From: Rhizobium sp. Q54
GTDB taxonomy: Bacteria > Pseudomonadota > Alphaproteobacteria > UBA2966 > CAIVPW01
Direction of reading: 5' to 3'
Assembly: GCA_945947575.1 (NCBI GenBank)
Contig: CAMEYM010000015.1
Location: 1 to 64,000 of the forward strand
DNA length: 64,000 nucleotides
Shown here one piece after another: positions 1 through 64,000 of this stretch; within the stretch, counting starts at the first letter, position 1, and each line of letters starts with the position of its first letter. The notes beneath the pieces were generated by a model. That model saw only the letters and a list, made by a program, of their open reading frames with translations, did no database searches and was not told where the DNA came from. Position numbers and translations under genes: made by a program.

Positions 1-74
1 CGCCGTCGGCGCGATGAGTTGACACCCGGCCGGGCCCCATAGGACCTGTACGTGTCCTTCCCAGAACAACAACC

Positions 75-2225
75 GTGAGACTCATGCACCCGCCCAAGGC
101 CGCGCAACGCCCCCACTCGACGACGCTGCACGGACACGAGCGCAACGACGCCTATGCCTGGCTGCGTGACGAAAACTGGCAGCAGCTGATGCACAAGCCG
201 GAGGTGCTGAAGCCGGAGATCCGCAAGTACCTGGAAGCCGAGAACGCCTACACGGCGCACGTCATGAAAGGCGCCGAGCCTGTGATGGCAGCCCTCGTCG
301 AGGAGATGAAGGGCCGCATCAAGCGCGACGACTCCTCGGTGCCGGCCAAGGACGGTCCCTACCAGTACTACCAGCGCTTCGAGACCAACTCGCAGCACCC
401 CATCTTCTGCCGCAACCGCGTTGCGGACGGCGGCCCGGCGTACAGCTGGACGCAAAGCGAAGAAGTGGTGCTCGACGTCAACCGTCTCGCCGAGGGCAAG
501 CCGTTCTTCCGCGTCTCCGCGGTCGAGCAGAGTCCCGACCACAAGCTGCTCGCGTACTCCGCCGACGAGAAAGGCTCGGAGACGCACACCATCTTCGTGC
601 GCGACATCGCCACCGGCAAGATCGTCGACCAGTCGATCACCAACAGCGACGGCTCCATCGAGTGGGCCAACGACTCGAGCACGCTGTTCTATTGCGTGCT
701 CGACGACAACCATCGCCCGAGCCGCATCTATCGCCATCGGGTCGGCCACAAGGCGTCCAAGGACGCGCTGGTCTACGAGGAGAAGGATCCCGGCTTCTTC
801 GTCGGGCTCGGCAAGACGGAAAGCCGCCGCTTCGTCGTCATCAACACCCACGACCACGTCACGACCGAGTTCTGGGTGATCGACGCCGACGACCCGGCCA
901 AGGCGCCGCGCGTCCTGGCCAAGCGCACGCCGGGAGTCGAGTACCACGCCACCCACAACGGCGGCCGCTTCTACATCCAGAGCAACGCCGGCGGCGCCGA
1001 GGACTTCAAGATCGACGTGGCGCCGGTCGAAGACGCCGAGCGCTCGAATTGGGAGGCGCTCATCCCGCACCAGCCCGGCCGCCTGCTGCTCGGCATGCGC
1101 ATTACGGCGGGCTTCCTCGTGCGCCACGAGCGCGTCGACGGCCTGCCGCGCATCGTCATCCGCCGTCTCAAGGATGGCGCCGAGCACAGCATCGCGTTCG
1201 AGGAGGAGGCCTACGACCTCAACGTGCTGCCGGGTTTCGAGTACGAGACGGCCAACCTGCGCTTCTCCTACTCGTCGCCGACGACGCCGCCCGAGGTCTA
1301 CGACTACGACATGGAGACGCGCGAGCGCGTGCTCCGGAAGCGCCAGGTCGTGCCCTCCGGCCACGACCCCAAGCAGTACGTCTCGCGCCGTCTTATGGCG
1401 CCGAGCGTTGACGGCGAGATGGTGCCGATCACCGTGTTGCATCGCCGCGACACGCCGATCGACGGCAGCGCGCCGCTGGTGCTGTATGGCTACGGCGCCT
1501 ACGGCGCGTCGATGCCGTCGGGCTTCATCCCCAATCGCTTCAGCATGGTGGACCGTGGCTTCGTCTTCTGCGTCGCGCACATTCGCGGCGGCACCGAGCG
1601 CGGCTATCGCTGGTATCGCGAAGGACGCCTCACCAAGAAGCCGAATACCTTCCGCGACTTCATCGCCGCCGCAGAGCACCTCATCGCCAAGCGCTACACG
1701 TCCCAGGGCAACATCGCCGCCTGGGGCGGCAGTGCCGGCGGGCTGCTCGTCGGTGCCGTGCTCAACCAGCGCCCGGACCTCTTCAAGGCGGCGGTCGCCG
1801 AAGTGCCGTTCGTGGATGTGCTGAACACCATGACCGACGGCACCCTGCCGCTGACGCCGCCCGAGTGGCCGGAGTGGGGCAATCCCATCACCGACGCCGA
1901 CGCGTACCGCACGATCCTAGGCTACTCGCCATACGACAACGTCGCAGCCAAGGCCTATCCGAACATCATCGTCACGGCCGGCCTCGCCGATCCGCGCGTC
2001 ACCTATTGGGAGCCGGCCAAGTGGGTCGCCAAGCTGCGCGAGAAGAAGACCGGCCAGAACCTGTTGCTGCTGAAGACCAATATGGCAGCCGGTCACGCCG
2101 GAGCAGCCGGCAGGTTCACTAAGCTGGAGGAGATCGCGCTCAACTACGCATTCCTACTCATGGTCTTCGACCGCCTCGCTCTGGTGCGTCTGCCTGAAAA
2201 GGGAAAGCGCAAGAAGGCGGCCTGA
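75..2225 (+). CDS. ptrB: Oligopeptidase B (S9 family serine peptidase)
   Basis: This is a cytoplasmic serine oligopeptidase that cleaves short peptides after basic residues. An N-terminal beta-propeller (about residues 1-415) is followed by an alpha/beta-hydrolase domain. The nucleophile elbow GGSAGG puts the catalytic Ser near 553. The Asp lies near 639 in GLADPRV, and the His near 674 in AAGHAG. The stretch EWGNPITD and the YWEPAKW motif are typical of oligopeptidase B rather than prolyl oligopeptidase. The length (716 aa) is normal for the family. GTG at 75 gives the longest frame, and an ATG at 84 is an equally plausible start. It is followed 24 bases later by an unrelated DUF2937 gene. 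Confidence 0.9.
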   Translation: MRLMHPPKAAQRPHSTTLHGHERNDAYAWLRDENWQQLMHKPEVLKPEIRKYLEAENAYTAHVMKGAEPVMAALVEEMKGRIKRDDSSVPAKDGPYQYYQRFETNSQHPIFCRNRVADGGPAYSWTQSEEVVLDVNRLAEGKPFFRVSAVEQSPDHKLLAYSADEKGSETHTIFVRDIATGKIVDQSITNSDGSIEWANDSSTLFYCVLDDNHRPSRIYRHRVGHKASKDALVYEEKDPGFFVGLGKTESRRFVVINTHDHVTTEFWVIDADDPAKAPRVLAKRTPGVEYHATHNGGRFYIQSNAGGAEDFKIDVAPVEDAERSNWEALIPHQPGRLLLGMRITAGFLVRHERVDGLPRIVIRRLKDGAEHSIAFEEEAYDLNVLPGFEYETANLRFSYSSPTTPPEVYDYDMETRERVLRKRQVVPSGHDPKQYVSRRLMAPSVDGEMVPITVLHRRDTPIDGSAPLVLYGYGAYGASMPSGFIPNRFSMVDRGFVFCVAHIRGGTERGYRWYREGRLTKKPNTFRDFIAAAEHLIAKRYTSQGNIAAWGGSAGGLLVGAVLNQRPDLFKAAVAEVPFVDVLNTMTDGTLPLTPPEWPEWGNPITDADAYRTILGYSPYDNVAAKAYPNIIVTAGLADPRVTYWEPAKWVAKLREKKTGQNLLLLKTNMAAGHAGAAGRFTKLEEIALNYAFLLMVFDRLALVRLPEKGKRKKAA

Positions 2226-2249
2226 TGCGAGGGGTTCGGCGTTGAGGAC

Positions 2250-2732
2250 ATGAAGTGGCTGGGGCGCAAACTCGACTCTCTTGTCTCTGCGCTGTTTGCC
2301 GCCAGCTTCGGCCTGGCCGCGTCGCAGGTGTTGGAGTTCATCCAGCAGTACCGCCAGCGCCTCGGCGGTCATCTCGCCGAGGCGCAGTTCGCGTTCCGGC
2401 AAACCATCGACGGCGACTTGCCGGGCTTGAACACTGCGGCGCGGGCCGCTTTGGCGACGCCGCAGCAGGAGCGGGTGACGGAGCTCGCGCAGGCCGGCAA
2501 CGCCCTGGCTTCAGCGGGGCCGTGGGAGCTGCCCTGGAAATTTCTTTGGCATATTGATTTCGGCGTGGCAGGGGGCACATTCAGGGACTACCAGCCGGCG
2601 ATGCCGCTGGACGTGGTCAGCTTGTCCTATGCGGCCGGCGGCATGGCGCTGGGCTGGATAGCGTGGGAGCTGATCAAAAGCCTGTTCCGGCCAAGCCGCC
2701 GACACACGACGACACTGGCGCGATCGGGGTAG
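2250..2732 (+). CDS. DUF2937 family membrane protein
   Basis: This is a 160-residue protein of unknown function that resembles the DUF2937 family. A hydrophobic N-terminal segment (about residues 10-30, LVSALFAASFGLAASQ) is followed by a soluble helical part. A second membrane segment near 125-145 (VVSLSYAAGGMALGWIAW) comes before a basic C-terminus. The helical part between the two membrane segments is probably extracytoplasmic. The gene lies 24 bases after the oligopeptidase B gene and may be co-transcribed with it. The family call is from memory of the N-terminal pattern, and no function can be given. Confidence 0.72.
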   Translation: MKWLGRKLDSLVSALFAASFGLAASQVLEFIQQYRQRLGGHLAEAQFAFRQTIDGDLPGLNTAARAALATPQQERVTELAQAGNALASAGPWELPWKFLWHIDFGVAGGTFRDYQPAMPLDVVSLSYAAGGMALGWIAWELIKSLFRPSRRHTTTLARSG

Positions 2733-2781
2733 GACCCCTACTCTCTTTGGGGAACCAGGAGCAGCGGGGGTCGAGTGTTCG

Positions 2782-3579
2782 ATGCTGAACAGCCGGCGCG
2801 GCGCGTCGGCGGCACGGGGGGAGACGGAGGTTTTGAAGCGGCCTTTGCGTCTCGCTACGTATAACATCCATAAGTTCGTCGGAAACGACGGTCGCCGCGA
2901 CCCCGGCCGGATTCTGTCCGTGCTGCGCGAGATCGACGCCGACGTCCTTTGCATTCAGGAATTCGACGCGCGCAAGGTCGAGGGCTGCTCGTTCAGCGTG
3001 TCCGACCTCGAGTCCGAGCTCGGCGCGACCGCGCACATTCATCCGACCCGCTCTGGCCGCCGCGGCTATCACGGCAACCTCATCCTCACCAAGCTCACCG
3101 CCAAGGCGGTCGAGCGTCACGACATCGGCCGCGGCGCCGACGAGTTCGAGAAGCGCGGCATGATGGTCGCCGACTTCGAGATCGACGGCCTGCCCATCCG
3201 CGTCGCCAACACCCACCTCGCCCTGTGGCCGGCGGCGCGCAAGCGCCAGGCCGAACGTCTGACGTCGCAGCTGTGCGCGCCCAAGGACGGCATGCTCGTG
3301 CTCGCCGGCGATCTCAACGAATGGCTGCCGGTCGGCTGTTCGCATTCCTTGTTCATGGGCGCGTGGGGCGCGCATCCCAATCCACCGACCTTCCCGGCGA
3401 CGCGCCCCGTCATCGGCTTCGATCGCATCTGGGTGGCGCCGCGCAAGTGCCTGACGCGTCTCGAGGTGCATCAGTCGCCGCTGGCGCGCATGGCCTCCGA
3501 CCACTTGCCGGTGAAAGCGACCCTCGACTTCGCCGTCGCACCGGCCAAAGCCCGGTCGCCCGAGCTGGTCCCGGCCTAG
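2782..3579 (+). CDS. Endonuclease/exonuclease/phosphatase (EEP) family hydrolase
   Basis: This is a metal-dependent phosphoesterase-fold protein whose substrate is unknown. The expected EEP motifs occur in order: LATYNIHKF (Asn), CIQEFD (metal Glu), GYHGNLILTK, ANTHLAL (His), LAGDLNEW (Asp/Asn) and the terminal SDHLPVKA (Asp-His). All catalytic positions are therefore present. The first codons before LKRPLRLATYN are low in conservation value, and a TTG at 2833 is a possible alternative start. No signal peptide is seen. The stop overlaps the stop of the opposing membrane-protein gene by four bases in a shared CTAG. Confidence 0.85.
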   Translation: MLNSRRGASAARGETEVLKRPLRLATYNIHKFVGNDGRRDPGRILSVLREIDADVLCIQEFDARKVEGCSFSVSDLESELGATAHIHPTRSGRRGYHGNLILTKLTAKAVERHDIGRGADEFEKRGMMVADFEIDGLPIRVANTHLALWPAARKRQAERLTSQLCAPKDGMLVLAGDLNEWLPVGCSHSLFMGAWGAHPNPPTFPATRPVIGFDRIWVAPRKCLTRLEVHQSPLARMASDHLPVKATLDFAVAPAKARSPELVPA

Positions 3580-4496
3580 CCGCCGAGGAAGGGCAGTCCG
3601 AGCCCGGCCTGCCAGTGCGCGACCAGCACCGCGACCGCGACGACGAGCAGCGACGCAAAGGCCAGCACGATCGACCGTCCCTTGCCGCTGGCGCCGATCT
3701 GTGCCGCGATCCACTCCGAGAAGAACACCAGCAGCAGCACGCCCAGCGCCGCCATGCTGCCGTCCTCCTCGATCAGCAGCACACCCGCGAGCGCAAGGAG
3801 GGGAAGTCCCGCTCCCAACACCAGCGCCGCGCCCGGCGCAAAGCGCACCGTCGGCCAATTCCACCCGACGAACCCGAGCGTGCTCGCACCGAGCGCAATG
3901 GCCAGGGCGCTGACCTGATCCGCTCCCGCCACCCAAGCGACCGCCGCGACGCCAAACGCCGCCACCATCATCTGCACCGGCACCGTGCCGGCGCTGCCCG
4001 CCACCCGGGTCGCCCGCACGAACACCAGGGTCGCCCCGGCGAAGCAGGCGACCAGCACGTTGCGCTCGGGCCCAAGGTCGGTGCTGGCGACGTCGTCGGC
4101 CAGCGACCACAGGATCGCCCCCAGCCCGACGCCGATCACCAGCAAGCGGTGGCGCTTGCCGCCCCATCCCTCGCTGTCGATCAGGACGCCCGCCACCAGC
4201 CCGAACAGGGCCAGCAGCAGCGGCAGGTGCTCGCTGAGCTCGGGCAGTCCCCGGCTACGCACGACCGCCGCGTAGGCGAGGACGAACCCCGCCGCCACAC
4301 CCGCACCGGCCATGGCACCAGCGCGCGCCTTGCCGCCGATCAGCCGCAGCAGCGCGATGGCCGCCACCGCAGCCACCAGCGGCAGCAGCGTGGCGATCAG
4401 CAAGTCCGGCTCCCAGAGCCAGTCTGGCGGCCATTCGAGCAGGCGATCGAGGGACAAGGGAGTGGGCGGGGGTTCGGGTTGCGCGGCACGTACCAC
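3576..4496 (-). CDS. Polytopic membrane protein of unknown function
   Basis: This is a 306-residue, very hydrophobic protein. It appears to have about nine or ten membrane segments, for example LLIATLLPLVAAVAAIALL near 33-51 and SIVLAFASLLVVAVAVLVAHW near the C-terminus. A proline-rich N-terminal stretch (PEPPPTPLSLDRLLEWPPDW) precedes the first segment. I do not recognise a transporter or enzyme signature. It is transcribed opposite to both neighbours. It ends in the same CTAG as the EEP hydrolase gene and starts 90 bases from the divergent flavin-reductase gene. Confidence 0.7.
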   Translation of the reverse strand: MVRAAQPEPPPTPLSLDRLLEWPPDWLWEPDLLIATLLPLVAAVAAIALLRLIGGKARAGAMAGAGVAAGFVLAYAAVVRSRGLPELSEHLPLLLALFGLVAGVLIDSEGWGGKRHRLLVIGVGLGAILWSLADDVASTDLGPERNVLVACFAGATLVFVRATRVAGSAGTVPVQMMVAAFGVAAVAWVAGADQVSALAIALGASTLGFVGWNWPTVRFAPGAALVLGAGLPLLALAGVLLIEEDGSMAALGVLLLVFFSEWIAAQIGASGKGRSIVLAFASLLVVAVAVLVAHWQAGLGLPFLGG

Positions 4497-4585
4497 GCTT
4501 CCAGCCGCCGCGCCAGTTGGCCCGCGGCCTTCGGCCGCGCCATCAATTGTGCCCGGGGCTACCGTCTGGTAACAGGCGCGGAGGC

Positions 4586-5329
4586 ATGAGCACCCCCCCG
4601 GACCGCCGCACGGCCACCGTGACCGAGATCGCCTCGCCGACGCCGGAGGTGCGCGTCGTCCGTATGGGGTTCGATCCGGGCGAAAGCCTGCGCTTCGAGG
4701 CCGGCCAGTACGTGCGCCTGTGGTTCGATGCCCTGCCGGCGCGCGACTACTCGCTCGGCAATCGCCCGGACCAGCCGTCGCTGGAGTTCCACATCCGGGT
4801 CAGCAGCGACAAGGGCGTTGGCCGCTATGTCCGCGAGCACTTGCGCATCGGCGAGCAGGTCGGGGTCGCTGGCCCCTTCGGCGATGCCTTCCTGCGCCGC
4901 GACCACCGTGGCCCCATCCTCGCCGTGGCGGGTGGCACCGGTGTCGTCGCCATCCAATCGATCGTCGAGACCGCCCTCGCTGGCGGCATGCGCCAACCCG
5001 TCTACGCCTACTGGGGCACGCGCACCGACGATGACCTCTACTCACTCAGCCGCTTCCGCGACCTCGCCGCGCGTCACGGCAACCTCAAGCTGATATGCGC
5101 GGTGGCCGAGCCCGCCGCGGCGAGCCCGCATCGCCGCGGCAATGTCTCGGATGCGGTCGCGGCAGACTTCCCCAGCGTTGCAGGCTTCAAGGCCTACGTG
5201 ACCGGTCCACCCGCGATGGTCACGGCGACCCAGGAGATACTCCTGTCGCGCGGCCTCGATGCCCGCGACCTGCACACCGACCCGTTCGTGCCCGGCGACC
5301 ATCACTCCCAACAGGCGAGCGTCCCGTGA
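4586..5329 (+). CDS. FAD/NAD(P)H oxidoreductase, ferredoxin-NADP reductase fold
   Basis: This is a two-domain flavin reductase of the ferredoxin-NADP reductase superfamily without an attached 2Fe-2S domain. The FAD site is marked by ARDYSLGN (the RxYS motif, about residues 51-58) and a following GVGRYV phosphate loop. The NAD site is GGTGVV near residue 116, and the C-terminal YVTGPPAMV is the usual CGPxxM-like turn. It probably passes electrons from NAD(P)H to a protein partner or free flavin. The start ATG at 4586 is chosen because homology-like sequence begins there. The stop overlaps the GTG start of the next gene, so the two are likely translationally coupled. Confidence 0.82.
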   Translation: MSTPPDRRTATVTEIASPTPEVRVVRMGFDPGESLRFEAGQYVRLWFDALPARDYSLGNRPDQPSLEFHIRVSSDKGVGRYVREHLRIGEQVGVAGPFGDAFLRRDHRGPILAVAGGTGVVAIQSIVETALAGGMRQPVYAYWGTRTDDDLYSLSRFRDLAARHGNLKLICAVAEPAAASPHRRGNVSDAVAADFPSVAGFKAYVTGPPAMVTATQEILLSRGLDARDLHTDPFVPGDHHSQQASVP

Positions 5330-6180
5330 AGCTGCTCTCGTTTCGTCATCAAGGCCGCGACACCTTCGGCGCGGTCGTCGGCAACGGGGTCATCGACCTC
5401 GGCGCACATCTCGCCAAGGACGGCGTGCGCACCCTGCGTGAGGCACTGATGCAACACGAGGACTTGGCGGACTTCGTGCGTGGCGCCCCGAGCGACGCGC
5501 GCCTCGACGAGATCACCTTCCTGCCGGTGATCACCAACCCCGATAAGATCCTGTGCGTCGGCCTCAACTACGAGGCCCACCGCATCGAGACGGGGCGCGA
5601 CAAGATGAAGTACCCGGTACTGTTCCCGCGCTTCGCCGACACCCAGGTGGGCCACCGCCAGCCGTTGGTGAAGCCTGCTGAGTCCGACAAGTTCGACTTT
5701 GAGGGCGAGCTCGCCGTGGTGATCGGCAAGGGCGGCCGGCGCATCCCGGAGGATCAGGCGCTGGCCCATGTCGCCGGGTACTCCTGCTACCACGACGGCA
5801 GCGTGCGCGATTGGCAGGGTCACAGCACCCAGTTCACCGCCGGCAAGAACTTTCCCGCGAGCGGAGGCTTGGGCCCGTGGCTCGTGACTCCCGACGAGGC
5901 GCCGCCGCCAGCCCAGATGGTCCTCACCACGCGGCTGAACGGCGCCGAGGTGCAGAAGAGCGGCGTCCATGACCTGATCTTCCCGGTGCCCGCGCTGATC
6001 GCCTACATCTCGCGCTTCACGGCGCTTTCTCCCGGAGATGTGATCGCCACCGGCACGCCGGGGGGCGTGGGTTACGTTCGCAAGCCGCCGCTCTATATGA
6101 AGGGGGGCGATACCATCGAGGTCGAGATCACCGGCATCGGTACGTTGTCGCACCCGGTCATTGCGGAAGGAGCAGCTTGA
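5326..6180 (+). CDS. Fumarylacetoacetate hydrolase (FAH) family protein
   Basis: This is a member of the FAH superfamily, which includes enzymes that hydrolyse or isomerise 2-oxo acids from aromatic breakdown. Family signatures are ILCVGLNYEAH, FEGELAVVIGKG (metal Glu residues), GYSCYHDGSVRDWQ, FTAGKNFPASGGLGPWLVTPDE and ATGTPGGVGYVRKPP. An N-terminal domain of about 70 residues precedes the core, as in 2-hydroxyhepta-2,4-diene-1,7-dioate isomerase-type members. The GTG start at 5326 overlaps the preceding stop in GTGA. The product may act with the flavin reductase upstream, but the exact substrate cannot be read from sequence. Confidence 0.87.
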   Translation: MKLLSFRHQGRDTFGAVVGNGVIDLGAHLAKDGVRTLREALMQHEDLADFVRGAPSDARLDEITFLPVITNPDKILCVGLNYEAHRIETGRDKMKYPVLFPRFADTQVGHRQPLVKPAESDKFDFEGELAVVIGKGGRRIPEDQALAHVAGYSCYHDGSVRDWQGHSTQFTAGKNFPASGGLGPWLVTPDEAPPPAQMVLTTRLNGAEVQKSGVHDLIFPVPALIAYISRFTALSPGDVIATGTPGGVGYVRKPPLYMKGGDTIEVEITGIGTLSHPVIAEGAA

Positions 6181-6629
6181 TGGCGGACAAGAACGAGAGC
6201 ACCACGCCCACCTCCTCCGGCGACAAAGTCGTCAAGTCCGACGCGGAGTGGAAGGCGAGTTTGCCCGCCGACGTCTATCGCGTCGCGCGCAAGCAGGGCA
6301 CCGAGCCCGCCTTCACGGGCAAGTACCACGCGGAAAAGCGCGCCGGCCTCTACAAGTGCGCCTGCTGCGGCCAGGACTTGTTCGAGTCCAAGACCAAGTT
6401 CGACTCCGGCACCGGCTGGCCGAGCTTCTACGCGCCCGTGAAGAACGAGGCCGTCGTCAACAAGCAGGACTTCAGCCACGGTATGATTCGTACCGAGACG
6501 CTGTGTAGCCGCTGCGACGCCCACCTCGGCCACGTCTTCGACGACGGGCCGCGTCCGACCGGCCAGCGCTACTGCATGAACTCTGCTGCGCTGTCGTTCG
6601 AGCCGAAGGCCGGAGAGCTGAAGAAGTAG
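6180..6629 (+). CDS. msrB: Peptide-methionine (R)-S-oxide reductase
   Basis: This enzyme reduces the R epimer of methionine sulfoxide in proteins using thioredoxin. Both zinc-binding CxxC pairs are present (CACC and CSRC). So are TKFDSGTGWPSFY, the His of CDAHLGHVF, and the catalytic Cys in RYCMNS. At 149 aa it has the normal length of a single-domain cytoplasmic MsrB, with no signal peptide. The start overlaps the stop of the FAH-family gene by one base (TGATG), making a three-gene overlapping set with the flavin reductase. Confidence 0.95.
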   Translation: MADKNESTTPTSSGDKVVKSDAEWKASLPADVYRVARKQGTEPAFTGKYHAEKRAGLYKCACCGQDLFESKTKFDSGTGWPSFYAPVKNEAVVNKQDFSHGMIRTETLCSRCDAHLGHVFDDGPRPTGQRYCMNSAALSFEPKAGELKK

Positions 6630-6637
6630 GGGAGCGA

Positions 6638-7810
6638 ATGCACATCGGGGGAAAGGGTGCGGCCCTGCGGGCGGCAATACTTGCGCTCGCAGTCACGGCG
6701 TGCGGCCAGCCGAGCGGCTTCGGCGCGGTGCTCGACGATGCGGTGGACGCCGGCTTCCCCGGAGTGGTCCTTTATGTGCGCGCCGGCACCGACATCTGGG
6801 TTGGCGCACGCGGAGTATCGGACATCGTCGCCAACACTCCGCTCGCGGTCGACGATCGCATGCTGCTGGTACGCAGCGCGCACCCGATCCTTGCCGTCGC
6901 CGTGCTGCAACTTGTCACCGAGAACAAGGTGCGCCTCGACGCCGCCGTCGCCCAGTATGCCGGGCTCGACATCCTGTACGGAGTGCCGGATGCGCAGCGC
7001 ATCACGGTGCAGCAGGCGCTCGGCCACACCTCGGGACTGCGCGATCCCTATGGCTTGGCGGCGTTCCAAGAAGAAGTGCTCGGCCGTGGCGCCGACCCGC
7101 GGCGCGTCTGGACGCCCAAGGACGTGCTCGGCCATCTCGGGCGGCCCGGGAATCGGCCAACCTTTCCGCCGGGGCAAGGCGTGCGCTACTCGGCGGCCAA
7201 CACGTTGGCGCTCGCGCTCGTGCTCGAGGCAGCAGGTGGCGAATCACTGGATGCTGCCTTGCAGCGGCGCGTCTACGCGCGTGCCGCGATGGTCCACACC
7301 AGCGCCGGCGGTGCGGTCGTCCCTGGCTACGCCGTGCTTCCCAAGGCCCAGGTCGATGCCGGGGTCACGTCACGTGCGGCGCCGGTAGGCGCTTTCCGCG
7401 AGGTGTCGTCCATCACTGCTGGGTTCGGCGGCGCCGGGGCGGGGATCGCTACGACCGCCGAGGATCTCGCGTTGTTCCTGGATGCGCTGTTCGAAGGCCG
7501 CGTCGTTGCGCTTGGGCAGATGGAGCGGATGCGCAACGCAGCAACGGCGACCACGGTGCTCGAAACCGGCGCCGAGGTGCGCTTCGGACTCGGCCTTGCC
7601 GAGCGCATCACGGCCGGCTCAGGAGTCGTCATCGGCTTCGAGGGCGCCGGCTACGGCTACACGACGATGGTGTACCGCGTGCCGGAACTCGACATCACCG
7701 TGGCCTTGCTGGCCAACGCCTCGGGGCCCGACCTGTCGCTGTCGGATGCCCTCGAGGCAGTCCTGCGCCTCGCCAAGGCGAGCGACAAGCGCGCCTTCGG
7801 CGTGCGCTAG
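6638..7810 (+). CDS. Serine hydrolase (class C beta-lactamase fold), degenerate active site
   Basis: This is a lipoprotein of the beta-lactamase/D-alanyl-D-alanine carboxypeptidase fold. A signal with the lipobox VTAC (Cys near residue 22) predicts an outer-membrane or periplasmic anchor. The fold is recognisable from LDAAVAQYAGL, VQQALGHTSGLRDP, the YSAAN box and the C-terminal VPELDITVALLAN. The usual catalytic SxxK box reads SAHP where the family normally has SVTK, so the general-base Lys is absent. The late HTG/GHGG-type box reads GAGYG. It may be non-catalytic or have changed chemistry. It begins 8 bases after msrB and ends in a CTAG shared with pepN. Confidence 0.8.
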   Translation: MHIGGKGAALRAAILALAVTACGQPSGFGAVLDDAVDAGFPGVVLYVRAGTDIWVGARGVSDIVANTPLAVDDRMLLVRSAHPILAVAVLQLVTENKVRLDAAVAQYAGLDILYGVPDAQRITVQQALGHTSGLRDPYGLAAFQEEVLGRGADPRRVWTPKDVLGHLGRPGNRPTFPPGQGVRYSAANTLALALVLEAAGGESLDAALQRRVYARAAMVHTSAGGAVVPGYAVLPKAQVDAGVTSRAAPVGAFREVSSITAGFGGAGAGIATTAEDLALFLDALFEGRVVALGQMERMRNAATATTVLETGAEVRFGLGLAERITAGSGVVIGFEGAGYGYTTMVYRVPELDITVALLANASGPDLSLSDALEAVLRLAKASDKRAFGVR

Positions 7811-10467
7811 GCCAAGCTCTTCGACGCGATCTCGTAGAGGTCGGTTGAGATGCCGGGAGTCTTCACGATGCGGTTGAGGGCGTCCTTCATCTTGGCCTGC
7901 CGCGCGGCGTCGTAGCGCTTCCAGCGTCCGAGCGGCTGCGCGAGGCGAGCGGACCCGTGCGGGTTGAGCTTGTCGAGCGCCAGTACCTGCTCGGCGATGA
8001 AGTCGTAGCCGGCGCCGTCGGCGGCATGGAACCGCTGCTGGTTCGCGGCCGCGAACGTGGACAGCAAGGCGCGCACCTTGTTCGGGTTCTTCATCGAGAA
8101 CGCTTCGTGCTTGAGCAGCGCGCGCACGGCGTCGAGGGTGCCCGGCAGGCGTGACATGGAGTTCAGCGCCAGCCACTTCTCGACGACGAGGGCGTTCGCC
8201 TTGTGGCGTGCGTAGAAGTCGTCGAGGGTTTCGGCACGCGCGCGCGTGTCGATGTCGTTGACGATGGCGAGCGCCGCCATCGTGTCCGTCATGTTGTCGG
8301 ACGAGTGGTATTGACCGGTGACAAGTTCGAGGGACTCCGGGTCACCGTGCGCGCCCAGGTAGGAGAGCGCCGCGTTCTTGAGGGCCCGCTGTCCGGCCTG
8401 CTCGGCATCCGGCGAGTACGGCTGGTTGGAGCGGTTGCGGTGATAGACGGCGAGTAGATCGTCGCGCAGCGCCTTGGCGATGGCGCGGCGCATGGACTCG
8501 CGCGCCGCGGCGATCGCGTCCACGTCCACCACGGTCATTTGGTCGGCGAGGTAGCCCTCGGACGGCAGGATCACCGCCATCGCGACATAAGCCCGCTCGA
8601 GACGCTCGTCGCGCAAGGTCGCGCCGAGCGCATCGATGAGCGCGCTATCGGCGACCAACTCCTTGCCTTTCTGCGCCTTGGCGATGAGGTCGAGCAGCAC
8701 TTTGGTGGCGTACTGCTGGCCGGCTTCCCAGCGCGCGAACGGGTCGGGATCTTTGGCCATCAGGAAGGCGCGGTCGGCGTCCGAATACGCCATGTCGATG
8801 CGGATCGGCGCCGAGAAGCCGCGATTGAGCGATACGACCGGCGGCTCCTCGACGTTCGTGAAGCGGAACATCTCCCGCGGCCGCGTCAGGTGCAGGACGC
8901 GCGTGGTCGGCGTCTCCATGCCGGGGCGGTCACCGAACAGGCTGACGGGCAACTCCTGCCCGTCCTTGCCGAGCAGGCCGATCGCCACCGGGATGTGCAT
9001 GGGGTGCTTGTCCGACTGGCCCGGAGTCATGGGCACCGTCTGCGTGAAGGTGAGCTCGAACACCTTGGTGTCCGGGTTGTGCCGCGACTGCACGCTCACC
9101 ACCGGCGTGCCCGCCTGCGAGTACCAGTGCTTGAACACCGTGAGGTTGGTGCGGTTGGCGTCCTCCATTGCCGCGACGAAGTCGTCGCAGGTGACCGCCT
9201 GGCCGTCGTGCCGCTCGAAGTACAGATCCATGCCGCGGCGGAAGCCGTCGCGACCCAGGATCGTCTCCATCATGCGGATGACCTCGGCGCCCTTCGAGTA
9301 GACGGTCGCCGTGTAGAAGTTGTTGATCTGGATGTACGACGTCGGCCGCACCGGGTGGGCGAGGGGCCCGGCGTCTTCCGGGAACTGCGCGGCGCGCAGG
9401 GCGCGCACGTCGGAGATGCGCTTCACCGGACGCGAGCGCATGTCCGAGGAGAACTCCTGGTCGCGGAAGACAGTGAGCCCTTCCTTCAGGCTGAGCTGGA
9501 ACCAGTCGCGGCACGTGACGCGGTTGCCGGTCCAGTTGTGGAAGTACTCGTGGCTCACCACCGTTTCGATGCCGGCATAGTCCGCATCGGTGGCCACGTT
9601 GGGGTCGGCCAGGATGTAACGGGCGTTGAAGACGTTGAGGCTCTTGTTCTCCATCGCTCCCATGTTGAAGTCCGACACGGCGACGATGTTGAACAGGTCG
9701 AGGTCGTACTCGCGGCCATAGCGCTCCTCGTCCCACTTCATGGAGCGGTTGAGGACGTCCATGGCGTAGTCGCAGCGGCTCTCGTTGCCGTGCTCGACGT
9801 AGATGCGCAGCGCAACCTTGCGCCCCGACATTGTGGTGAACGAGTCCTCTACCTTGGCGAGGTCGCCCGCGACCAGGGCAAACAGGTAGGACGGCTTTGG
9901 GAAGGGATCGTCCCACACCGCCTCGTGGCGGCCGTCCCCGAGATCTCGGCTTTCGACCAAGTTGCCGTTCGACAGCAGCACTGGCTGCTTCGCCTTGTCG
10001 CCGCGAATCGTGACCTGGTAGCGCGACATCACATCGGGCCGGTCTGGGAAGAACGTGATGCGCCGGAAGCCCTCCGCCTCGCACTGGGTGCAGAAGTTGC
10101 CCTTGGAGACGTACAGGCCCGACAGCTGGGTGTTCTCCGCCGGGCGAATCTCGGTGTCGATCTCGACCACGAGGTTGTACGGCACCTTCGGGATCGTCAG
10201 TCCCTTGTCGTCGAGCACGTACTCGGACGGCGCCAGCGTGCGGCCATCAACGGCGACCTTGACCAGCTTGACGCCGTCGCCGTGCAGCACCAGCGGCCCC
10301 TGGCGATACTCCATCGCCGGACTGCGGCGCATCGACAGCTTGGAGTGGACCCGCGTGACGGGCTCGCCGAGGTCGAATTCCAGGACCACACGATCGACCA
10401 GGAACGCCGGCGGCTCGTAATCCAGCAGGCGAATCACGGGCGGGGTATCGGTCTTGGCGGCGTCCAT
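7807..10467 (-). CDS. pepN: Aminopeptidase N (M1 family)
   Basis: This is a zinc aminopeptidase that removes N-terminal residues from peptides in the cytoplasm or periplasm. The exopeptidase motif GAMEN is at residues 270-274. The zinc site HEYFH is at 306-310, followed by the third ligand Glu near 329 in SLKEG. The downstream region has the long alpha-helical C-terminal domain typical of the E. coli-type enzyme (886 aa here). The gene starts directly where the upstream molybdopterin dehydrogenase gene stops, with no spacer, so the two are probably one transcript. Its stop shares a CTAG with the convergent serine hydrolase. Confidence 0.95.
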   Translation of the reverse strand: MDAAKTDTPPVIRLLDYEPPAFLVDRVVLEFDLGEPVTRVHSKLSMRRSPAMEYRQGPLVLHGDGVKLVKVAVDGRTLAPSEYVLDDKGLTIPKVPYNLVVEIDTEIRPAENTQLSGLYVSKGNFCTQCEAEGFRRITFFPDRPDVMSRYQVTIRGDKAKQPVLLSNGNLVESRDLGDGRHEAVWDDPFPKPSYLFALVAGDLAKVEDSFTTMSGRKVALRIYVEHGNESRCDYAMDVLNRSMKWDEERYGREYDLDLFNIVAVSDFNMGAMENKSLNVFNARYILADPNVATDADYAGIETVVSHEYFHNWTGNRVTCRDWFQLSLKEGLTVFRDQEFSSDMRSRPVKRISDVRALRAAQFPEDAGPLAHPVRPTSYIQINNFYTATVYSKGAEVIRMMETILGRDGFRRGMDLYFERHDGQAVTCDDFVAAMEDANRTNLTVFKHWYSQAGTPVVSVQSRHNPDTKVFELTFTQTVPMTPGQSDKHPMHIPVAIGLLGKDGQELPVSLFGDRPGMETPTTRVLHLTRPREMFRFTNVEEPPVVSLNRGFSAPIRIDMAYSDADRAFLMAKDPDPFARWEAGQQYATKVLLDLIAKAQKGKELVADSALIDALGATLRDERLERAYVAMAVILPSEGYLADQMTVVDVDAIAAARESMRRAIAKALRDDLLAVYHRNRSNQPYSPDAEQAGQRALKNAALSYLGAHGDPESLELVTGQYHSSDNMTDTMAALAIVNDIDTRARAETLDDFYARHKANALVVEKWLALNSMSRLPGTLDAVRALLKHEAFSMKNPNKVRALLSTFAAANQQRFHAADGAGYDFIAEQVLALDKLNPHGSARLAQPLGRWKRYDAARQAKMKDALNRIVKTPGISTDLYEIASKSLA

Positions 10468-12684
10468 CTAAACGACTCCTGCTAGGCGTAGGGGAAGTGT
10501 CCGCAACCGTTTGCCGGTGGCGGAGAAGATTGCGTTGGCGACAGCGGGCGCGACCGGCGGCGTGCCGACTTCGCCGATGCCGCCCAACGGACCGCCCGGA
10601 GGGGCGATATGAGTCTCGATGCGCGGCATGGCGGGCATGCGCAGCATCTCATAGTCGTGGAAGTTGCTCTGCTCGACCGCGCCGCCGCTGAGGGTGATCG
10701 AGCCGTACAGCGCGGCGCTCAGCCCGTAGACGATGGCGCCTTCCATCTGCTGCGCGATACCGGCCGGATTGACGGCCAGGCCGCAGTCGACGGCGGCGAC
10801 GATGCGCTCGATGCGCACGGTCCCGTCGGCGCGGGCCTGCACCTCGGCCACCTGCGCCACTACAGAACCGAAGCATTCGTGGATGGCGATGCCGCGGCCG
10901 CGGCCGGGCTCGAGCGCGCTACCCCAACCCGCCTCCTCCGCGGCGAGGTCGAGCACAGCGCGATGACGCGGATGATCGTCGAGGAGTCCGCGACGGAAGA
11001 GATACGGATCGACGCCCGCTTCGCGCGCCAGTTCGTCGATGAAGCTCTCGACAAGGAACGCGCCGTAGGAATTGCTGACCGAGCGCCAGAAGCCTGTCGG
11101 CACGGTCGTGGGCGTGGGAATCCAGGCAACGCTCAGGTTGGCGATGCGGTAGCGCGGCGTTATCGCCTCGCCGACCTCGCCGCGGTCGGGGAAGTTGCCG
11201 AGCGGAATACCCATCATGCGCTTGAAGAACGGGCCGGTGACCGGTGGCGACGCGATGCGCGCCTGCCAGGCTACCAAGCGTCGCTGTGCGTCGAGCGCGC
11301 CGTGCAAGCGTGCCACCGCAGCGGGCCGGTACCAGTCATGCTGCATATCCTCTTCGCGCGTCCACAGCAGCTGCACGGCCCGCCCCGGCAATTCCTTGGC
11401 GAGCGCCGCGGCCTCCGCAGCCACGTCGGTTTCGACGCGCCGGCCGAATCCGCCGCCCAAGAACGTCGTGTGCACCGTGGTGCGGCGCTCCGACACGCCA
11501 GCCGCCTTGGCGGCCGCATCGCGCACGAAGTCCGGGGCCTGGCTGCCGACCCATACCTCTAGCCGCCCATCCTGGAGGCGGGCAGTGGCGTTCATCGGCT
11601 CCATGGTCGCATGGGCGAGGAACGGTACGTGGTACTCGGCGGTCACGGTGCGCGCAGCCGATGCAATCGCGCGCGCGGCATCGCCGGCCTTCTCGACGTT
11701 GACGCCTTCTTCGGTCTCGAGGGCGCGGACTAACATCGCGTCGATGGCGCCAGAGTCGATTGCGGCCCCGGGTGTGGTGAAGCGGATGTGGCCCAGCATC
11801 TCGCCGACCTCGAGCGCCGAACGCGCGTGCCAGTGGGTGTCGGCGATGATGGCGACCGCGTTGGGCAACGCCACCGCTTTGATCACGCCGGGCTGCTTGG
11901 CGAGAGCGGCCGCATCCACTTTGGCGACCGTGCCGCCAATGCTGGGTACGTGCCGGATCGCGGCGTGCACCATGTTGGGCAGGCGCACATCGATGCCGAA
12001 GGTCGCCGCGCCGCGCACCTTGGCCGCGGTGTCGACGCGCGGCGTGCGCTTGCCGACCAGTCGATACTGATCGGGCGACCGGAACGGCGGATTGTCAGAA
12101 GGCTCGATAAGCGCCGCGGCGCCGAGCAACTCGGCGTAGTGGGCGCGATGGCCGCCGCGTCCGACCAGCACTCCTTCGGCAGTGCTGACCTGCTCGAGAG
12201 GAATGCCCCATTGCTTGGCGGCCGCTTGCATAAGCATCTGGCGCGCGGCGGCGCCGGCGAGGCGCATGGTGATCCAGCCGTCGCGCACGCTCATGCTGCC
12301 GCCGGTCATCTGGAAGCCGACGAGGGTGCGCGCGGCCGTGCGCATCCACGGGCCGGGCATGCCATCCGGGCGATAGAACATGCCCAGATTGGCGTGCTCG
12401 CTCGCGACCGGGGCCGGCACAACGCGGACGTTCGCCCAGGGCACGTCCAGTTCCTCGGCGGCAAGCATCGCCAAGCTGGTGTAGGTGCCCTGGCCCATCT
12501 CGACGCGGGCCACCCTCACCGTGATGGCGCCCGAGGGAGCAATCTCGATCCAGCCGTTGAGCCGCTGCGGCGTGTCGCCCTGGGCGCGGGCAGGGCGGGG
12601 CAGGAACGCGCCCGCGCCAACCAACAGCGCGCCGCTCGCGGCAGTGCCGGTGATCAGGAACGCACGCCGGGATACCTGGGGCAT
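10468..12684 (-). CDS. Molybdopterin-binding dehydrogenase large subunit (IorB-like, Tat-exported)
   Basis: This resembles the large subunit of isoquinoline 1-oxidoreductase/aldehyde dehydrogenases of the xanthine oxidase family. A twin-arginine signal (SRRAFLITG, near residues 5-13) predicts export. The body has ARVEMGQGTYTSLAMLAAEEL, LGGGFGRRVETDV and the C-terminal GIGEVGTPPVAPAVANAI, whose Glu is the likely catalytic base. ATG at 12684 is chosen because the Tat motif follows directly; a TTG at 12699 would add five residues. The partner 2Fe-2S small subunit normally lies next door but is not in this window. pepN follows immediately. Confidence 0.88.
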   Translation of the reverse strand: MPQVSRRAFLITGTAASGALLVGAGAFLPRPARAQGDTPQRLNGWIEIAPSGAITVRVARVEMGQGTYTSLAMLAAEELDVPWANVRVVPAPVASEHANLGMFYRPDGMPGPWMRTAARTLVGFQMTGGSMSVRDGWITMRLAGAAARQMLMQAAAKQWGIPLEQVSTAEGVLVGRGGHRAHYAELLGAAALIEPSDNPPFRSPDQYRLVGKRTPRVDTAAKVRGAATFGIDVRLPNMVHAAIRHVPSIGGTVAKVDAAALAKQPGVIKAVALPNAVAIIADTHWHARSALEVGEMLGHIRFTTPGAAIDSGAIDAMLVRALETEEGVNVEKAGDAARAIASAARTVTAEYHVPFLAHATMEPMNATARLQDGRLEVWVGSQAPDFVRDAAAKAAGVSERRTTVHTTFLGGGFGRRVETDVAAEAAALAKELPGRAVQLLWTREEDMQHDWYRPAAVARLHGALDAQRRLVAWQARIASPPVTGPFFKRMMGIPLGNFPDRGEVGEAITPRYRIANLSVAWIPTPTTVPTGFWRSVSNSYGAFLVESFIDELAREAGVDPYLFRRGLLDDHPRHRAVLDLAAEEAGWGSALEPGRGRGIAIHECFGSVVAQVAEVQARADGTVRIERIVAAVDCGLAVNPAGIAQQMEGAIVYGLSAALYGSITLSGGAVEQSNFHDYEMLRMPAMPRIETHIAPPGGPLGGIGEVGTPPVAPAVANAIFSATGKRLRTLPLRLAGVV

Positions 12685-12785
12685 GTCCGCCGTCAACAAA
12701 TTCCGCCGAAAAGGGAGGCCTTCACCCCTACCATGTTCCCACAGGAGCGGCCACCGGCCGGGCCTGGCCAGGAGCAGGTAGAGCG

Positions 12786-13562
12786 GTGCTGATCGAGCGC
12801 ATTTGGGTCGGGAATCCGGGCCGCAATTTCAACTATCTGGTGGCGTGCGAGGCCACCGGCAATGCGCTTGCCGTCGATCCGTTCGATGCGGGCCAAGTTC
12901 TTGGCGCCGCGACGCGGTGCGGCTGGCGTATCAGCCACATCGTCAATACCCACGAGCATAGCGACCACACGGCCGGGAACGCCGGTGTTGTGGCCGCGAC
13001 GGGAGCGAGCGTGCTGGCGCATCCGCGGGCGGCGGCGCGCATCCCGTCCGTCGATCGGGAGGTGGGGCATGGCGACAGAATCGCGGTGGGAACCTCGATC
13101 CATCTCGAGGTGCTGGCCACACCCGGTCACACGCCGGCCCACATCTGCCTGCGGAACGGCGACACCCTCCTGACGGGCGACTCCTTGTTCAACGCCGGCG
13201 TCGGCAACTGCCGCAAGGGTGGCGACGCGGCGACCCTGTACGACACGTTCGCCACGGTGTTTGCAGCGTTGCCCGACTCGGTGTGCGTGTACCCCGGACA
13301 CGAGTACCTGCGGCGTAACCTGAGCTTTGCCATCGACCGCGAGCCGGGGAACGCGCGCGCCCGCCGCATGCTCGAACGAATAGAGAACATCGAGGGCGCC
13401 TCTGCCCCCGTACTCACGCTCGGCGACGAGCGTGAGATCAACGTTTTCCTGCGCGTGCATTCGGCGGAAGTCGCCGCGGGCGTGGCTCTTGCCTCCGACT
13501 CCGCTCGCGCTACCGAGAAGGAGGTGTTTCTGGCGCTGCGCCAGTTAAGAGACCGTTGGTAG
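12786..13562 (+). CDS. MBL-fold hydrolase, glyoxalase II-like
   Basis: This is a metallo-beta-lactamase-fold thioesterase resembling hydroxyacylglutathione hydrolase (GloB). The metal motif THEHSDHTAGN (HxHxDH) lies near residues 56-66. Further family features are TPGHTPAH, LLTGDSLFNAGVGN and YPGHEYLRRNLSFA, then a C-terminal region with EREINVFLR similar to the HAGH C-terminal domain. It likely hydrolyses S-lactoylglutathione or another acyl-thiol ester in the cytoplasm. The GTG start at 12786 follows a weak purine-rich stretch. The gene diverges from the molybdopterin dehydrogenase, about 100 bases away. Confidence 0.85.
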   Translation: MLIERIWVGNPGRNFNYLVACEATGNALAVDPFDAGQVLGAATRCGWRISHIVNTHEHSDHTAGNAGVVAATGASVLAHPRAAARIPSVDREVGHGDRIAVGTSIHLEVLATPGHTPAHICLRNGDTLLTGDSLFNAGVGNCRKGGDAATLYDTFATVFAALPDSVCVYPGHEYLRRNLSFAIDREPGNARARRMLERIENIEGASAPVLTLGDEREINVFLRVHSAEVAAGVALASDSARATEKEVFLALRQLRDRW

Positions 13563-13755
13563 GCGCAAGCCCACAGTGTCAAAGTTGCCCGGTGCCGCTG
13601 GGCGGGGGCTTGGGCGGCGCTCTGGGTGTGTGACCCATTGCCGTTTCGTCCATGTCTGCGACGGCAACCGTGCCCAACGCCGTTTGCATCACAGCGACGC
13701 TCTCGCCGCTCGACTAGGCTGGGTGGCGTCGTTTGTAGAGAGAGAGGAGTTCTGT

Positions 13756-15126
<1,371 letters not shown>

Positions 15127-15135
15127 GAGGTCGCC

Positions 15136-16305
15136 ATGAACCGCAGAGATTTCCTTCGCACCGCGGCTGTGGCGCCGCTGGTTTCGTTCGTTCCGTTCAA
15201 CCTCGCGCACGCGGCGGCACGCTGGGATCGCATCCTGGTGCTGATCGAGCTGCAGGGCGGCAACGACGGCCTCAACACCGTCGTGCCCTACGCCGACCCG
15301 AAGTACGCGGAGTACCGCCCGACCATCAAGCTCGGCCGCGATCGCATCCTCCAGCTCGACGAAAAGCTCGGCCTCAACCCCGAGCTCGCGCCGATGATGA
15401 AGCTGTGGCAGAGCAAGCAGCTGGCGGTGGTCAACGGCGTCGGCTACCCCGACCCGAACCTGTCGCACTTCCGCGGAATCGATATCTGGCACACCGCCAC
15501 CGACTCCAACCAGGCGGCGACGGTCGGCTGGATCAGCGAGGTGTTCAAGCACGGTGAGGCACCGCCGGCCGACTACGCCGCCGACGGCATCGTCGTTGGA
15601 CGCGGCTCGGTGGGTCCGCTCAAGGCGCCCGACCGCCGCATCCTGGTGCTCGAGAATGGCGGTGCCGCCGCCATGAACGAGGCCAAGCGCATGGCCGCTC
15701 CGGCCATGGGCGGCGGCGGCAACGCCGCGCTCGCGCACGTGCTGCAGACCCAGCAGAGCTTCAAGATGTCCTCGGCCGCGGTGCTGGCCAAGAACGTCGA
15801 CCGCGTCGATCCGGGCGCGACCTTCCCGGCCGGCGACTTCGGCTCGCAGCTCGCCATGGCTGCGCGTCTGCTCGGCGGCGGGGTGCAGGTACCGGTGATC
15901 AAGGCGACCATCGGCGGCTTTGATACCCACGCGACGCAGCTCGCCGACCAGACGCCGCTCTTGAACCAGCTCGGCGCCGGCATCGCTGCGTTCTCGGATG
16001 CAATGAAGAAGCATGGCCTGTGGGACCGCGTCCTGGTCATGACCTACTCGGAGTTCGGCCGCCGTCCGCGCGAGAACGGCTCGGGTGGCACCGACCACGG
16101 CACGGCCGCGCCGCACTTCATCACCGGTGGCAAGGTCAAGGGCGGCCTCTATGGCCAGCAGCCGTCGCTGACCGACCTCGAGGATGGGCAGAACCTGAAG
16201 CACACCACCCACTTCCGCAGCATGTATGCAACCGCGGCGCAGGAGTGGTGGGGCATCCCGACGCCCTTCATCAAAGAGAAGGCGCTCGGCCTCATCGCCA
16301 CGTAG
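15136..16305 (+). CDS. DUF1501 family protein (Tat-exported)
   Basis: This is a 389-residue DUF1501 protein of the alkaline-phosphatase-like (sulfatase) fold group. An N-terminal twin-arginine signal (MNRRDFLRTAAVAPLVS) indicates Tat export in a folded state. Typical motifs are IELQGGNDGLNTVVPYAD, NGVGYPDPNLSHFRGIDIW, IGGFDTHATQ, MTYSEFGRRPRENGS and GTDHGTAAPHF. The Asp, His and Glu residues in these motifs look like a metal site. It is the second gene of the DUF1800/DUF1501 pair and is followed 60 bases later by a rho-independent terminator. Confidence 0.92.
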   Translation: MNRRDFLRTAAVAPLVSFVPFNLAHAAARWDRILVLIELQGGNDGLNTVVPYADPKYAEYRPTIKLGRDRILQLDEKLGLNPELAPMMKLWQSKQLAVVNGVGYPDPNLSHFRGIDIWHTATDSNQAATVGWISEVFKHGEAPPADYAADGIVVGRGSVGPLKAPDRRILVLENGGAAAMNEAKRMAAPAMGGGGNAALAHVLQTQQSFKMSSAAVLAKNVDRVDPGATFPAGDFGSQLAMAARLLGGGVQVPVIKATIGGFDTHATQLADQTPLLNQLGAGIAAFSDAMKKHGLWDRVLVMTYSEFGRRPRENGSGGTDHGTAAPHFITGGKVKGGLYGQQPSLTDLEDGQNLKHTTHFRSMYATAAQEWWGIPTPFIKEKALGLIAT

Positions 16306-16365
16306 CAGCGAGTTACGTCCCGCGACTGGGCCCACCGCGTTCCGCTCGCGACACCCAGTGCATCT

Positions 16366-16400
16366 GATGGGCCGGCCCCCGCGCCGGCCCATCGTTTTTT
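16366..16400 (+). terminator. Strong intrinsic terminator of the DUF1800/DUF1501 unit
   Basis: A perfect 11-bp stem (GATGGGCCGGC, 16366-16376, with its complement at 16383-16393) encloses a six-base loop. It is followed by G and six T residues (16395-16400). This is a textbook rho-independent terminator for plus-strand transcription from the DUF1800/DUF1501 pair. It also means that the thioredoxin gene beyond needs its own promoter. Confidence 0.93.
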
Positions 16401-16429
16401 GCCCGCCGCTTCTCTGATAGCCTGCGGCC

Positions 16430-16483
16430 ATGCTACGTCGCGCCTCCATGCTGGGCAGCCTCGCCACTCCCTTGGTGCTGTAA
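16430..16483 (+). pseudogene. Signal-peptide remnant in frame with the thioredoxin gene, closed by TAA
   Basis: A 17-codon frame begins at ATG 16430 and ends at TAA 16481-16483. It reads like the first part of an export signal: MLRR, then a hydrophobic run (SMLGSLATPLVL). It is in the same frame as, and directly adjacent to, the thioredoxin-fold coding region that resumes at GTG 16484. SoxW-like thioredoxins are normally exported. The simplest reading is one export precursor gene interrupted by a nonsense codon. A chance upstream frame is possible. Confidence 0.5.
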
Positions 16484-16936
16484 GTGGCCCTCTTCGACGA
16501 GGACTTCTTTCGCCCCACCAGCGGCGACTTGCGCCGCGACCTGAGTGCTGCGGCCGCCGAGGGCAAGGTGCTGGCGCTGTGGTGGGAGAGGGACGGCTGT
16601 CCCTACTGCGCCATGCTGCACCAGGAAGCGATGCGCGACCCGAGCTTGCGCGCCTATCCGACCCATCGCTTCTACACCGTGCGCCTCGATCGCTTCGGCG
16701 ATGCGCCGCTCGTCGATCTCGATGGCGCCGCGGGGCGGCAGGGCGAGATCGCGGTGCGCCACGGCGTCATCGGCACGCCGACGATGGAGTTCCGTCTTGC
16801 CGACGGACGCGAGGTGTTGCGCCTGCCGGGCTACGCCGAGCCGGCCATCCTGCTCGCGGCGTTCGAGTACGTGCAGATGGGCGGCTACCTCCACACCGGC
16901 ATCGTCGGGTGGTTGCGGCAGCGCGGGTTGCTCTAG
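16484..16936 (+). CDS. SoxW-like thioredoxin-fold protein, probably missing its signal peptide
   Basis: This is a thioredoxin-fold protein of about 150 residues with the redox motif CPYC in WERDGCPYCAMLH (Cys near 39 and 42). The cis-Pro region GVIGTPTMEF and LPGYAEPAILLAAFEYVQMGGY complete the fold and resemble SoxW-type periplasmic thioredoxins. No ribosome site is visible before the GTG at 16484. The only upstream in-frame ATG (16430) is separated from it by a TAA, as described in the preceding entry. If translation does start at GTG, the protein would stay in the cytoplasm. The stop shares a CTAG with the convergent small lipoprotein. Confidence 0.7.
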   Translation: MALFDEDFFRPTSGDLRRDLSAAAAEGKVLALWWERDGCPYCAMLHQEAMRDPSLRAYPTHRFYTVRLDRFGDAPLVDLDGAAGRQGEIAVRHGVIGTPTMEFRLADGREVLRLPGYAEPAILLAAFEYVQMGGYLHTGIVGWLRQRGLL

Positions 16937-17163
16937 GGAGCCCCGCACGCCTCCATCCGGCTCATCGTGAAGCTGCCGTCGCGCTTGCGATAGAACAGCG
17001 ACTGCACGGTCGCCTGGGTCGCAGACTGCAGACGGTAGGCGACGCAAGTGGGATCCCCGCCGGGGATCGCGATCATCCAGGTGTCCGCGCCGACCTGCAC
17101 CATCGTGGGCGGGGACGCGCAGGCGGCCAAGACGAAGAGTAGCGCGGTCGCGGCGAGACGCAT
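16933..17163 (-). CDS. Small lipoprotein, function unknown
   Basis: This is a 76-residue protein with a short lipoprotein signal (MRLAATALLFVLAAC, lipobox LAAC, Cys at 15). The mature part is about 60 residues and has two further Cys residues (PTCVAYR and MEACGAP) that could form a disulfide in the periplasm. It starts directly at the stop of the subtilase autotransporter gene, so it should be the second cistron of that transcript. The tight linkage suggests a role near the autotransporter, but this is inference. No family is recognised. Confidence 0.7.
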   Translation of the reverse strand: MRLAATALLFVLAACASPPTMVQVGADTWMIAIPGGDPTCVAYRLQSATQATVQSLFYRKRDGSFTMSRMEACGAP

Positions 17164-19377
17164 CTAGAACCCCAGGCTGAAGCGGATGCCGCCGAAAGCC
17201 GCAGGTGCGGCGTTGCGATCGTGGCCAGGCTGGCGCGCTACGCTCACGAAGGTGGCGAGGGATGCGGCCTCGCTGAAGACCCGATCGTACGCGAGCTCGA
17301 TGTTCATCTCTCGTCCTGAAGGCGTCGCATCGACGCGCCGGGTCGAAGTGGCGACGCTGCCGTCGGCGCGCAATGCCGTGGGGAGGGTGAGGTCCACCTC
17401 GGCGTGCTCGACGCGCAGGGGCTGGCCGAGGGCGAGGCCGACGCGGTCGCCGCGCGTCAGCACGTCCTGCCAGCGCACGCCGACGCTGTAGGAAGCGGCG
17501 CGCACGTCGCTCCAGCCGGACAACATGCCGCTCTCCATCTCGGGGCGCGCCAGGCCAGCGGTCAGCGATGCGAAGGCGGCGACGCCCGTTGTCAGCGGCA
17601 CGGCGCCGCCGACGGTGACGAACTGGCTGCGCGTCGCAGAAAACGTACCGAAGCCGCCGGCCGCCGTGCTGCGGAACAGCGAAGCCTCCTCATCCACCTG
17701 ACCGAGGCCGATAGCGAGGCGGGCTCGGCCGACTTTGGTTTCGAGCCACGCCTGACCGAGGCTGGTGGCGGCGGTCGGGTCGCTGCCGTCGCCGCGATGC
17801 CAGGCGAAGGAGAGGCGCGCGGCCTTGCCCAGGTCTTGGCTGAGGAAGGCACCGCTGCCGGTGCCGGCCAGTGTGAATTGGGGCAGGGTGAGGCGCGACG
17901 CAAAGCCGATCGGCGCAAGCACGCTTGGTGTGCCGCGGCCGGCGGCGGCACCGTAGTAGAGGCCGGTCTGGGTGTGCTTGGTGCCGGATTGCATCCACCA
18001 CGAGCGCAGCGTGCGGTCCTCGTCGTCGGGCGAGGGGAGGGTCGCGGGCAGGCGAGCCGTGTCGGTGAAGCTCAGGCCCCAGCGGCCGAAGTCGCCGAGG
18101 CGGCGATCGACGGCGCGTTCGGCGGAGCGCAGCACGGCGCCTTCGAAGGCGCTGGCACGCACGTCGCGGGCGGGCAGGACGGCGCCGCGCAGGTCGATGT
18201 GGAAGTCGCGGCCGAGCATGTCGAGGGCGAGCACATCGGAGAGCGCCGCGGCTTGCGTGAGGCCGTCGCCAAAGGCGGCCCCGAGGCGCAGCTCGGTCTC
18301 CTCGACCAGGGGACCGAGGTCGACCGGCACCCACAGGAAGCCGAGCGGCGCCAGCGCGTCGCTCAGGCTGAGGAGGCCGCGGCCGTAGACGGTGTCGGTG
18401 CCGGCGGCGCCGAGGTCGCGCGCGGTGCTGAACAGCATATCGACGATCTGCGCCGCGGTCGCGGTGGGGAAGCGCTCGCGCAGCACGGCGATGGCGCCGG
18501 CGACGTGCGGCGCCGAGAACGAAGTGCCGCTGGCCGAAGCGAAGCCGCCACTGTTGGAGGTGGTCGTGATGCTGACGCCCGGGGCGACGATGAAGTTCGT
18601 CGAGGCGACGCCGGCGCGGTTGCTGAAATTGGCGATGATGTTGTCGTCATCGACCGCGCCGACGGCGATGACGAGGCCGCTATAGGCCGGGTCGGCGGCG
18701 AAGCGCGCCGGATACTCGGGGTTGGCGCCCGTTGCGTTGCCGGCGGCGATGACCACGATGATGCCGGCATTGGTGGCAGCCAGCAGAGCGTTGCGGAAGT
18801 TGGCATTGGGAATGCCGCCTTTGCCCATGCTCATGTTGACGATGCGGGCGCCCTGGGTGCGCGCATAGTTCAGGGCCGCGGCGAGGTCGTCGTCCTGGAA
18901 GCACGCGGAGAATGGATCGCACGGGTTGAGGGCGTCGGCGCGGATGGCGAGCAGGTTGGCCCCCCAAGCCACGCCGTGCATGCCGACGCCGTTCCGCTCC
19001 GCGAGAGCGACCCCGGCGACCAGGGTGCCGTGGCCAAAGGTGTCGTTGAGCGTCCTCCCGTTGCCGGCCGCGATGTCGGTGCTCTGCGGCAGGATCTTGC
19101 CGTCGAGATCGACGTGGTCGACATCGACGCCGGTGTCGATCACCGCGATGGTCTGGCCGGTGCCTTCCCAACCGGCGGTGTAGGCGCCGAGGGCGCGGAT
19201 GTTGCCCAGACCATAGTTGGCCCGGAACTCGGCTGTCGCGAAGGGGTTGCCGCCGCCATCGCCGCCGCCGCCGCCGCCCCCGCCCCCGCCGCAGGCCGCG
19301 AGGCTGAGCCCGAGCGTCAGGCCCAGGCAAAGCCTGGGCACGCCGGAAGGCATTTTTGGGTTGCGGTTGAAGGACAT
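17164..19377 (-). CDS. Lipoprotein-type subtilisin autotransporter (S8 protease)
   Basis: This is a surface serine protease secreted by the type V (autotransporter) route. The N-terminus has a lipobox (LSLAAC, Cys 29) followed by a run of ten Gly with one Asp and more Gly. The S8 domain has Asp 81 (AVIDTGVD), His 116 (FGHGTLV), the oxyanion Asn 214 (AAGNATG) and Ser 286 (GTSFSAPHVAG). The C-terminal 270 or so residues are beta-barrel-like and end in RFSLGF, with the terminal aromatic expected for outer-membrane insertion. Lipidated, Gly-rich subtilase autotransporters recall NalP of Neisseria. It is followed without a gap by a small lipoprotein gene. Confidence 0.9.
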   Translation of the reverse strand: MSFNRNPKMPSGVPRLCLGLTLGLSLAACGGGGGGGGGGDGGGNPFATAEFRANYGLGNIRALGAYTAGWEGTGQTIAVIDTGVDVDHVDLDGKILPQSTDIAAGNGRTLNDTFGHGTLVAGVALAERNGVGMHGVAWGANLLAIRADALNPCDPFSACFQDDDLAAALNYARTQGARIVNMSMGKGGIPNANFRNALLAATNAGIIVVIAAGNATGANPEYPARFAADPAYSGLVIAVGAVDDDNIIANFSNRAGVASTNFIVAPGVSITTTSNSGGFASASGTSFSAPHVAGAIAVLRERFPTATAAQIVDMLFSTARDLGAAGTDTVYGRGLLSLSDALAPLGFLWVPVDLGPLVEETELRLGAAFGDGLTQAAALSDVLALDMLGRDFHIDLRGAVLPARDVRASAFEGAVLRSAERAVDRRLGDFGRWGLSFTDTARLPATLPSPDDEDRTLRSWWMQSGTKHTQTGLYYGAAAGRGTPSVLAPIGFASRLTLPQFTLAGTGSGAFLSQDLGKAARLSFAWHRGDGSDPTAATSLGQAWLETKVGRARLAIGLGQVDEEASLFRSTAAGGFGTFSATRSQFVTVGGAVPLTTGVAAFASLTAGLARPEMESGMLSGWSDVRAASYSVGVRWQDVLTRGDRVGLALGQPLRVEHAEVDLTLPTALRADGSVATSTRRVDATPSGREMNIELAYDRVFSEAASLATFVSVARQPGHDRNAAPAAFGGIRFSLGF
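19250..19292. repeat. GCC/CCCCG simple-sequence tract coding the poly-Gly linker
   Basis: A run of GCC triplets interrupted by CCCCG blocks encodes the Gly-rich linker just after the lipidated Cys of the autotransporter. Such tracts are slippage-prone. Triplet changes would alter linker length, while changes in the C runs would switch the gene off. Confidence 0.7.
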
Positions 19378-19489
19378 GGAGTCTGCTATTATTGCGCCAG
19401 CGAAGCTCTAGCCCACCTTTGTAGCGTAGCAGGGGCCGGGGAGAAACGGCGCTCGGGAAGTATGCGGGATGGGTGGGCCGGGAAGGCCG

Positions 19490-20173
19490 ATGGCGCGTAC
19501 GGTTGAAGTCCAAGCTGGCAACCAGGCGGAATTTGAGCTCCGCGAGCTGAAATCCACCATCTCCGCGCTGCGTTCGTCCCTCGAGGAGTCGCAGCACTCT
19601 GGCAATGCGCGCGTCCAGGAGGCTCTTGCCGGCCAGGACGCCGAGGCGCGCGAGCTCAAGACCACCATCCAGGCCCTGCGCGAGGGGATGGAGAAGATGC
19701 GCTTCGACGCGGACAGCCGTGTCCAGGCCGCCACGGCGAGCTCCGCCGAGGAGATCCGCCAGCTCAAGCAGACGGCCCAGGCCCTGCGCGACCAGCTCGA
19801 CAAGCAACGCTTCGAGGCCGATGCGCGCGTCCAGGCGACCGCGGCGGCATCGCACGACGAAATCCGCCAGCTCAAGGCGACCATCCAGTCCCTGCGCGAG
19901 CAGGTCGATAAGCAGCGCTTCGACGCCGACGCACGGGTGCAGCAGACGTCCGCCCTGGCCAACGACGAGATTCGCCAGCTGAAGAAGACGGCGCAGAGCC
20001 TGCGCGACCAGCTCGACGAGCGCACGCACTCCTTCCACGAGCAGGTGAAGGCGCTGGAGCGCGACAAGAACCTCGAACTGCGCGAAATGCAGAACCACAT
20101 CTCGGCGCTGCGCGACCAGCTCGAAGCGGGACGTCCGAAGGCGCCGGCGGCGCAGCCGCCCCGGCCGAACTGA
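19490..20173 (+). CDS. Coiled-coil protein built of 36-residue repeats
   Basis: This is a 227-residue, highly charged, alpha-helical protein without Cys, signal peptide or membrane segment. An anchor of the type E-x-R-x-L-K-x-T-x-x-A-L-R recurs at residues 16, 52, 88, 124, 160 and 196, exactly 36 residues apart. The middle copies share EIRQLK and KQRFDADARVQ. The C-terminal tail is Pro-rich (PKAPAAQPPRPN). The stop lies one base before the ATG of the adenylate cyclase, so the two are almost certainly one operon and the rod could scaffold the cyclase. ATG 19490 (MARTVE) follows an AAGG; another ATG lies at 19469. Confidence 0.85.
   Translation: MARTVEVQAGNQAEFELRELKSTISALRSSLEESQHSGNARVQEALAGQDAEARELKTTIQALREGMEKMRFDADSRVQAATASSAEEIRQLKQTAQALRDQLDKQRFEADARVQATAAASHDEIRQLKATIQSLREQVDKQRFDADARVQQTSALANDEIRQLKKTAQSLRDQLDERTHSFHEQVKALERDKNLELREMQNHISALRDQLEAGRPKAPAAQPPRPN
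19535..20122 (+). repeat. 108-bp in-gene tandem repeats
   Basis: The coding sequence of the coiled-coil protein consists of 108-bp units starting at 19535, 19643, 19751, 19859, 19967 and 20075. The central copies are most alike (for example GAGATCCGCCAGCTCAAG-like starts), which suggests expansion by duplication. The outer copies are more diverged. Confidence 0.8.
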
Positions 20174-20174
20174 C

Positions 20175-22454
20175 ATGCAACCCGTACCAGCCAGCAAGCG
20201 CGGCGGCGAATCCAGCGGACGCCTGAAGGAGGTCGAAACCCTCCTCACCATCTCGCGCATGGTCGCGGCGATGGAGACGGTGGACGAGGTGCTGCGCACT
20301 CTCGTCGAAATCGTCGCGCGCGAAACCGAGTCGGAGCGCGGCTCGCTGTTCCTCAACGATCCGACGACCGGCGAGCTCTACAGCCGCGTTGCCCTCGGCG
20401 ATCACAGCCGTGAAATCCGCATCCTCAACAACACCGGCATCGCCGGCCACGTCTTCACCACCGGCGAAGGCCTGCTGATCCACGAGCCATACAAGGATCC
20501 GCGCTTCAACGCCCAGGTCGACGAGCAGACCGGCTTCAAGACGCGCAACATCCTGTGCGCGCCGGTACGCACGGTGCGCGGCGAAATCATCGGCGTCGCC
20601 CAGGCCCTGAACAAGAAGAAGGGCAGGTTCAACAAGCGCGACATGGGCTTCATGGAAGCCATGACGACGCAGGCGGCGGTGGCGCTGCAAAGCACGCAGC
20701 TGGTCGAGAACGTCAAGCGCGAGCGCGCGCGCGAGATGCAGTTCCTCGACGTCGTGTCGGACGTCACCTCCGAGATCGACCTGTCCACCCTGCTGCAGAA
20801 GGTCATGTTCGAGGCGACGCGCATGCTCAAGGCCGAGCGCTCGACCTTGTTCATCAACGACGAGAAGACCAACGAGCTGTTCTCTCGCGTGGCCCAGGGC
20901 GACGCCGGCATCGGCGAAATCCGCCTTCCCAACCACCTCGGCATCGCCGGAGCTGTATTCAGCTCGGGCAAGTCGGTGAACATCCCGCACGCCTATGCCG
21001 ACCTGCGCTTCAATCCGAGCTTCGACAAGCGCACCGGCTATTTCACGCGCTCGATGCTGGCGGTTCCGGTCGTCAACAAGGACGGAAAGTGCATCGGCGT
21101 CACCCAGGTGCTGAACAAGCGCGGCGGGCCGTTCACGGACGAGGACGAGAGCCGCCTGAAGGCGTTCACCGCGCAGGTGTCGATCGCGCTCGAGAACGCC
21201 AAGCTCTTCGACGACGTCACCAACATGCGCAACTACAACCAGAGCATGCTCGAGTCGATGTCGAACGGCGTCATCACGATGGACGAGGAAGGCACCATCG
21301 TCACGTCGAACCACGCCGGCGTGCGCATCTTCAAGGCCGAGGAGACCGGCCTGGTCGGCAAGAAGGCCAAGGACTTCTTCGCCGGCGGCAACGCCTGGGT
21401 GCTCGAGACGATCACGCGCGTCAACCAGACCAAGGAACAGGTGGTGATGCTGGACGTCGACCTCGCCGTCGGCGACGGCAAGGTTTCCGCCGACCTCACG
21501 GTGCTGCCGCTCCTCAACACGTCGGGCCAGGCCAAGAAGCTCGGCACGCTGTTGATGATCGAAGACGTCTCCGACGCCAAGCGCATGAAATCGACGATGT
21601 CGCGCTACATCGATCCCAGCATCGCCGAGAAGCTGATGGCGGCCGGCCAGGACGTGATGGGCGGCAAGACGTCGGTCGCCACCGTGCTGTTCTCCGACAT
21701 CCGCAGCTTCACGACGCTGACCGAGGAGCTCGGGCCGCAAGGCACCGTGGCGATGCTGAACGAGTACTTCACCTTGATGGTCGATTGCATCGTCAAGGAG
21801 GAGGGCATGCTCGACAAGTTCATCGGCGACGCCGTGATGGCGGCGTTCGGTGTGCCGCTGCCCCACGATGACGACGAGGACCGCGCGGTTCGCTCGTCGA
21901 TCTCGATGCTGACGCAGCTCGATCAGTGGAACACGGTGCGCCACACCCAGGGCAAGAAGCCGATCCACATCGGCATCGGCCTCAACACCGACAACATCGT
22001 GTCGGGCAACATCGGCTCGCCCAAGCGCATGAACTACACGCTGATCGGCGACGGCGTGAACCTTGCCGCGCGCCTGGAAAGCGCCTGCAAGCAGTACCAC
22101 GCGAAGTTGCTGATCTCGGAGTACACCAAGGCCAAGCTCAAGGGCACCTACCGCATGCGCGAGGTGGACCATGTGGTGGTCAAGGGCAAGACCGAGCCGG
22201 TCGGCGTGTGGGAAGTGCTCGACTTCTACGGGCCGACGCAGTTCCCCAACCTCATGGACGTGGTGAACTACTTCCGCGAGGGCATCGCGCTCTATCGCGC
22301 CGGCAACTTCGACAAGGCGATCAAGAACTTCAACGACGCGCTGAAGGCCAACCCGAAGGACCACCTGTCGCAGACCTACATCGAGCGCTGCGAGTACCTC
22401 AAGGCCCACACGCCGCCGGATTGGAAGGGCGTGTGGATCATGAAGGAAAAATAG
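20175..22454 (+). CDS. Class III adenylate cyclase with tandem GAF and PAS sensory domains
   Basis: This is a 759-residue soluble signalling enzyme. Two GAF domains (about 20-185 and 195-350; RGSLFLND and RSTLFINDEKTNELFSR) are followed by a PAS-like segment (about 360-475) and a class III cyclase domain (about 495-670). The metal Asp residues are in LFSDIRSFT and FIGDAVMAAFG. The purine-contact Lys (MLDKFIGD) and Thr (NYTLIGDG), with NLAARLE, favour ATP over GTP. A TPR-like tail (residues 690-745) ends the protein. It probably makes cAMP in response to GAF ligands. The ATG lies one base after the coiled-coil gene. Confidence 0.92.
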   Translation: MQPVPASKRGGESSGRLKEVETLLTISRMVAAMETVDEVLRTLVEIVARETESERGSLFLNDPTTGELYSRVALGDHSREIRILNNTGIAGHVFTTGEGLLIHEPYKDPRFNAQVDEQTGFKTRNILCAPVRTVRGEIIGVAQALNKKKGRFNKRDMGFMEAMTTQAAVALQSTQLVENVKRERAREMQFLDVVSDVTSEIDLSTLLQKVMFEATRMLKAERSTLFINDEKTNELFSRVAQGDAGIGEIRLPNHLGIAGAVFSSGKSVNIPHAYADLRFNPSFDKRTGYFTRSMLAVPVVNKDGKCIGVTQVLNKRGGPFTDEDESRLKAFTAQVSIALENAKLFDDVTNMRNYNQSMLESMSNGVITMDEEGTIVTSNHAGVRIFKAEETGLVGKKAKDFFAGGNAWVLETITRVNQTKEQVVMLDVDLAVGDGKVSADLTVLPLLNTSGQAKKLGTLLMIEDVSDAKRMKSTMSRYIDPSIAEKLMAAGQDVMGGKTSVATVLFSDIRSFTTLTEELGPQGTVAMLNEYFTLMVDCIVKEEGMLDKFIGDAVMAAFGVPLPHDDDEDRAVRSSISMLTQLDQWNTVRHTQGKKPIHIGIGLNTDNIVSGNIGSPKRMNYTLIGDGVNLAARLESACKQYHAKLLISEYTKAKLKGTYRMREVDHVVVKGKTEPVGVWEVLDFYGPTQFPNLMDVVNYFREGIALYRAGNFDKAIKNFNDALKANPKDHLSQTYIERCEYLKAHTPPDWKGVWIMKEK

Positions 22455-22971
22455 TCGCCGCTTTCGCGCTGCCGCGCGCCGAGAGGCGCGGATTTCCTTA
22501 CACTCTGAATATTCGTGGCGGCGCGAGCGCGCGTACTCACCGCGTATTGCGCCGCGTATTTTTGCGTATTCGCAGCGCAACTCTGCGCAGAGCGCGCGCC
22601 CGCGCGTTCGACCGGAGTTGCGTGGTCGAGCGTCGGCGATTCTCTGCGGAATAACGGTGACTACGGGGATCTGCGGGCCGCCGTGTCCCGGCTGTCTCAC
22701 CGAAATTGCGAGCATGCGGTGCGTGCGCCTGCCGCCGCGCACAGCAGTGCCTTCGTTGCGTGAGTCGACCGGACGCATGCGCGGGAGATGGCGCTTGAGA
22801 CAGCGCGTGGGAAGGCCGTCGCAAATTTGATCGCGAGGTCCTTGACGGCCGCACCGTCAGGGAAATTCCGTCAAGTCACGTCAAGTTGTGGCGCCCGTCA
22901 AACGGACGAGCTCTTCGAGGGTATGCGCAGGCCGCGCCCGTCTCCGTCGGGCAGCGAAGTTCAGAGCAGAG
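22455..22971. other. Convergent intergenic region without a recognisable gene
   Basis: These 517 bases separate the stops of the cyclase and kinase genes. I see no convincing frame. A 6-bp stem with a GAGA loop follows the cyclase stop at 22475-22490. The right part carries GTCAA/TTGAC elements: TTGACGG at 22842, CCGTCA at 22854, and CGTCAA at 22869, 22879 and 22896. The two GTCAAG copies starting at 22870 and 22880 are ten bases apart. No tRNA, rRNA or known RNA motif was recognised. Confidence 0.6.
22475..22490 (+). terminator. Weak hairpin after the cyclase gene
   Basis: A 6-bp GC stem (CGCGCC/GGCGCG) with the stable tetraloop GAGA lies 21 bases after the cyclase stop. Only a short T-containing stretch (GGATTTCC) follows, so it may slow or protect transcripts rather than act as a full terminator. 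Confidence 0.35.
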
Positions 22972-24177
22972 CTAGGCGACGACCGACGCTTGAGAAGGAG
23001 GGACGGGAAACCGGACGGTCCACACCGTGCCGTGGGTGCCATCGACTGCTACGTTTCCGCGCGCCTGTTCGACGAGGCGCCGCACCAGGCCAAGACCGTG
23101 CCGCTTGCTCTCGGCCTTGGGCTCGAAGCCCTTGCCGTTGTCGCTGACCGTCAAGATGCCCACGTCGCCGTCCTCGGGGGCGCGACGGACCGTGACGCTG
23201 GCCGATCCTGATCCGTCCGGAAAGGCGTGGTCAAAGGTGTTCGACACAAGCTCCGCGACGACGATTCCCAAGGCGGTTACCGAATCGAGATCGAGAAAGA
23301 GCGGCTCGCTCTCGCAGGTGAGGGTAACATTCTGACTCGATCCCTGGAGGTCCCCGAGGCTGCGGCAAAGGGATTTTACGTACCCACCGAAATCGGTCGT
23401 GCGGGTCATCTCGTTGCCCAGCAGGTGGTCATACACCTGCGCCAGCGTCGCGACCCGGCGCTCGATCGCCTTGAGGCCACGCTGTCCGTCCGCGTCCGAG
23501 GTCTGGGTCAACTGCCGGCTCAGCATTCCGGAGACCAGCTGCAGGTTGTTGCGTACCCGGTGCTGGAGTTCCTCGGCCAACACCTGCTTCTGTCCCAGCA
23601 AGCGGTCCTTGTCCGCGACCAGCACCTTCATCTGCTCGATGGCGGACTGCAGCAGGGCCGTGCGCTCCGAGGTGGCGACCGCTTCGGCGAGAACATTTGC
23701 GAAGCTGGTCAGGAAGTCGATGTCGTGCTGGTCGTAGTCGTGCTGCACGTTGTTGTCGATTTCGAGAATCCCGTAGGGCTTGCCACTGCCCTTGATGACG
23801 ACGTCCACCGTCGAAATGATTCCGTGCGCCGCATAGAACGACGGCAGCACAAAGTCCTTGTGTTTGCGCAGTTCGTTGCAGATCGACGGCTTGCCCGTGA
23901 CGAATGCCAGGCCTTGCGGCGAGGTCTTGTCGGCGCGCGATACGGAATGGCCGACGACGCCTGCCTGCCAGCCGTGTCCGGCCTCGATGAGGAGGTCGCC
24001 CTCCGCTTCGCGATACCGGCACACCTTGGAGAAGGGAACATCCAGTGCAAGGGCGCACGAACGCGCCGCTTCCGCGAGGATGATCTTCAGGTCGTTCTGG
24101 CGCAGCGCAAAGCTGCCAAATCCGGCAATGGCCGCCAGCTGGCGGAGAAGGCGTCGGGCTTCGAGGGCGCTATCCAT
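22972..24177 (-). CDS. GAF-domain sensor histidine kinase (HisKA_2/HWE-like)
   Basis: This is a cytoplasmic sensor kinase of 401 residues. An N-terminal GAF domain (about 30-165) is followed by a coiled linker and a HisKA_2 box (LAEELQHRVRNNLQL; the phospho-His is in QHRVRNNL). The HATPase region (VVAELVSNTFDHAF, VSDNGKGF, HGLGLVRRLVEQ) completes it. Kinases of this type are common in alphaproteobacteria and often pair with single-domain regulators. The gene start overlaps the end of the upstream response-regulator gene by eight bases, so the two form a two-component pair. Confidence 0.92.
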   Translation of the reverse strand: MDSALEARRLLRQLAAIAGFGSFALRQNDLKIILAEAARSCALALDVPFSKVCRYREAEGDLLIEAGHGWQAGVVGHSVSRADKTSPQGLAFVTGKPSICNELRKHKDFVLPSFYAAHGIISTVDVVIKGSGKPYGILEIDNNVQHDYDQHDIDFLTSFANVLAEAVATSERTALLQSAIEQMKVLVADKDRLLGQKQVLAEELQHRVRNNLQLVSGMLSRQLTQTSDADGQRGLKAIERRVATLAQVYDHLLGNEMTRTTDFGGYVKSLCRSLGDLQGSSQNVTLTCESEPLFLDLDSVTALGIVVAELVSNTFDHAFPDGSGSASVTVRRAPEDGDVGILTVSDNGKGFEPKAESKRHGLGLVRRLVEQARGNVAVDGTHGTVWTVRFPVPPSQASVVA

Positions 24178-24622
24178 ATGCCCGTGTTTCCGGAGTTGCG
24201 GACGCCAGGACCTGCAATCCCGACGGGATGGGGCGCGAGACTAGCCCGGTGGCGACGATCTCGGCGACGATCTCGAGCGCGCGCACCAGTTCGGCTGCGG
24301 TGTAGGGCTTCGCAAGGCACGCTTGGCCTCTGGCTGCCTTCAGGGTGACGCTGGAGATGTTGCCGGTGGCGTACAGGATGCCGAGATCCTTCAGGTCAAC
24401 CAGTTGCGCAGCCACGTCCGTGCCGAGTCCTTCGTCCGCGAGCCGGCAGTCGATGATGGCAAGGTCGGGGAGGTGACGCCGACCGAGCGTGACCGCCTCG
24501 GCCACCGTGCGGGCGATGCCGCAAACCTCATAGCCGGCCTCAACGAGGATCTCCTCGATGCTGTCGGCGATCATGAGGTCGTCTTCGGCAATCAGGACTC
24601 GCAGCGGGCGGCCATCCGTCAC
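24170..24622 (-). CDS. Single-domain response regulator partner of the GAF kinase
   Basis: This is a stand-alone receiver domain: acidic pair in LIAEDDLM, phospho-acceptor Asp in LAIIDCRLADEG, Thr in YATGN and Lys in CLAKPY. There is no output domain, so it probably relays phosphate or acts by protein contact. I choose GTG at 24622 (VTDGRPLRVLIAEDD) because GGGGAG lies five bases upstream. In-frame ATGs at 24694 and 24664 lack a ribosome site. The gene is first in a two-gene unit with the kinase, overlapping it by eight bases. Confidence 0.87.
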   Translation of the reverse strand: MTDGRPLRVLIAEDDLMIADSIEEILVEAGYEVCGIARTVAEAVTLGRRHLPDLAIIDCRLADEGLGTDVAAQLVDLKDLGILYATGNISSVTLKAARGQACLAKPYTAAELVRALEIVAEIVATGLVSRPIPSGLQVLASATPETRAYG

Positions 24623-24795
24623 ACAAGACTCCCCGGCGAGGTGCGCCACCCCGCGCGACTGCATACGTCGAACCGGAGTGGCAAGGGCCTGCATGTTGAG
24701 GCACGAACGAGGGGCTGGCGCAGTTCAATACAGCACACTCTAGAGTGGGAGTGCGCTGACAGCGGGCCGTCAGGCGGCAGGAGGCGGCCGCCGTG

Positions 24796-24984
24796 TCACT
24801 TGACGGGTTGCCGCTTTCGCGGCCGTGCCTTTCTTGCCAAGTCAACGCGCTCTTGCGCTTCGGCCATCTGGTCCCATTGGTCGGCAATGTTGCGCAACGC
24901 CTTGCCCACGTTGGGGCTCGCCTGTTCCGCTGCGTTGGCTCGCAGCTGATCTGCCTGAGCGCGAAATTCGGTGCGTGGACCCAT
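24796..24984 (-). CDS. Small conserved-type hypothetical protein
   Basis: This is a 62-residue, charged helical protein beginning MGPRTEFRAQADQLR and containing VGKALRNIADQWDQMAE. It resembles short alphaproteobacterial proteins with the pattern FRxxAxExRxxA...LxxIAxxWxxMAE, whose role is unknown. The tail is strongly basic (RKARPRKRQPVK). It has no signal or membrane segment. It sits alone between the response regulator and the divergent DMT transporter. Confidence 0.65.
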   Translation of the reverse strand: MGPRTEFRAQADQLRANAAEQASPNVGKALRNIADQWDQMAEAQERVDLARKARPRKRQPVK

Positions 24985-25134
24985 GCTGCAATGATGCAAC
25001 CGATCGGTGGCCCTTCCACGGCTACAAAGGCGAACTGGACCGGGAATTCGGAATAGGCCGGCAACCGGCACGGCGAGCGTGAGACTTGCTGCCTTATTCG
25101 GAGCGCGCCGGCCGACGAGCCCTACCTCATCCTT

Positions 25135-26064
25135 ATGGAGCCGGCCTGCGCAGGCCCCTCGCGCCATCGCCGCGACACGGGTACACGAGTGCCGGTGATC
25201 GCGCCTCGTCTCGCCCTTCCCGCACTTCTGGCCGGCGCCGCGGCGCTTGGATTTTCGCCCATCGCGGTGCGCCTCTCGGAGCTGGGGCCGTCGGCGACGG
25301 CGTTTCACCGGGTGGCCCTGGCGCTGCCCGTGCTGTGGCTGGCGACCCGCCTGGTGCTGGCGGCGGAGCAACGGCCACAACTCACGCGCCGCGATCATTT
25401 CTGGATGGCGCTGGCGGGCGTGTTCTTCGCGGCGGACTTGGCGTTGTGGCACTGGTCGATCCATCTGACGACCGTCGCCAATGCCACCCTGTTCTCGAAC
25501 TTTGCGCCGATCTTCGTCACCGCGGGGGCGTGGATGCTCCTGCGCGAGCGGATCACCGGTGGGTTCCTGGCGGGTGGACTGTGCGCGCTGGCGGGAGCGA
25601 TGCTGCTGATGCGCGGCAGCGCGGCGGCCGGGGGTGGGGCACTGCTGGGCGATCTGCTCGGGCTGTCGACGGCGGTCTTCTACGGCGCGTACCTGGTGAG
25701 CGTGAAGGGGCTGCGCGAGCGGCTGCCGGCGTCGGTGGTGATGCTGTGGAGCGGCGTCGCCATGAGCGTGGTGCTGCTGGTGGTGGCGGTAGTGTCCGGC
25801 GAAGACCTGTGGCCGCGAACGGCGCGCGGCTGGGTGGTGCTGCTGGCGGTGGCGTGGCTCAGCCATGCGGCGGGGCAGGGGCTGATCGCGTGGGCGCTCA
25901 AGCACCTGCCGGCGTCGTTCACTTCCGTGACCCTGCTGCTGCAGCCGCTGGTGGCGGCGGTGCTGGCGTGGGTGCTGTTCGAGGAAGCGTTGGGGCCGCT
26001 GCAGGCGGCGGGGGCGGCGCTGGTGCTGGCGGGGATCGTGTGGGCGCGGCGGAGCAGTGCTTAG
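25135..26064 (+). CDS. DMT-superfamily (EamA) transporter
   Basis: This is an inner-membrane protein with about ten membrane segments in two EamA repeats (roughly residues 22-155 and 165-305). It shows the usual features ALGFSPIAVRLSELGPSATAFHRVALALPVLW, LTTVANATLFSNFAPIFVTAGAWMLLRERI and HLPASFTSVTLLLQPLVAAVLAWVLFEE. Such proteins export metabolites or amino acids, but the substrate is unknown. The ATG at 25135 precedes 20 residues that look less conserved; GTG 25195 (VIAPRLALPALLAG) is an alternative start. The DNA is rich in CTG/GCG codons like its neighbours. Confidence 0.88.
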   Translation: MEPACAGPSRHRRDTGTRVPVIAPRLALPALLAGAAALGFSPIAVRLSELGPSATAFHRVALALPVLWLATRLVLAAEQRPQLTRRDHFWMALAGVFFAADLALWHWSIHLTTVANATLFSNFAPIFVTAGAWMLLRERITGGFLAGGLCALAGAMLLMRGSAAAGGGALLGDLLGLSTAVFYGAYLVSVKGLRERLPASVVMLWSGVAMSVVLLVVAVVSGEDLWPRTARGWVVLLAVAWLSHAAGQGLIAWALKHLPASFTSVTLLLQPLVAAVLAWVLFEEALGPLQAAGAALVLAGIVWARRSSA

Positions 26065-26115
26065 CGCCGCATGCCGGCCGAATGCTTCGACGGGCCCAGC
26101 ACGAGGGAGTCTTTG

Positions 26116-26394
26116 CTACTTCTTCGATCGCCAGAAGCCGCCGAAAAGGATTCCGGCGCCGATGGCGAAGCCGAGGTCGTAGCGCCACGCGGCGTGGTTC
26201 GCCTCGTACATCTGCACGTTGTCGGTGAACAGCGAGATGACGAGGGTGAACGGCGCGATGATGCCGTGCCAGATGCCGAGCCAGAAGCCGGCGTCGTGCG
26301 CCTCGCTGACGAGGGGATTGGGGCCCGGCGCGCAGGCGGACAGGGCCGCGAGGGCCACGGCTACCAGGGCAAGGGTACGGCCTGGGGCGGACAT
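26116..26394 (-). CDS. Small lipoprotein with a transmembrane hairpin
   Basis: This is a 92-residue protein with a lipoprotein signal (MSAPGRTLALVAVALAALSAC, lipobox LSAC). The mature part has two hydrophobic segments (AGFWLGIWHGIIAPFTLVISLF and YDLGFAIGAGILFGGFW) and ends RSKK. I recognise it as a type often annotated as hypothetical in Proteobacteria, without a function. ATG at 26394 is chosen because the signal starts there; an upstream ATG at 26415 adds seven residues. It lies four bases after the SRPBCC gene, in the same direction. Confidence 0.72.
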   Translation of the reverse strand: MSAPGRTLALVAVALAALSACAPGPNPLVSEAHDAGFWLGIWHGIIAPFTLVISLFTDNVQMYEANHAAWRYDLGFAIGAGILFGGFWRSKK

Positions 26395-26418
26395 GGACGG
26401 GCGGCCAGGGATCACTGG

Positions 26419-26913
26419 CTACTTCTTGCGGAGCGGCGCCGCCGGCGGCGCGGGAGCGCGTTGGGCGGCGGCGGTGAGGCCGCTGACGACGGTCGGCTCG
26501 AAGCGCTTCTTGATGGCGGCGATGCCGGCTTTGTAGAAGGTGCGCATGCCGGCGCCGATGCTTTCGGTCTGGGTCTTGTCCTTCGCCTCGTAGTTGCACA
26601 CCCACGAGACCGTGCAGCTGCCGTCGCCGTGGTCCATCACCATCAGCGTGCTGATGTGGGAGGCCAAGCCCAGGCCGCCGTTCTCGATGGAGTAGGTGTA
26701 GGCGAGCGGCTCGTCGCTGCGGGCGATTTGCTTCTCCATCAGGACGTCGCCGCCGGCCAGCGTCACCGTGCGCAGCGCGCCGGCGCCAGACCCTTGCGTC
26801 TCCGCCGATTTGATGCCGGGCGCCCACTTGTGGATGCCGTCGAAGCGGCCGACCAGCTCCCAGACCTTGGGTCCGGAAGCCTTGACGTGCTCGGCCACGG
26901 TTACGTTCGGCAT
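26419..26913 (-). CDS. SRPBCC (START/Bet v1-like) family protein
   Basis: This 164-residue protein resembles polyketide cyclase/START-like SRPBCC proteins, which bind hydrophobic ligands in a deep pocket. Recognisable features are the N-terminal VAEHVKASGPKVWELVGRFDGIHKWAPGI, the central strand pattern LAYTYSIENGG and the amphipathic C-terminal helix region IGAGMRTFYKAGIAAIKKRF. A Pro/Ala-rich tail (APAPPAAPLRKK) follows. No export signal is seen. It precedes the small lipoprotein in a two-gene unit. Confidence 0.85.
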   Translation of the reverse strand: MPNVTVAEHVKASGPKVWELVGRFDGIHKWAPGIKSAETQGSGAGALRTVTLAGGDVLMEKQIARSDEPLAYTYSIENGGLGLASHISTLMVMDHGDGSCTVSWVCNYEAKDKTQTESIGAGMRTFYKAGIAAIKKRFEPTVVSGLTAAAQRAPAPPAAPLRKK

Positions 26914-27091
26914 CTGGCTGGAGCGGTCCCCTGTGGATAAAGCGGTGGAAAAATCGCACAGCGGCCGCAGAAAGTCAGCCCTCGTTTGTTACCGTGTGAT
27001 GGACGTCACACCTTGGGGGCCGTCGCGACGAAGGCGCGCCGGCGCCTAGCGCCCGTTCCGGGCGACCGGCCGGCGCGTGTAAGGTGCGCCC

Positions 27092-27244
27092 GTGCAGCAG
27101 TTCGACTACGCGCTGATCGTGCTGTTGGTGGCCGTCGCCGGCCTGGCGGTGGCGTCGCTGCTGGGGGCGAGCCTGGGACCGTTGGATCCGGTCGAGGCGG
27201 TCGGCAGGGCGTTGGACTGGATGGGAGCCCAACTCGCGGGCTGA
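27092..27244 (+). CDS. 50-residue single-span membrane protein, weakly Flp-pilin-like
   Basis: A GTG start at 27092 has a good ribosome site (AAGG, seven to nine bases upstream) and codes for a 50-residue protein. One strongly hydrophobic segment covers residues 5-28 (DYALIVLLVAVAGLAVASLL), followed by an amphipathic end (DPVEAVGRALDWMGAQLAG). The segment looks like the core of Flp/Fap type IVb pilins (I-E-Y-A-L-I-V), but it lacks the basic leader and the Gly-Ala processing site. Function is unknown. It ends 14 bases from the convergent TolB-like gene. Confidence 0.5.
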   Translation: MQQFDYALIVLLVAVAGLAVASLLGASLGPLDPVEAVGRALDWMGAQLAG

Positions 27245-27258
27245 GGCCTAGAGAGAGC

Positions 27259-27855
27259 TCACCACTCCTCGGGGCCCTTGGTGCCGCGATCGAGCGGCAG
27301 CACGGTGCGCAGGGCGAAGGCGATCTCGCGCTGGGTCTCATCGGAGGCGCCGACGCGGCGCGTCTTGAAGAACGTGCCCTTCCACAGGACGCGCTTGGTG
27401 GCGCAGTCGGTGAGGGTGGCGTGCATGCGCAAATCGTCCTCGGTGCCGCCCAACGTCGTAGCCAGCACGTAGCGCACGCCGAGCACGCGGCCCTGCTCGT
27501 GGTGCGGGATGGTCTCGCCGCGCATCGCCTCGGCGGCGCGGTCGTCAGCGACCCGCAGTCCCAGGCCACCAAGCTCCTGGGTGACGTCGCGGGCCAACTC
27601 CTGCACGACGGGTCTCGACAGCCTGGCGCCGGGCTCGGTCGCCATCGGCAACAACGCGATGGAAAGGGGATGCGGCGGGCTCTGGGTCGCCTCGAGCTCG
27701 ACGAACGGCGAGGTGTCCTCGGCGGCTTCGTAGGCGGCCACAAAGGTCGGGTCGATGCGCGGGAAGACGATCGACATGGACGTCAGCAAGCCGACCATCC
27801 CTGCGCCCGCGGCGAGGATGGCGACGTTGCGTGCCTGGTGATCGTTGCCTGACAT
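27259..27855 (-). CDS. Membrane-anchored TolB-N/FlgO-like protein
   Basis: This is a 198-residue protein with one N-terminal membrane segment (VAILAAGAGMVGLLTSMSIVF) and a periplasmic domain. The domain reads like the TolB-N-like module often found beside class III cyclases: IALLPMATEPG, VVQELARDVTQELGGLGLRV, GRVLGVRYVLATTLGG, MHATLTDCATKRVLWKGTFFKT. Here the module stands alone. ATG at 27855 is chosen because the membrane anchor follows directly; the frame stays open to 27972. No regulator or cyclase is adjacent. Confidence 0.72.
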   Translation of the reverse strand: MSGNDHQARNVAILAAGAGMVGLLTSMSIVFPRIDPTFVAAYEAAEDTSPFVELEATQSPPHPLSIALLPMATEPGARLSRPVVQELARDVTQELGGLGLRVADDRAAEAMRGETIPHHEQGRVLGVRYVLATTLGGTEDDLRMHATLTDCATKRVLWKGTFFKTRRVGASDETQREIAFALRTVLPLDRGTKGPEEW

Positions 27856-27964
27856 GGAGCTCAATGTAGCGCGCGCAGCGTGGTTTTTCACTAAGGCGTA
27901 CGACCACCTTGAAACGACAGGCGATCCTTCGGTGGTGGTCGAACGGGCCACCCCGCGGCTCCAA

Positions 27965-28015
27965 CCCCTCACCCGCCGGGGGTGAGGGGGGGCGGGGCCT
28001 TCCCGTACGGGAAGG
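27965..28015. repeat. Paired palindromes (REP-like) closing the Calvin operon
   Basis: Two inverted repeats lie back to back. One is CCCCTCACCC with its complement (27965-27974/27980-27989, five-base loop). The other is a perfect 18-bp palindrome CCTTCCCGTACGGGAAGG (27998-28015), touching the stop codon of cbbX. The sequence style (CCCTCACCC...GGGAAGGTTAGGG) resembles dispersed intergenic repeats of Proteobacteria. In transcripts it would fold just after cbbX and could end or protect the cbb mRNA. Confidence 0.7.
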
Positions 28016-28930
28016 TTAGGGTTGGAAGACGCGGCTCGCCAGCAGGTCTTCGGCCTCGATGGTGGTGAGGTCGTGGCGGGTCAGGTTGGTGCGGTCCTTG
28101 CGGCCGAACAGGCGGTTGGCCTGGCGCAGCTTGGCGCGGTCGAGCGCGTTGCGCATCGAGCGCGCATTGGCGAAGTGCGGCATCTTCATGCGGCGCGGGA
28201 TGTAGTCGCGCAGCACCTTCTCCGCCTCGGGCGTCAGCACGTAATGCTGGGCGTCCACCATCAGCTTGGCGATCGACATCAGCTCCTTCTCCGAGTAGTC
28301 GGGGAAGTCGATGTGGTGGGCGATGCGGCTGCGGAAGCCCGGGTTCGACTGGAAGAACACTTCCATGCGGTTGGCGTAGCCGGCCAGGATGACGACGAGG
28401 TCGTCGCGCTGGTTCTCCATGACCTGGAGGAGAATCTCGATCGCCTCCTGGCCGTAGTCGCGCTCGTTCTCGGGCTTGTAGAGGTAATAGGCCTCGTCGA
28501 TGAAGAGGACGCCGCCCATCGCCTTCTTGATGACTTCGCGGGTCTTGGGCGCGGTGTGGCCGATGTACTGGCCGACGAGGTCGTCGCGAGTCACCGAGAC
28601 GAGGTGACCCTGGCGGACGTAGCCGAGGTTCTTGAGGATCTCGGCCATGCGCAGCGCGACGGTGGTCTTGCCGGTGCCGGGATTGCCGGTGAACGACATG
28701 TGCAGCGTCGGTGCGCCGGTCTCGAGACCCATCGAGCGCCGCGCCTTATCGACGAGGAGAAGTGCAGCAATTTCGCGGATGCGTTGCTTGACGGGGGCGA
28801 GCCCGACGAGCTCGCGGTCGAGCTTCTCGAGCACTGCCTGGACGTTCGAGCGCGCGAACTCGCCCTCGAGGTCAAAGGAATCGGGGAAGGCTTGTACGCC
28901 TTCGGACTTTTCTTCGGGATTTGCGGTCAT
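28016..28930 (-). CDS. cbbX: Red-type RuBisCO activase CbbX
   Basis: This AAA+ ATPase remodels red-type RuBisCO to release inhibitory sugar phosphates. Walker A is [11 protein letters not shown] and Walker B is [11 protein letters not shown]. The pore-loop region [16 protein letters not shown] and sensor/arginine-finger region [16 protein letters not shown] are also present. At 304 residues it has normal length. It is the last gene of the Calvin operon, 101 bases after cbbS, and is preceded by a strong hairpin. Its presence shows that the large and small subunits belong to the red-type form I enzyme. Confidence 0.95.
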
Positions 28931-28988
28931 GGTGGCCCTGCTGTGGTGGGGCCGGTGGGACGTTGCCAGGGCCCCGTCTCGGGTAGTG

Positions 28989-29017
28989 CTCCCGGGGCGC
29001 GTGGGGCGCCCCGGGAG
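28989..29017 (-). promoter_or_regulatory. Strong hairpin between cbbS and cbbX
   Basis: An 11-bp perfect stem (CTCCCGGGGCG, 28989-28999, with its complement at 29007-29017) and a seven-base loop lie 14 bases after the cbbS stop. No T run follows in the minus direction. This fits an mRNA-stabilising or partial read-through element that would keep cbbLS mRNA in excess over cbbX, rather than a full terminator. Confidence 0.6.
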
Positions 29018-29031
29018 TCGTGATCGACTGC

Positions 29032-29469
29032 CTACTTGTAGCGTTCGCCGCGCGGCTTATCGGTCGCGTAGCTGTGCACCCGGTAGTGGATGCTGCGGCC
29101 CGGGCCCTCGGTACGAGCCAGGCCAAGACCCGGCTCGTGCTTCGGACGGTTGACGATGAAGGACATCGCCACCGACTCGCGCCAGCGAGCGTTATCGAAC
29201 GCCTGCACCTTGATGTAGTGGTTGGCGCCCCACACCTTGCGGCACTCGTTGACTTCGAGCATCACCGCGGCGGGATCCTTGGTGTCGAACATCGGCTGGC
29301 ACCACATCTCCCAGTACGTGTTGCGGGGATGCGGGTCGTCGGTGTACTCGACGCTGACGGCGAAGCCCATCTTGATGGCGTAGGCGATCTGGGCCTTGAT
29401 CTGGTCGTCGGTCAGCGGCGGCAGGAACGAGAACTGCCCCTGCGTCATGTTGCGCGGATTTTCGTGCAT
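29032..29469 (-). CDS. cbbS: RuBisCO small subunit, form I red-type
   Basis: This 145-residue small subunit caps the large-subunit octamer. Recognisable features are [22 protein letters not shown] near the start, [14 protein letters not shown] and VKVQAFDN-like strands ([13 protein letters not shown]). The C-terminal extension ([21 protein letters not shown]) is typical of red-type small subunits, where it forms the hairpin lining the solvent channel. It lies 27 bases downstream of cbbL in the cbb operon. Confidence 0.96.
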
Positions 29470-29496
29470 CTTCGTGTCTCCTGATTCGCGGGGAGG

Positions 29497-31047
<1,551 letters not shown>

Positions 31048-32262
31048 CTAGTGCTTTGCGGCTTTGCTGCTCCGAATCAACGCGGCGACACCCGGCAGGT
31101 CTTTGCCCTCGAGCCACTCGAGGAACGCGCCACCGGCGGTCGAAACGTAGGTGAACTGATCGACGACCCCGGCGTGGGCGAGCGCGGCGACCGTATCGCC
31201 GCCGCCGGCCACACCGAGAAGCTTGCCGTCCTTGCACATCTTGGCGACCGCCTTGGCCACCGCGTTGGTCGCGGCGTCGAACGGCGGAATCTCGAACGCG
31301 CCGAGCGGCCCGTTCCAGACAACTGTCTTGCAGCTGCCGAGCTTGGCGATGATCGACTGCGCGGCCCTCGGGCCGAGGTCGAGGATCATCCCATCCGCGG
31401 GCACATTGCCAGTGGCAACGACCTGCGACGCGGCACCGGCCTTGAACTCCTTGGCGATGACGACGTCTTCCGGCAGCACGATCTCGCAGCCGGCCTTCTT
31501 GGCTTCGGCATCGATCTTCTTCGCTGTGTCGACGAGCGTCGGCTCGGCCAGGCTCTTGCCGACCTGCACGCCACGGGCGAGCAAGAAGGTGTTCGCCATG
31601 CCGCCACCAATGACCAGGACGTTGACGCGCTTGATGAGGTTGCCCAGGAGGTCGAGCTTGGTCGACACCTTGGCGCCGCCGACGACGGCCGCGACCGGGC
31701 GCACCGGATTGGCGAGCGCCTTGTCGAGGGCTGAGAGCTCGGCCTCCATGCTGCGCCCGGCCACCGACGGCAGCAGATTGGCAATCGCCTCGACGGAAGC
31801 GTGGGCGCGATGCGACACGGAGAAGGCGTCGTTGACGTAGATGTCGCCGAGCTTGGCGAGATCCTTCGCGAACGCCTGGTCGTTGCCTTCCTCGCCGTTG
31901 TGGTAGCGGAGGTTCTCCAGCACCACGACGTCGCCGTTCTTCATCTTGCCGACGACGGCCTCGGCATCCGGGCCGATGCAGTCGTTGCCGAACGCGACCG
32001 GCTTGCCCAGCACCTCCGCGACCGCCTTGGCGACCGGCGCCAGCGAGTACTCCGGCACGCGCTTGCCCTTCGGGCGCTCGAAGTGGGCGAGCAGGATGAC
32101 TTTGGCGCCCTTCTTCGACAGCTCGCGGAGAGTGTCCGCGGTGCGCTCGATACGAGTCTTGTCGGTGACCTTGCCGTCCTTCATCGGGACGTTGAGGTCG
32201 GCGCGCACCAGGACGCGCTTCCCCGCAACGTCCACGTCATTGATGGTCTTGAACTTCGACAT
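31048..32262 (-). CDS. pgk: Phosphoglycerate kinase
   Basis: This enzyme converts 3-phosphoglycerate and ATP to 1,3-bisphosphoglycerate, the first reductive step after RuBisCO. Signatures are [11 protein letters not shown] near the start, [12 protein letters not shown] (AHFERP replaces the more usual SHLGRP), [32 protein letters not shown] and GGGDTVAAL. It has 404 residues, normal for bacteria. The start at 32262 lies two bases after the gap stop, so the two are translationally coupled in the cbb operon. Confidence 0.96.
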
Positions 32263-32264
32263 GA

Positions 32265-33269
32265 CTAGCCGAGCTTCGCCATCGCCTGGGCGGTGTCGAT
32301 CATGCGGCAGGCAAAGCCCCACTCGTTGTCGTACCAGGAGAGAACCCGGGCGAAGTTGTCGCCGACGGTCTTGGTCTCGAGCATGTCGACCGTCGAGGAC
32401 CAGGTCGTGTGGTTGTAGTCGGAAGACACGAGTGGCTCGTTGGAGACGTTCAGCACGCCCTTGAGCTTGCCCTTGGAAGCTTCGGTGAAGGCGGCGTTGA
32501 TCGCCTCGACCGTCACCTTCTTGGTCGGCACGAACTTCAGATCGACCACCGACACGTTGGCGGTCGGCACGCGGATGGCGGTGCCATCGAGACGGCCCTT
32601 GAGCTCCGGCAGCACGAGCTGGACGGCCTTGGCGACGCCCGACGAGGCCGGGATCATCGACAGCGCCGCGGCGCGCGAGCGGCGCGGATCGGAGTGCAGG
32701 GTGTCCTGCAGGCGCTGGTCGGCGGTGTACGAGTGGATCGTCGTCATGAAGCCCTTCTCGATGCCGAACGCCTGGTGCAGCACCATGGCGACGGGCGAAA
32801 GGCAGTTCGTGGTGCACGACGCATTCGAGACGATGGTGTGCTTCTTCTCGAGCTTGTCGTGGTTGACGCCGTAGACGACGGTGAGATCGACGCCGTCGGC
32901 CGGAGCGGAGATGAGCACGCGCTTGGCGCCGGCCTTGATGTGGGCCTCGGCTTCCTCACGCTTGGTGAATCGCCCGGTGCACTCCAGCACCAGGTCCACG
33001 CCCAGATCCTTCCACGGCAGCTTGGACGGATCCTTCTCGGCGAGCACCTTCATGGTGCCCTTGCCGGCATCCATGGTGTCCTTGGTGGTGGTCACGGTGC
33101 CGCCAAAACGGCCGTGGATCGAGTCGTAGCGGAAGAGGTGAGCGTTCGCCTCAACCGAGCCGAGGTCGTTGAGCGCGACGACCTTCAGGTCGGGGCGATT
33201 GGTCTCGAGGATCGCACGCAGTGCGAGGCGCCCGATTCGTCCGAAACCGTTGATTGCTACGTTGGCCAT
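32265..33269 (-). CDS. gap: Glyceraldehyde-3-phosphate dehydrogenase
   Basis: This enzyme reduces 1,3-bisphosphoglycerate to glyceraldehyde 3-phosphate. NAD(P) binding is shown by [13 protein letters not shown]. The catalytic Cys is in SNASCTTNC, and the His lies in the later [11 protein letters not shown] region. The C-terminal [12 protein letters not shown] is characteristic. At 334 residues the length is normal. It is followed by pgk after two bases and preceded by tkt, as part of the cbb operon. Cofactor preference (NADH or NADPH) is not decided here. Confidence 0.96.
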
Positions 33270-33337
33270 CGATCTCTCCCGTTTTCCCCTAGTGCCCGAT
33301 TCTTGTTGGATGCCCTGCGCCGCGAAAAGGTTCCCGG

Positions 33338-35359
33338 CTACTTCAGTTTGGCCTTCGCTGCCGCGACGACGTTCGCGGCGGTGATGCCGAAGTGGTTGTA
33401 GAGGTCCTTGATCGGCGCGGAGGCGCCGAACGAGGTCATGCCGACGAATGCGCCGTTGTCGCCCACCAGGCGATCCCAGCCGAACGGCACCATCGCCTCG
33501 ACGCCGACGCGCACCGTGTTCACGCCGACGATGCGGTCGCGGACCGCCTCCGGCTGCTTCTCGAGGAGCTCGAAGCTGGGCACCGAGACGACGCGCGTGG
33601 CGACGCCTTCGGCCTGCAGCATCTTCTGCGCCTCCATGGCGATGTGCACCTCGGAACCCGTGCCGAGCAGGGTTACCTTGGCCGTACCGGCGGCGGGTGA
33701 GATTTCGTATGCGCCGCGCTCGCACAGGTTCTCATCGGTGTGCTGCTTGCGCAGGACCGCGAGGTTCTGGCGGGTGAGCGCCAGCACCGACGGGCCGGTC
33801 TTGTGCTCGATGGCGATCTGCCAGCATTCGGCCGTCTCGACCGCGTCGCACGGGCGCAGCAACAGCACGTTCGGCATGCAGCGCAGCGCCGCGAGGTGCT
33901 CGACCGGCTGATGGGTCGGGCCGTCCTCGCCGAGGCCGATGGAGTCGTGCGTCATGACGTAGATGACGCGCTGGTGCATCAGTGCCGAGAGGCGCAGCGC
34001 CGGCCGCAGGTAGTCGGTGAAGATCAGGAAGGTGCCGCCGTACGGGATGACGCCGCCGTGCAGCGCCATGCCGTTCATGGCGGAAGCCATGCCGTGCTCG
34101 CGGACGCCGTAGTGCATGTAGCGGCCGCCCCAATTCTTCGGGTTCATCACGCCCATGGGCTTGGTGAACGTCAGGTTGGAGTGGGTGAGGTCGGCCGAGC
34201 CGCCCACCATCTCCGGCACCGCAGGGTTGTAGGCCTCGAGCGTCAGCTGGCTCGACTTGCGCGTCGCGACGTTGGGCGCCTCCGTCGAGAACTTGCGCTT
34301 GAGGGCGAGGACCGTGTCCTTGAAGCCGGCGGGCAGGGTGCCCGACATGCGGCGGTTGAATTCGTCCTTCTTGGCCTTGTCGAGCTTGTCGAGGCGCACG
34401 CGCCAGTCGGTCGCGGCCTTGAGCGAGCGGGTGCCGGCCATGCGCCACGCCGAGAGAATGTTCTCCGGGATAACGAACGCCTCGTGGGGCCAGTTCAGCT
34501 TGACGCGGGTGGCAGCGACCTCATCCTTGCCGAGCGCGGCGCCGTGCGCCGACTCGGACCCGGCCTTATTGGGTGAGCCGTAGGCGATGATGGTCTTGCA
34601 GGCGATCATCGACGGCTTGTCGGTGACGGCCTGGGCTTCCTTGATAGCCTTCTCGATCTCGGCCGGGTTGTGGCCGTCGATGGAGATCACGTGCCAGCCG
34701 CACGAGCGGAAGCGCGCCGGCTGGTCGTCGGACTCGGACAGGTCGGTCGGGCCGTCGATGCAGATGCTGTTGTCGTCGAAGAAGACGATCAGCTTGCCGA
34801 GCTTGTAGTGCCCGGCCATCGAGATGGCTTCCTGCGAGATGCCCTCCATCAAGCAGCCGTCGCCGGCGATGACGTAGGTGTTGTGGTTGACGATGTCGTC
34901 GCCGTACAGCGCGTTCAGGTGGCGCTCCGCCATGGCGAAGCCGACCGAGTTGGCGAGGCCCTGGCCGAGCGGACCGGTGGTGGTCTCGATGCCGGGGTGC
35001 TTGGCGTGGCCCTCGTACTCTGGGTGGCCGTTGGCCATCGAGCCGAGCTGGCGGAAGCGCTTGAGCTGGTCGATCGTCCACTTCGGATAGCCGAGCAGAT
35101 ACAGCAGCGCGAACTGCAGCATCGAGCCGTGGCCGGCCGATAGGATGAAGCGGTCGCGATCCGGCCACTCGGGCTGGCTCGGATCAAACTTCAGGAACTT
35201 GGTGAACAGCACCGTCGCCACGTCGGCCATGCCCATCGGCATGCCCGGGTGGCCCGAGTTGGCTGCCTCGACCGCATCGATCGACAAGAACCGGATGGCG
35301 TTCGCCAGTTCGTTGTGGCTGACCATCGACTCCGACTTCGACTTCTCGGCGACCGGCAT
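33338..35359 (-). CDS. tkt: Transketolase
   Basis: This thiamine-diphosphate enzyme exchanges two-carbon units in the regenerative phase of the Calvin cycle. Features are AVEAANSGHPGMPMGMADVATVL, the ThDP motif from VIAGDGCLMEGISQEA to FFDDN, DGHNPAEIEKA, and the pyrimidine-domain TYGGTFLIF-like and DSIGLGEDGPTHQPVEH regions. It has 673 residues, normal for the family. It sits between prk (37 bases) and gap (68 bases) in the cbb operon. Confidence 0.96.
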   Translation of the reverse strand: MPVAEKSKSESMVSHNELANAIRFLSIDAVEAANSGHPGMPMGMADVATVLFTKFLKFDPSQPEWPDRDRFILSAGHGSMLQFALLYLLGYPKWTIDQLKRFRQLGSMANGHPEYEGHAKHPGIETTTGPLGQGLANSVGFAMAERHLNALYGDDIVNHNTYVIAGDGCLMEGISQEAISMAGHYKLGKLIVFFDDNSICIDGPTDLSESDDQPARFRSCGWHVISIDGHNPAEIEKAIKEAQAVTDKPSMIACKTIIAYGSPNKAGSESAHGAALGKDEVAATRVKLNWPHEAFVIPENILSAWRMAGTRSLKAATDWRVRLDKLDKAKKDEFNRRMSGTLPAGFKDTVLALKRKFSTEAPNVATRKSSQLTLEAYNPAVPEMVGGSADLTHSNLTFTKPMGVMNPKNWGGRYMHYGVREHGMASAMNGMALHGGVIPYGGTFLIFTDYLRPALRLSALMHQRVIYVMTHDSIGLGEDGPTHQPVEHLAALRCMPNVLLLRPCDAVETAECWQIAIEHKTGPSVLALTRQNLAVLRKQHTDENLCERGAYEISPAAGTAKVTLLGTGSEVHIAMEAQKMLQAEGVATRVVSVPSFELLEKQPEAVRDRIVGVNTVRVGVEAMVPFGWDRLVGDNGAFVGMTSFGASAPIKDLYNHFGITAANVVAAAKAKLK

Positions 35360-35396
35360 GGGCGTATTCCTTTCCTGAGACGCTATTGTCTCGGTA

Positions 35397-36332
35397 CTAG
35401 ATCGCGTGGACGCCGACCTGCGCCTTGACCATGTGGTAAGCGATCAAGAGCTGGGTCAGGGCGAGCGGGTGGCTGATCTTCTGAGTCTGCTTCTCGTCGG
35501 TGTAGCTGCCGACGTTGGCGCGCAGGTGCTGCGCCTCCGGCAGGTGGGACCAGATCAGCTCTTCGAGTTTCTTGGCCTCGTCGTCACCGATGTTGCCCGG
35601 GATCTCGAGCACGTCGACGGGCTTGCCGTCGCGGTCGCGCACGAGCTCGAGGTGCAGGCCCTTCTTGATGCCCGAGTCCAGGATCGGCGACAGGTCCGGG
35701 TGCGGCAGCGTCGGGCGCAGCGTGTGACGCACGTTGAGGTGCGCGCCGGACTCCTTCGAGTTGCTCTCGGGCGGATAGAAGCTGACGACGATGTCGGCGA
35801 AGGTGCGCTGCGGCCAGATGAAGGCCGGTGAATCCTTCTCGCGCTTCTTCAGCGACTTCAGCACCTCTTCCTTCGTGTAGTGGCGCTTGGCGGTGTCGCG
35901 GGCGATCTTCCAGCGCACGCGCAGATCCTCGTCGGGCTCGACGTAGATCTTAACGTCGTAGAGGTCGCGCAAGCTGCGCGTGGTGAAGCCCAGCAGGCCT
36001 TCGAACACGATGAACTCTTTCGGCTCGACGTAGATTGGCCGGTCGAGGGTGCCGTGGTCGTGGTTGTAGATCGGCTGCAGGATCGGCTGGCCCTGGCTGA
36101 GCAGGCGGATGTGCTGCTCGAGGATGTCGATGTAGTTGCAGCGCGGATCGAGCGCGGAGAGCCCGTTCTCAGAGCGCTCCTTGCGGTCGTAGCGGTGATA
36201 GTCGTCCGTGCAGATCACCGTGACGCGGTCGGGGCCCAGGATGTTGGCGATGCCCGCGGTCATCGTCGTCTTGCCCGTGGCCGAATCGCCGACCATGCCC
36301 AGGATCGTGTGAGGCTTCCGCTTGCCGCCCAT
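35397..36332 (-). CDS. prk: Phosphoribulokinase, cyanobacterial/plant (class II)-like
   Basis: This enzyme makes ribulose 1,5-bisphosphate from ribulose 5-phosphate. The P-loop is GDSATGKTT. The downstream CTDDYHRYDRKER, ALDPRCNYIDILEQ, PIYNHDHGT and EGLLGFTTRSLRD follow the pattern of cyanobacterial and plant enzymes rather than the shorter proteobacterial class I enzyme. The P-loop Cys that allows thioredoxin control in plants and cyanobacteria (GDSGCGKST) is Ala-Thr here, so that switch is absent. ATG 36332 (MGGKRKPHT) is the likely start, with 29 further open codons upstream. It lies in the cbb operon after pfp. Confidence 0.92.
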   Translation of the reverse strand: MGGKRKPHTILGMVGDSATGKTTMTAGIANILGPDRVTVICTDDYHRYDRKERSENGLSALDPRCNYIDILEQHIRLLSQGQPILQPIYNHDHGTLDRPIYVEPKEFIVFEGLLGFTTRSLRDLYDVKIYVEPDEDLRVRWKIARDTAKRHYTKEEVLKSLKKREKDSPAFIWPQRTFADIVVSFYPPESNSKESGAHLNVRHTLRPTLPHPDLSPILDSGIKKGLHLELVRDRDGKPVDVLEIPGNIGDDEAKKLEELIWSHLPEAQHLRANVGSYTDEKQTQKISHPLALTQLLIAYHMVKAQVGVHAI

Positions 36333-36440
36333 GGTGAACCTTCCTGTGCTGCTCATCCGCGCTGTCTCGCTCCGCGATGGCCAAACTACGGGCCCGCGGT
36401 GCGACCCTCCCTGTGACAAACCAATCCGTACCCGGAAAAC

Positions 36441-37658
36441 CTACTTCGCCAGGATCTTCGCAACCGGATTGCTGCGCAGACGAGTGGCCACCGGCATGGT
36501 GCTGCCGACGAGCGGGCGGCAGTAGTTCAGGAACGCCTCGGTCACGTCGCAGCTGTTCGATGCGATCATCGAGTCGTCCATGACCTTGGTCTTGCCGGCC
36601 ACCTCCTCGAGCTTGGTGAAGCGATAGTCGATGGCGTAGTTGCCGATGCGATGCATCGTAACGGTGCCGTCGCCCTTGCCGAATGCGGCGAACTGTACCG
36701 CCTTGGATCCGACTTCCCGCGCTTCGCGCTGATCGGAGTCCGAAACGCAGCCGAGGAACGAGCGCTGCAGGTAGCCGAAGGTGTCGCCGCGCACGCGCTT
36801 GATCTTGAGATCGTTCTTGATCTTGTCGGTGAGCAGGTCGGCGAGGGCGCCGGTGCCGGACAGCTGCACGTTGCCGTGCGCGTCGCGCTCGACGTTCGGG
36901 CCGGCGAGCTTGCTGATGATCGGCGTGCCGTCGGCATCATGGATGCCTTCGGAGACGGCGATGACGCAGCGCTTGTACTGATCGTTGACGCGCTTTACGT
37001 CGGCCAGGAACTTGTTCGTGTCGAACACGCGCTCCGGGAGATAGATCAGGTGCGGACCGGCGCCCGGATAGCGTCGCGCGAGGGCGGAAGCTGCCGTGAG
37101 GAAGCCCGCATGACGGCCCATGATGACGCCGACGTAGACGCCGGTGAGCGCCTCGTTGTCGAGGTCGATGCCCGCGAAGGCGGATGCCACGAAGCGGGCC
37201 GCCGAGCCGAAGCCCGGGGTGTGGTCGTTGACCATCAGGTCGTTGTCGATGGTCTTCGGAATGTGGATGCAGGTCAGCGCGTACTTCGCCTTGCGCGCTT
37301 CCTCGGCGACGATGCGGAGCGTGTCCGACGAGTCGTTGCCGCCAATGTAGAAGAAGGTGCCGATGCCGTGCGCCTTCAGAACATTCAGGATGTTCTGGCA
37401 GTAGGGGAGGTCGGGCTTGTCACGCGTGCTGCCGAGCGCGGCGCACGGCGTGGCCGCGACGGCTTCGAGATTCTCGGCTGTCTCTTGCGAGAGATCGACG
37501 AAGTCCTCGTTAACGATACCGCGCACGCCGTGGCGCGCGCCGTAGACGTTGGTGACGGCAGAGAAGCGGCGCGCTTCAAGTGCGACGCCAACCATGGACT
37601 GGTTGATGACTGCAGTCGGTCCGCCGCCTTGCGCGACAAGGACTTTGCCTTGCAACAT
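36441..37658 (-). CDS. pfp: Pyrophosphate-type 6-phosphofructokinase
   Basis: This is a reversible phosphofructokinase that likely uses pyrophosphate. The site GGND at 106-109 has Asp at the position that is Gly in ATP enzymes. PKTIDND at 134-140 has the Lys typical of PPi enzymes (ATP enzymes have PGTIDND). MGRHAGFL and the GGGPTAVINQS loop are also present. It is the first gene of the cbb operon. No fructose- or sedoheptulose-bisphosphatase is present, so running in reverse this enzyme could provide both steps and recover PPi. Length is 405 aa. Confidence 0.92.
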   Translation of the reverse strand: MLQGKVLVAQGGGPTAVINQSMVGVALEARRFSAVTNVYGARHGVRGIVNEDFVDLSQETAENLEAVAATPCAALGSTRDKPDLPYCQNILNVLKAHGIGTFFYIGGNDSSDTLRIVAEEARKAKYALTCIHIPKTIDNDLMVNDHTPGFGSAARFVASAFAGIDLDNEALTGVYVGVIMGRHAGFLTAASALARRYPGAGPHLIYLPERVFDTNKFLADVKRVNDQYKRCVIAVSEGIHDADGTPIISKLAGPNVERDAHGNVQLSGTGALADLLTDKIKNDLKIKRVRGDTFGYLQRSFLGCVSDSDQREAREVGSKAVQFAAFGKGDGTVTMHRIGNYAIDYRFTKLEEVAGKTKVMDDSMIASNSCDVTEAFLNYCRPLVGSTMPVATRLRSNPVAKILAK

Positions 37659-37813
37659 TCTTTGACCCCTCCCATGTCGGCGCGACGATCTAGTGCCGTC
37701 TTCGCCGTTTACGCCACTGCGACCGCCATCGCAGTTCCCTGGCGCCTGCCTCCCTCCGTGCCCAACGGAGCGGAAGCAGATTCATCATACAGTTTCGTGA
37801 ACGCGAAAGAACC

Positions 37814-37892
37814 CCCAATTGGGTAGTTCGTGCCTACCCGTTCAGGCGGTGTTCGATACCTACCCTCGGACTGGGTGGGTGCTAACCTACCC
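37814..37892. promoter_or_regulatory. Putative control region upstream of the cbb operon
   Basis: The interval between the regulator and pfp carries a 10-bp palindrome CCCAATTGGG (37814-37823). It also has GGGTAG (37821) facing CTACCC (37834), and two more CTACCC copies (37860 and 37887, the last overlapping the end of the regulator gene). On the minus strand a TATGAT box occurs at about 37785-37790 and could be a -10 element for pfp. No clear LysR-type (CbbR) site is seen. Confidence 0.45.
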
Positions 37893-38637
37893 TAGAGCGG
37901 CGTTCGGCAATGCGGCGTGGTGTCGCGGGTAGGCCCGTGGTCGTACTCGCGACAGAGCCCGCCGAGGCGCCTTCTGCTTGCGCCGACAGGTAGGCGGTGA
38001 CCGCCTGGGTGCGGTTGTTGACGCCGAGCTTGGCGTAGAGGTTCTTCAAATGGAACTTCACCGTATTCACCGAGATGCCAAGGTCGGCCGCGATATTTGC
38101 CGCGGGCCGGCCGGCGCGCAGCAGCGCCAATAGCTCCTTTTCGCGCCGCGTCAGCGCCACGAACGGGTCGGTATCGAGGGTACGCACGTCGATATACGGG
38201 AACACCATGCGCCCATCGGCAACCGCCGCAACGGTGTCGAGGAGTTCGCCTGCCGGCGCGTTGTTGGTGCAGAAGCCGGCGCCGCCCAACGACATGACGG
38301 TACCCGGCAGGTCCCCCGTAGGACTGTCGGCGTAGACGACGATGCGTGGAGCGGCGGCGCGATCGCGCAACGCCTGCAGCACGCCGCGGCCGTCGAGGTA
38401 GGGCATGGCCCAGCCGATGATGCCGACCTGGAAGGACAGGCGATCGACCGCCTCAAGGAAACGCTCGCCGTCGGCGGCGACGGCGACGACGCGGAAGCGC
38501 TCGTCCTCGGAGAAGATACGCTCGAGGCCCGATAGCACGACCGGGCTGCGATCGGCGAGGACGACGCGCACCGGCCCTGGCTTCGGGCGTTTCGGCCGCA
38601 TTTCGCTGCGGCTCCCCTCGGGGCGAGCGTCGGCCAT
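37882..38637 (-). CDS. LuxR-family regulator with a degenerate receiver domain
   Basis: This is a 251-residue NarL/FixJ-like DNA-binding regulator. The receiver-like part (about 23-140) starts VRVVLADRSPVVLSG, but the phospho-acceptor position reads Gly 75 (VGIIGWAMPYLDG; normally Asp before the x-x-M-P). One acidic residue of the Mg pocket is also lost. The C-terminal LuxR helix-turn-helix is intact (LTRREKELLALLRAGRPAANIAADLG, NTVKFHLKNLYAKLGV). It should work without phosphorylation. Its gene lies directly upstream of and co-directional with the cbb operon, making it a candidate cbb regulator. The ATG overlaps the previous stop (ATGA). Confidence 0.88.
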   Translation of the reverse strand: MADARPEGSRSEMRPKRPKPGPVRVVLADRSPVVLSGLERIFSEDERFRVVAVAADGERFLEAVDRLSFQVGIIGWAMPYLDGRGVLQALRDRAAAPRIVVYADSPTGDLPGTVMSLGGAGFCTNNAPAGELLDTVAAVADGRMVFPYIDVRTLDTDPFVALTRREKELLALLRAGRPAANIAADLGISVNTVKFHLKNLYAKLGVNNRTQAVTAYLSAQAEGASAGSVASTTTGLPATPRRIAERRSRVG

Positions 38638-39620
38638 CAGCCCCACAGCTCCGGCGCCGGCGGATACATGACGCCATCCGCATAGTTGATGCTGGGCGTG
38701 CGGTCGTGGCTGAGGAGGAGCGGCGCGTCGAGATCGACGACGGTCGCGTACGCGCCGAGCAGAAATGCCGGTGCCATGCCGAGCGACGTGCCGATCATGC
38801 AGCCCATCATCACCGCGATGCCCCGCTCCTGGGCATATTGCACCATTCGGATCGCCTCGGTCAGGCCTCCGGTCTTGTCGAGCTTGATATTGACGTAGTC
38901 GTAGCGGCGGCCAATCGTGCTCAGGTCTTTGGTGTCGTGCACCGATTCGTCGGCGCACACCGGTACGATGCGGCCGACCGTGTCGAGCGCGGCATCCTGG
39001 CCGACGGGCAGCGGCTGCTCGACCAGGCGCACGCTCAGGCGGGCGAGCTCGGCCGCGTACTCGGCGTACATGACCGGAGTCCAGGACTCGTTGGCGTCGA
39101 CGATGAGCTCGGCCTCGGGCGCCTCGGCCCGCACCGCGCGGATGCGGGCGAGGTCATCGGGGCCGCCGAGGTTGAGCTTGAGCAGCGGGCGGCGCGCGTG
39201 CTCGGCAGCGACCGCCGCCATGGCGGCGGGCTTATCGAGGGCGATGGTGTAGGCGGTGACGAGGGGCTTCGGCTCGGGCAGTCCGGCGAGCTGCCAGACA
39301 GGCACCTGGCGGCGCTTGGCTTCCAGATCCCACAGCGCACAGTCGAGGGCATTGCGCGCCGCACCGGGACCGAGCTCCGACTGCAGCTGGGCGCGCGTCA
39401 TGCCGCCCTCGATCTGCTTGCGCATGCCTTCGATCTGCGCGCCGACGGACTCGAGCTTTTCGCCCAGGCGGCGATAGGGGACGCCTTCGCCGCGGCCGCG
39501 GATGCCGTCCTGATGGATCTCGACCATCAGCACCTCGGCCGCCCACTTGCGCGCCCGCGTGATGGAGAAGCTGCCGCCGATGTCCCAGGACTCTTCGCGG
39601 ACGATGAGGCGGCGCGTCAT
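38637..39620 (-). CDS. Enolase-superfamily dipeptide epimerase/DgcA-like protein
   Basis: This is a muconate-lactonising-type enolase-superfamily protein related to L-Ala-D/L-Glu epimerase and N-acetyl-D-glutamate racemase (DgcA). Metal ligands are visible in VDANESW (Asp), LVEQPLP (Glu) and CADES (Asp), and the second acid/base Lys in VNIKLDKTGG. The first catalytic motif, normally KxK, reads LLKLNLGG, so the second Lys is Asn (codon AAC). Activity may therefore be altered. At 327 residues it is full length. It lies between the ferredoxin reductase (seven bases) and the LuxR regulator (overlap) in one run. Confidence 0.83.
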   Translation of the reverse strand: MTRRLIVREESWDIGGSFSITRARKWAAEVLMVEIHQDGIRGRGEGVPYRRLGEKLESVGAQIEGMRKQIEGGMTRAQLQSELGPGAARNALDCALWDLEAKRRQVPVWQLAGLPEPKPLVTAYTIALDKPAAMAAVAAEHARRPLLKLNLGGPDDLARIRAVRAEAPEAELIVDANESWTPVMYAEYAAELARLSVRLVEQPLPVGQDAALDTVGRIVPVCADESVHDTKDLSTIGRRYDYVNIKLDKTGGLTEAIRMVQYAQERGIAVMMGCMIGTSLGMAPAFLLGAYATVVDLDAPLLLSHDRTPSINYADGVMYPPAPELWG

Positions 39621-39627
39621 CCTCGCG

Positions 39628-40662
39628 CTAGAGGTCGAGCACGAGCCGCGGCGTCTGCGAGCGGCTGACGCAGGTGCACATCCGGTTGGCGGCGCGTTCG
39701 GCGTCGAGGAGGACGTTATCGCGGTGGTCGGGGGTGCCTTCGAGGACCTGCACCGCGCACGTGCCGCAGGTGCCGACCTTGCAGTCGTAGTCGGTCTTCA
39801 CACCGGCCTCGATGAGGGCGTCGAGGATCGAGGTCTTCGCGGCGACCTGCACGGTCTGGCCGGTGCTCTTGATCACGACCTCGACCGGACCGTCGCCCGG
39901 GCGCGGTTCGGGCTTCGTAAAGGCCTCGGAGTGCACGGTGCCGTCGGGCCAGCCGAACTCATGGGCGAGGGCATGCACCTCCTCGATCATCGAGTGGGGG
40001 CCGCACACGTAGACGTGGGTGTTGGGGCGCACGGTCTTCATCACGGCGCGCAAATCGAGGCCGCCGTTGGCCGGGTTGCGGCCGACGTACATCTTCGCTT
40101 TTTCCTTGAAGCCGTCGATTTGCGTGCGGAACGCCATGCGTTCCTTGGTGCGGCCGGTGTAGTGGACCTCGAACGACTTCGACGCGGCGTCGAGCTCGTA
40201 ACACATGGCGAGGATCGGGGCGATGCCGACGCCGCCGGCGATCAGGATCGAATGCTCGGCGTCGCGTAGCTCGAAGAAGTTCTTGGGCGGCGTGATCTCG
40301 ACGACGTAGCCGAGGCGAATGCTCTCGTGCAGGAAGATCGAGCCGCCGGTGCCTTCGTCTTCGTATTTGACGGCGATGTGGTAGACGAACGGCTGCTCGC
40401 CGGGCGGGCTGGCAATCGAATACGAGCGCCGCGCCCGCAGCTTGCCGGGCAGGATGACGACGACGTCGATGTGCGCGCCGGCCTTGAATTCCGGCAGGGG
40501 CGCGCCGGTCTCCGACACGAACTCGATGCCCTTGATGTCCTCCGCCTCGTGGCGGACGCGATGCACCTTGACCCGCAACAGCTCGGGCAGCGCCGGCTTC
40601 GCTTCCGGCGGCGGCGCGTCGGGCGCCTGGTTGGCATCGGCTGCGTTGTGTGTCTCCGCCAC
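39628..40662 (-). CDS. Ferredoxin reductase with C-terminal 2Fe-2S domain (class IA-type dioxygenase reductase)
   Basis: This protein passes electrons from NAD(P)H through FAD/FMN to a 2Fe-2S centre. The flavin site is RARRSYSIAS, NAD binding is AGGVGIAPILAM and VYVCGPHSMI, and the C-terminal ferredoxin motif is DYDCKVGTCGTCAVQV with the fourth Cys in RMCTCVSRS. The order flavin-NAD-2Fe-2S matches phthalate-dioxygenase-type reductases. GTG 40662 follows a strong CAGGAGG. No oxygenase is adjacent, so the redox partner is unknown. It is first in the minus-strand run leading to the regulator and cbb genes. Confidence 0.88.
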   Translation of the reverse strand: MAETHNAADANQAPDAPPPEAKPALPELLRVKVHRVRHEAEDIKGIEFVSETGAPLPEFKAGAHIDVVVILPGKLRARRSYSIASPPGEQPFVYHIAVKYEDEGTGGSIFLHESIRLGYVVEITPPKNFFELRDAEHSILIAGGVGIAPILAMCYELDAASKSFEVHYTGRTKERMAFRTQIDGFKEKAKMYVGRNPANGGLDLRAVMKTVRPNTHVYVCGPHSMIEEVHALAHEFGWPDGTVHSEAFTKPEPRPGDGPVEVVIKSTGQTVQVAAKTSILDALIEAGVKTDYDCKVGTCGTCAVQVLEGTPDHRDNVLLDAERAANRMCTCVSRSQTPRLVLDL

Positions 40663-40802
40663 GAGCGAATCCTCCTGCGGTGGTCGTGGGTCGTACCCTA
40701 TGTGCGAGCAACGAGATAGTCGGACAGCGGGCAAAACTCAACCGAGCGCCGCCTCTGCGATGCCACGGACGCGACAGCGCGCGCAGGATCGGGGTATGAT
40801 TT

Positions 40803-41210
40803 GTGCGCGGAGGGGATGGATGGGTCGCGAAATGCCGCGGCCCAGCAGGGGGTGCCTTGGCCGGGAAGGAAGTTCTCGAGCGCCAGGTCTTTGGGCCGGG
40901 CGACGTCATCTTTCGCGTTGGCGAGCCGCCGCGGGTCGCCTACCTGATCCAGGCCGGCGCCGTGAACATTACGGTGCCTCACGAGGACAAGGACAAGATC
41001 GTCGGCACGCTGGCGCCCGGCGACCTGTTCGGCGAGATGGCGCTGGTCGATTCCCAGCCGCGCTCGGCGACCGCCGTCGCGGCGGGACACACCACGTGCA
41101 TCGTCATCACACCCACCGACTTCATCCGCCGGCTGGAGAAGTCGGATCCCTTCGTGCGCGCCATGGTGCGCCTGCTTACCAAGCGCCTGCGCAAGATGAC
41201 CCCCAGCTGA
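40803..41210 (+). CDS. Stand-alone cyclic-nucleotide-binding domain protein
   Basis: This protein of up to 135 residues consists of one CRP-type cNMP-binding domain. The phosphate-binding cassette FGEMALVDSQPRSATA is complete (Glu and Arg for the ribose-phosphate). The beta-roll is marked by FGPGDVIFRVGEPPRVAYLIQAGAVNI. No DNA-binding or kinase domain follows; it ends at RKMTPS after the last helix. GTG 40803 gives the longest form, and TTG 40857 after AGGGGG is also likely. It is the first gene of a plus-strand cluster with an MBL hydrolase and an Nfn-like fusion protein. Confidence 0.87.
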   Translation: MRGGDGWVAKCRGPAGGALAGKEVLERQVFGPGDVIFRVGEPPRVAYLIQAGAVNITVPHEDKDKIVGTLAPGDLFGEMALVDSQPRSATAVAAGHTTCIVITPTDFIRRLEKSDPFVRAMVRLLTKRLRKMTPS

Positions 41211-41263
41211 ACGGGATTGGGAAGGCGCGTTCCCGCGGCCTTTTGAGCCAGTTCCGGCCGGTT

Positions 41264-41289
41264 TGCGAATAATTCGCAGTTGTTCGCAG
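41264..41289. promoter_or_regulatory. Palindrome with a helically phased half-site
   Basis: A perfect 7-1-7 palindrome TGCGAATAATTCGCA (41264-41278) is followed by a second TTCGCAG, so TTCGCAG occurs at 41273 and 41283, exactly ten bases apart. The element lies in the 210-base gap between the cNMP-binding gene and the MBL-hydrolase gene, about 130 bases before the latter. It looks like a regulator-binding operator. Confidence 0.5.
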
Positions 41290-41420
41290 CCCCCCGGGGC
41301 AGTATGAAAGGTGCGGCCGAACGCGTGCGGGGGCGCGGCGGACTCGGCTGTATGGCTTGTTTCCAGCCGATTCTTTGGCCCCCCCTTTGATTTGCCGGGG
41401 CGCGCTAACGAACCGCACGC

Positions 41421-42248
41421 ATGAGCATGATGATCAAGTTCTGGGGCGTGCGCGGGAGCATCGCTTGCCCGTCCCAGCAGCATTTGAAGTATGGCGGCAA
41501 CACGAGCTGCGTCGAGGTGATGATCGACGACCAGCCGGCCGCGATCCTCGATTGCGGCACCGGCATCCATGGCTTGGGCGCAGAGTTCCTGCGCCGTGAG
41601 ATCAAGCATGCAACCATCCTGATGTCCCACACACACTGGGACCACATCAACGGCTTCCCGTTCTTCGCACCGGTGTTCCGCAAGGATTGTTCGTTGGCCA
41701 TCTATGCCGGCCACTTGCATGAGCGCGGCGGCATCCAGCAGGTGCTCGCCGACCATCTCGAGCAGCCGCTGTTTCCCGTGCCGTTGGAACTGATGGGCGC
41801 GCGCAAGGACTTCAGCGACTTCCAGCCGGGCACCAGCTTCGACATCGGCAACCAGATCAAGGTGAAGACGACGAAGCTCAACCACCCGGGCGGCGCCACC
41901 GCCTACCGGCTGGAGCACAACGGCGCGGCGGTCTGCTACGTCACCGACACCGAGCATGTGCCGGGCAAGCCGGACCAGAACGTACTAGGGCTGATCGAGG
42001 GCGCCGACCTCGTCATCTACGACTGCACCTACACGGACGCCGAGTACCCGAAGTACGTCGGCTGGGGACATTCCACCTGGCAGGAGGGCGTGCGCCTCTG
42101 TCAGGCCGCCAACGCCAAGCAGCTGGCGATCTTCCACCACGACCCGGGCCACGACGACACGTTCATGATCCACCTCGAAGCCGAGGCGCGGCGGGTGTGG
42201 AACGGAACCATCGTAGCCCGCGAGCAGATGATCATCGCCGTCGGCTGA
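41421..42248 (+). CDS. MBL-fold metal hydrolase (PhnP-like group)
   Basis: This 275-residue metallo-beta-lactamase-fold phosphodiesterase-like hydrolase carries the motif SHTHWDHINGFPFF (HxHxDH) near residues 73-86. It also has KYGGNTSCVEV, YVTDTEH (metal Asp), YDCTYTDAEYPKYVGWGHSTWQEG and FHHDPGHDD. These fit the cyclic-phosphodiesterase/PhnP-like part of the superfamily rather than glyoxalase II. Given the neighbouring cNMP-binding protein, a nucleotide phosphodiester substrate is possible, but this is inference. It is preceded by a palindromic operator-like site and followed 80 bases later by the Nfn-like fusion gene. Confidence 0.85.
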   Translation: MSMMIKFWGVRGSIACPSQQHLKYGGNTSCVEVMIDDQPAAILDCGTGIHGLGAEFLRREIKHATILMSHTHWDHINGFPFFAPVFRKDCSLAIYAGHLHERGGIQQVLADHLEQPLFPVPLELMGARKDFSDFQPGTSFDIGNQIKVKTTKLNHPGGATAYRLEHNGAAVCYVTDTEHVPGKPDQNVLGLIEGADLVIYDCTYTDAEYPKYVGWGHSTWQEGVRLCQAANAKQLAIFHHDPGHDDTFMIHLEAEARRVWNGTIVAREQMIIAVG

Positions 42249-42328
42249 TCGTCGCCTCGGTTCCACACGCTCGACGCCGGCGCTCGACAGGCCTAAGTGA
42301 AGCGCCCAAGGAGGGCGTGCCCAAGATC

Positions 42329-45300
42329 ATGTTGTCGTTGGCCTTCGGCCTGAAATTCGAGGACCTCTACGACCGCGCCGGAGTTGAGCGCATCGACGGT
42401 GAGTTCGTGCGCTGGCTGGCGGCCGCCGAGGCCGCGCTGGCGGAGCGGCTGAAGGTGTCGCGCGCGGCGCCCGTGCTCGATCGCAAGGCGCACGCCGAGC
42501 TGATGCTGGCGATCGCGCCGCATCTCGACGATTTCGTCGCCAAATTGTTCGGAATCGAGGCTGAGGCGAAGAAGCTCGCCACAGAGATCAACGAACTCGC
42601 GCCGCTGTACGCGTGCAAGCGCCTGTTCGTGCAGCGCCGTGCGGTGAAGAAGTACGGCGACCAGGCCGCGTCGCTCGATGGTGCGGCGCTAGGCCGCCAG
42701 CTCGAGTCGATGCTGGAGCTGGCGATCCACGGAGCGGAGAGCGAGCTCGAGTTCGCGCGCGCCGTGAACACGATGCTCGAGAACGAGGCGGCGAACGCCG
42801 AGGGCCTCGAACTCGCGGGACGATACGCGGCGTGGGCGACGCTGACCGAAGCGGGCAAGCACCGTCATGCCGGCGGCGTGCTGTTCAAGGTGCCGGGCAA
42901 GGTCGAGCCCGAGCATCTGCTGCCGCTCGAGTCGCATCACCTGCCGCGCACCGGCAAGGACGTGCAGGCGTGGGCGCTGGGTGAGCATCACCTGCGCCGG
43001 CGCGAAGGGTTCGCGCTCACCGACAAGGGGCACGATCTCGAGCACGCGCTCGATCAGGCGCACTACTGCATCTTCTGCCACAACCAGGGCAAGGACAGCT
43101 GCTCGCGGGGCTTGAAGGACAAGCCTGCGGCGGGACAGACGACGGCGCCGTTCAAGAAAAGTCCGTTCGGCGTGACGCTGGCGGGTTGCCCGCTGGAGGA
43201 GCGCATCTCCGAGATGCACACGGCGAAGACCGAGGGTCATTCGTTGGCGGCGCTCTCCATCGTCACCATCGACAATCCGATGTGCGCCGGCACCGGTCAT
43301 CGCATCTGCAACGACTGCATGAAGGCCTGCATCTACCAGAAGCAGGAGCCGGTCGACATTCCGCAGGTCGAGACGCGCGTCCTGAAGGACGTGATCGAGC
43401 TCCCCTACGGCTTCGAGATCTATTCGCTGCTGACCCGCTGGACGCCGCTCGATCTGCACCGGCCGTTCCCGAAGGCGCACACCGGCAAGAAGGTGCTGGT
43501 CGCCGGGATGGGTCCGGCGGGCTTCACGCTCGCGCATCACCTGATGAACGACGGCCACACGGTGGCCGGCGTTGACGGCTTGAAGATCGAGCCGCTGGCG
43601 GCGGACTTGTCGGGCATCGACGCGCACGGCAGACGCGTGCCGTTCCGTCCCATCCGCGATGTGAACGAGCTCTATGAGCGCCTGGACGCGCGCGTCATGG
43701 CCGGCTTCGGTGGCGTCGCCGAGTACGGCATCACCGTGCGTTGGGACAAGAACTTCCTCAAGGTCATCCGGCTGCTGCTGGAGCGGCGCGCGGAGTTCGC
43801 GCTGTTCGGCGCGGTGCGCTTCGGCGGCACGGTGACCATGGACGAGGCATTCGCCATGGGCTTCGACCATGTCGCGCTGGCGATGGGCGCGGGGCGGCCG
43901 ACGGTGTTACCGCTGCCCAATGGTCTCGCGCGCGGCGTGCGCGCCGCGTCGGACTTCCTGATGGCGCTGCAGCTCACCGGCGCTGGTCGCACGGACTCGA
44001 TCGCCAACATGCAGCTGCGCCTGCCGGTAGTCGTGATCGGGGGCGGTCTCACCGCGGTCGACACCGCTACGGAGTCGCTCGCCTACTACCCGGTGCAGGT
44101 CGAGAAGTTCTTGGGCCGCTACGAGACGCTGGTGGCGGAGCGCGGCGACAAGGCCGTGCGCGCCAAGTGGGACGCAGAGGAAGCGGAGATCGCCGACGAA
44201 TTCTTGGCGCATGCGCGCTCCATCCGCGCCGAGCGCGCGCTCGCCGCGCGCGAGAAGCGGCCCGCGAAGGTGCGCGAGCTGCTGCAGTCGTGGGGCGGTG
44301 TCACCATTGCCTATCGCAAGCGGCTCATCGACGCACCGAGCTACACGCTCAACCACGAAGAGGTCGGCAAGGCGTTGGAGGAGGGGATCTTCTTCGCCGA
44401 AGGTCTGTCGCCGGTGTCCGTCGAGGTGGACGAGCGCGGTCACGCCAAGGCGATCCTGCTTTCGCGCCAGGCGCCGTCCCAGGATGGCGATGGCAAGTGG
44501 ATCACCTCGGAGACCGTCGAGCACTTGCCGGCGCGCAGTATCCTGATTGCCGCCGGCACCCAGCCCAACACCGTGCTGGCGCGCGAGGACAAGTCGTCGG
44601 TGACCGTGGACGGCCGCTACTTCCGCGCCGTGGACGAGCAAGGGCGGCCCGTGAAGCCCGAGCACGTGCGCAAGCCGCACGTGCCGCAGGTCCTCGCCAA
44701 CATCCGCTCGGACGGCCGCGCCATCAGCTTCTTTGGCGACTTGCACCCGTCGTTCGCGGGCAACGTCGTCGGCGCCATGGCGAGCGCCAAGCAAGGATTC
44801 CCGGTCGTCTCGACCATACTGGCGAAGCATGCGCCGTCCTCAAAGGACGCAGCAGCCGGTTTCTTTGCGCGCCTCAATGATGCGTGGCGCGCAACGGTGC
44901 ATGACGTCATCCGCCTGACGCCGACGATCATCGAGGTCGTCGTGCGTGCGCCGGCTGCGGCGCGCGCCTTCAATCCCGGCCAGTTCTATCGCTTGCAGAA
45001 CTTCGAGGTGCTCGCGCCAAAGGCAAGCGGTACGACGCTGGCGATGGAAGGTCTCGCGCTGACCGGCGCGTGGGTCGATCGCGACAAGGGACTCATCGGA
45101 CTGATCGTGCTCGAGATGGGCGGCTCGTCCGACATCTGCGCGCTGATGAAGAAGGGCGAGCCGTGCGTGCTGATGGGCCCGACCGGAGAACCGACCACCA
45201 TCGCCAAAGGCGAGACAGTGCTGCTGGCCGGTGGCGGCCTCGGCAACGCCGTTCTGTTCTCGATCGGCCGCGCCTATCGCGACGCGGGATCGAAGGTTCT

Positions 45301-45877
45301 GTACTTCGCCGGCTACCGCAATGCCATCGACCGCTACCACGTCGCCGACATCGAAGCGGCGGCGGACACCATCATCTGGTGCGTCGACCAGGGCGCGGCG
45401 TTCAAGCCGGGACGCCCGGGCGACTTCACCTTCGTCGGCAACATCGTGCAGGCGATGGTGGCCTACGCCGAGGGCAAGCTCGGCCCAGAATCCCTTAGGC
45501 CGCCGATCGCCCTATCGTCAGTGGATCGCATCATCACGATCGGCTCGGACCGCATGATGGCGGCGGTGGGGGCGGCGCGGCATGGGGTGCTGAAGCCGTT
45601 CCTGAATCCCGATCACGTCGCGATTGCCAGCATCAATTCGCCCATGCAGTGCATGATGAAAGAGATCTGCGCGCAGTGCTTGCAGCCTCATACCGACCCG
45701 GACACGGGCGAGACGACGGCAGTGTTCTCCTGCTTCAACCAGGACCAGCTCCTGGACCACGTTGAATTCCCGGCGCTGGCCCAGCGTTTGCGCCAGAATT
45801 CGGTGCAGGAGAAGCTGACGGCACAATGGATCGACCGGTGCCTGGTCGAACTCCAGGTTCGCCCAAAGGTTGCGTAA
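42329..45877 (+). CDS. 1182-residue fused NfnB-NfnA-like flavoprotein with a new N-terminal domain
   Basis: Residues 1-240 form a helical domain I do not recognise. A GltD/NfnB-like part follows: Cys-rich cluster region (HYCIFCHNQGKDSC near 245-257; NPMCAGTGHRICNDCMKAC near 317-334), a Rossmann FAD site (VLVAGMGPAGF, about 390) and a second NAD(P) site (VVVIGGGLTAVDTATESL, about 567). From about 858 a PyrK/NfnA-like reductase begins: FNPGQFYRLQNFE, LLAGGGLGNAVLF (about 965) and a terminal Cys set (CMMKEICAQC, then FSC, about 1107-1134). This suggests a bifurcating or transhydrogenase-like enzyme in one chain. AAGGAGG lies 14 bases before ATG 42329; GTG 42317 is an alternative. Confidence 0.85.
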   Translation: MLSLAFGLKFEDLYDRAGVERIDGEFVRWLAAAEAALAERLKVSRAAPVLDRKAHAELMLAIAPHLDDFVAKLFGIEAEAKKLATEINELAPLYACKRLFVQRRAVKKYGDQAASLDGAALGRQLESMLELAIHGAESELEFARAVNTMLENEAANAEGLELAGRYAAWATLTEAGKHRHAGGVLFKVPGKVEPEHLLPLESHHLPRTGKDVQAWALGEHHLRRREGFALTDKGHDLEHALDQAHYCIFCHNQGKDSCSRGLKDKPAAGQTTAPFKKSPFGVTLAGCPLEERISEMHTAKTEGHSLAALSIVTIDNPMCAGTGHRICNDCMKACIYQKQEPVDIPQVETRVLKDVIELPYGFEIYSLLTRWTPLDLHRPFPKAHTGKKVLVAGMGPAGFTLAHHLMNDGHTVAGVDGLKIEPLAADLSGIDAHGRRVPFRPIRDVNELYERLDARVMAGFGGVAEYGITVRWDKNFLKVIRLLLERRAEFALFGAVRFGGTVTMDEAFAMGFDHVALAMGAGRPTVLPLPNGLARGVRAASDFLMALQLTGAGRTDSIANMQLRLPVVVIGGGLTAVDTATESLAYYPVQVEKFLGRYETLVAERGDKAVRAKWDAEEAEIADEFLAHARSIRAERALAAREKRPAKVRELLQSWGGVTIAYRKRLIDAPSYTLNHEEVGKALEEGIFFAEGLSPVSVEVDERGHAKAILLSRQAPSQDGDGKWITSETVEHLPARSILIAAGTQPNTVLAREDKSSVTVDGRYFRAVDEQGRPVKPEHVRKPHVPQVLANIRSDGRAISFFGDLHPSFAGNVVGAMASAKQGFPVVSTILAKHAPSSKDAAAGFFARLNDAWRATVHDVIRLTPTIIEVVVRAPAAARAFNPGQFYRLQNFEVLAPKASGTTLAMEGLALTGAWVDRDKGLIGLIVLEMGGSSDICALMKKGEPCVLMGPTGEPTTIAKGETVLLAGGGLGNAVLFSIGRAYRDAGSKVLYFAGYRNAIDRYHVADIEAAADTIIWCVDQGAAFKPGRPGDFTFVGNIVQAMVAYAEGKLGPESLRPPIALSSVDRIITIGSDRMMAAVGAARHGVLKPFLNPDHVAIASINSPMQCMMKEICAQCLQPHTDPDTGETTAVFSCFNQDQLLDHVEFPALAQRLRQNSVQEKLTAQWIDRCLVELQVRPKVA

Positions 45878-45886
45878 GGTTAACGG

Positions 45887-45934
45887 GGAATCCTGCCACA
45901 AAGGATGAACTGGACCCTTGGAGACCAGGATTCC
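45887..45934. repeat. Nine-base inverted repeat before the CheY-like gene
   Basis: GGAATCCTG (45887-45895) and its exact complement CAGGATTCC (45926-45934) flank 30 bases in the 84-base gap between the fusion flavoprotein and the CheY-like gene. They could act as a long-loop attenuator or as a spaced operator. Confidence 0.4.
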
Positions 45935-45961
45935 GGCCTGTTAGGGTAGGGCCGGCGACTT

Positions 45962-46510
45962 ATGGCGAACTACAGCTTCGATATGTTCAACGTCCTCGTT
46001 GTTGAGGACAACCGGTACATGCGCAGCATGCTGCGCACGCTGCTGTATGCCATTGGCGTCGGCAACGTGCTGACAACGTCGGATGGCGGCGAGGCCATCG
46101 AGTTGTTGCGGAAGATCAAGGAGGCACCGGCTGCGGCCGGCGTCTCGTCAATCGACATCATCTTCTCCAACTGGCAGATGGAACCGGTCGATGGAACCAT
46201 GCTGCTGAAGTGGGTACGCCGCTCGAAGGAATCACCGGATCGCTTCGTGCCCTTCATCATGGTGTCGGGCTTCGCGGATTTCCAACGGGTCAGCGTGTGC
46301 CGCGATCTCGGAGTCACGGAATTCCTCGCCAAGCCATACTCGGTAGACAGCTTGCTCGGTCGCTTGACGGGACTCGTCGAGCGTCCACGCCAGTTCGTGC
46401 TCACCGAAAACTATTTCGGTCCGGATCGTCGCCGCCGTCCTTCGCCGCAAGCGCTGGAACGCCGCGTGATGAAAGAGTCGGAGATGGAAATCATCTATGA
46501 CGACCGCTGA
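45962..46510 (+). CDS. CheY-like protein with Asn at the phospho-acceptor site
   Basis: This is a single receiver domain with a C-terminal tail of about 50 residues. The fold is clear: VLVVEDNRYMRSMLRTLL (acidic Glu-Asp), FIMVSGFAD (Ser), EFLAKPYS (Lys). The phospho-acceptor position is Asn 70 (IIFSNWQMEPVDG; codon AAC), so normal aspartyl phosphorylation is impossible. The tail contains a basic patch (GPDRRRRPSPQALERR). It overlaps the next gene, which has an HPt-like motif, by 14 bases. It follows the Nfn-like fusion gene by 84 bases in the same direction. Confidence 0.9.
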   Translation: MANYSFDMFNVLVVEDNRYMRSMLRTLLYAIGVGNVLTTSDGGEAIELLRKIKEAPAAAGVSSIDIIFSNWQMEPVDGTMLLKWVRRSKESPDRFVPFIMVSGFADFQRVSVCRDLGVTEFLAKPYSVDSLLGRLTGLVERPRQFVLTENYFGPDRRRRPSPQALERRVMKESEMEIIYDDR

Positions 46511-47126
46511 GCAGACCGCGCAAGCCACCGGCGAGACGGAAACCGATGCGAAGCGCATCATCAAGGTGCGCCTCTTCCGCCTGCGCAACAAACTGAAGGA
46601 AAAGGCCGGCGTTGGCCGCGCCGGCGTCGGCGACAGCACCATCGCGACGGAAGCCTTGGAGAAGGCTCTGTCCGAGATGAAGAAGTCGCAGGACGAGTAT
46701 CCGGACTGGGTGCGCGCCACGCTCACGGAGCTGGCGGATGACCTGAAGGCCGCGACCGATGGCATCGACGAGGAGCGCCGCAAACGCTTCCGCCACATCA
46801 GCGCGCTGGCGCACGAACTCAAAGGCCAGGGCGGCACGTTCGGGTATCCCTTGATCTCGGTGTTCGGCAAGTCGCTGAACGAACTCACCGATCGTGAGGC
46901 AAACATCACCGACAGCCATCTCGAGATCGTCAAGGCGCACATAGACGTGATGCGCGCGGTCATCAAGGACCGCATTGCCGGCGACGGCGGTGACGTCGGC
47001 CGGGAGCTGATCGCCGTCCTCGACCGCGCCATTAAGAAGCACACCGTGGCACCACCGCCGCGCCCGACAGCGCAGAGCAACCGCATTCCCCTCAAGGCCA
47101 CCGTCACGCGGCCAACCAAGAAGTAG
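46497..47126 (+). CDS. HPt-like helical protein
   Basis: This 209-residue helical protein contains ISALAHELKGQGGTFGYP. The His 106 and the following x-L-K-G resemble the phospho-His motif of HPt domains (AHxLKG), with helices before and after it. The N-terminal 60 residues are charged and the C-terminal 35 are basic and unstructured (APPPRPTAQSNRIPLKATVTRPTKK). The start overlaps the CheY-like gene by 14 bases, so the two are translationally coupled. With a receiver partner that cannot be phosphorylated, it may accept phosphate from elsewhere. Confidence 0.7.
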   Translation: MTTAEQTAQATGETETDAKRIIKVRLFRLRNKLKEKAGVGRAGVGDSTIATEALEKALSEMKKSQDEYPDWVRATLTELADDLKAATDGIDEERRKRFRHISALAHELKGQGGTFGYPLISVFGKSLNELTDREANITDSHLEIVKAHIDVMRAVIKDRIAGDGGDVGRELIAVLDRAIKKHTVAPPPRPTAQSNRIPLKATVTRPTKK

Positions 47127-47131
47127 TCGCC

Positions 47132-47737
47132 ATGGCCAAGCGCATCGTCGTCGGCATCTCGGGCGCTTCGGGCATCGTCTACGGCATCCGTACGCTAGAG
47201 GCTCTGCGCGACCTTGGCCACGAGACGCATCTCGTCATGACGCGCTCCGCCGAGCAGACCCTCGCCATCGAGACCAAGCGCAAGATTGCCGAGGTCCAGG
47301 CGCTCGCCCACACGGTGCACACGGTGACCGACATCGGCGCGGCGCCTTCGTCGGGCTCGTTCGCGACCGACGGCATGGTGGTCGCGCCGTGCTCGATCCG
47401 CAGCCTGTCCGAGATCGCCACGGGCGTAACCTCGAACCTGCTGACCCGGGCCGCGGACGTCACCCTGAAGGAGCGCCGCCGCCTGGTGCTGCTGGTGCGC
47501 GAGACGCCCCTGCATACCGGTCATCTGCGCACCATGACGCAGGCCTCCGAGCTCGGCGCCGTGATCTTCCCCCCGGTGCCGGCGTTCTACGGCTGGCCGC
47601 AGAGCGTCGAGGACATCGTCAACCATACGGTCGGCCGCGTGCTCGACCTGTTCGGCATCGAAAACCTGCTGGCGCCCCGCTGGGGCGCCGCGCCCGAGGA
47701 CGGAGGAAAGGCAGTGCGCGCCTTCCCGCGCCGATGA
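47132..47737 (+). CDS. ubiX: UbiX-family flavin prenyltransferase
   Basis: This enzyme attaches a dimethylallyl group to FMN to make prenyl-FMN, the cofactor of UbiD decarboxylases. Motifs are VVGISGASGIVYGIRTLEAL, VVAPCSIRSLSEIATGV (phosphate and prenyl site), RRLVLLVRETPLHTGHLRTM and the C-terminal NHTVGRVLDLFGIE. Its length of 201 residues is normal. No ubiD-like gene is adjacent. It starts five bases after the HPt-like gene, and its stop overlaps the Sel1-protein start (ATGA). Confidence 0.93.
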   Translation: MAKRIVVGISGASGIVYGIRTLEALRDLGHETHLVMTRSAEQTLAIETKRKIAEVQALAHTVHTVTDIGAAPSSGSFATDGMVVAPCSIRSLSEIATGVTSNLLTRAADVTLKERRRLVLLVRETPLHTGHLRTMTQASELGAVIFPPVPAFYGWPQSVEDIVNHTVGRVLDLFGIENLLAPRWGAAPEDGGKAVRAFPRR

Positions 47738-48669
47738 AATGCCGTCTCGCCGTCGCCATGCTTGCGCTCGCCTGCGCCGCGACGCCGGTGCGCGCGGATT
47801 TCCGCGCCGGCTGGACCGCCTACGAGGCTGGGGAATACGAGAAGGCCGCGCTGACTTGGCTGCCACTCGCCGAGTGGGGCGACGCGCAAGCGCAGCACGC
47901 CCTGGCGATCCTGCTGCTGTACGGCCGCGGCCTTGCCGCCGATTCCGGGGCGGCTGCGGCTCTCTTGTCGCCGGCGGCGGCGTCGGGTCATGCCGAGGCA
48001 GCTTACGCGCTGGCGACGCTCTATCAGGACGGCGACGGCGTCGAGCGCGACCTGGTCGAGGCGGCGCGCCTCTACACGATCGCGGCGATGACCGGCCATG
48101 CACCGGCGATGATCAACCTCGGCGTCATGCTCGTGCTCGGCCAGGGCACCACACCCGACGCGCCTAGCGCACACACCTGGTTCGGCATCGCGGCGCGACT
48201 TGGCGATGCCGCGGCAGCGCGCAATCGTGATCGCACCGCCGCGCAGCTGACGCCGGCCGAGCTTGCTGCCTCCGAGCGCGCAATCGCCGCGTGGCGCGCC
48301 ACGCCGCGCTCATTGGGGACTTTGCCGCTCAATCCTGCCGACACGTATCCGGGCGCTATCAATGCACTCGCCGAGATCGATCGCGCGCTGCGGCCGGCGG
48401 GACGGCCGATCGGGACGCAGCCCGTGGATGCGGTGGACCTGGTCGTGATCGCGCCCGTGGTGACACCGGCGAACGGGGCGGCGGCCGCGCCAGCCGCAGT
48501 GGCTCCGCCAGCGCCCGTTGCGGAGCTGAAGTTGCCGCCGACCATCGTGGTGGTCCCGCACCTGCCGCCGCCGCAGGCCGCGCCGCCCGAGTTCATCATC
48601 CCGCCCAATATCGTGGTGCTGCCGACGGTGGCCACGGGCGCACCGATCCGGATCGTTCCCGCTCGCTAG
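47734..48669 (+). CDS. Periplasmic Sel1-repeat protein
   Basis: This is a 311-residue protein with a cleavable signal (MKCRLAVAMLALACAATPVRA) and four or so Sel1-type helical repeats: GEYEKAALTWLPLAEWGDAQAQHALAILLLYGRG, HAEAAYALATLYQDGDGV and HAPAMINLGVMLVLGQGT. The C-terminal half is Pro/Ala/Val-rich and probably extended. Sel1 proteins mediate protein contacts; no partner can be named. The ATG at 47734 overlaps the ubiX stop. The gene ends directly against livF, with adjacent stops in CTAGCTAG. Confidence 0.85.
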   Translation: MKCRLAVAMLALACAATPVRADFRAGWTAYEAGEYEKAALTWLPLAEWGDAQAQHALAILLLYGRGLAADSGAAAALLSPAAASGHAEAAYALATLYQDGDGVERDLVEAARLYTIAAMTGHAPAMINLGVMLVLGQGTTPDAPSAHTWFGIAARLGDAAAARNRDRTAAQLTPAELAASERAIAAWRATPRSLGTLPLNPADTYPGAINALAEIDRALRPAGRPIGTQPVDAVDLVVIAPVVTPANGAAAAPAAVAPPAPVAELKLPPTIVVVPHLPPPQAAPPEFIIPPNIVVLPTVATGAPIRIVPAR

Positions 48670-49374
48670 CTAGACGCCGAGCGTCCGGTTGAGGACGTCG
48701 TCGGTGAGGCCGCCGGCCGAGCCGCGCCAGGCGACGCGTCCCTTTTCAAGAATCACGATGCGATCGGCGATGCGGCGGATCGGCGCGACGTGCTTGTCGA
48801 CCAGTAGGATCGATTGGCCCTGCCGCCGCAGCATCGCCAGGCACGCCCAGATCTCCTGCCGCAGCGCCGGCGAAAGGCCTTCGGTCGCCTCGTCGAGAAC
48901 CAGCAACGTCGGATTGGTCATCAAGGCGCGGCCGATGGCGAGCATCTGCTGCTCGCCGCCGGACAAGGTATTCGCCATGGCGCGCAGCCGCTCGCCGAGT
49001 TGCGGAAACATCGTCAGCACGCGCTCCACCGTCCACGGCTCCTTGCCCGAACGGCCCGGCGTTGCGGTCGCGGTCAGGTTCTCGCGCACGGTGAGGTTCG
49101 GGAAGGTCTGGCGGCCTTCGGGCACCAAGCCGATGCCGGCGCGGGCGATGCGATAGGTGGGCTGCGCGCGCAGCTCGCGGGTCTCGAACAAGATGCGGCC
49201 GCGCACCCACGGCGCCAGGCCGAGGATGGACCGCACCAGCGTCGTCTTGCCCATGCCGTTGCGGCCCATGAGCGCGACGACCTCGCCGGCGCCGACGTCG
49301 AAGCTGACGCCGTTGAGCACGCGCGCAGCGCCATAGCCGGCCTCGACCCCTTCGAGGCGCAACAGCGGCCTCAC
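48670..49374 (-). CDS. livF: Branched-chain amino acid ABC transporter ATPase LivF
   Basis: This is one of two ATPase subunits of a Liv-type importer. Walker A is GRNGMGKTTLVRSI, the signature is TLSGGEQQMLAIGRAL, Walker B is LLVLDEATEGLSP, and the switch His is in LLVDKHVAP. FPNLTVRENL is typical of LivF. It overlaps livG by four bases (ATGA) and is the last gene of the five-gene operon. One oddity is VDKH where most have VEQN, common to a LivF subgroup. Confidence 0.93.
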   Translation of the reverse strand: MRPLLRLEGVEAGYGAARVLNGVSFDVGAGEVVALMGRNGMGKTTLVRSILGLAPWVRGRILFETRELRAQPTYRIARAGIGLVPEGRQTFPNLTVRENLTATATPGRSGKEPWTVERVLTMFPQLGERLRAMANTLSGGEQQMLAIGRALMTNPTLLVLDEATEGLSPALRQEIWACLAMLRRQGQSILLVDKHVAPIRRIADRIVILEKGRVAWRGSAGGLTDDVLNRTLGV

Positions 49375-50147
49375 AGGTCTTCTCCCAGGTACGCGCTGCG
49401 CATCAGCGGGTCTGCGCGGATTGCGTCCGGGGCGCCGCTGGCGATGACGGCGCCATCGACCAGCACGGTGATGCGGTCGGCGAGGGCGAACACGGCGTCC
49501 ATGTCGTGCTCGACCAGGACAATGGCGATCGGTCCGGCGATGCTGGCGATGAGATCGACCATGCGACGGCCCTCATCGACGCCAAGGCCGGCGAGCGGCT
49601 CGTCGAGCAGCAGCACTTTGGGAGTGGTGGACAGCGCGATGGCGATCTCGAGCTGACGCTGCTCGCCGTGGCTGAGTACGGCGGCATCGACGCCGCTGCG
49701 GCCGGAAAGGCCAACGCGGCGCAGGATCGCCGCGGCCGCTTCGCCGAGCTCGCCGCCGGTGCGGGCGGCGCGCCAGAAGCGGCTGGTGGTGCGCCGGCGC
49801 GCGCGCAGCCCGAACGCGACGTTCTCGAGCACGGTGAAACCCGGAAAGACGCTCGTCACCTGATAGGAGCGGGCGAGGCCGCGGAGGACGCGCTCGGGTA
49901 CCGCCAGCGCGGTGATATCGGCGCCGGTGAGCGCGATGGTGCCGGCGTCGGGCTCGATCTCGCCCATCAGCTGGCCGAGCAGCGTCGTCTTGCCGCCGCC
50001 GTTGGGTCCGATGACGGCGTGGACCTCGCGCGGACGCAGGTCGAAGTCGATGCCGGCGTTGGCAACGAGACCCCCGTAGCGCTTGGTCAGGCCACGCGCT
50101 ACGAGGAGCGGCTCTGCGAGGACGGCCGCCTTATCCACGGCGCGCAT
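49371..50147 (-). CDS. livG: Branched-chain amino acid ABC transporter ATPase LivG
   Basis: This is the second ATPase of the Liv-type importer. Walker A is GPNGGGKTTLLGQL, the signature region is LSHGEQRQLEIAIAL (LSHGEQR instead of LSGGQ, as in many LivG), Walker B is LLLDEPLAGLG, and the switch is VLVEHDMDAVF. The Asp/His loop region RSYQVTSVFPGFTVLENV is typical. It overlaps livM by one base and livF by four. It drives import together with LivF. Confidence 0.93.
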   Translation of the reverse strand: MRAVDKAAVLAEPLLVARGLTKRYGGLVANAGIDFDLRPREVHAVIGPNGGGKTTLLGQLMGEIEPDAGTIALTGADITALAVPERVLRGLARSYQVTSVFPGFTVLENVAFGLRARRRTTSRFWRAARTGGELGEAAAAILRRVGLSGRSGVDAAVLSHGEQRQLEIAIALSTTPKVLLLDEPLAGLGVDEGRRMVDLIASIAGPIAIVLVEHDMDAVFALADRITVLVDGAVIASGAPDAIRADPLMRSAYLGEDL

Positions 50148-51094
50148 TAGTCATTGCTCTGCCGACCCAACAATCCGGCGATGCCGCCCGGCGCAGCAAG
50201 AACGACCAGCAGCAGCAACGGGCCGAACACGATGCGCCAGTGTTCTGTTACGCCGGACAGTACTTCTTCCAGAAGCACGAATGCGGCCGCTCCGAACAGA
50301 GGGCCGAACAGCGTGCCGGCGCCGCCGAGCAGCACCATCACGGCGAGCTCGACCGAACGCGTCCACGCCAGCGTCGCCGGGCTGATAAATGCGGTGTGGT
50401 TGGCAAGCAGGACGCCGGCGATGCCGCACAACGCGCCGCTCGCGGCGAAGGCGCCGATGCGATAGCGGTGGACCGCGACGCCCACCGCCTGCATGCGCCG
50501 CTCGTTGGCGGCGGCGCCGCGCAGCACGGTGCCGAACGGGGAGCGCATCAGACGGAACGACACGTAAAGCGCCACGGCAAGCACCGCGACGGAGATCGTG
50601 TAGGACAGGACGCCGCGCGACAGGTTCTGCTCGCCCAAGCGCGAGGGCGCCACCAGGATCATGCCGTCGTCGCCGCCGTAGCGCTCCAACGCGACAGCAG
50701 CGAAGTACAGCATCTGACCGAAGGCGAGTGTGATCATCAGGAACGCGACGCCGCGCGTGCGCAGCGATACGGCGCCGATGAGGGCGGCAACGAGACCGGC
50801 GAGTGCGGCGGCGAGGGGCAACTGCACCCACGCGCTGGTGAACAGCGTGCCGGGTAGCTCCGTCGCGAGGATGCCGACTGTGTAGGAACCGATGCCGACA
50901 AACGCCGCGTGGCCGAACGCCGGCAGGCCGGCGTAGCCCAGCACCAAGTTGAGGCCGACGGCGGCCGTGGCAAGAATCGCCAGTTGCTGGAATAGGAACA
51001 GGAGATACGGCAGGTCCAGCAGCAGTGCGGCCGGCACGGCCGCCAGCAGCACGACGAACAAGGCGGCAGCGAGCAGCAGGACCGCGCGACTCAT
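50147..51094 (-). CDS. livM: Branched-chain amino acid ABC transporter permease LivM
   Basis: This is a permease with about eight to ten membrane segments. Family motifs are LAILATAAVGLNLVLGYAGLPAFGHAAFVGIGSYT, LRTRGVAFLMITLAFGQML and GRNxxxG-like regions, then GAGTLFGPLFGAAAFVLLEEVLS near the C-terminus, which contacts the ATPases. It is a LivM in order and size (315 aa). It lies nine bases after livH and overlaps livG by one base. Confidence 0.93.
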   Translation of the reverse strand: MSRAVLLLAAALFVVLLAAVPAALLLDLPYLLFLFQQLAILATAAVGLNLVLGYAGLPAFGHAAFVGIGSYTVGILATELPGTLFTSAWVQLPLAAALAGLVAALIGAVSLRTRGVAFLMITLAFGQMLYFAAVALERYGGDDGMILVAPSRLGEQNLSRGVLSYTISVAVLAVALYVSFRLMRSPFGTVLRGAAANERRMQAVGVAVHRYRIGAFAASGALCGIAGVLLANHTAFISPATLAWTRSVELAVMVLLGGAGTLFGPLFGAAAFVLLEEVLSGVTEHWRIVFGPLLLLVVLAAPGGIAGLLGRQSND

Positions 51095-51103
51095 GCCGGT
51101 TGG

Positions 51104-52036
51104 CTAGGCCGCCACGTCGGTGCGAGCGCTGGTCGGGAACAATCCGCGCGGCCGCACCACCAGGACCACCGCCATGGCGAAATAGATCAGCATCGACGAC
51201 AGGGCTGGACCGACTGCATCGGCGACGGGTCCAGCAAAGGCGAAGCGCAGTGCGCCCGGAAGGTACGCGCGACCGAGGGTGTCGAGCACGCCGATCAGAA
51301 GGGCCGCGACCAACGCGCCGCGGATCGAGCCGATGCCGCCGATCACGACGACGACGAAGGCGAGCAGGAGCACTTCTTCGCCCATGCCGACGCGCACCGT
51401 CAGCAGCGGGGCGGCGAGGATGCCAGCGAGGCCCGACAGCCCCGCTCCGAGGGCGAACACCGCCAAGAACAGAAGGCGGCTGTTGACGCCGAGCGCCTCG
51501 GCCATGTTGCGGTTTGCCGCGGCGGCGCGCAGCAGCATGCCGGCGCGCGTGCGCGCCACCAGCCAATACATGCCTCCAGCGGCCGCGATGCCGGCGACCA
51601 GCACGGCGAGCCGATAGCTCGGGTAGACGACGCCGGGTAGCAGCGTCACTTGGCCCGACAGCCACGCGGGCGGCGCCAGCGACAGGCCGGCCGGTCCGAA
51701 CACGAGGCGCGCGCCTTCGTTGAAGAAGAGGATCAGGCCGAAGGTGCCGAGCACCTGCTCGAGGTGCGGGCGGTCGTACAAGCCGCGGATGGCGACGCGC
51801 TCGAGCACGATGCCGACGATCACGGTCGCCAGTAGCGCCGCGAGCGCGCCGAGCAGGAACGAGCCGGTCCAGCCCGTGAACGTCACCGCGAAGTAGGCGC
51901 CCAGCATGTACAGCGAGCCATGGGCAAGGTTGACGATGCCCATGATGCCGAAAACGAGGGTCAGCCCCGCCGACAGGAGGAACAGCAGCACGCCGAGCTG
52001 GAGTCCGTTGAGCGCCTGCTCCAGAAACAGGGTCAT
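51104..52036 (-). CDS. livH: Branched-chain amino acid ABC transporter permease LivH
   Basis: This is the other permease of the importer. It has about eight membrane segments, with LNGLQLGVLLFLLSAGLTLVFGIMGIVNLAHGSLYMLGAY near the start and ADGLxRAxG-like ATPase-contact sequence replaced by MAEALGVNSRLL. LAFVVVVIGGIGSIRGALVAALLIG near the C-terminus is characteristic. At 310 residues it is full length. It follows the substrate-binding protein gene by 21 bases. Confidence 0.93.
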   Translation of the reverse strand: MTLFLEQALNGLQLGVLLFLLSAGLTLVFGIMGIVNLAHGSLYMLGAYFAVTFTGWTGSFLLGALAALLATVIVGIVLERVAIRGLYDRPHLEQVLGTFGLILFFNEGARLVFGPAGLSLAPPAWLSGQVTLLPGVVYPSYRLAVLVAGIAAAGGMYWLVARTRAGMLLRAAAANRNMAEALGVNSRLLFLAVFALGAGLSGLAGILAAPLLTVRVGMGEEVLLLAFVVVVIGGIGSIRGALVAALLIGVLDTLGRAYLPGALRFAFAGPVADAVGPALSSMLIYFAMAVVLVVRPRGLFPTSARTDVAA

Positions 52037-52057
52037 GTCGCCTGCCCCGGCGAGGCG

Positions 52058-53260
52058 CTAGCGGGCCGCTTGCTGCGCTATCGGGCAGTCGCCGACGTAG
52101 GGATCGGCGTGGGCGGCGAAGATGCGTTCGCCGAGCTTGAGAGAGTAGGCGCCGTCGGAGGCGCGTACGACCTCGAACAGGTGGAAGTCCTGCACGGGGT
52201 AATGGTTGCGGCCGAAGCGGAAGGTGCCGCGCACCGACTCGAAGTTGGCACGCTCCAGAGCCGCGCGCAGGGCGTCGCGGTCCTCGAGGTTGCCGCGCGT
52301 CGCATCGACCGCGCTCTTGATGAGCATTGCCGAGTCATAGGACTGGGCCGCGTAGAACGACGGCGTGCGACCGTACTTGGCTCGGAAACCATCGACGAAA
52401 CGCTTGTTGGCGGCAACGGGCAGATCGGCGCCCCAATGCTGGGTGAGCTGGGATCCGGCGACCAGTTCGCCGATCTGGCCCAAGTTGAGCGCATCGATGC
52501 TGAACGTCGAGTAGAGCGGGATCTGGCCGAGCAATCCGGCTTGCGCGTACTGCTTGAAGAACTGCGTGCCGTAGTTGCCGGGGAAGAAGAACCACACGGC
52601 GCTGGGATTGGCGGCGCGGATCTTGGCGAGCTCTGCGGCAAAGTCGAGCTGATCCGGCCACTGGGTGTATTCCTCGGCGGCGATGGTGCCCTTGAAGGTG
52701 CGCTTGAAGCCCGCCGCCATGTTGCGCCCCGCCGCATAGTTCGGCGCCAGCACGTAGACGTTGGTGAGGTTGCGGCGGTTCATCACCTCGGCCATCGCCA
52801 TCGGCGTCTGGTCGTTCTGCCACGAGGTCGAGAAGAAGTTCGGCGTGCACTGGACGCCGGCGAGCTCGGAGGGGCCGGCGTTGGCGCTGATGACGAACGC
52901 GCCGCCGTCGATGCCGGCGCGGTAGCTGGCCAGCAGCACGTTCGACCAGATGTAGCCGGTGACGAAGTGCACGCCATCGCGCTGCACGAGGCGCTCGGTC
53001 TTCTGCAGGCCGGTGTCGGGGTTCTGGCCGTCGTCCTCGTAGACGACGGTGACCGGGCGGCCGCCCATTTCGCGGCCGATGTGGTCGAGGGCGAGCTCGA
53101 ACGCGTCGCGCATGTCGGCGCCGATCGCGGCCGAGCCACCGGTGAGTGTGGTGACGAAGCCGATGCGTACGCCTTCGCCGCGCTCTCGCGTCAGGTTGAA
53201 GACGAGGGCCGCCAATATGACGGCGAGCACGGCGAGGCCGGCCAGCGCGCGAACGTTCAT
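52058..53260 (-). CDS. Liv-type substrate-binding protein, possibly membrane-anchored
   Basis: This is a type I periplasmic binding protein of the LivJ/amide-binding class. Features are VRIGFVTTLTGGSAAIGADMRDAFELALDHI, VTVVYEDDGQNPDTGLQKTERLV, NVYVLAPNYAAGRNMAAGFKRTF and YAAQSYDSAMLIKSAV. The N-terminal hydrophobic segment (LAGLAVLAVILAALVFNL) is followed by TRERGEG and has no AxA cleavage site or lipobox, so it may stay as an anchor. It is first of the operon, which lacks duplicates. The ligand (amino acid, urea or amide) is not determined by sequence. Confidence 0.9.
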   Translation of the reverse strand: MNVRALAGLAVLAVILAALVFNLTRERGEGVRIGFVTTLTGGSAAIGADMRDAFELALDHIGREMGGRPVTVVYEDDGQNPDTGLQKTERLVQRDGVHFVTGYIWSNVLLASYRAGIDGGAFVISANAGPSELAGVQCTPNFFSTSWQNDQTPMAMAEVMNRRNLTNVYVLAPNYAAGRNMAAGFKRTFKGTIAAEEYTQWPDQLDFAAELAKIRAANPSAVWFFFPGNYGTQFFKQYAQAGLLGQIPLYSTFSIDALNLGQIGELVAGSQLTQHWGADLPVAANKRFVDGFRAKYGRTPSFYAAQSYDSAMLIKSAVDATRGNLEDRDALRAALERANFESVRGTFRFGRNHYPVQDFHLFEVVRASDGAYSLKLGERIFAAHADPYVGDCPIAQQAAR

Positions 53261-53373
53261 GGGGTCTGTGCTCCCTGGGAAGGGTGCGGATAGTATCTCA
53301 AGGATCGCGCGGCCGCACCGCGCGCCGTGTCGCGGTCCTGTGATAGAAAACTGGGCCCCCGGAGGATCGAGAT

Positions 53374-53952
53374 ATGCATATGCGTGCGTGGCCCAGCGTC
53401 CTCGGTGTGGCGGTGGCGATTGGCTTAGCGGCGGCCGCGATGGCGCAGCAGGCGCCGAGCCCGAAGCGCCCCGTGGCCGAGCGGGCCAACCCCGACGACA
53501 AGGTCGGCACCATGACGGCGCGCTTCATCGACGGCGGCTGGGACGGCATCACCATCCCGGCCCACCAGGTGTGCAAGAAGTTCGGTGGCAGCGGCACGAC
53601 GCCGCGCCTCGCCCTCGACGGCTATCACACCGGCACCCAGGTGATTCTGCTCGCCTTCAACGACGACACCTTCGAGCCGATGAACAACGGCGGCCACGGC
53701 ATCGTCGGCTTCCGCATCAACGGCAAGTACGCCAGCACCGGCACGATGGCGGGCGAGGTCAACATCATCAGCCAGGGCAACTTCATCGTCGCCGACAACC
53801 GTGGCGGCGAAGTTCCGGGCTACCTGCCGCCCTGCTCGGGCGGCCGCGGCAACGTGTACTCGGTCACGGTGATGGCGGTGACTTGGGCCGACACCAACCC
53901 GCCCAGCTACCGGGTGCTCAACCAGACGCGGGTCGAGCTCGGGCGGTACTAG
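53374..53952 (+). CDS. Exported PEBP-like protein (YbhB/YbcL type suspected)
   Basis: This is a 192-residue protein with a cleavable signal (VLGVAVAIGLAAAAMAQQ). The mature domain has IPAHQVCKKFGGSGTTPRLALDG, VILLAFNDDTFEPMNNGGHGIVGFRI and YLPPCSGGRGNVYSVTVMAV. The order (Cys, Gly-Gly, Pro-x-Leu, then Asp-Asp and Gly-His-Gly) recalls the phosphatidylethanolamine-binding-protein fold of YbhB/YbcL. The family call is tentative. It ends in a CTAG shared with the convergent amidohydrolase. Confidence 0.68.
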   Translation: MHMRAWPSVLGVAVAIGLAAAAMAQQAPSPKRPVAERANPDDKVGTMTARFIDGGWDGITIPAHQVCKKFGGSGTTPRLALDGYHTGTQVILLAFNDDTFEPMNNGGHGIVGFRINGKYASTGTMAGEVNIISQGNFIVADNRGGEVPGYLPPCSGGRGNVYSVTVMAVTWADTNPPSYRVLNQTRVELGRY

Positions 53953-55334
53953 CGCGCAGCCGCGATCAGGGCGGCGGGGTCGAACACCACTCCGGCGCGC
54001 ACGACGCGCCAGATTTGCGTGGTGTTACGGATGTCGGCGAGCGGGTCGGCGTCGAGCAGCAATAGGTCGGCGGCCTTGCCGGGTGCGATGACGCCGATGT
54101 CGTCATTGCGCAGGAGCAGGGCGCCGCTGTGGGTGGCGGCGACGATCGTCTCCATGGCCGTGAGGCCGGCTTGCACCATCAGCTCGAGCTCGCGATGCAG
54201 GCCGGGGCCGTGCAGGGTGCCGATGTTGCCGGCGTCCGAGCCGGCGGCGATGCGCACGCCCGCGTCGCGCAGGCGGCGCAAGTTGGCGGCGCTCTCGGGA
54301 TCGAGGGGCGGCACCGGCGCGAGGAAGACGCCGCGCGGACGGACGGGTAGCTGGGCGAGCTGCAGGATGCTCTCGATCGCGGCGGGGTCGCCGGTGCGGT
54401 TCTCCATCGTGGTCGGGCGGAAGGCGAGGCCAAGGGCACGGGCATAGCCTTCGACGACGGCAAAGGTCGGCGTATAGACGACGCCTTGGGCCTGCAGCTG
54501 GAAGACGAAGGGCGCGTCAACGACGACGTCATCGACGCCATGCACGAGAACGTCGGCGCCGGCCTCGACTGCAGCGCGCGCGAGGCGCAAGTCCGTGGCG
54601 TGCACCGCGACGCGCAGGCCGGCGGCGTGGGCCTCATCGATGACGGCGCGGATCCACGCCATCTGTGGCGAGAGATCGGGACCGGCGCGCACGAACCAGA
54701 TCTTGATGAGGTCGGGGCGTTGCGCCGCCAATCGCCGCACTTCGGCGCGCGCTTGCGCGGGGGTGGCGATCTGGATCATGGGCGGGTCGGCGACCGCGAT
54801 CTCGGGCGGCAGGTAGGGCGTGAGCAGCGGACCTGAGACAGCGACGCGCGGCGCTGCGGGCGTGCGCGCGGCAAGGTCTCGGACGTCGAATGTCCACGTC
54901 GGGCCGCCGAAATCCACGACCGTGGTGATTCCACTTGCGAGGGTACGCGCGAGCGTGGCGGGGATTGCCGCACGCACCGCCGCGACCTCGTCGGCGTAGG
55001 AGCGGATGGCACGCAGGTCGATGACGTCGGGCCGCGCGAAGGCGCCGCCCGACTGGAAGAAGTGCATGTGCGAGTCGATGAGCCCCGGCAGCAGCCACTT
55101 GCCGCGCACGTCGAGGCGCGTCGCGTCGGCCGGGACCGGAACTACGGCGGAGGGACCCACGGCCACGATGCGGTCGCCGTCGATGACTACAGTCGCGTTG
55201 GCGAGAGGAGGCGCGCCGGTACCATCGAGGACAGTGGCGCCCAAGAAGGCGATAGGTGCGGCGCCGGCGGTGGAACCGAGCAGCAGGCCGAGCGCGGCCG
55301 CGAAAAGACAAAGCCGCCGGCGTGCAGAACGCAC
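53949..55334 (-). CDS. Exported amidohydrolase (imidazolonepropionase-like)
   Basis: This is a 461-residue metal-dependent amidohydrolase with an N-terminal signal (LCLFAAALGLLLGSTAGAA). The metal site is DSHMHFF (HxH), a likely carbamylated Lys is in LIKIWFVRAG, and further ligands are VAVHATD, VLVHGVDD and AAGSDAGNIG (Asp). The fold closes with GVIAPGKAADLLLLDADPL. Such enzymes cleave small amides, dipeptides or lactones. The substrate is unknown and the site of action is probably the periplasm. It is transcribed alone. Confidence 0.88.
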   Translation of the reverse strand: MRSARRRLCLFAAALGLLLGSTAGAAPIAFLGATVLDGTGAPPLANATVVIDGDRIVAVGPSAVVPVPADATRLDVRGKWLLPGLIDSHMHFFQSGGAFARPDVIDLRAIRSYADEVAAVRAAIPATLARTLASGITTVVDFGGPTWTFDVRDLAARTPAAPRVAVSGPLLTPYLPPEIAVADPPMIQIATPAQARAEVRRLAAQRPDLIKIWFVRAGPDLSPQMAWIRAVIDEAHAAGLRVAVHATDLRLARAAVEAGADVLVHGVDDVVVDAPFVFQLQAQGVVYTPTFAVVEGYARALGLAFRPTTMENRTGDPAAIESILQLAQLPVRPRGVFLAPVPPLDPESAANLRRLRDAGVRIAAGSDAGNIGTLHGPGLHRELELMVQAGLTAMETIVAATHSGALLLRNDDIGVIAPGKAADLLLLDADPLADIRNTTQIWRVVRAGVVFDPAALIAAAR

Positions 55335-55383
55335 GCCAGCGGCTGAGCTCAGGCGCCTGCGCGAAGCGCGCGGCGCGAGGAAC

Positions 55384-55533
55384 CTAGTGGTGGCCGTGGC
55401 CGCTGTGGCTTTGGGTCGGGTTGCCCATCACCGCGTCGCGCTTGGCCATCCAGCCCTTGAAGATGAACATCAGGCCGCCGAGGACCACGAGAGTCCCCGC
55501 CATGAACGCCCACAGAATGAAAACTTCCGGCAT
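55384..55533 (-). CDS. 49-residue membrane protein with a His-rich tail
   Basis: A short reading frame has a fitting ribosome site (TAGGA, three bases before the ATG). It codes for one hydrophobic segment (residues 4-28, VFILWAFMAGTLVVLGGLMFIF), a basic turn (KGWMAKRD) and a His-rich tail (SHSGHGHH) that could bind metal. It resembles small accessory subunits of respiratory or copper-handling systems in layout only. No oxidase gene is near. It is co-directional with the amidohydrolase 50 bases further on. Confidence 0.6.
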   Translation of the reverse strand: MPEVFILWAFMAGTLVVLGGLMFIFKGWMAKRDAVMGNPTQSHSGHGHH

Positions 55534-55665
55534 GTCCTACCCCTTGTTTGACTCTCCGGGGTCGCCCCCGCGCGGCGCCCAGCGGCAGCCAGCGGCCATA
55601 CAATCGTTCAAGAAGGCGCCGAAATCAACCGGCCGTGAGAACTTGTTTTCGGCCGCGCGACGGCC

Positions 55666-56301
55666 CTAGCAGGGGTACTTCTGCGCCATGGCCGTGAGAA
55701 CCAAGCTGGCCGAGGTGTGGATCTGCAACTGGTCGAGGTGCTCGCCCAGGTACTTGAGCACGTTCAGCCGCCACTCGGCCAAGGTGCTGGCTTCGGGGAG
55801 GCACACGAACTTCGACGGGATGCTCTGCCAATCGACGAGGGTCTGGTGGGCGTCGAGCACCGCGAACAGGATCGGCTCGCACAACGCGAAATTGGTGCAC
55901 TGGGTGGCGAGATCGACCCCGTCGCGGGGTGCAAAGAGTGATGTGGTCGTCGCGATCCCGGTGCCACAGCGATAGGCGACTTGCATCGCGTCGAGAGTGA
56001 GGCTGCCCGCGCTCGCCGGCAGGCGATCGGGGCGCGCGCTCAACGCATTTGCCACCGTGCGCCAAACGGCAGCCGGATCCTGCGGCTGGACGGCGCAGAC
56101 TCGCGGGCGGACGTTGCTCCAGACGTGCAATGTGTCGTAGGCATCGACGAGGGCGCGCATGTACAGCTCGCACAATGTGGCATTCGCGCAGTTCTGCAGA
56201 AGGTCCGCGCCCGAGTAGCCACGCGGCAGGGCGGCGCTATCACGCGGGGCAATGGTGGCAGCCGCAGCCACCAGGGCGGCGGCAAACAGAAGCGCTCGCA
56301 T
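55666..56301 (-). CDS. Exported protein with two Rap1a/Tai-like domains
   Basis: This is a 211-residue protein with a cleavable signal (MRALLFAAALVAAAATIAP). It contains two similar halves of the Rap1a/Tai type. In the first, LLQNCANATLCELYMRALVDAYDTLHVW is followed by CAVQ and ends AYRC. In the second, LATQCTNFALCEPILFAVLDAHQTLVDW is followed by FVCLPE and ends KYPC. The Cys residues fit two disulfides per half. Rap1a and Tai proteins neutralise periplasmic effectors in type VI systems. No effector or secretion gene is seen in this window. ATG 56301 is the likely start. Confidence 0.78.
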   Translation of the reverse strand: MRALLFAAALVAAAATIAPRDSAALPRGYSGADLLQNCANATLCELYMRALVDAYDTLHVWSNVRPRVCAVQPQDPAAVWRTVANALSARPDRLPASAGSLTLDAMQVAYRCGTGIATTTSLFAPRDGVDLATQCTNFALCEPILFAVLDAHQTLVDWQSIPSKFVCLPEASTLAEWRLNVLKYLGEHLDQLQIHTSASLVLTAMAQKYPC

Positions 56302-56387
56302 TTCGGTGTCGATCTCCCGGGAGCACCCTAGCGGGTCGGTCCGGGCGCTGCAACAATAGGGCAGGAACGAGTCCGCGAGGAGTTTCG

Positions 56388-57896
56388 ATGGGCCAGATCG
56401 TGATCCGGCCGGCGGCGGAGCTCGGCACCAAGTCGCGCCAAACGCGCAGCCATTTCCAGAACACGCTGCGGCGCAACATTGGGTTCGCGCTGAAGCGCGC
56501 CGGCGCGTCGTGCCGATTGGAACAGGACTTCGGCCGCGTTTACCTCGAGACCGACGCGCCCGCCGTGGCGACCCGCGTGCTGACGCGCGTGTTCGGTATC
56601 GGCAACTTCTCCGTCGTCGAAGCGGACTGCGCGCCAAACCTCGATGCCATTGTCGCGGCAGCGACGGCGACGTTCGGCCCGCGCATCGGCGGCCACCGTT
56701 TCGCCGTGCGGGCCAAGCGAGTCCGTGCCTTCGACCTATCGACCCAGACCATCAACGAGCGTGTCGGCGAAGCACTGCACCATGCGGGCGGCATCGTCGA
56801 CCTCGGTCATCCCGAGATCACCGTGGGCGTCGAAGTGTCGCCCGAGGGGTGCAAGCTGTTTGCCGACCGGCTGCCTGGCGCGCAAGGACTGCCGGTGGGA
56901 GTGGGGGGCCACGTCATCGCGCTGCTCTCCGGCGGCTTCGACTCGGCGGTCGCGGCATGGCGGCTGATGCGGCGCGGCGTGCGCGTCGATTACGTGTTCT
57001 GCAACCTGGGCGGCGGCGCCTACGAGCGCATGGTGCTGCACGTCGCGAAGGCGCTGCACGACACATGGGGCCACGGGCACCTGGCGCGCCTGCACGTGGT
57101 TGAGTTCGCCGAGCCACTCAATGCGCTGCAGGCGACGGTACCCAAGCAGTTCTGGCAGGTGGTGCTGAAGCGGCAGATGTATCGCGCCGGGTCTGCTATC
57201 GCGGCGGCGGAGGGCGCGAGCGCCATCGTCACCGGCGAGTCGCTCGGCCAGGTTTCGTCGCAGACCCTGGCCAACCTGTGCGCCATCGAACCGGCCGCGA
57301 CGTTGCCCGTGCTGCGCCCCTTGATCGGGTTCGACAAACAGGAGGTCATCGATGAGGCGCAGCGCATCGGCACTGCGCCGTTGTCGCGGCGCATCAAGGA
57401 GTACTGCGACATCGTTCCGAGCGATCCGGTCACCGCGACCACGCGGGCGCGCATCGACGCTGCGGAGATCAATCTCGATGGCGGGGTGCTCGCCGCCGCC
57501 GTTGCCGCGCGGCGCGAGATCGCGCTGCACCACCTGAAGCCCGCCGACTTGCGCGCGCCCTACCTTTTCACCGAGCGTATTCCCGGCGACGCCGCGATCA
57601 TCGACTGCCAGCCAGAGTCCGGCTTCGGCCGCTGGCATGTGCCGGGCGCGGCGCACTGGGACCCGGCCGCGTTGCTCGATCATCTCGGCGAGTTGAGCAA
57701 GGACCGCACCTACGTCGTCTACTGCGCCCACGGGGTGCAGTCGGCGGGCGTGGTCGAGATGATGCAGCAGGCCGGCTTCGAGGCGTACGCCTTCCAAGGG
57801 GGGGGTCGCGGAGTTGCGCCGCCACCTGGCGGACGCCGCAGCCTAGCCAAGGCCCTTGGCACAAAGGGTAGTATCCCTAACCTATTCCTGCACTAG
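56388..57896 (+). CDS. thiI: ThiI tRNA 4-thiouridine synthase with a frameshifted C-terminus
   Basis: ThiI makes 4-thiouridine in tRNA and supplies sulfur for thiamine. It has a ferredoxin-like/THUMP N-terminus, then the PP-loop LLSGGFDSAVA (about residue 180) and a rhodanese domain with the sulfur-carrying Cys 446 in YCAHGVQS. After GFEAYAFQGG the reading frame changes in a run of eight G (57798-57805). The read frame continues with a Pro- and Arg-rich tail to 57896. With seven G the frame would read VAELRRHLADAAA and stop at TAG 57844-57846, which looks like a normal ThiI end. So the run is either a sequencing error or a real slippage site. Confidence 0.88.
   Translation: MGQIVIRPAAELGTKSRQTRSHFQNTLRRNIGFALKRAGASCRLEQDFGRVYLETDAPAVATRVLTRVFGIGNFSVVEADCAPNLDAIVAAATATFGPRIGGHRFAVRAKRVRAFDLSTQTINERVGEALHHAGGIVDLGHPEITVGVEVSPEGCKLFADRLPGAQGLPVGVGGHVIALLSGGFDSAVAAWRLMRRGVRVDYVFCNLGGGAYERMVLHVAKALHDTWGHGHLARLHVVEFAEPLNALQATVPKQFWQVVLKRQMYRAGSAIAAAEGASAIVTGESLGQVSSQTLANLCAIEPAATLPVLRPLIGFDKQEVIDEAQRIGTAPLSRRIKEYCDIVPSDPVTATTRARIDAAEINLDGGVLAAAVAARREIALHHLKPADLRAPYLFTERIPGDAAIIDCQPESGFGRWHVPGAAHWDPAALLDHLGELSKDRTYVVYCAHGVQSAGVVEMMQQAGFEAYAFQGGGRGVAPPPGGRRSLAKALGTKGSIPNLFLH
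57798..57805. repeat. G8 homopolymer causing a frame change in thiI
   Basis: Eight G residues lie near the end of thiI. Removing one G restores a conserved-looking C-terminus ending at 57846. Only the last residues are affected, after all catalytic motifs. Confidence 0.75.
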
Positions 57897-57919
57897 AATG
57901 TGGGGACGAGGTTCCCGCC

Positions 57920-58387
57920 ATGTGTAGGCTCGCCTTCGTTCTGGTGCTTGGCTTTTCGACGCTTGCGCTTGCCCAAGAGGCGCGGCCCCCAGACGCTCGG
58001 TCCAAAGTGATCGACGGGCATACTCTTGAGATCGACGGAGCGCTGGTGCGCGTGTTCGGCATCGAGGCGCCCGAGCGCGACGAAACCTGTCGGGTGCCGC
58101 AAGGGCGCTGGTCGTGTGGCGAGTTCTCCCGCGCCGCTCTCCACGACCTCATCCGCAACAAGGCTGTGACCTGCACGCCGGTAGACTCCGGTCGCTACAT
58201 GGGCATCACCGTGGCTCGCTGCACGGTCGGCGGCCGCGACATCGGTGCGGCCATGGTGTCGGGCGGCTGGGCGCTCGCCCAGCACGGCGCCTCACCGGAT
58301 TACGTGCCGCTTGAGACGCGGGCGCGCACCACCGGCGCGGGAGTGTGGCGCGGCGAGTTGACCGGTTTCGGCTACGCGGATCGCTAG
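57920..58387 (+). CDS. Exported staphylococcal-nuclease-like protein
   Basis: This is a 155-residue protein with a signal peptide (MCRLAFVLVLGFSTLALAQ) and an SNase-like fold: KVIDGHTLEIDGALVRVFGIEAPERDE (Arg and Glu of the active site present), WSCGEFSRAALHDLI, CTPVDSGRYMGITVARC and MVSGGWALAQ. The metal-binding Asp of the usual DGDT is His here (DGHT). Two to three Cys pairs suggest disulfides. It probably degrades nucleic acid in the periplasm or is a relic. The stop shares a CTAG with pncA. Spacing from thiI is short. Confidence 0.82.
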   Translation: MCRLAFVLVLGFSTLALAQEARPPDARSKVIDGHTLEIDGALVRVFGIEAPERDETCRVPQGRWSCGEFSRAALHDLIRNKAVTCTPVDSGRYMGITVARCTVGGRDIGAAMVSGGWALAQHGASPDYVPLETRARTTGAGVWRGELTGFGYADR

Positions 58388-59025
58388 GACTCGAGCCGCG
58401 CCGACTCCACCAGGCTAACTCCTGCCGCCGTCATCTCTGTGCGCGCGGCGGCCGCCGATCCGTTGAGATCGATCGCGCGCGTTGCGTCCTCGATCACCGT
58501 GGCGGTGAACCCCTCGCGGAGCGCGTCGAGCGCCGACCACTTCACGCAAAAGTCGAACGCCAGTCCGCACAGGTAGACGTGGTGGAAGCCACGGTCGCGC
58601 AAGTAGCCGGTGAGGCCGGTGCGCGTGCGCTGGTCGTTCTCATAGAACGCGGAGTAGGAGTCGATGCCGGGCCGGAACCCCTTGCGCACGATCATCTCGG
58701 CACGCGCGCGATCGAGATCGCGGTGGAACTCGGCGCCGGGGGTGCCTTGCACGCAATGGTCCGGCCACAGCACCTGCGCGCCGTAGGGGAGCGCCGTGGT
58801 CTCGAACGGCTGCCTGCCCTGGTGGGCGGAGGCAAACGACGCGTGCCGCGGCGAATGCCAGTCCTGGGTGAAGACGACGTGGGCGAACTGGCCCGCCAGG
58901 CGGTTGACGAGAGGGACGATGCGGTCGCCGTCAGGCACGGGCAAGGCGCCACCCGGACAAAAGTCGTTCTGGACATCGACGACGAGCAGCACATCCTGCT
59001 CGCTAGTGCGAAAGGAAATCGGCAT
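58384..59025 (-). CDS. pncA: Nicotinamidase (PncA family)
   Basis: This enzyme hydrolyses nicotinamide to nicotinate for NAD recycling. The catalytic Asp is in VVDVQNDFCPGGAL, metal ligands are in TQDWHSPRHASF, and the catalytic Cys is in CGLAFDFCVKWSALDA. The Lys is probably in VRKGFRPGIDSYSAF. Length from ATG 59025 is 213 residues; an upstream in-frame ATG at 59055 adds ten. The family (isochorismatase-like) is clear. It lies between the convergent nuclease gene and the co-directional pentapeptide-repeat gene, 51 bases further upstream. Confidence 0.92.
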   Translation of the reverse strand: MPISFRTSEQDVLLVVDVQNDFCPGGALPVPDGDRIVPLVNRLAGQFAHVVFTQDWHSPRHASFASAHQGRQPFETTALPYGAQVLWPDHCVQGTPGAEFHRDLDRARAEMIVRKGFRPGIDSYSAFYENDQRTRTGLTGYLRDRGFHHVYLCGLAFDFCVKWSALDALREGFTATVIEDATRAIDLNGSAAAARTEMTAAGVSLVESARLES

Positions 59026-59076
59026 GAGCCGGGATGCTAGCGCATCCCGCCACACGTGCGAGTCCCTCTCGCGCCC

Positions 59077-60369
59077 CTAGTGGACGGCGCGGCGCGCCGG
59101 CATCGGGTCGGCGCGCTTGGGCGCCGGCGCCTCAACGGCGTGCGGGCCATGCTCGCGCGGCGTGCGGCCGGTAGTCGCGGCTGCGGCTTTCGCAGGTTCG
59201 CGCGGGGTGTGGCCGACCTCGTGGTGCGAATCGGCGACGCCGGGATCGGCGAGCGCCTGGCTCAGGTCGACGAACGCCAGATCGGCGTCGGCGAGCTTGG
59301 CGCCTTGGATATTGGTCGGCGCCAGCTTGCCGGTGAGGTGGCCCTTGCCATCGCGCAGCTCGACCGGCCTGAGGATGGCGTAGCCGAGCTTGGCGCGGCG
59401 CAAGTCCGCGTTGGTAAGCAGCGCGCCCGAGATGTTGCAGCGGCGGAGATCGGCTTCGCTCAGGTTCGCGTCCCGCAGGTCCGCAAGCAGCAGTTTGGCG
59501 CCGACAAGGTTGGCGCCGGATAGGTTGACGCCGCGCAGCCCGGCGCCGCTCAGGTAGATGCCGGCGAGCTGGGCGCCCTGCAGGTCGGCCCCTTCGAGCA
59601 CGGCTCGGGTGCCGAGGTTGCCGCCCGAGTCGAGCCACAGCACGTGCTCGCGCACGGCGGCCTGTATCTCCTCGGTCAGCTTCGCGGCGCCGAGGCAGAT
59701 CGATGCCTCGCGCAGGTCGGCCGACGCGAGATCGACTTCGGCGAGGAGAGCGCCGATCAGCCGCGCGCCGTTGAGGCGTGCCATGCCGAGCTTGGCGCCC
59801 TTAAGGTTGGCGCCGCCGAGATCGGCGCCGGTGAGCGCAGCCGACGTCAGGTCGGCGCCGCGCAAATCAGCGCCACGGAGATCGACCTGGTGGCCGGTGG
59901 AGTTGCGCAAGTTCGCTTCCTTCAAGGATGCGTTGCGCATGTTGGCGCTGGAGATCTTGGCGTTCTCAAGGTCCGTCTGATCGAGCGTGGCGCCGGTCAG
60001 GTCGGCGGTCTGGATGCGCTCGCTGCCGAGCAGTCCGCCGGGGCGCAGGTCGGAGCCCGCCATGCGGGCGCTGTTGAGCTTGGCGCCGGCGAGCTTCGCC
60101 CCGCGCAGATCGGCGCGCTCGAAGTTGGCGCCGGTGGCGACGGCACGCTCGAAGTTGGCGCCGTACAAGTCCGCGGAGCTGAAGTCGGCGCGGGTCAGAT
60201 CGCAGTTGTGGAAGTCCGCCCCGGACAGGCTCGCGTCATGCAGGTTGACGCCCGGGAGGCGTAGTCCGGACAGGTCCTGGCCGCGAAGGTCGGCCTTGGC
60301 CCCTCCAATTTGGCCGCGCACGAAACGGTCGTGGCGGACGAGGACGTTGACGAGTTCCTGAGGGGTCAC
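59077..60369 (-). CDS. Pentapeptide-repeat protein
   Basis: This is a 430-residue protein dominated by A(D/N)LxG-type pentapeptide repeats from about residue 24 to 355 (for example ADLRGQDLSGLRLPGVNLHDASLSGADF). It is predicted to form a right-handed quadrilateral beta-helix. A break near 220-250 (LTEEIQAAVREHVLWLDSGGNLG) holds a short helical insert. The C-terminal 60 residues are Pro/Ala/Arg-rich (HTPREPAKAAAA). GTG 60369 is chosen because AGGAG lies eight bases upstream; an ATG 69 bases earlier has no ribosome site. Function is unknown. Confidence 0.87.
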   Translation of the reverse strand: MTPQELVNVLVRHDRFVRGQIGGAKADLRGQDLSGLRLPGVNLHDASLSGADFHNCDLTRADFSSADLYGANFERAVATGANFERADLRGAKLAGAKLNSARMAGSDLRPGGLLGSERIQTADLTGATLDQTDLENAKISSANMRNASLKEANLRNSTGHQVDLRGADLRGADLTSAALTGADLGGANLKGAKLGMARLNGARLIGALLAEVDLASADLREASICLGAAKLTEEIQAAVREHVLWLDSGGNLGTRAVLEGADLQGAQLAGIYLSGAGLRGVNLSGANLVGAKLLLADLRDANLSEADLRRCNISGALLTNADLRRAKLGYAILRPVELRDGKGHLTGKLAPTNIQGAKLADADLAFVDLSQALADPGVADSHHEVGHTPREPAKAAAATTGRTPREHGPHAVEAPAPKRADPMPARRAVH

Positions 60370-60768
60370 GGTGTTTGCTCCTAGAGGCTGACCTAGGAAT
60401 GCCGCAACCCTGGGGTGAAGGTCTGTGAGGTGGCCCACAACCTAGGGGTCGGAGGACACAGGCAGCCCGTCTCTCGGTCGCGCCCCAACCCTTGCCAGCT
60501 TGGCCTACGCTATACTCGCAGCAATAGAACCGAAGGTGGTGCAATTCAACGCAGGGTAGTAAAGTCTGCTGGCTTGTGGACCATTGGGGTCCCGGCCCGG
60601 CATGGGAGTGCCGAGCCAGGAAGGTCAGGGCGGGGGATGGGCCAAGAGGCCTTTTGCGATGCGGAGCGATGCGCCCGCACGGCGCTGCCGTGGCGGTGCG
60701 AACGGTCGCATGCCCATCACTTTGGCCGCACTCTGTGGACAATCGGCCGGTTATCCCGCGCGCCAGGT
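60370..60768. other. Intergenic region, possible small RNA
   Basis: These 399 bases separate the starts and stops of two minus-strand genes and hold no convincing frame. A TATACT box is at 60511-60516 on the plus strand. Downstream lie a hairpin (CGGCA/TGCCG at 60598-60613, extended by GGC/GCC with one mismatch) and a weak terminator-like GGCC-AAGA-GGCC followed by TTTT (60640-60655). A transcript from about 60523 to 60655 is conceivable, but no known RNA family fits. Confidence 0.35.
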
Positions 60769-61290
60769 CTACGGGGCAGTAGCGTCGGCAACGAATACGT
60801 AGCCGCCATTGCGCACCGTGCGGATCATGCGCGGATTGTCCGGATCGTCGCCGAGCTTGCGGCGCAGGCGGTCGACCTTAACGTCGATGCTGCGATCGAA
60901 GGCGGGGGTATGCCGGTCACACAGCGGGTTGAGCAGCTGATCGCGGCTGAGCACGCGATTGGCATGGGTGACCAGAGTCTCACGCAACTTGCTGCGGCCG
61001 CTGACAGTCGCGATGCCGATGTCGTAGCGCTCGGGCAGGCGGCGCGTGATAGCGAGGCCATCTTCATCCCGCAGGGACCGGTCGACGATCGCCACGGCGA
61101 CGTCGCCGCCCCACAGAATCTGGCTGATGCGCTTGCCGTCAGGCAGCGCAGTGACGCGGAAGCCGGCCTGGGCAAGGGATGCCTCGATGATTTCGCGCAC
61201 ACCCGGGTCGTCGTCGATCACCAGCACGTGGCGCGCGGTCGGAGCCGGAGTGCGACCGCGGAGTGAGGCGATGACCCTGTCGGTCCGCAT
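60769..61290 (-). CDS. OmpR-family response regulator with a large internal deletion
   Basis: This is a 173-residue protein with the N-terminal half of a receiver (HVLVIDDDPGVREIIEASL, Asp near 70 in VAIVDRSLRDEDGL, then GIATVSGR). That half joins directly to the C-terminal half of an OmpR winged-helix domain (LVTHANRVLSRDQLL, FDRSIDVKVDRLRRKLGDDP, MIRTVRNGGYVFV). The normal middle of about 70 residues, with the conserved Lys, the linker and the first strands of the DNA-binding domain, is missing, but the frame is kept. A full member has about 240 residues. The ATG at 61290 lies inside the start of the divergent hybrid kinase gene. Confidence 0.82.
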   Translation of the reverse strand: MRTDRVIASLRGRTPAPTARHVLVIDDDPGVREIIEASLAQAGFRVTALPDGKRISQILWGGDVAVAIVDRSLRDEDGLAITRRLPERYDIGIATVSGRSKLRETLVTHANRVLSRDQLLNPLCDRHTPAFDRSIDVKVDRLRRKLGDDPDNPRMIRTVRNGGYVFVADATAP

Positions 61291-64000
61291 CACGCTCGCG
61301 ATGGTCGCCGTGGTCATCCTGACCGGCCTAACGGCCGCCGGACTCTCGTATCGGGGTCTGGAGCAGCGTCTGGTGCGCGAGGGTCTGGCGTTCCTCCAGG
61401 AGGAAGCGCGCCGCATCGCGCGCGACATCGAGGCCGGCACCGAGCTTGGCGCAGCCGAGCTTGGCGTGCTGGCCGAGGCGGCGGTCATCCAGGATCTGCG
61501 CGACAACCCGGACGAGGGGTACCGGCGCGTGCTGGCGGGGCAGTTCCTGTCCGCTGAGCTGCGCGCCAAGCCGGGATTCGCCCGCCTGCGGCTGGTCAGT
61601 CCGGCGACAGGGCGGGAGATCATCGCCGTCGAGCGTGATGCGCGCGGCGTCATCCAGACGATGCGCGACCGCGACTTGGACGAGGGCGAGCAGGCCGCGC
61701 TACTGGGGGTCGCCGCCACGCGCGGCCGTCTGGCGCTTGCCACCGTCGCGCCGGCGGCCGCAGCCGCGGGGATAGCGCGCGGGCGATTGACGCTACTGGC
61801 CACCGGCGGCGGCAACGCACAGGACGGCATCGTCATTGCCGATCTCGACCTCGGCACGATGCTGGCGGGGCGGGCCGCCGATCCGGCCGTGTCGGTCGTC
61901 TCGATGCGCGGCGAGCTCCTGCATCCGTTGGCGCTCGTGGCGGCGCCCGATTGGGATGTCGCGCGCGTCGTCACCGCCCTGCGCGGCGCGGATCGCGTTG
62001 CCTTCACCGTGCGCGTTGCTTCGGGCGTGCGCGAAGCCGTGGGCGTGGCGACCGCGAGCATCGCCGGCGGCTACCGCATCGCCGTTGTCACCACACGGCC
62101 GGTGGCATCGTTCCTCGCTGACGCGAATTCAATGCTGCGTTCAACGCTACTGGCAGCCGCGATCGCCGCGGTAGTTGCGGTGGGCCTTTCGATCTTGCTG
62201 GCGCGCTCCATCATCGAGCCGCTGTCGCGGATGACGGCGGCGGTGGCGCCAGGCGCCGACCGCCGCGCGATCAACCTGCCCATAGAGGCGCCGGGCGAAG
62301 TCGGAGTGCTGGCGCGGGCCTTCCAGCTGTCGCTCGATCAGGAGCGCCTGTTCAGCGCGGTCGCTGAAAACGTCGGCGAGGCGATCATGACCGTCAACGA
62401 TCGCTCCGAGATCGAGACGGCGAACTCCGCCGCTACACAGATGTACGGGTATGGCGACGGCGAGCTGATCGGATTGCCGCTCAACGCGCTCTCCGGTGAA
62501 CTGCCAGGGCGCCAGCCGGGCGACCTGATCGCGGCCCATGCCCTACGCCCGAGCCCTCGCCCGGGTGAGGACGGCGCCCAGGAGACTCTTGGTCGCCGCA
62601 AGGACGGCTCGCTTTTCCCGCTCGAGATGATCGTTAGCCACACCGTGGTCAACGGGCGGCTCTTCTTTATTGCGGCGACTCGCGACATCACTCAGCGGAA
62701 GCGCGCCGAGGCCGAACGACAGGAATCCGAGCGCCGCTTCGCCACCATGTTTCAGACCAGTCCGGCGCTGGTGACCATCACCAACCTGGACGACGGGCGC
62801 GTCTACGAGGTCAACAAGAGCTGGCTCGCCGCGTTCGGTCTTGAGCGCGACGCTGTCGTCGGTCATTCCATCGAGGAGCTCGGCATCGGGCTCAACTTCG
62901 ACGACCGCCGCCAGCTGCGCAACGCCCTCGCCATGTCAGGCTCCGTGCGGGACCTCGAGGTGCGCCTGCATCTGCGCGACGCCAAGGCGCTGGTGCTGCT
63001 CATGTCGGCCGAGGTGGTGCAGATCGACGGCCGCGCGCGCGTCATCACTACGAGCATCGACGTCACGGAATACCGCAAGAAAGAGGACCAGCTACGCCAG
63101 GCGCACCGCATGGACGCGGTCGGCCAGCTCGCCGGTGGCATTGCGCACGACTTCAATAACCTGCTCACCGTTATCCTCGGTACGTCCGAGTCCATGCGCG
63201 AGCTACTGCCGGCGCGCAGCCAGCGCCTGCGCGAGATGACCGACGTCGTCATCAACGCCGCAGACCGCGGTGCCGACCTGACCCGGCGGCTGCTGGCGTT
63301 CTCCCGTCGCCAGACTCTGGACCCCGAGGTGATCGATCCCAGCGACGCCATCCGCAGCTCGGAGATCATTCTGCGCCGCACGATGGGCGAAGACGTCGCC
63401 ATTCGCCTGTCCGTGTCACCCACGGTGAGCCGCGTCCACGTCGATCGCGGCCAGCTCGAGTCGGCGCTCCTCAACCTTGCAGTCAACGCGCGCGACGCCA
63501 TGCCCCACGGAGGCACCCTCACCATCGAGGCCGACGACAGCATGGTCGATGCCGCCAATGCGGCGCAATGCGGCGGCCTGAAGCCCGGCGCCTACGTGCG
63601 CATCGCGGTAAGTGACACCGGTACGGGCATGCCTCCTGAGGTCGCGGCGCGCGCCTTCGAGCCGTTCTTCACGACCAAGGGGCCAGGCAAGGGTACCGGC
63701 CTAGGCCTCAGCATGGTCTACGGATTCGTGACGCAGTCCGGCGGCACGGTACGCATCTTCAGCGAGCCAGGGCATGGCGCGCGTGTGACGATGTTCCTGC
63801 CGATGGCATCGCCGGCGCTCGCCGGAGGCGACACGAAGCCCGCGGAAGATTCTGTCAGCGCCGCAGCGGGCCAGATCACGGCGAGCGGCCTGACCGCACG
63901 CGTGCTCGTCGTCGAGGACGAGCCGAACGTGCGCGACCTCGTGCTGATGCAGCTTACTGCGCTGGGCTACACCGCCAACGCGGTCGAGGACGCGGCGTCG
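61271..64000 (+). CDS. Hybrid sensor histidine kinase (partial, runs off the window)
   Basis: This is a membrane-bound hybrid kinase of which 910 residues are seen. A first membrane span ([19 protein letters not shown]) precedes a periplasmic sensor (about 30-280). A second span ([19 protein letters not shown]), HAMP-like linker and two PAS domains (about 355-475 and 490-600) follow. The HisKA His is 626 ([11 protein letters not shown]), the ATPase is [27 protein letters not shown], and a receiver begins at [15 protein letters not shown] before the end. GGAGTGAGG precedes the ATG. It overlaps the divergent regulator gene by 20 bases. Confidence 0.92.

Follow-up and report, generated by a model that had tools for sequence, protein, structure and literature searches.

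A sequence-only reading of the window, the whole 64,000-nucleotide stretch of DNA analysed here, had described five plus-strand genes spaced as one unit and encoding a cNMP-binding domain, an MBL-fold hydrolase, an Nfn-like flavoprotein, a CheY-like protein and an HPt-like protein. All five open reading frames were confirmed at their positions, together with their domains (Table 1). The intergenic gaps are 210, 80 and 84 bases in order, followed by a 14-base overlap of the receiver and HPt genes. The unit extends further, to a UbiX gene which begins 5 bases 3' of the HPt gene and belongs to the conserved block.

Table 1. Genes of the block, with positions numbered along the window.
Feature	Coordinates	Strand	Description
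cNMP-binding domain protein	40803..41210	+	135 aa, stand-alone; start uncertain; PF00027 (cNMP_binding) 77 bits, cut-off 27.5
MBL-fold hydrolase	41421..42248	+	275 aa; weakly RNase Z-like; Lactamase_B_2 (PF12706) 75 bits
Fused Nfn-like flavoprotein	42329..45877	+	1182 aa; NfnB-like then NfnA-like; 'Pattern C' Nfn
CheY-like receiver	45962..46510	+	Asn70 at phospho site; C-terminal YFGPDRR tail; PF00072 57.7 bits, cut-off 30.2
HPt protein	46497..47126	+	209 aa, His106; PF01627 26.1 bits, cut-off 24.6
UbiX flavin prenyltransferase	47132..47737	+	NCBIfam PRK06029 262 bits, cut-off 188

The order sensor, hydrolase, Nfn-like enzyme, receiver, HPt, UbiX was kept in 8/8 genomes of the window's family (four genera), the cNMP sensor heading the block in each (fragmented in one). 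UbiX also follows HPt in both genomes of family f27. A weak terminator-like stem at 41353-41369 separates the sensor and hydrolase genes and may place the sensor on a transcript of its own; terminator-like sites in the region numbered 4 against 4.3 expected. Ahead of the sensor gene, a divergent reductase-like gene (39628-40734) was kept in seven of the eight family genomes, the eighth contig stopping there.

The earlier reading had proposed to look in distant genera for a conserved succession of at least the sensor, fusion protein and receiver. 53 other Nfn loci outside the family were fetched, several of them cut by contig ends, and the hydrolase, receiver and HPt were absent beside Nfn in all 53 at an E value of 1e-4; in one locus, L038, the cNMP profile gave a weak hit (32 bits) at a distance of 1.7 kb. 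The full gene set was not found among these loci. On this sample the order is confined to one family, and a five-gene system conserved in distant genera was rejected.

The PDB relatives of the sensor are PKA/PKG/CRP-type domains, and the host genome gave nine class III cyclase matches. The hydrolase carries HTHWDH as its HxHxDH-type motif; its matches to RNase Z were weak, and it scored 50.1 bits against NF041851, a cyclic-nucleotide-degrading phosphodiesterase, under the 400-bit cut-off. Relatives of the hydrolase (about 60-65% identity) precede FprA/KorAB or histidine-phosphatase genes in other families, and a clear cNMP gene lay within 1.5 kb of the hydrolase gene in 0/28 close relatives outside the family (best 33 bits). 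The proposal that the MBL enzyme turns over the nucleotide ligand of the sensor, as a cNMP phosphodiesterase, thus finds little support; genome G194, which belongs to the same taxonomic order, speaks for it, since its hydrolase gene (L169) has a cNMP gene (107 bits) at a distance of 3 kb.

The flavoprotein comprises GltD-like and NfnA-like domains and matched the NfnI L and S chains in the PDB (5jca), with about 230 N-terminal residues outside any PDB match; upstream, its frame stays free of stop codons as far as a GTG at 42197. Cys247, 250, 258, 287, 327, 330, 334, 1108, 1114, 1117 and 1135 are invariant in 23 orthologues. The protein fits the known 'Pattern C' fused Nfn and may bifurcate electrons among NADH, NADPH and ferredoxin. 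With Pattern C, as far as it is described in a review that calls the fused kinds of Nfn uncharacterised (PMC6405883), and with the NCBIfam equivalog PRK06567 it shares an NfnB part placed first, a C-terminal NfnA part, about 200 additional residues and occurrence in Alphaproteobacteria; it differs from the PRK06567 family in scoring below the cut-off (727 bits, cut-off 1072). Profile searches matched no sensory domain in it.

These results make it very improbable that the flavoprotein senses the redox state, that the receiver/HPt pair reports it and that the MBL enzyme degrades a cNMP ligand. The gene order kept throughout the family, the cyclase matches, which make a cNMP ligand plausible, and the hydrolase and cNMP genes 3 kb apart in G194 favour such a scheme, but the order is absent from the 53 loci outside the family, the flavoprotein gave no sensory match and the hydrolase falls far under the cut-off of the phosphodiesterase model.

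The receiver was compared with its relatives by residue. Asn70, Arg114, Arg143 and PDRR (154-157) are invariant in 12 aligned Asn-type rows, and Arg114 and Arg143 are each present in 120/120 rows; Arg114 lies ten residues ahead of the conserved Lys124. The tail YFGPDRR (residues 151-157) corresponds to the motif [YF]xGP[DE][RK]R, which was found in 119 of 120 receiver rows, the exception (L180) having Glu for Gly. The first copy of the motif is exact in the window; the second half is incomplete, reduced to LERR, and the full tandem arginine-rich motif occurs in 0/17 and 5/63 Asn-type rows. The Asn marks a subfamily. Its single origin is not firm, since in a quick tree with this column masked the Asp/Asn trait needs four changes instead of two and a long-branch pair moves.

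In Caulobacter crescentus, CleA-CleE are described as binding c-di-GMP via an arginine-rich motif and steering the flagellar motor without phosphorylation; they act through this motif and an Arg of alpha4 (PMC5677366). A PDB search with the receiver returned CheY, SLN1 and other receivers; Cle chains were absent among these matches, which is uninformative as to Cle kinship. The host genome has five GGDEF matches, and FliM is present. By way of its Cle-like tail, the receiver more likely listens to c-di-GMP than to the flavoprotein.

The HPt protein was modelled with a predicted helical core at residues 51-183 (pLDDT about 90), in which His106 sits in the second long helix. This residue is invariant in 47 aligned sequences; over 120 rows the His is present in 110, replaced in 8 and missing in 2 truncated ones. 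The model bears some likeness to CheA P1 domains. Among its 11 best PDB matches, five are named CheA P1 and two come from CheA-type chemotaxis complexes, and the match to 3kyi_A reached Z 14.5 (rmsd 3.1, 121 aligned), a score to be read with the high chance scores of helical models in mind. Designed bundles, the other four of the 11, reach Z 13.7, and this counts against the likeness. Foldseek gave no match to the model under E 0.001, the best being HptB at E 0.062.

The neighbourhood of the receiver-HPt pair was surveyed in the best 80 of 136 loci found with the Asn-type query. Neighbours were called by a simple ORF picker, and some genes were missed or mis-started. The names POR, TPP_enzyme_C, Pyr_redox_2, His_Phos_1, Hpt, Flagellin, FlaG, FlbT and FlaF rest on Pfam matches of one representative each; the labels hydantoinase, MarR, SixA, CoxE-like, MoxR and TRAP are provisional. 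HPt lies directly 3' of the receiver in 80/80 of these loci, which bears out the earlier pairing of an HPt-like protein with a receiver that lacks the usual phospho site. Receiver and HPt are fused in 24/38 Asp-type rows as against 0/80 Asn-type rows. The pair is thus the lasting unit of the cluster. Among these best 80 of 136, flagellin (11/80), FlaG (11/80), FlbT (7/80) and FlaF (5/80) genes occur within 9 kb, including at some Kordiimonas- and Emcibacter-type loci. The 5' neighbour is highly variable (hydantoinase-like, another Hpt, MarR-like).

The HPt protein might instead phosphotransfer for another receiver, with the Asn receiver as a competing decoy and the pair as a phosphorelay modulator, not a c-di-GMP effector. 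We regard this as doubtful. It would account for the conservation of His106, for the histidine-phosphatase-superfamily gene in the receiver-HPt clusters of f43 and Sneathiella-type loci, and for a gene grouped with canonical Hpt (one representative tested) within 0.8 kb 5' of the receiver in 19/80 loci (best 80 of 136); it sits poorly with the rows in which the His is replaced or missing and with an arginine-rich tail that is almost always kept.

A ferredoxin/NAD(P)H enzyme adjoins the pair in several families, so that part of the earlier link to redox enzymes stands; the enzyme is not always the same. Nfn or Kor/Fpr genes were found within 1.5 kb 5' of the pair in 13/64 Asn/Ala-type loci as against 0/16 others (best 80 of 136), and on the receiver tree this trait needs five changes, compared with at least 12 in 300 shuffles. 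In f27, f31 and f121 the pair follows a related hydrolase, and the stretch between them, occupied by Nfn in the window, encodes a ferredoxin:NADP reductase and KorAB. These genes, which match POR, TPP_enzyme_C and Pyr_redox_2, we take to encode KorAB (with 2-oxoglutarate specificity) and FprA. The set resembles the window Nfn in ferredoxin/NADP chemistry, judged by family name, and in its place between MBL and receiver-HPt; KorAB, however, is another family, and Pyr_redox_2 is all that the reductase has in common with the Nfn-like protein. Across a sample of 240 genomes, Nfn and KorAB are nearly mutually exclusive.

In the careful tree the receivers of f1, f27, f31 and f121 group together as a 14-member clade (95/80); a quick tree with the site masked kept only its f1 and f31 part (11 rows, 97). 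The rows of the window's family form no clade in the receiver tree, L155 (G245) falling with f31 (92/79). In the hydrolase tree the window's family groups with Sneathiella relatives, apart from the KorAB-linked hydrolases. An in-place swap of KorAB-FprA for Nfn within one inherited block, which gene order and the receiver tree suggest, was set aside in view of the hydrolase tree.

It is quite possible, though short of an even chance, that a housekeeping Nfn with MBL and UbiX and a portable Cle-like receiver-HPt pair are unrelated neighbours and that their nearness reflects synteny, not coupling. Nfn stands without hydrolase, receiver and HPt in the 53 other loci, the 5' neighbours of the pair vary widely, the hydrolase tree is discordant, and the retained reductase-like gene indicates that part of the order is family synteny. 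Against this, in f1, f27, f31 and f121 two different ferredoxin/NADP enzyme sets occur at one and the same position, flanked by MBL and by receiver-HPt, and their receivers form one clade, of which the masked tree keeps only the f1 and f31 part.

The reading we prefer, to which we give an even chance, takes the receiver as a Cle-like effector and the HPt as its dedicated, CheA-P1-like partner, with a ferredoxin/NAD(P)H enzyme encoded ahead of both; the ligand and the redox coupling we infer. The receiver, having lost the usual phospho-acceptor (Asp to Asn), would probably be switched by c-di-GMP on its arginine-rich tail and would act on the flagellar switch, as the Caulobacter Cle proteins do. 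The HPt would be its fixed partner in one of two ways: the receiver, once bound to c-di-GMP, may occupy and silence the HPt, or the HPt may gate the receiver. For the window's family, joint production of the pair and a fused Nfn that balances NADH, NADPH and ferredoxin is probable, so that motility control and redox supply would be set together. The reduction of the second arginine-rich half to LERR and the scarcity of the full tandem count against a Cle-like effector, as does an invariant His106, since a partner of purely structural role could do without this residue. Given the variable 5' neighbours, the redox genes may be one of several landings of the pair, and the hydrolase tree argues against inheritance as a single block.

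A wider form is unlikely: a class-wide alphaproteobacterial module in which a c-di-GMP-gated, phosphorylation-dead CheY and a CheA-P1-like HPt couple ferredoxin/NADP(H) supply to swimming. The pair would be encoded behind the lineage's own ferredoxin enzyme, KorAB-FprA or fused Nfn, the latter being a functional stand-in for the former. If true, this would be an output for energy taxis that has no chemoreceptor or kinase core of its own.

The c-di-GMP-type tag on a receiver beside a redox enzyme suggests a possible link between cell energy state and swimming. A large Asn-fixed subfamily of Cle-like receivers paired or fused with HPt would be a case of c-di-GMP signalling having recruited a component of phosphorelays, and the fact that fused Nfn and KorAB almost exclude each other is a testable hint of the role of Pattern C Nfn.

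Compared with known systems, the receiver is like the Cle proteins, as these are described (PMC5677366), in being CheY-like, in its short arginine-rich region at the C-terminus, which begins with [YF]xGP[DE][RK]R, in its flanking upstream Arg and conserved receiver Arg (Arg114 being likened by description) and in an acceptor residue that is not needed. Its Asn and incomplete second motif half set it apart, and it is classed as Cle-like only. The Cle survey describes mainly single-receiver proteins (91% of 302 hits; PMC5677366); unlike Cle as described there, the window receiver has an adjacent HPt, fused in relatives. The HPt protein shares a predicted helical HPt bundle with CheA P1 (3kyi, 1i5n, 1tqg, 2ld6) but, unlike CheA, is stand-alone or receiver-fused, without a kinase core.

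The five genes that the sequence-only reading had proposed as a single redox-signalling cluster were confirmed to lie in a common direction, with 210, 80 and 84 bases between the first four and an overlap of 14 bases between the last two; a sixth gene, UbiX, begins 5 bases after the HPt gene. The source assembly comprises 2.49 Mb in 40 contigs (completeness 95.67%). The divergent reductase-like gene is retained beside the sensor gene in seven of the eight sampled genomes of the window's family, and the contig ends there in the eighth.

Features of the gene block and its surroundings, with Pfam matches
Feature	Position	Strand	Match or remark
Class III adenylate/guanylate cyclase match	21675-22202	+	one of 9 such matches in the genome; in the window
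Divergent reductase-like gene	39628-40734	-	beside the sensor gene; C-terminal 2Fe-2S-like motif (domain named by eye)
Five-gene block	40803-47126	+	
Sensor		+	cNMP_binding, 77 bits
Hydrolase		+	Lactamase_B_2, 75 bits
Nfn-like protein		+	Pyr_redox_2, 46 bits; Fer4_20 below threshold
Receiver		+	Response_reg, 58 bits
HPt protein		+	Hpt, 26 bits

The Nfn-like gene, and the order sensor, hydrolase, Nfn, receiver, HPt, UbiX, were found in 8/8 sampled genomes of the window's family. In one of these genomes (L152 / L196, G240) the sensor and hydrolase genes appear fragmented and the HPt gene is partial, with Nfn, receiver and UbiX intact; the broken genes would reflect either assembly error or decay. 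The Nfn-like protein was matched in 104 of the 240 class genomes, strongly (E <= 1e-69) in 57. Besides the window's own locus, Nfn loci were compared from 54 of the 56 other strong-match genomes. The companion genes were present at one, from the window's own family. Because the remaining 53 loci (several short or ending at contig ends) gave no match to hydrolase, receiver, HPt or UbiX, the expectation that the order would be kept in distant genera fails for the whole set. One of these 53 loci held a weak cNMP match.

The large protein was matched best among NCBIfam models by PRK06567 (727 bits, below the cut-off of 1072). A profile of 23 orthologues hit NfnI (5jca) in both its chains: profile positions 448-571 align with L and 831-1135 with S. 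The cysteines of the NfnB-like and NfnA-like parts are invariant among these orthologues. The first ~230 residues gave no PDB match by sequence. The protein is consistent with the alphaproteobacterial fused Nfn termed 'Pattern C', as far as that type is described in the part of the review consulted, where fused kinds are called uncharacterized (Liang and colleagues, PMC6405883); it fits a known, unstudied kind.

Fused Nfn and KorA are nearly mutually exclusive class-wide. KorA matches (E up to 1e-60) occurred in 55/240 genomes, and strong Nfn and KorA matches together in two, one of them through a 37% KorA match (about 13 expected by chance). With ancestry ignored, the deficit gave a Fisher p of 2e-6 by genome, leaving out the 37% match, and of 9e-4 by family (two families with both; family total taken as 153, the highest family number). 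Among 15 genomes of the window's order, 11 carry Nfn, five KorA (>=57% identity) and one both.

Searches with both proteins found receiver and HPt adjacent in many genomes lacking Nfn. Twelve Asn-type receivers used as queries against genome contigs gave 136 relatives. The 80 best of them make up the named loci, among which the Asn share is biased because the queries were Asn-type. HPt follows the receiver in all 80 (partial only in a few). Two overlapping sets (40 + 80) gave 120 receiver rows (109 distinct sequences) with Asn in 80, Asp in 38, Glu in one and Ala in one at the phospho site. Receiver and HPt are fused in 24/38 Asp rows versus 0/80 Asn rows. His106 of HPt is kept in 110 rows, replaced in eight and absent from two truncated ones. 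The Asp/Asn trait requires two changes on the careful receiver tree, explicable as Asn arising once and reverting in eight Emcibacter-type rows, and four on a quick tree with the phospho-site column masked. With a mean pLDDT of 76, rising to about 90 in the core, the HPt model most resembled CheA P1 domains (Z up to 14.5; designed bundles up to 13.7); Foldseek alone gave nothing under E 0.001, its first match being the HPt protein HptB (E 0.062). In 19/80 loci (within L218-L255, mostly Kordiimonas-type) a gene of ~119 residues, grouped with a canonical Hpt, lies no more than 0.8 kb upstream of the Asn receiver.

Redox genes named FprA and KorAB (labels tentative) precede the pair in several lineages. 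Two families (f27 and f31) carry MBL, FprA-type reductase, KorA, KorB, receiver and HPt in that sequence (UbiX too in f27), and G224 of family f121 has MBL, KorA, KorB, FprA, receiver, HPt; in G120 of the same family the first four genes are present, with no receiver within the stretch examined. In G067 the distance from KorB and FprA to the pair is 5 kb, and a Minwuiaceae locus (L238) has a histidine-phosphatase-type gene between MBL and KorA, KorB, FprA, receiver and HPt. In the window's family Nfn occupies the position held elsewhere by Kor/Fpr genes. Nfn or Kor/Fpr genes lie <=1.5 kb 5' of the pair in 13/64 Asn/Ala-type named loci versus 0/16 Asp-type (4/80 lack any 5' gene). A divergent ferredoxin-reductase-type gene adjoins the Asn receiver in two more of the 64 (L209 and L215); it is a relative of a gene with Pyr_redox_2 and Reductase_C. 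The redox link is genuine in some branches but is not a general one: elsewhere the position 5' of the pair is taken by a hydantoinase-like gene, a MarR-like gene or a second Hpt.

Fourteen receivers including the window's form a clade in the careful tree (support 95/80), all redox-linked, and 11 of them still group in the masked quick tree (97); the hydrolase tree is at odds with this clade. A link between flavoprotein and pair is a fair hypothesis, partly backed by gene order and opposed by one tree. The best-ranked open-access literature matches included no title on KorAB with receivers or taxis. At five f43 and Sneathiella-type loci (L161, L162, L228, L247, L262) MBL, histidine-phosphatase-superfamily and MarR-like genes precede the pair; the adjoining of histidine phosphatase and HPt there is suggestive.

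Genes grouped with flagellar representatives occur within 9 kb of the pair (flagellin at 11/80 loci, FlaG at 11, FlbT at 7, FlaF at 5), in some Kordiimonas- and Emcibacter-type loci. The source genome has five GGDEF matches and FliM. In the part of their report consulted, Nesper and colleagues (PMC5677366) describe the Cle hallmark as a C-terminal arginine-rich region, a tandem [YF]xGP[DE][RK]R flanked by Arg and Asp, with an alpha4 Arg; switching is by c-di-GMP binding, not phosphorylation, with the flagellar switch as the site of action of CleA and CleD. This tail motif occurs in 119/120 receiver rows, and Arg143 and Arg114 in 120/120. No title on Cle-like receivers with HPt was among the best-ranked open-access literature matches. 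Set against the hallmark as described there, YFGPDRR in the window's receiver matches the first motif copy exactly; the second half is incomplete. The receiver–HPt pair is of a known underlying kind, that of the Cle-like receivers, in a form that is itself new.

Follow-up and report, generated by a model that had tools for sequence, protein, structure and literature searches.

A probable recent pseudogene remnant of an OmpR-type response regulator beside an intact hybrid histidine kinase in Rhizobium sp. Q54

The window, i.e. the whole stretch of 64,000 nucleotides of Rhizobium sp. Q54 DNA that was analysed, contains on its minus strand (60769-61290) an OmpR-type response regulator whose middle third is absent and whose reading frame is kept. 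Does such a frame specify a working short regulator, or is it what is left of a longer gene? An automatic pipeline would annotate a short response regulator paired with the neighbouring kinase; comparison with relatives points to a recent remnant. The features of the locus are listed below, with a genome of the same genus (G002) as reference.

60769..60990, minus strand: kept 3' part of the regulator, ending in the stop codon 60769-60771; its winged-helix domain lacks the N-terminal beta-sheet
60990..60991, minus strand: joint at which 243 bp (81 codons) of the G002 ortholog are absent
60991..61253, minus strand: kept 5' part of the regulator, receiver beta1-beta4; native start absent
61253..61270, strand not applicable: second joint, at which 163 bp of intergenic DNA with the regulator start codon, found in G002, are absent
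61271..64000, plus strand: intact hybrid histidine kinase of 1020 aa (ATG at 61271), extending beyond the end of the window

The minus-strand frame 60769-61293 reads through DIGIATVSGRSKLRETLVTHANRVLSRDQLL free of stops, in the order first part of the receiver, GIATVSGRSKLRETLVTHANRVLSRDQLL, remainder of the OmpR-type winged-helix domain and stop codon, and contains no frameshift. Numbered from 61293, the phospho-acceptor Asp is D71 (codon 61081-61083) and is kept, as are the beta4 Ser and the recognition helix. Measured against the three residues of a complete receiver (Asp, beta4 Ser/Thr and beta5 Lys), the window copy is incomplete: the conserved Lys is gone together with alpha4-beta5-alpha5. 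The winged-helix domain is likewise incomplete, the beta-sheet and the start of helix 1 being absent in comparison with full-length relatives. In Pfam searches Response_reg was matched at 44.6 bits, and the match to Trans_reg_C begins only at profile position 12 of 77.

The kinase is encoded head to head with this frame and comprises PAS domains, HisKA, HATPase_c and a C-terminal receiver. It is 86% identical to its G002 counterpart over the 910 aa compared.

A full-length ortholog of the regulator occupies the corresponding locus in G002. Gene order is common to the window contig (C15) and the G002 contig (C40) over about 18 kb, and DNA identity is about 83% on each flank of the gap. Homology and conserved gene order with this full-length member establish descent from OmpR/PhoB-type regulators. 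The G002 protein covers both Pfam profiles completely (Response_reg 1-111 of 111, at 80 bits; Trans_reg_C 1-77 of 77) and carries the conserved Lys in the context LPKPF. A more distant full-length ortholog, 63% identical to that of G002, was found in a further genome (G007). Anchored distances place an in-frame gap of 243 bp, or 81 codons, between Ser101 and Lys102 (same numbering). It starts just past the turn closing beta4 and takes alpha4, beta5 with the conserved Lys, alpha5 and the linker; on the winged-helix side it removes the N-terminal beta-sheet and the opening residues of helix 1. As 243 is divisible by three, this large deletion leaves the frame open.

An earlier note, made from the window alone, had described an OmpR-type regulator with its middle third gone in frame, and the frame, the Pfam matches and the G002 ortholog all confirm this. 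Its account of what was lost (receiver Lys and linker) and what was kept (phospho-acceptor Asp and recognition helix) also holds against G002. The loss of 'about 70 residues' is real, although alignment to G002 sets its size at 81 codons; the deletion edges, which the note proposed to map against full-length relatives, are those at Ser101/Lys102.

A second difference, missed by the note, lies at the 5' end. The spacer between regulator and kinase is 163 bp longer in G002, and only about 17 bp separate the two stretches of the window that are homologous to G002. The window lacks the native GTG start and almost the whole intergenic region. A GTG start is available at the matching spot in G002 and G007. 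The in-frame starts left close to its 5' end in the window are the GTG at 61225-61227, which is internal and the first in-frame GTG of the kept 5' part, and ATG codons within the 5' coding sequence of the kinase, e.g. 61288-61290. The extent 60769-61290 given in the note implies a start at the ATG 61288-61290, which sits in the 5' end of the kinase gene and is not the native start of the regulator. The intergenic region is covered by the window and G002 only, with no outgroup spanning it; the 163-bp difference would be a loss in the window rather than a gain in G002, since G002 and G007 both still have the start codon. A promoter scan gave no match in either genome and hence no contrast between the two.

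Other differences were observed within the shared 18 kb. At 60458/60459 G002 is longer by about 1.04 kb, with a gene for a TerC-family membrane protein, another homolog of which lies on contig C3 of the window's genome. At 58375-58418 it is longer by about 1.28 kb, with an acyltransferase (PF01757) gene. Between them, a long pentapeptide-repeat protein of 453 aa (59077-60438, minus strand) is about 92% identical in G002.

All 70 aligned relatives are full length (227-245 aa), so that the sharing of the short form by orthologues, which the note had named as a refuting observation, was seen in 0 of 70, and a search at the level of the order returned none either. The kept sequence itself is unusual. 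Four residues of the window copy at conserved sites were never seen in 68 homologs: L104R, R87P, L72R and L123P, at positions where 100% of the homologs have L, 97% R, 76% L and 71% L, respectively; L72R adjoins the phospho-acceptor. None of the G002-specific residues displaces a comparably common residue in the same 68 homologs. Against G002, dN/dS is 0.126 for the kept regulator codons and 0.134 for the kinase; this equality indicates that most of the divergence arose under constraint, and the value still being low for the kept parts, the loss would be recent. Polarisation with G007 assigned 9 of the regulator changes to the window lineage and 4 to that of G002. Radical changes (BLOSUM62 of -2 or less) on the window lineage numbered 4 of 9 in the regulator and 1 of 20 in the kinase, whose changes were polarised with G004 (Fisher p = 0.022, on small counts). 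Radical changes are thus in excess, yet overall dN/dS stays at 0.126. Small as the numbers are, the substitutions point in the direction expected of a gene newly released from selection.

Taken together, these data argue for a recently inactivated gene, a pseudogene remnant beside an intact hybrid kinase, with a probability of about 0.78. Two inactivating lesions stand against intact orthologs: the loss of 81 codons, and a 5' end that lacks native start and intergenic region. With the drastic substitutions at conserved sites and the full-length orthologs elsewhere, they bear out the 'decaying gene' proposed in the note. The low dN/dS, the open frame, the in-frame nature of the large deletion and a predicted structure were counted against this reading; a low dN/dS with neither stop nor frameshift fits a recent loss and would fit continued selection as well. 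Most likely the loss is ordinary gene decay. On the window lineage, an in-frame deletion would have removed 81 codons from a head-to-head OmpR-type regulator, and a separate event its start codon and nearly all of the intergenic region. Translation of the leftover frame would have to begin at the internal GTG, for a product of 152 aa, or at an ATG within the kinase gene, the upstream one giving 173 aa, and the product, a receiver without alpha4-beta5-alpha5 joined to a winged-helix without its beta-sheet, most likely would not be a working regulator. The kinase may then signal via its own receiver, via another regulator, or not at all.

The alternative that survives best, though unlikely, is an assembly artefact: the organism would carry the gene at full length behind a normal intergenic region, and the assembler would have lost both stretches, e.g. 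from mixed strains. The assembly, in 40 contigs and with no 16S rRNA found, does have the look of a metagenome, and the two gaps are no more than 300 bp apart in a shared 18 kb that otherwise shows only small indels and the two gene-sized ones. However, direct repeats, which would favour slippage or assembly collapse, are lacking at the edges: the longest exact word that these have in common in G002 is at most 6 bp, which leaves nothing repeated for an assembler to collapse. The missing DNA was not found elsewhere in the assembly, and protein and missing-DNA searches of the same genome for a second full-length copy returned only paralogs (at most 49% protein identity). The kept pieces also bear unusual substitutions of their own, which an assembly gap would not produce.

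Less probable still is a working short regulator, a fusion of half a receiver to the helix-turn-helix (HTH) acting free of phosphorylation or as a dominant-negative partner. The 'constitutive or dominant-negative regulator' of the note found no positive support, and keeps a slight chance because the frame is open, the deletion being in frame, and the dN/dS of the kept parts is low. An AlphaFold model of moderate confidence also leans this way (mean pLDDT 80.8, pTM 0.57, against 84.4 and 0.53 for a full-length relative), and it keeps the receiver strands and the HTH helices in position; its pLDDT is probably inflated by the alignment of full-length homologs. A Foldseek search with this model recovered OmpR-type proteins, the full-length matches aligning at an rmsd of 11-20 A, so the model does not demonstrate a working arrangement. 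Against such a regulator stand the incompleteness of both domains, the missing native start and leader, the substitutions at near-invariant sites and the absence of the form from every relative examined. Slightly fainter again is the chance that an expressed fusion, with most of a receiver joined in frame to an HTH, now serves the adjacent hybrid kinase as a phosphorylation-independent or decoy regulator.

A pseudogene remnant remains the preferred reading, and the locus would show cleanly how a two-component pair looks soon after regulator loss, with the kinase still intact; its importance beyond annotation is little. The joint sequence had, as expected, no match in a viral contig collection, and a literature search found no directly relevant paper. 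The nearest NCBIfam models are OmpR, VirG and TorR; the G002 ortholog matches them over its full length, and its scores stay under the cut-off in all 25 models listed. With the OmpR/PhoB family (Response_reg PF00072 and Trans_reg_C PF00486) the window copy has in common the order of its domains, the phospho-acceptor Asp and the recognition helix. What sets it apart is the gap of 81 residues, which spans parts of both domains and takes in the receiver Lys, and the absence of the native start. Two-component regulators that survive as pseudogene remnants form a recognised general kind. The window copy resembles them in its more than one deletion, its lost start and leader, its odd substitutions and the intact ortholog at the corresponding locus of a related species, and differs from them in that its frame is still open.
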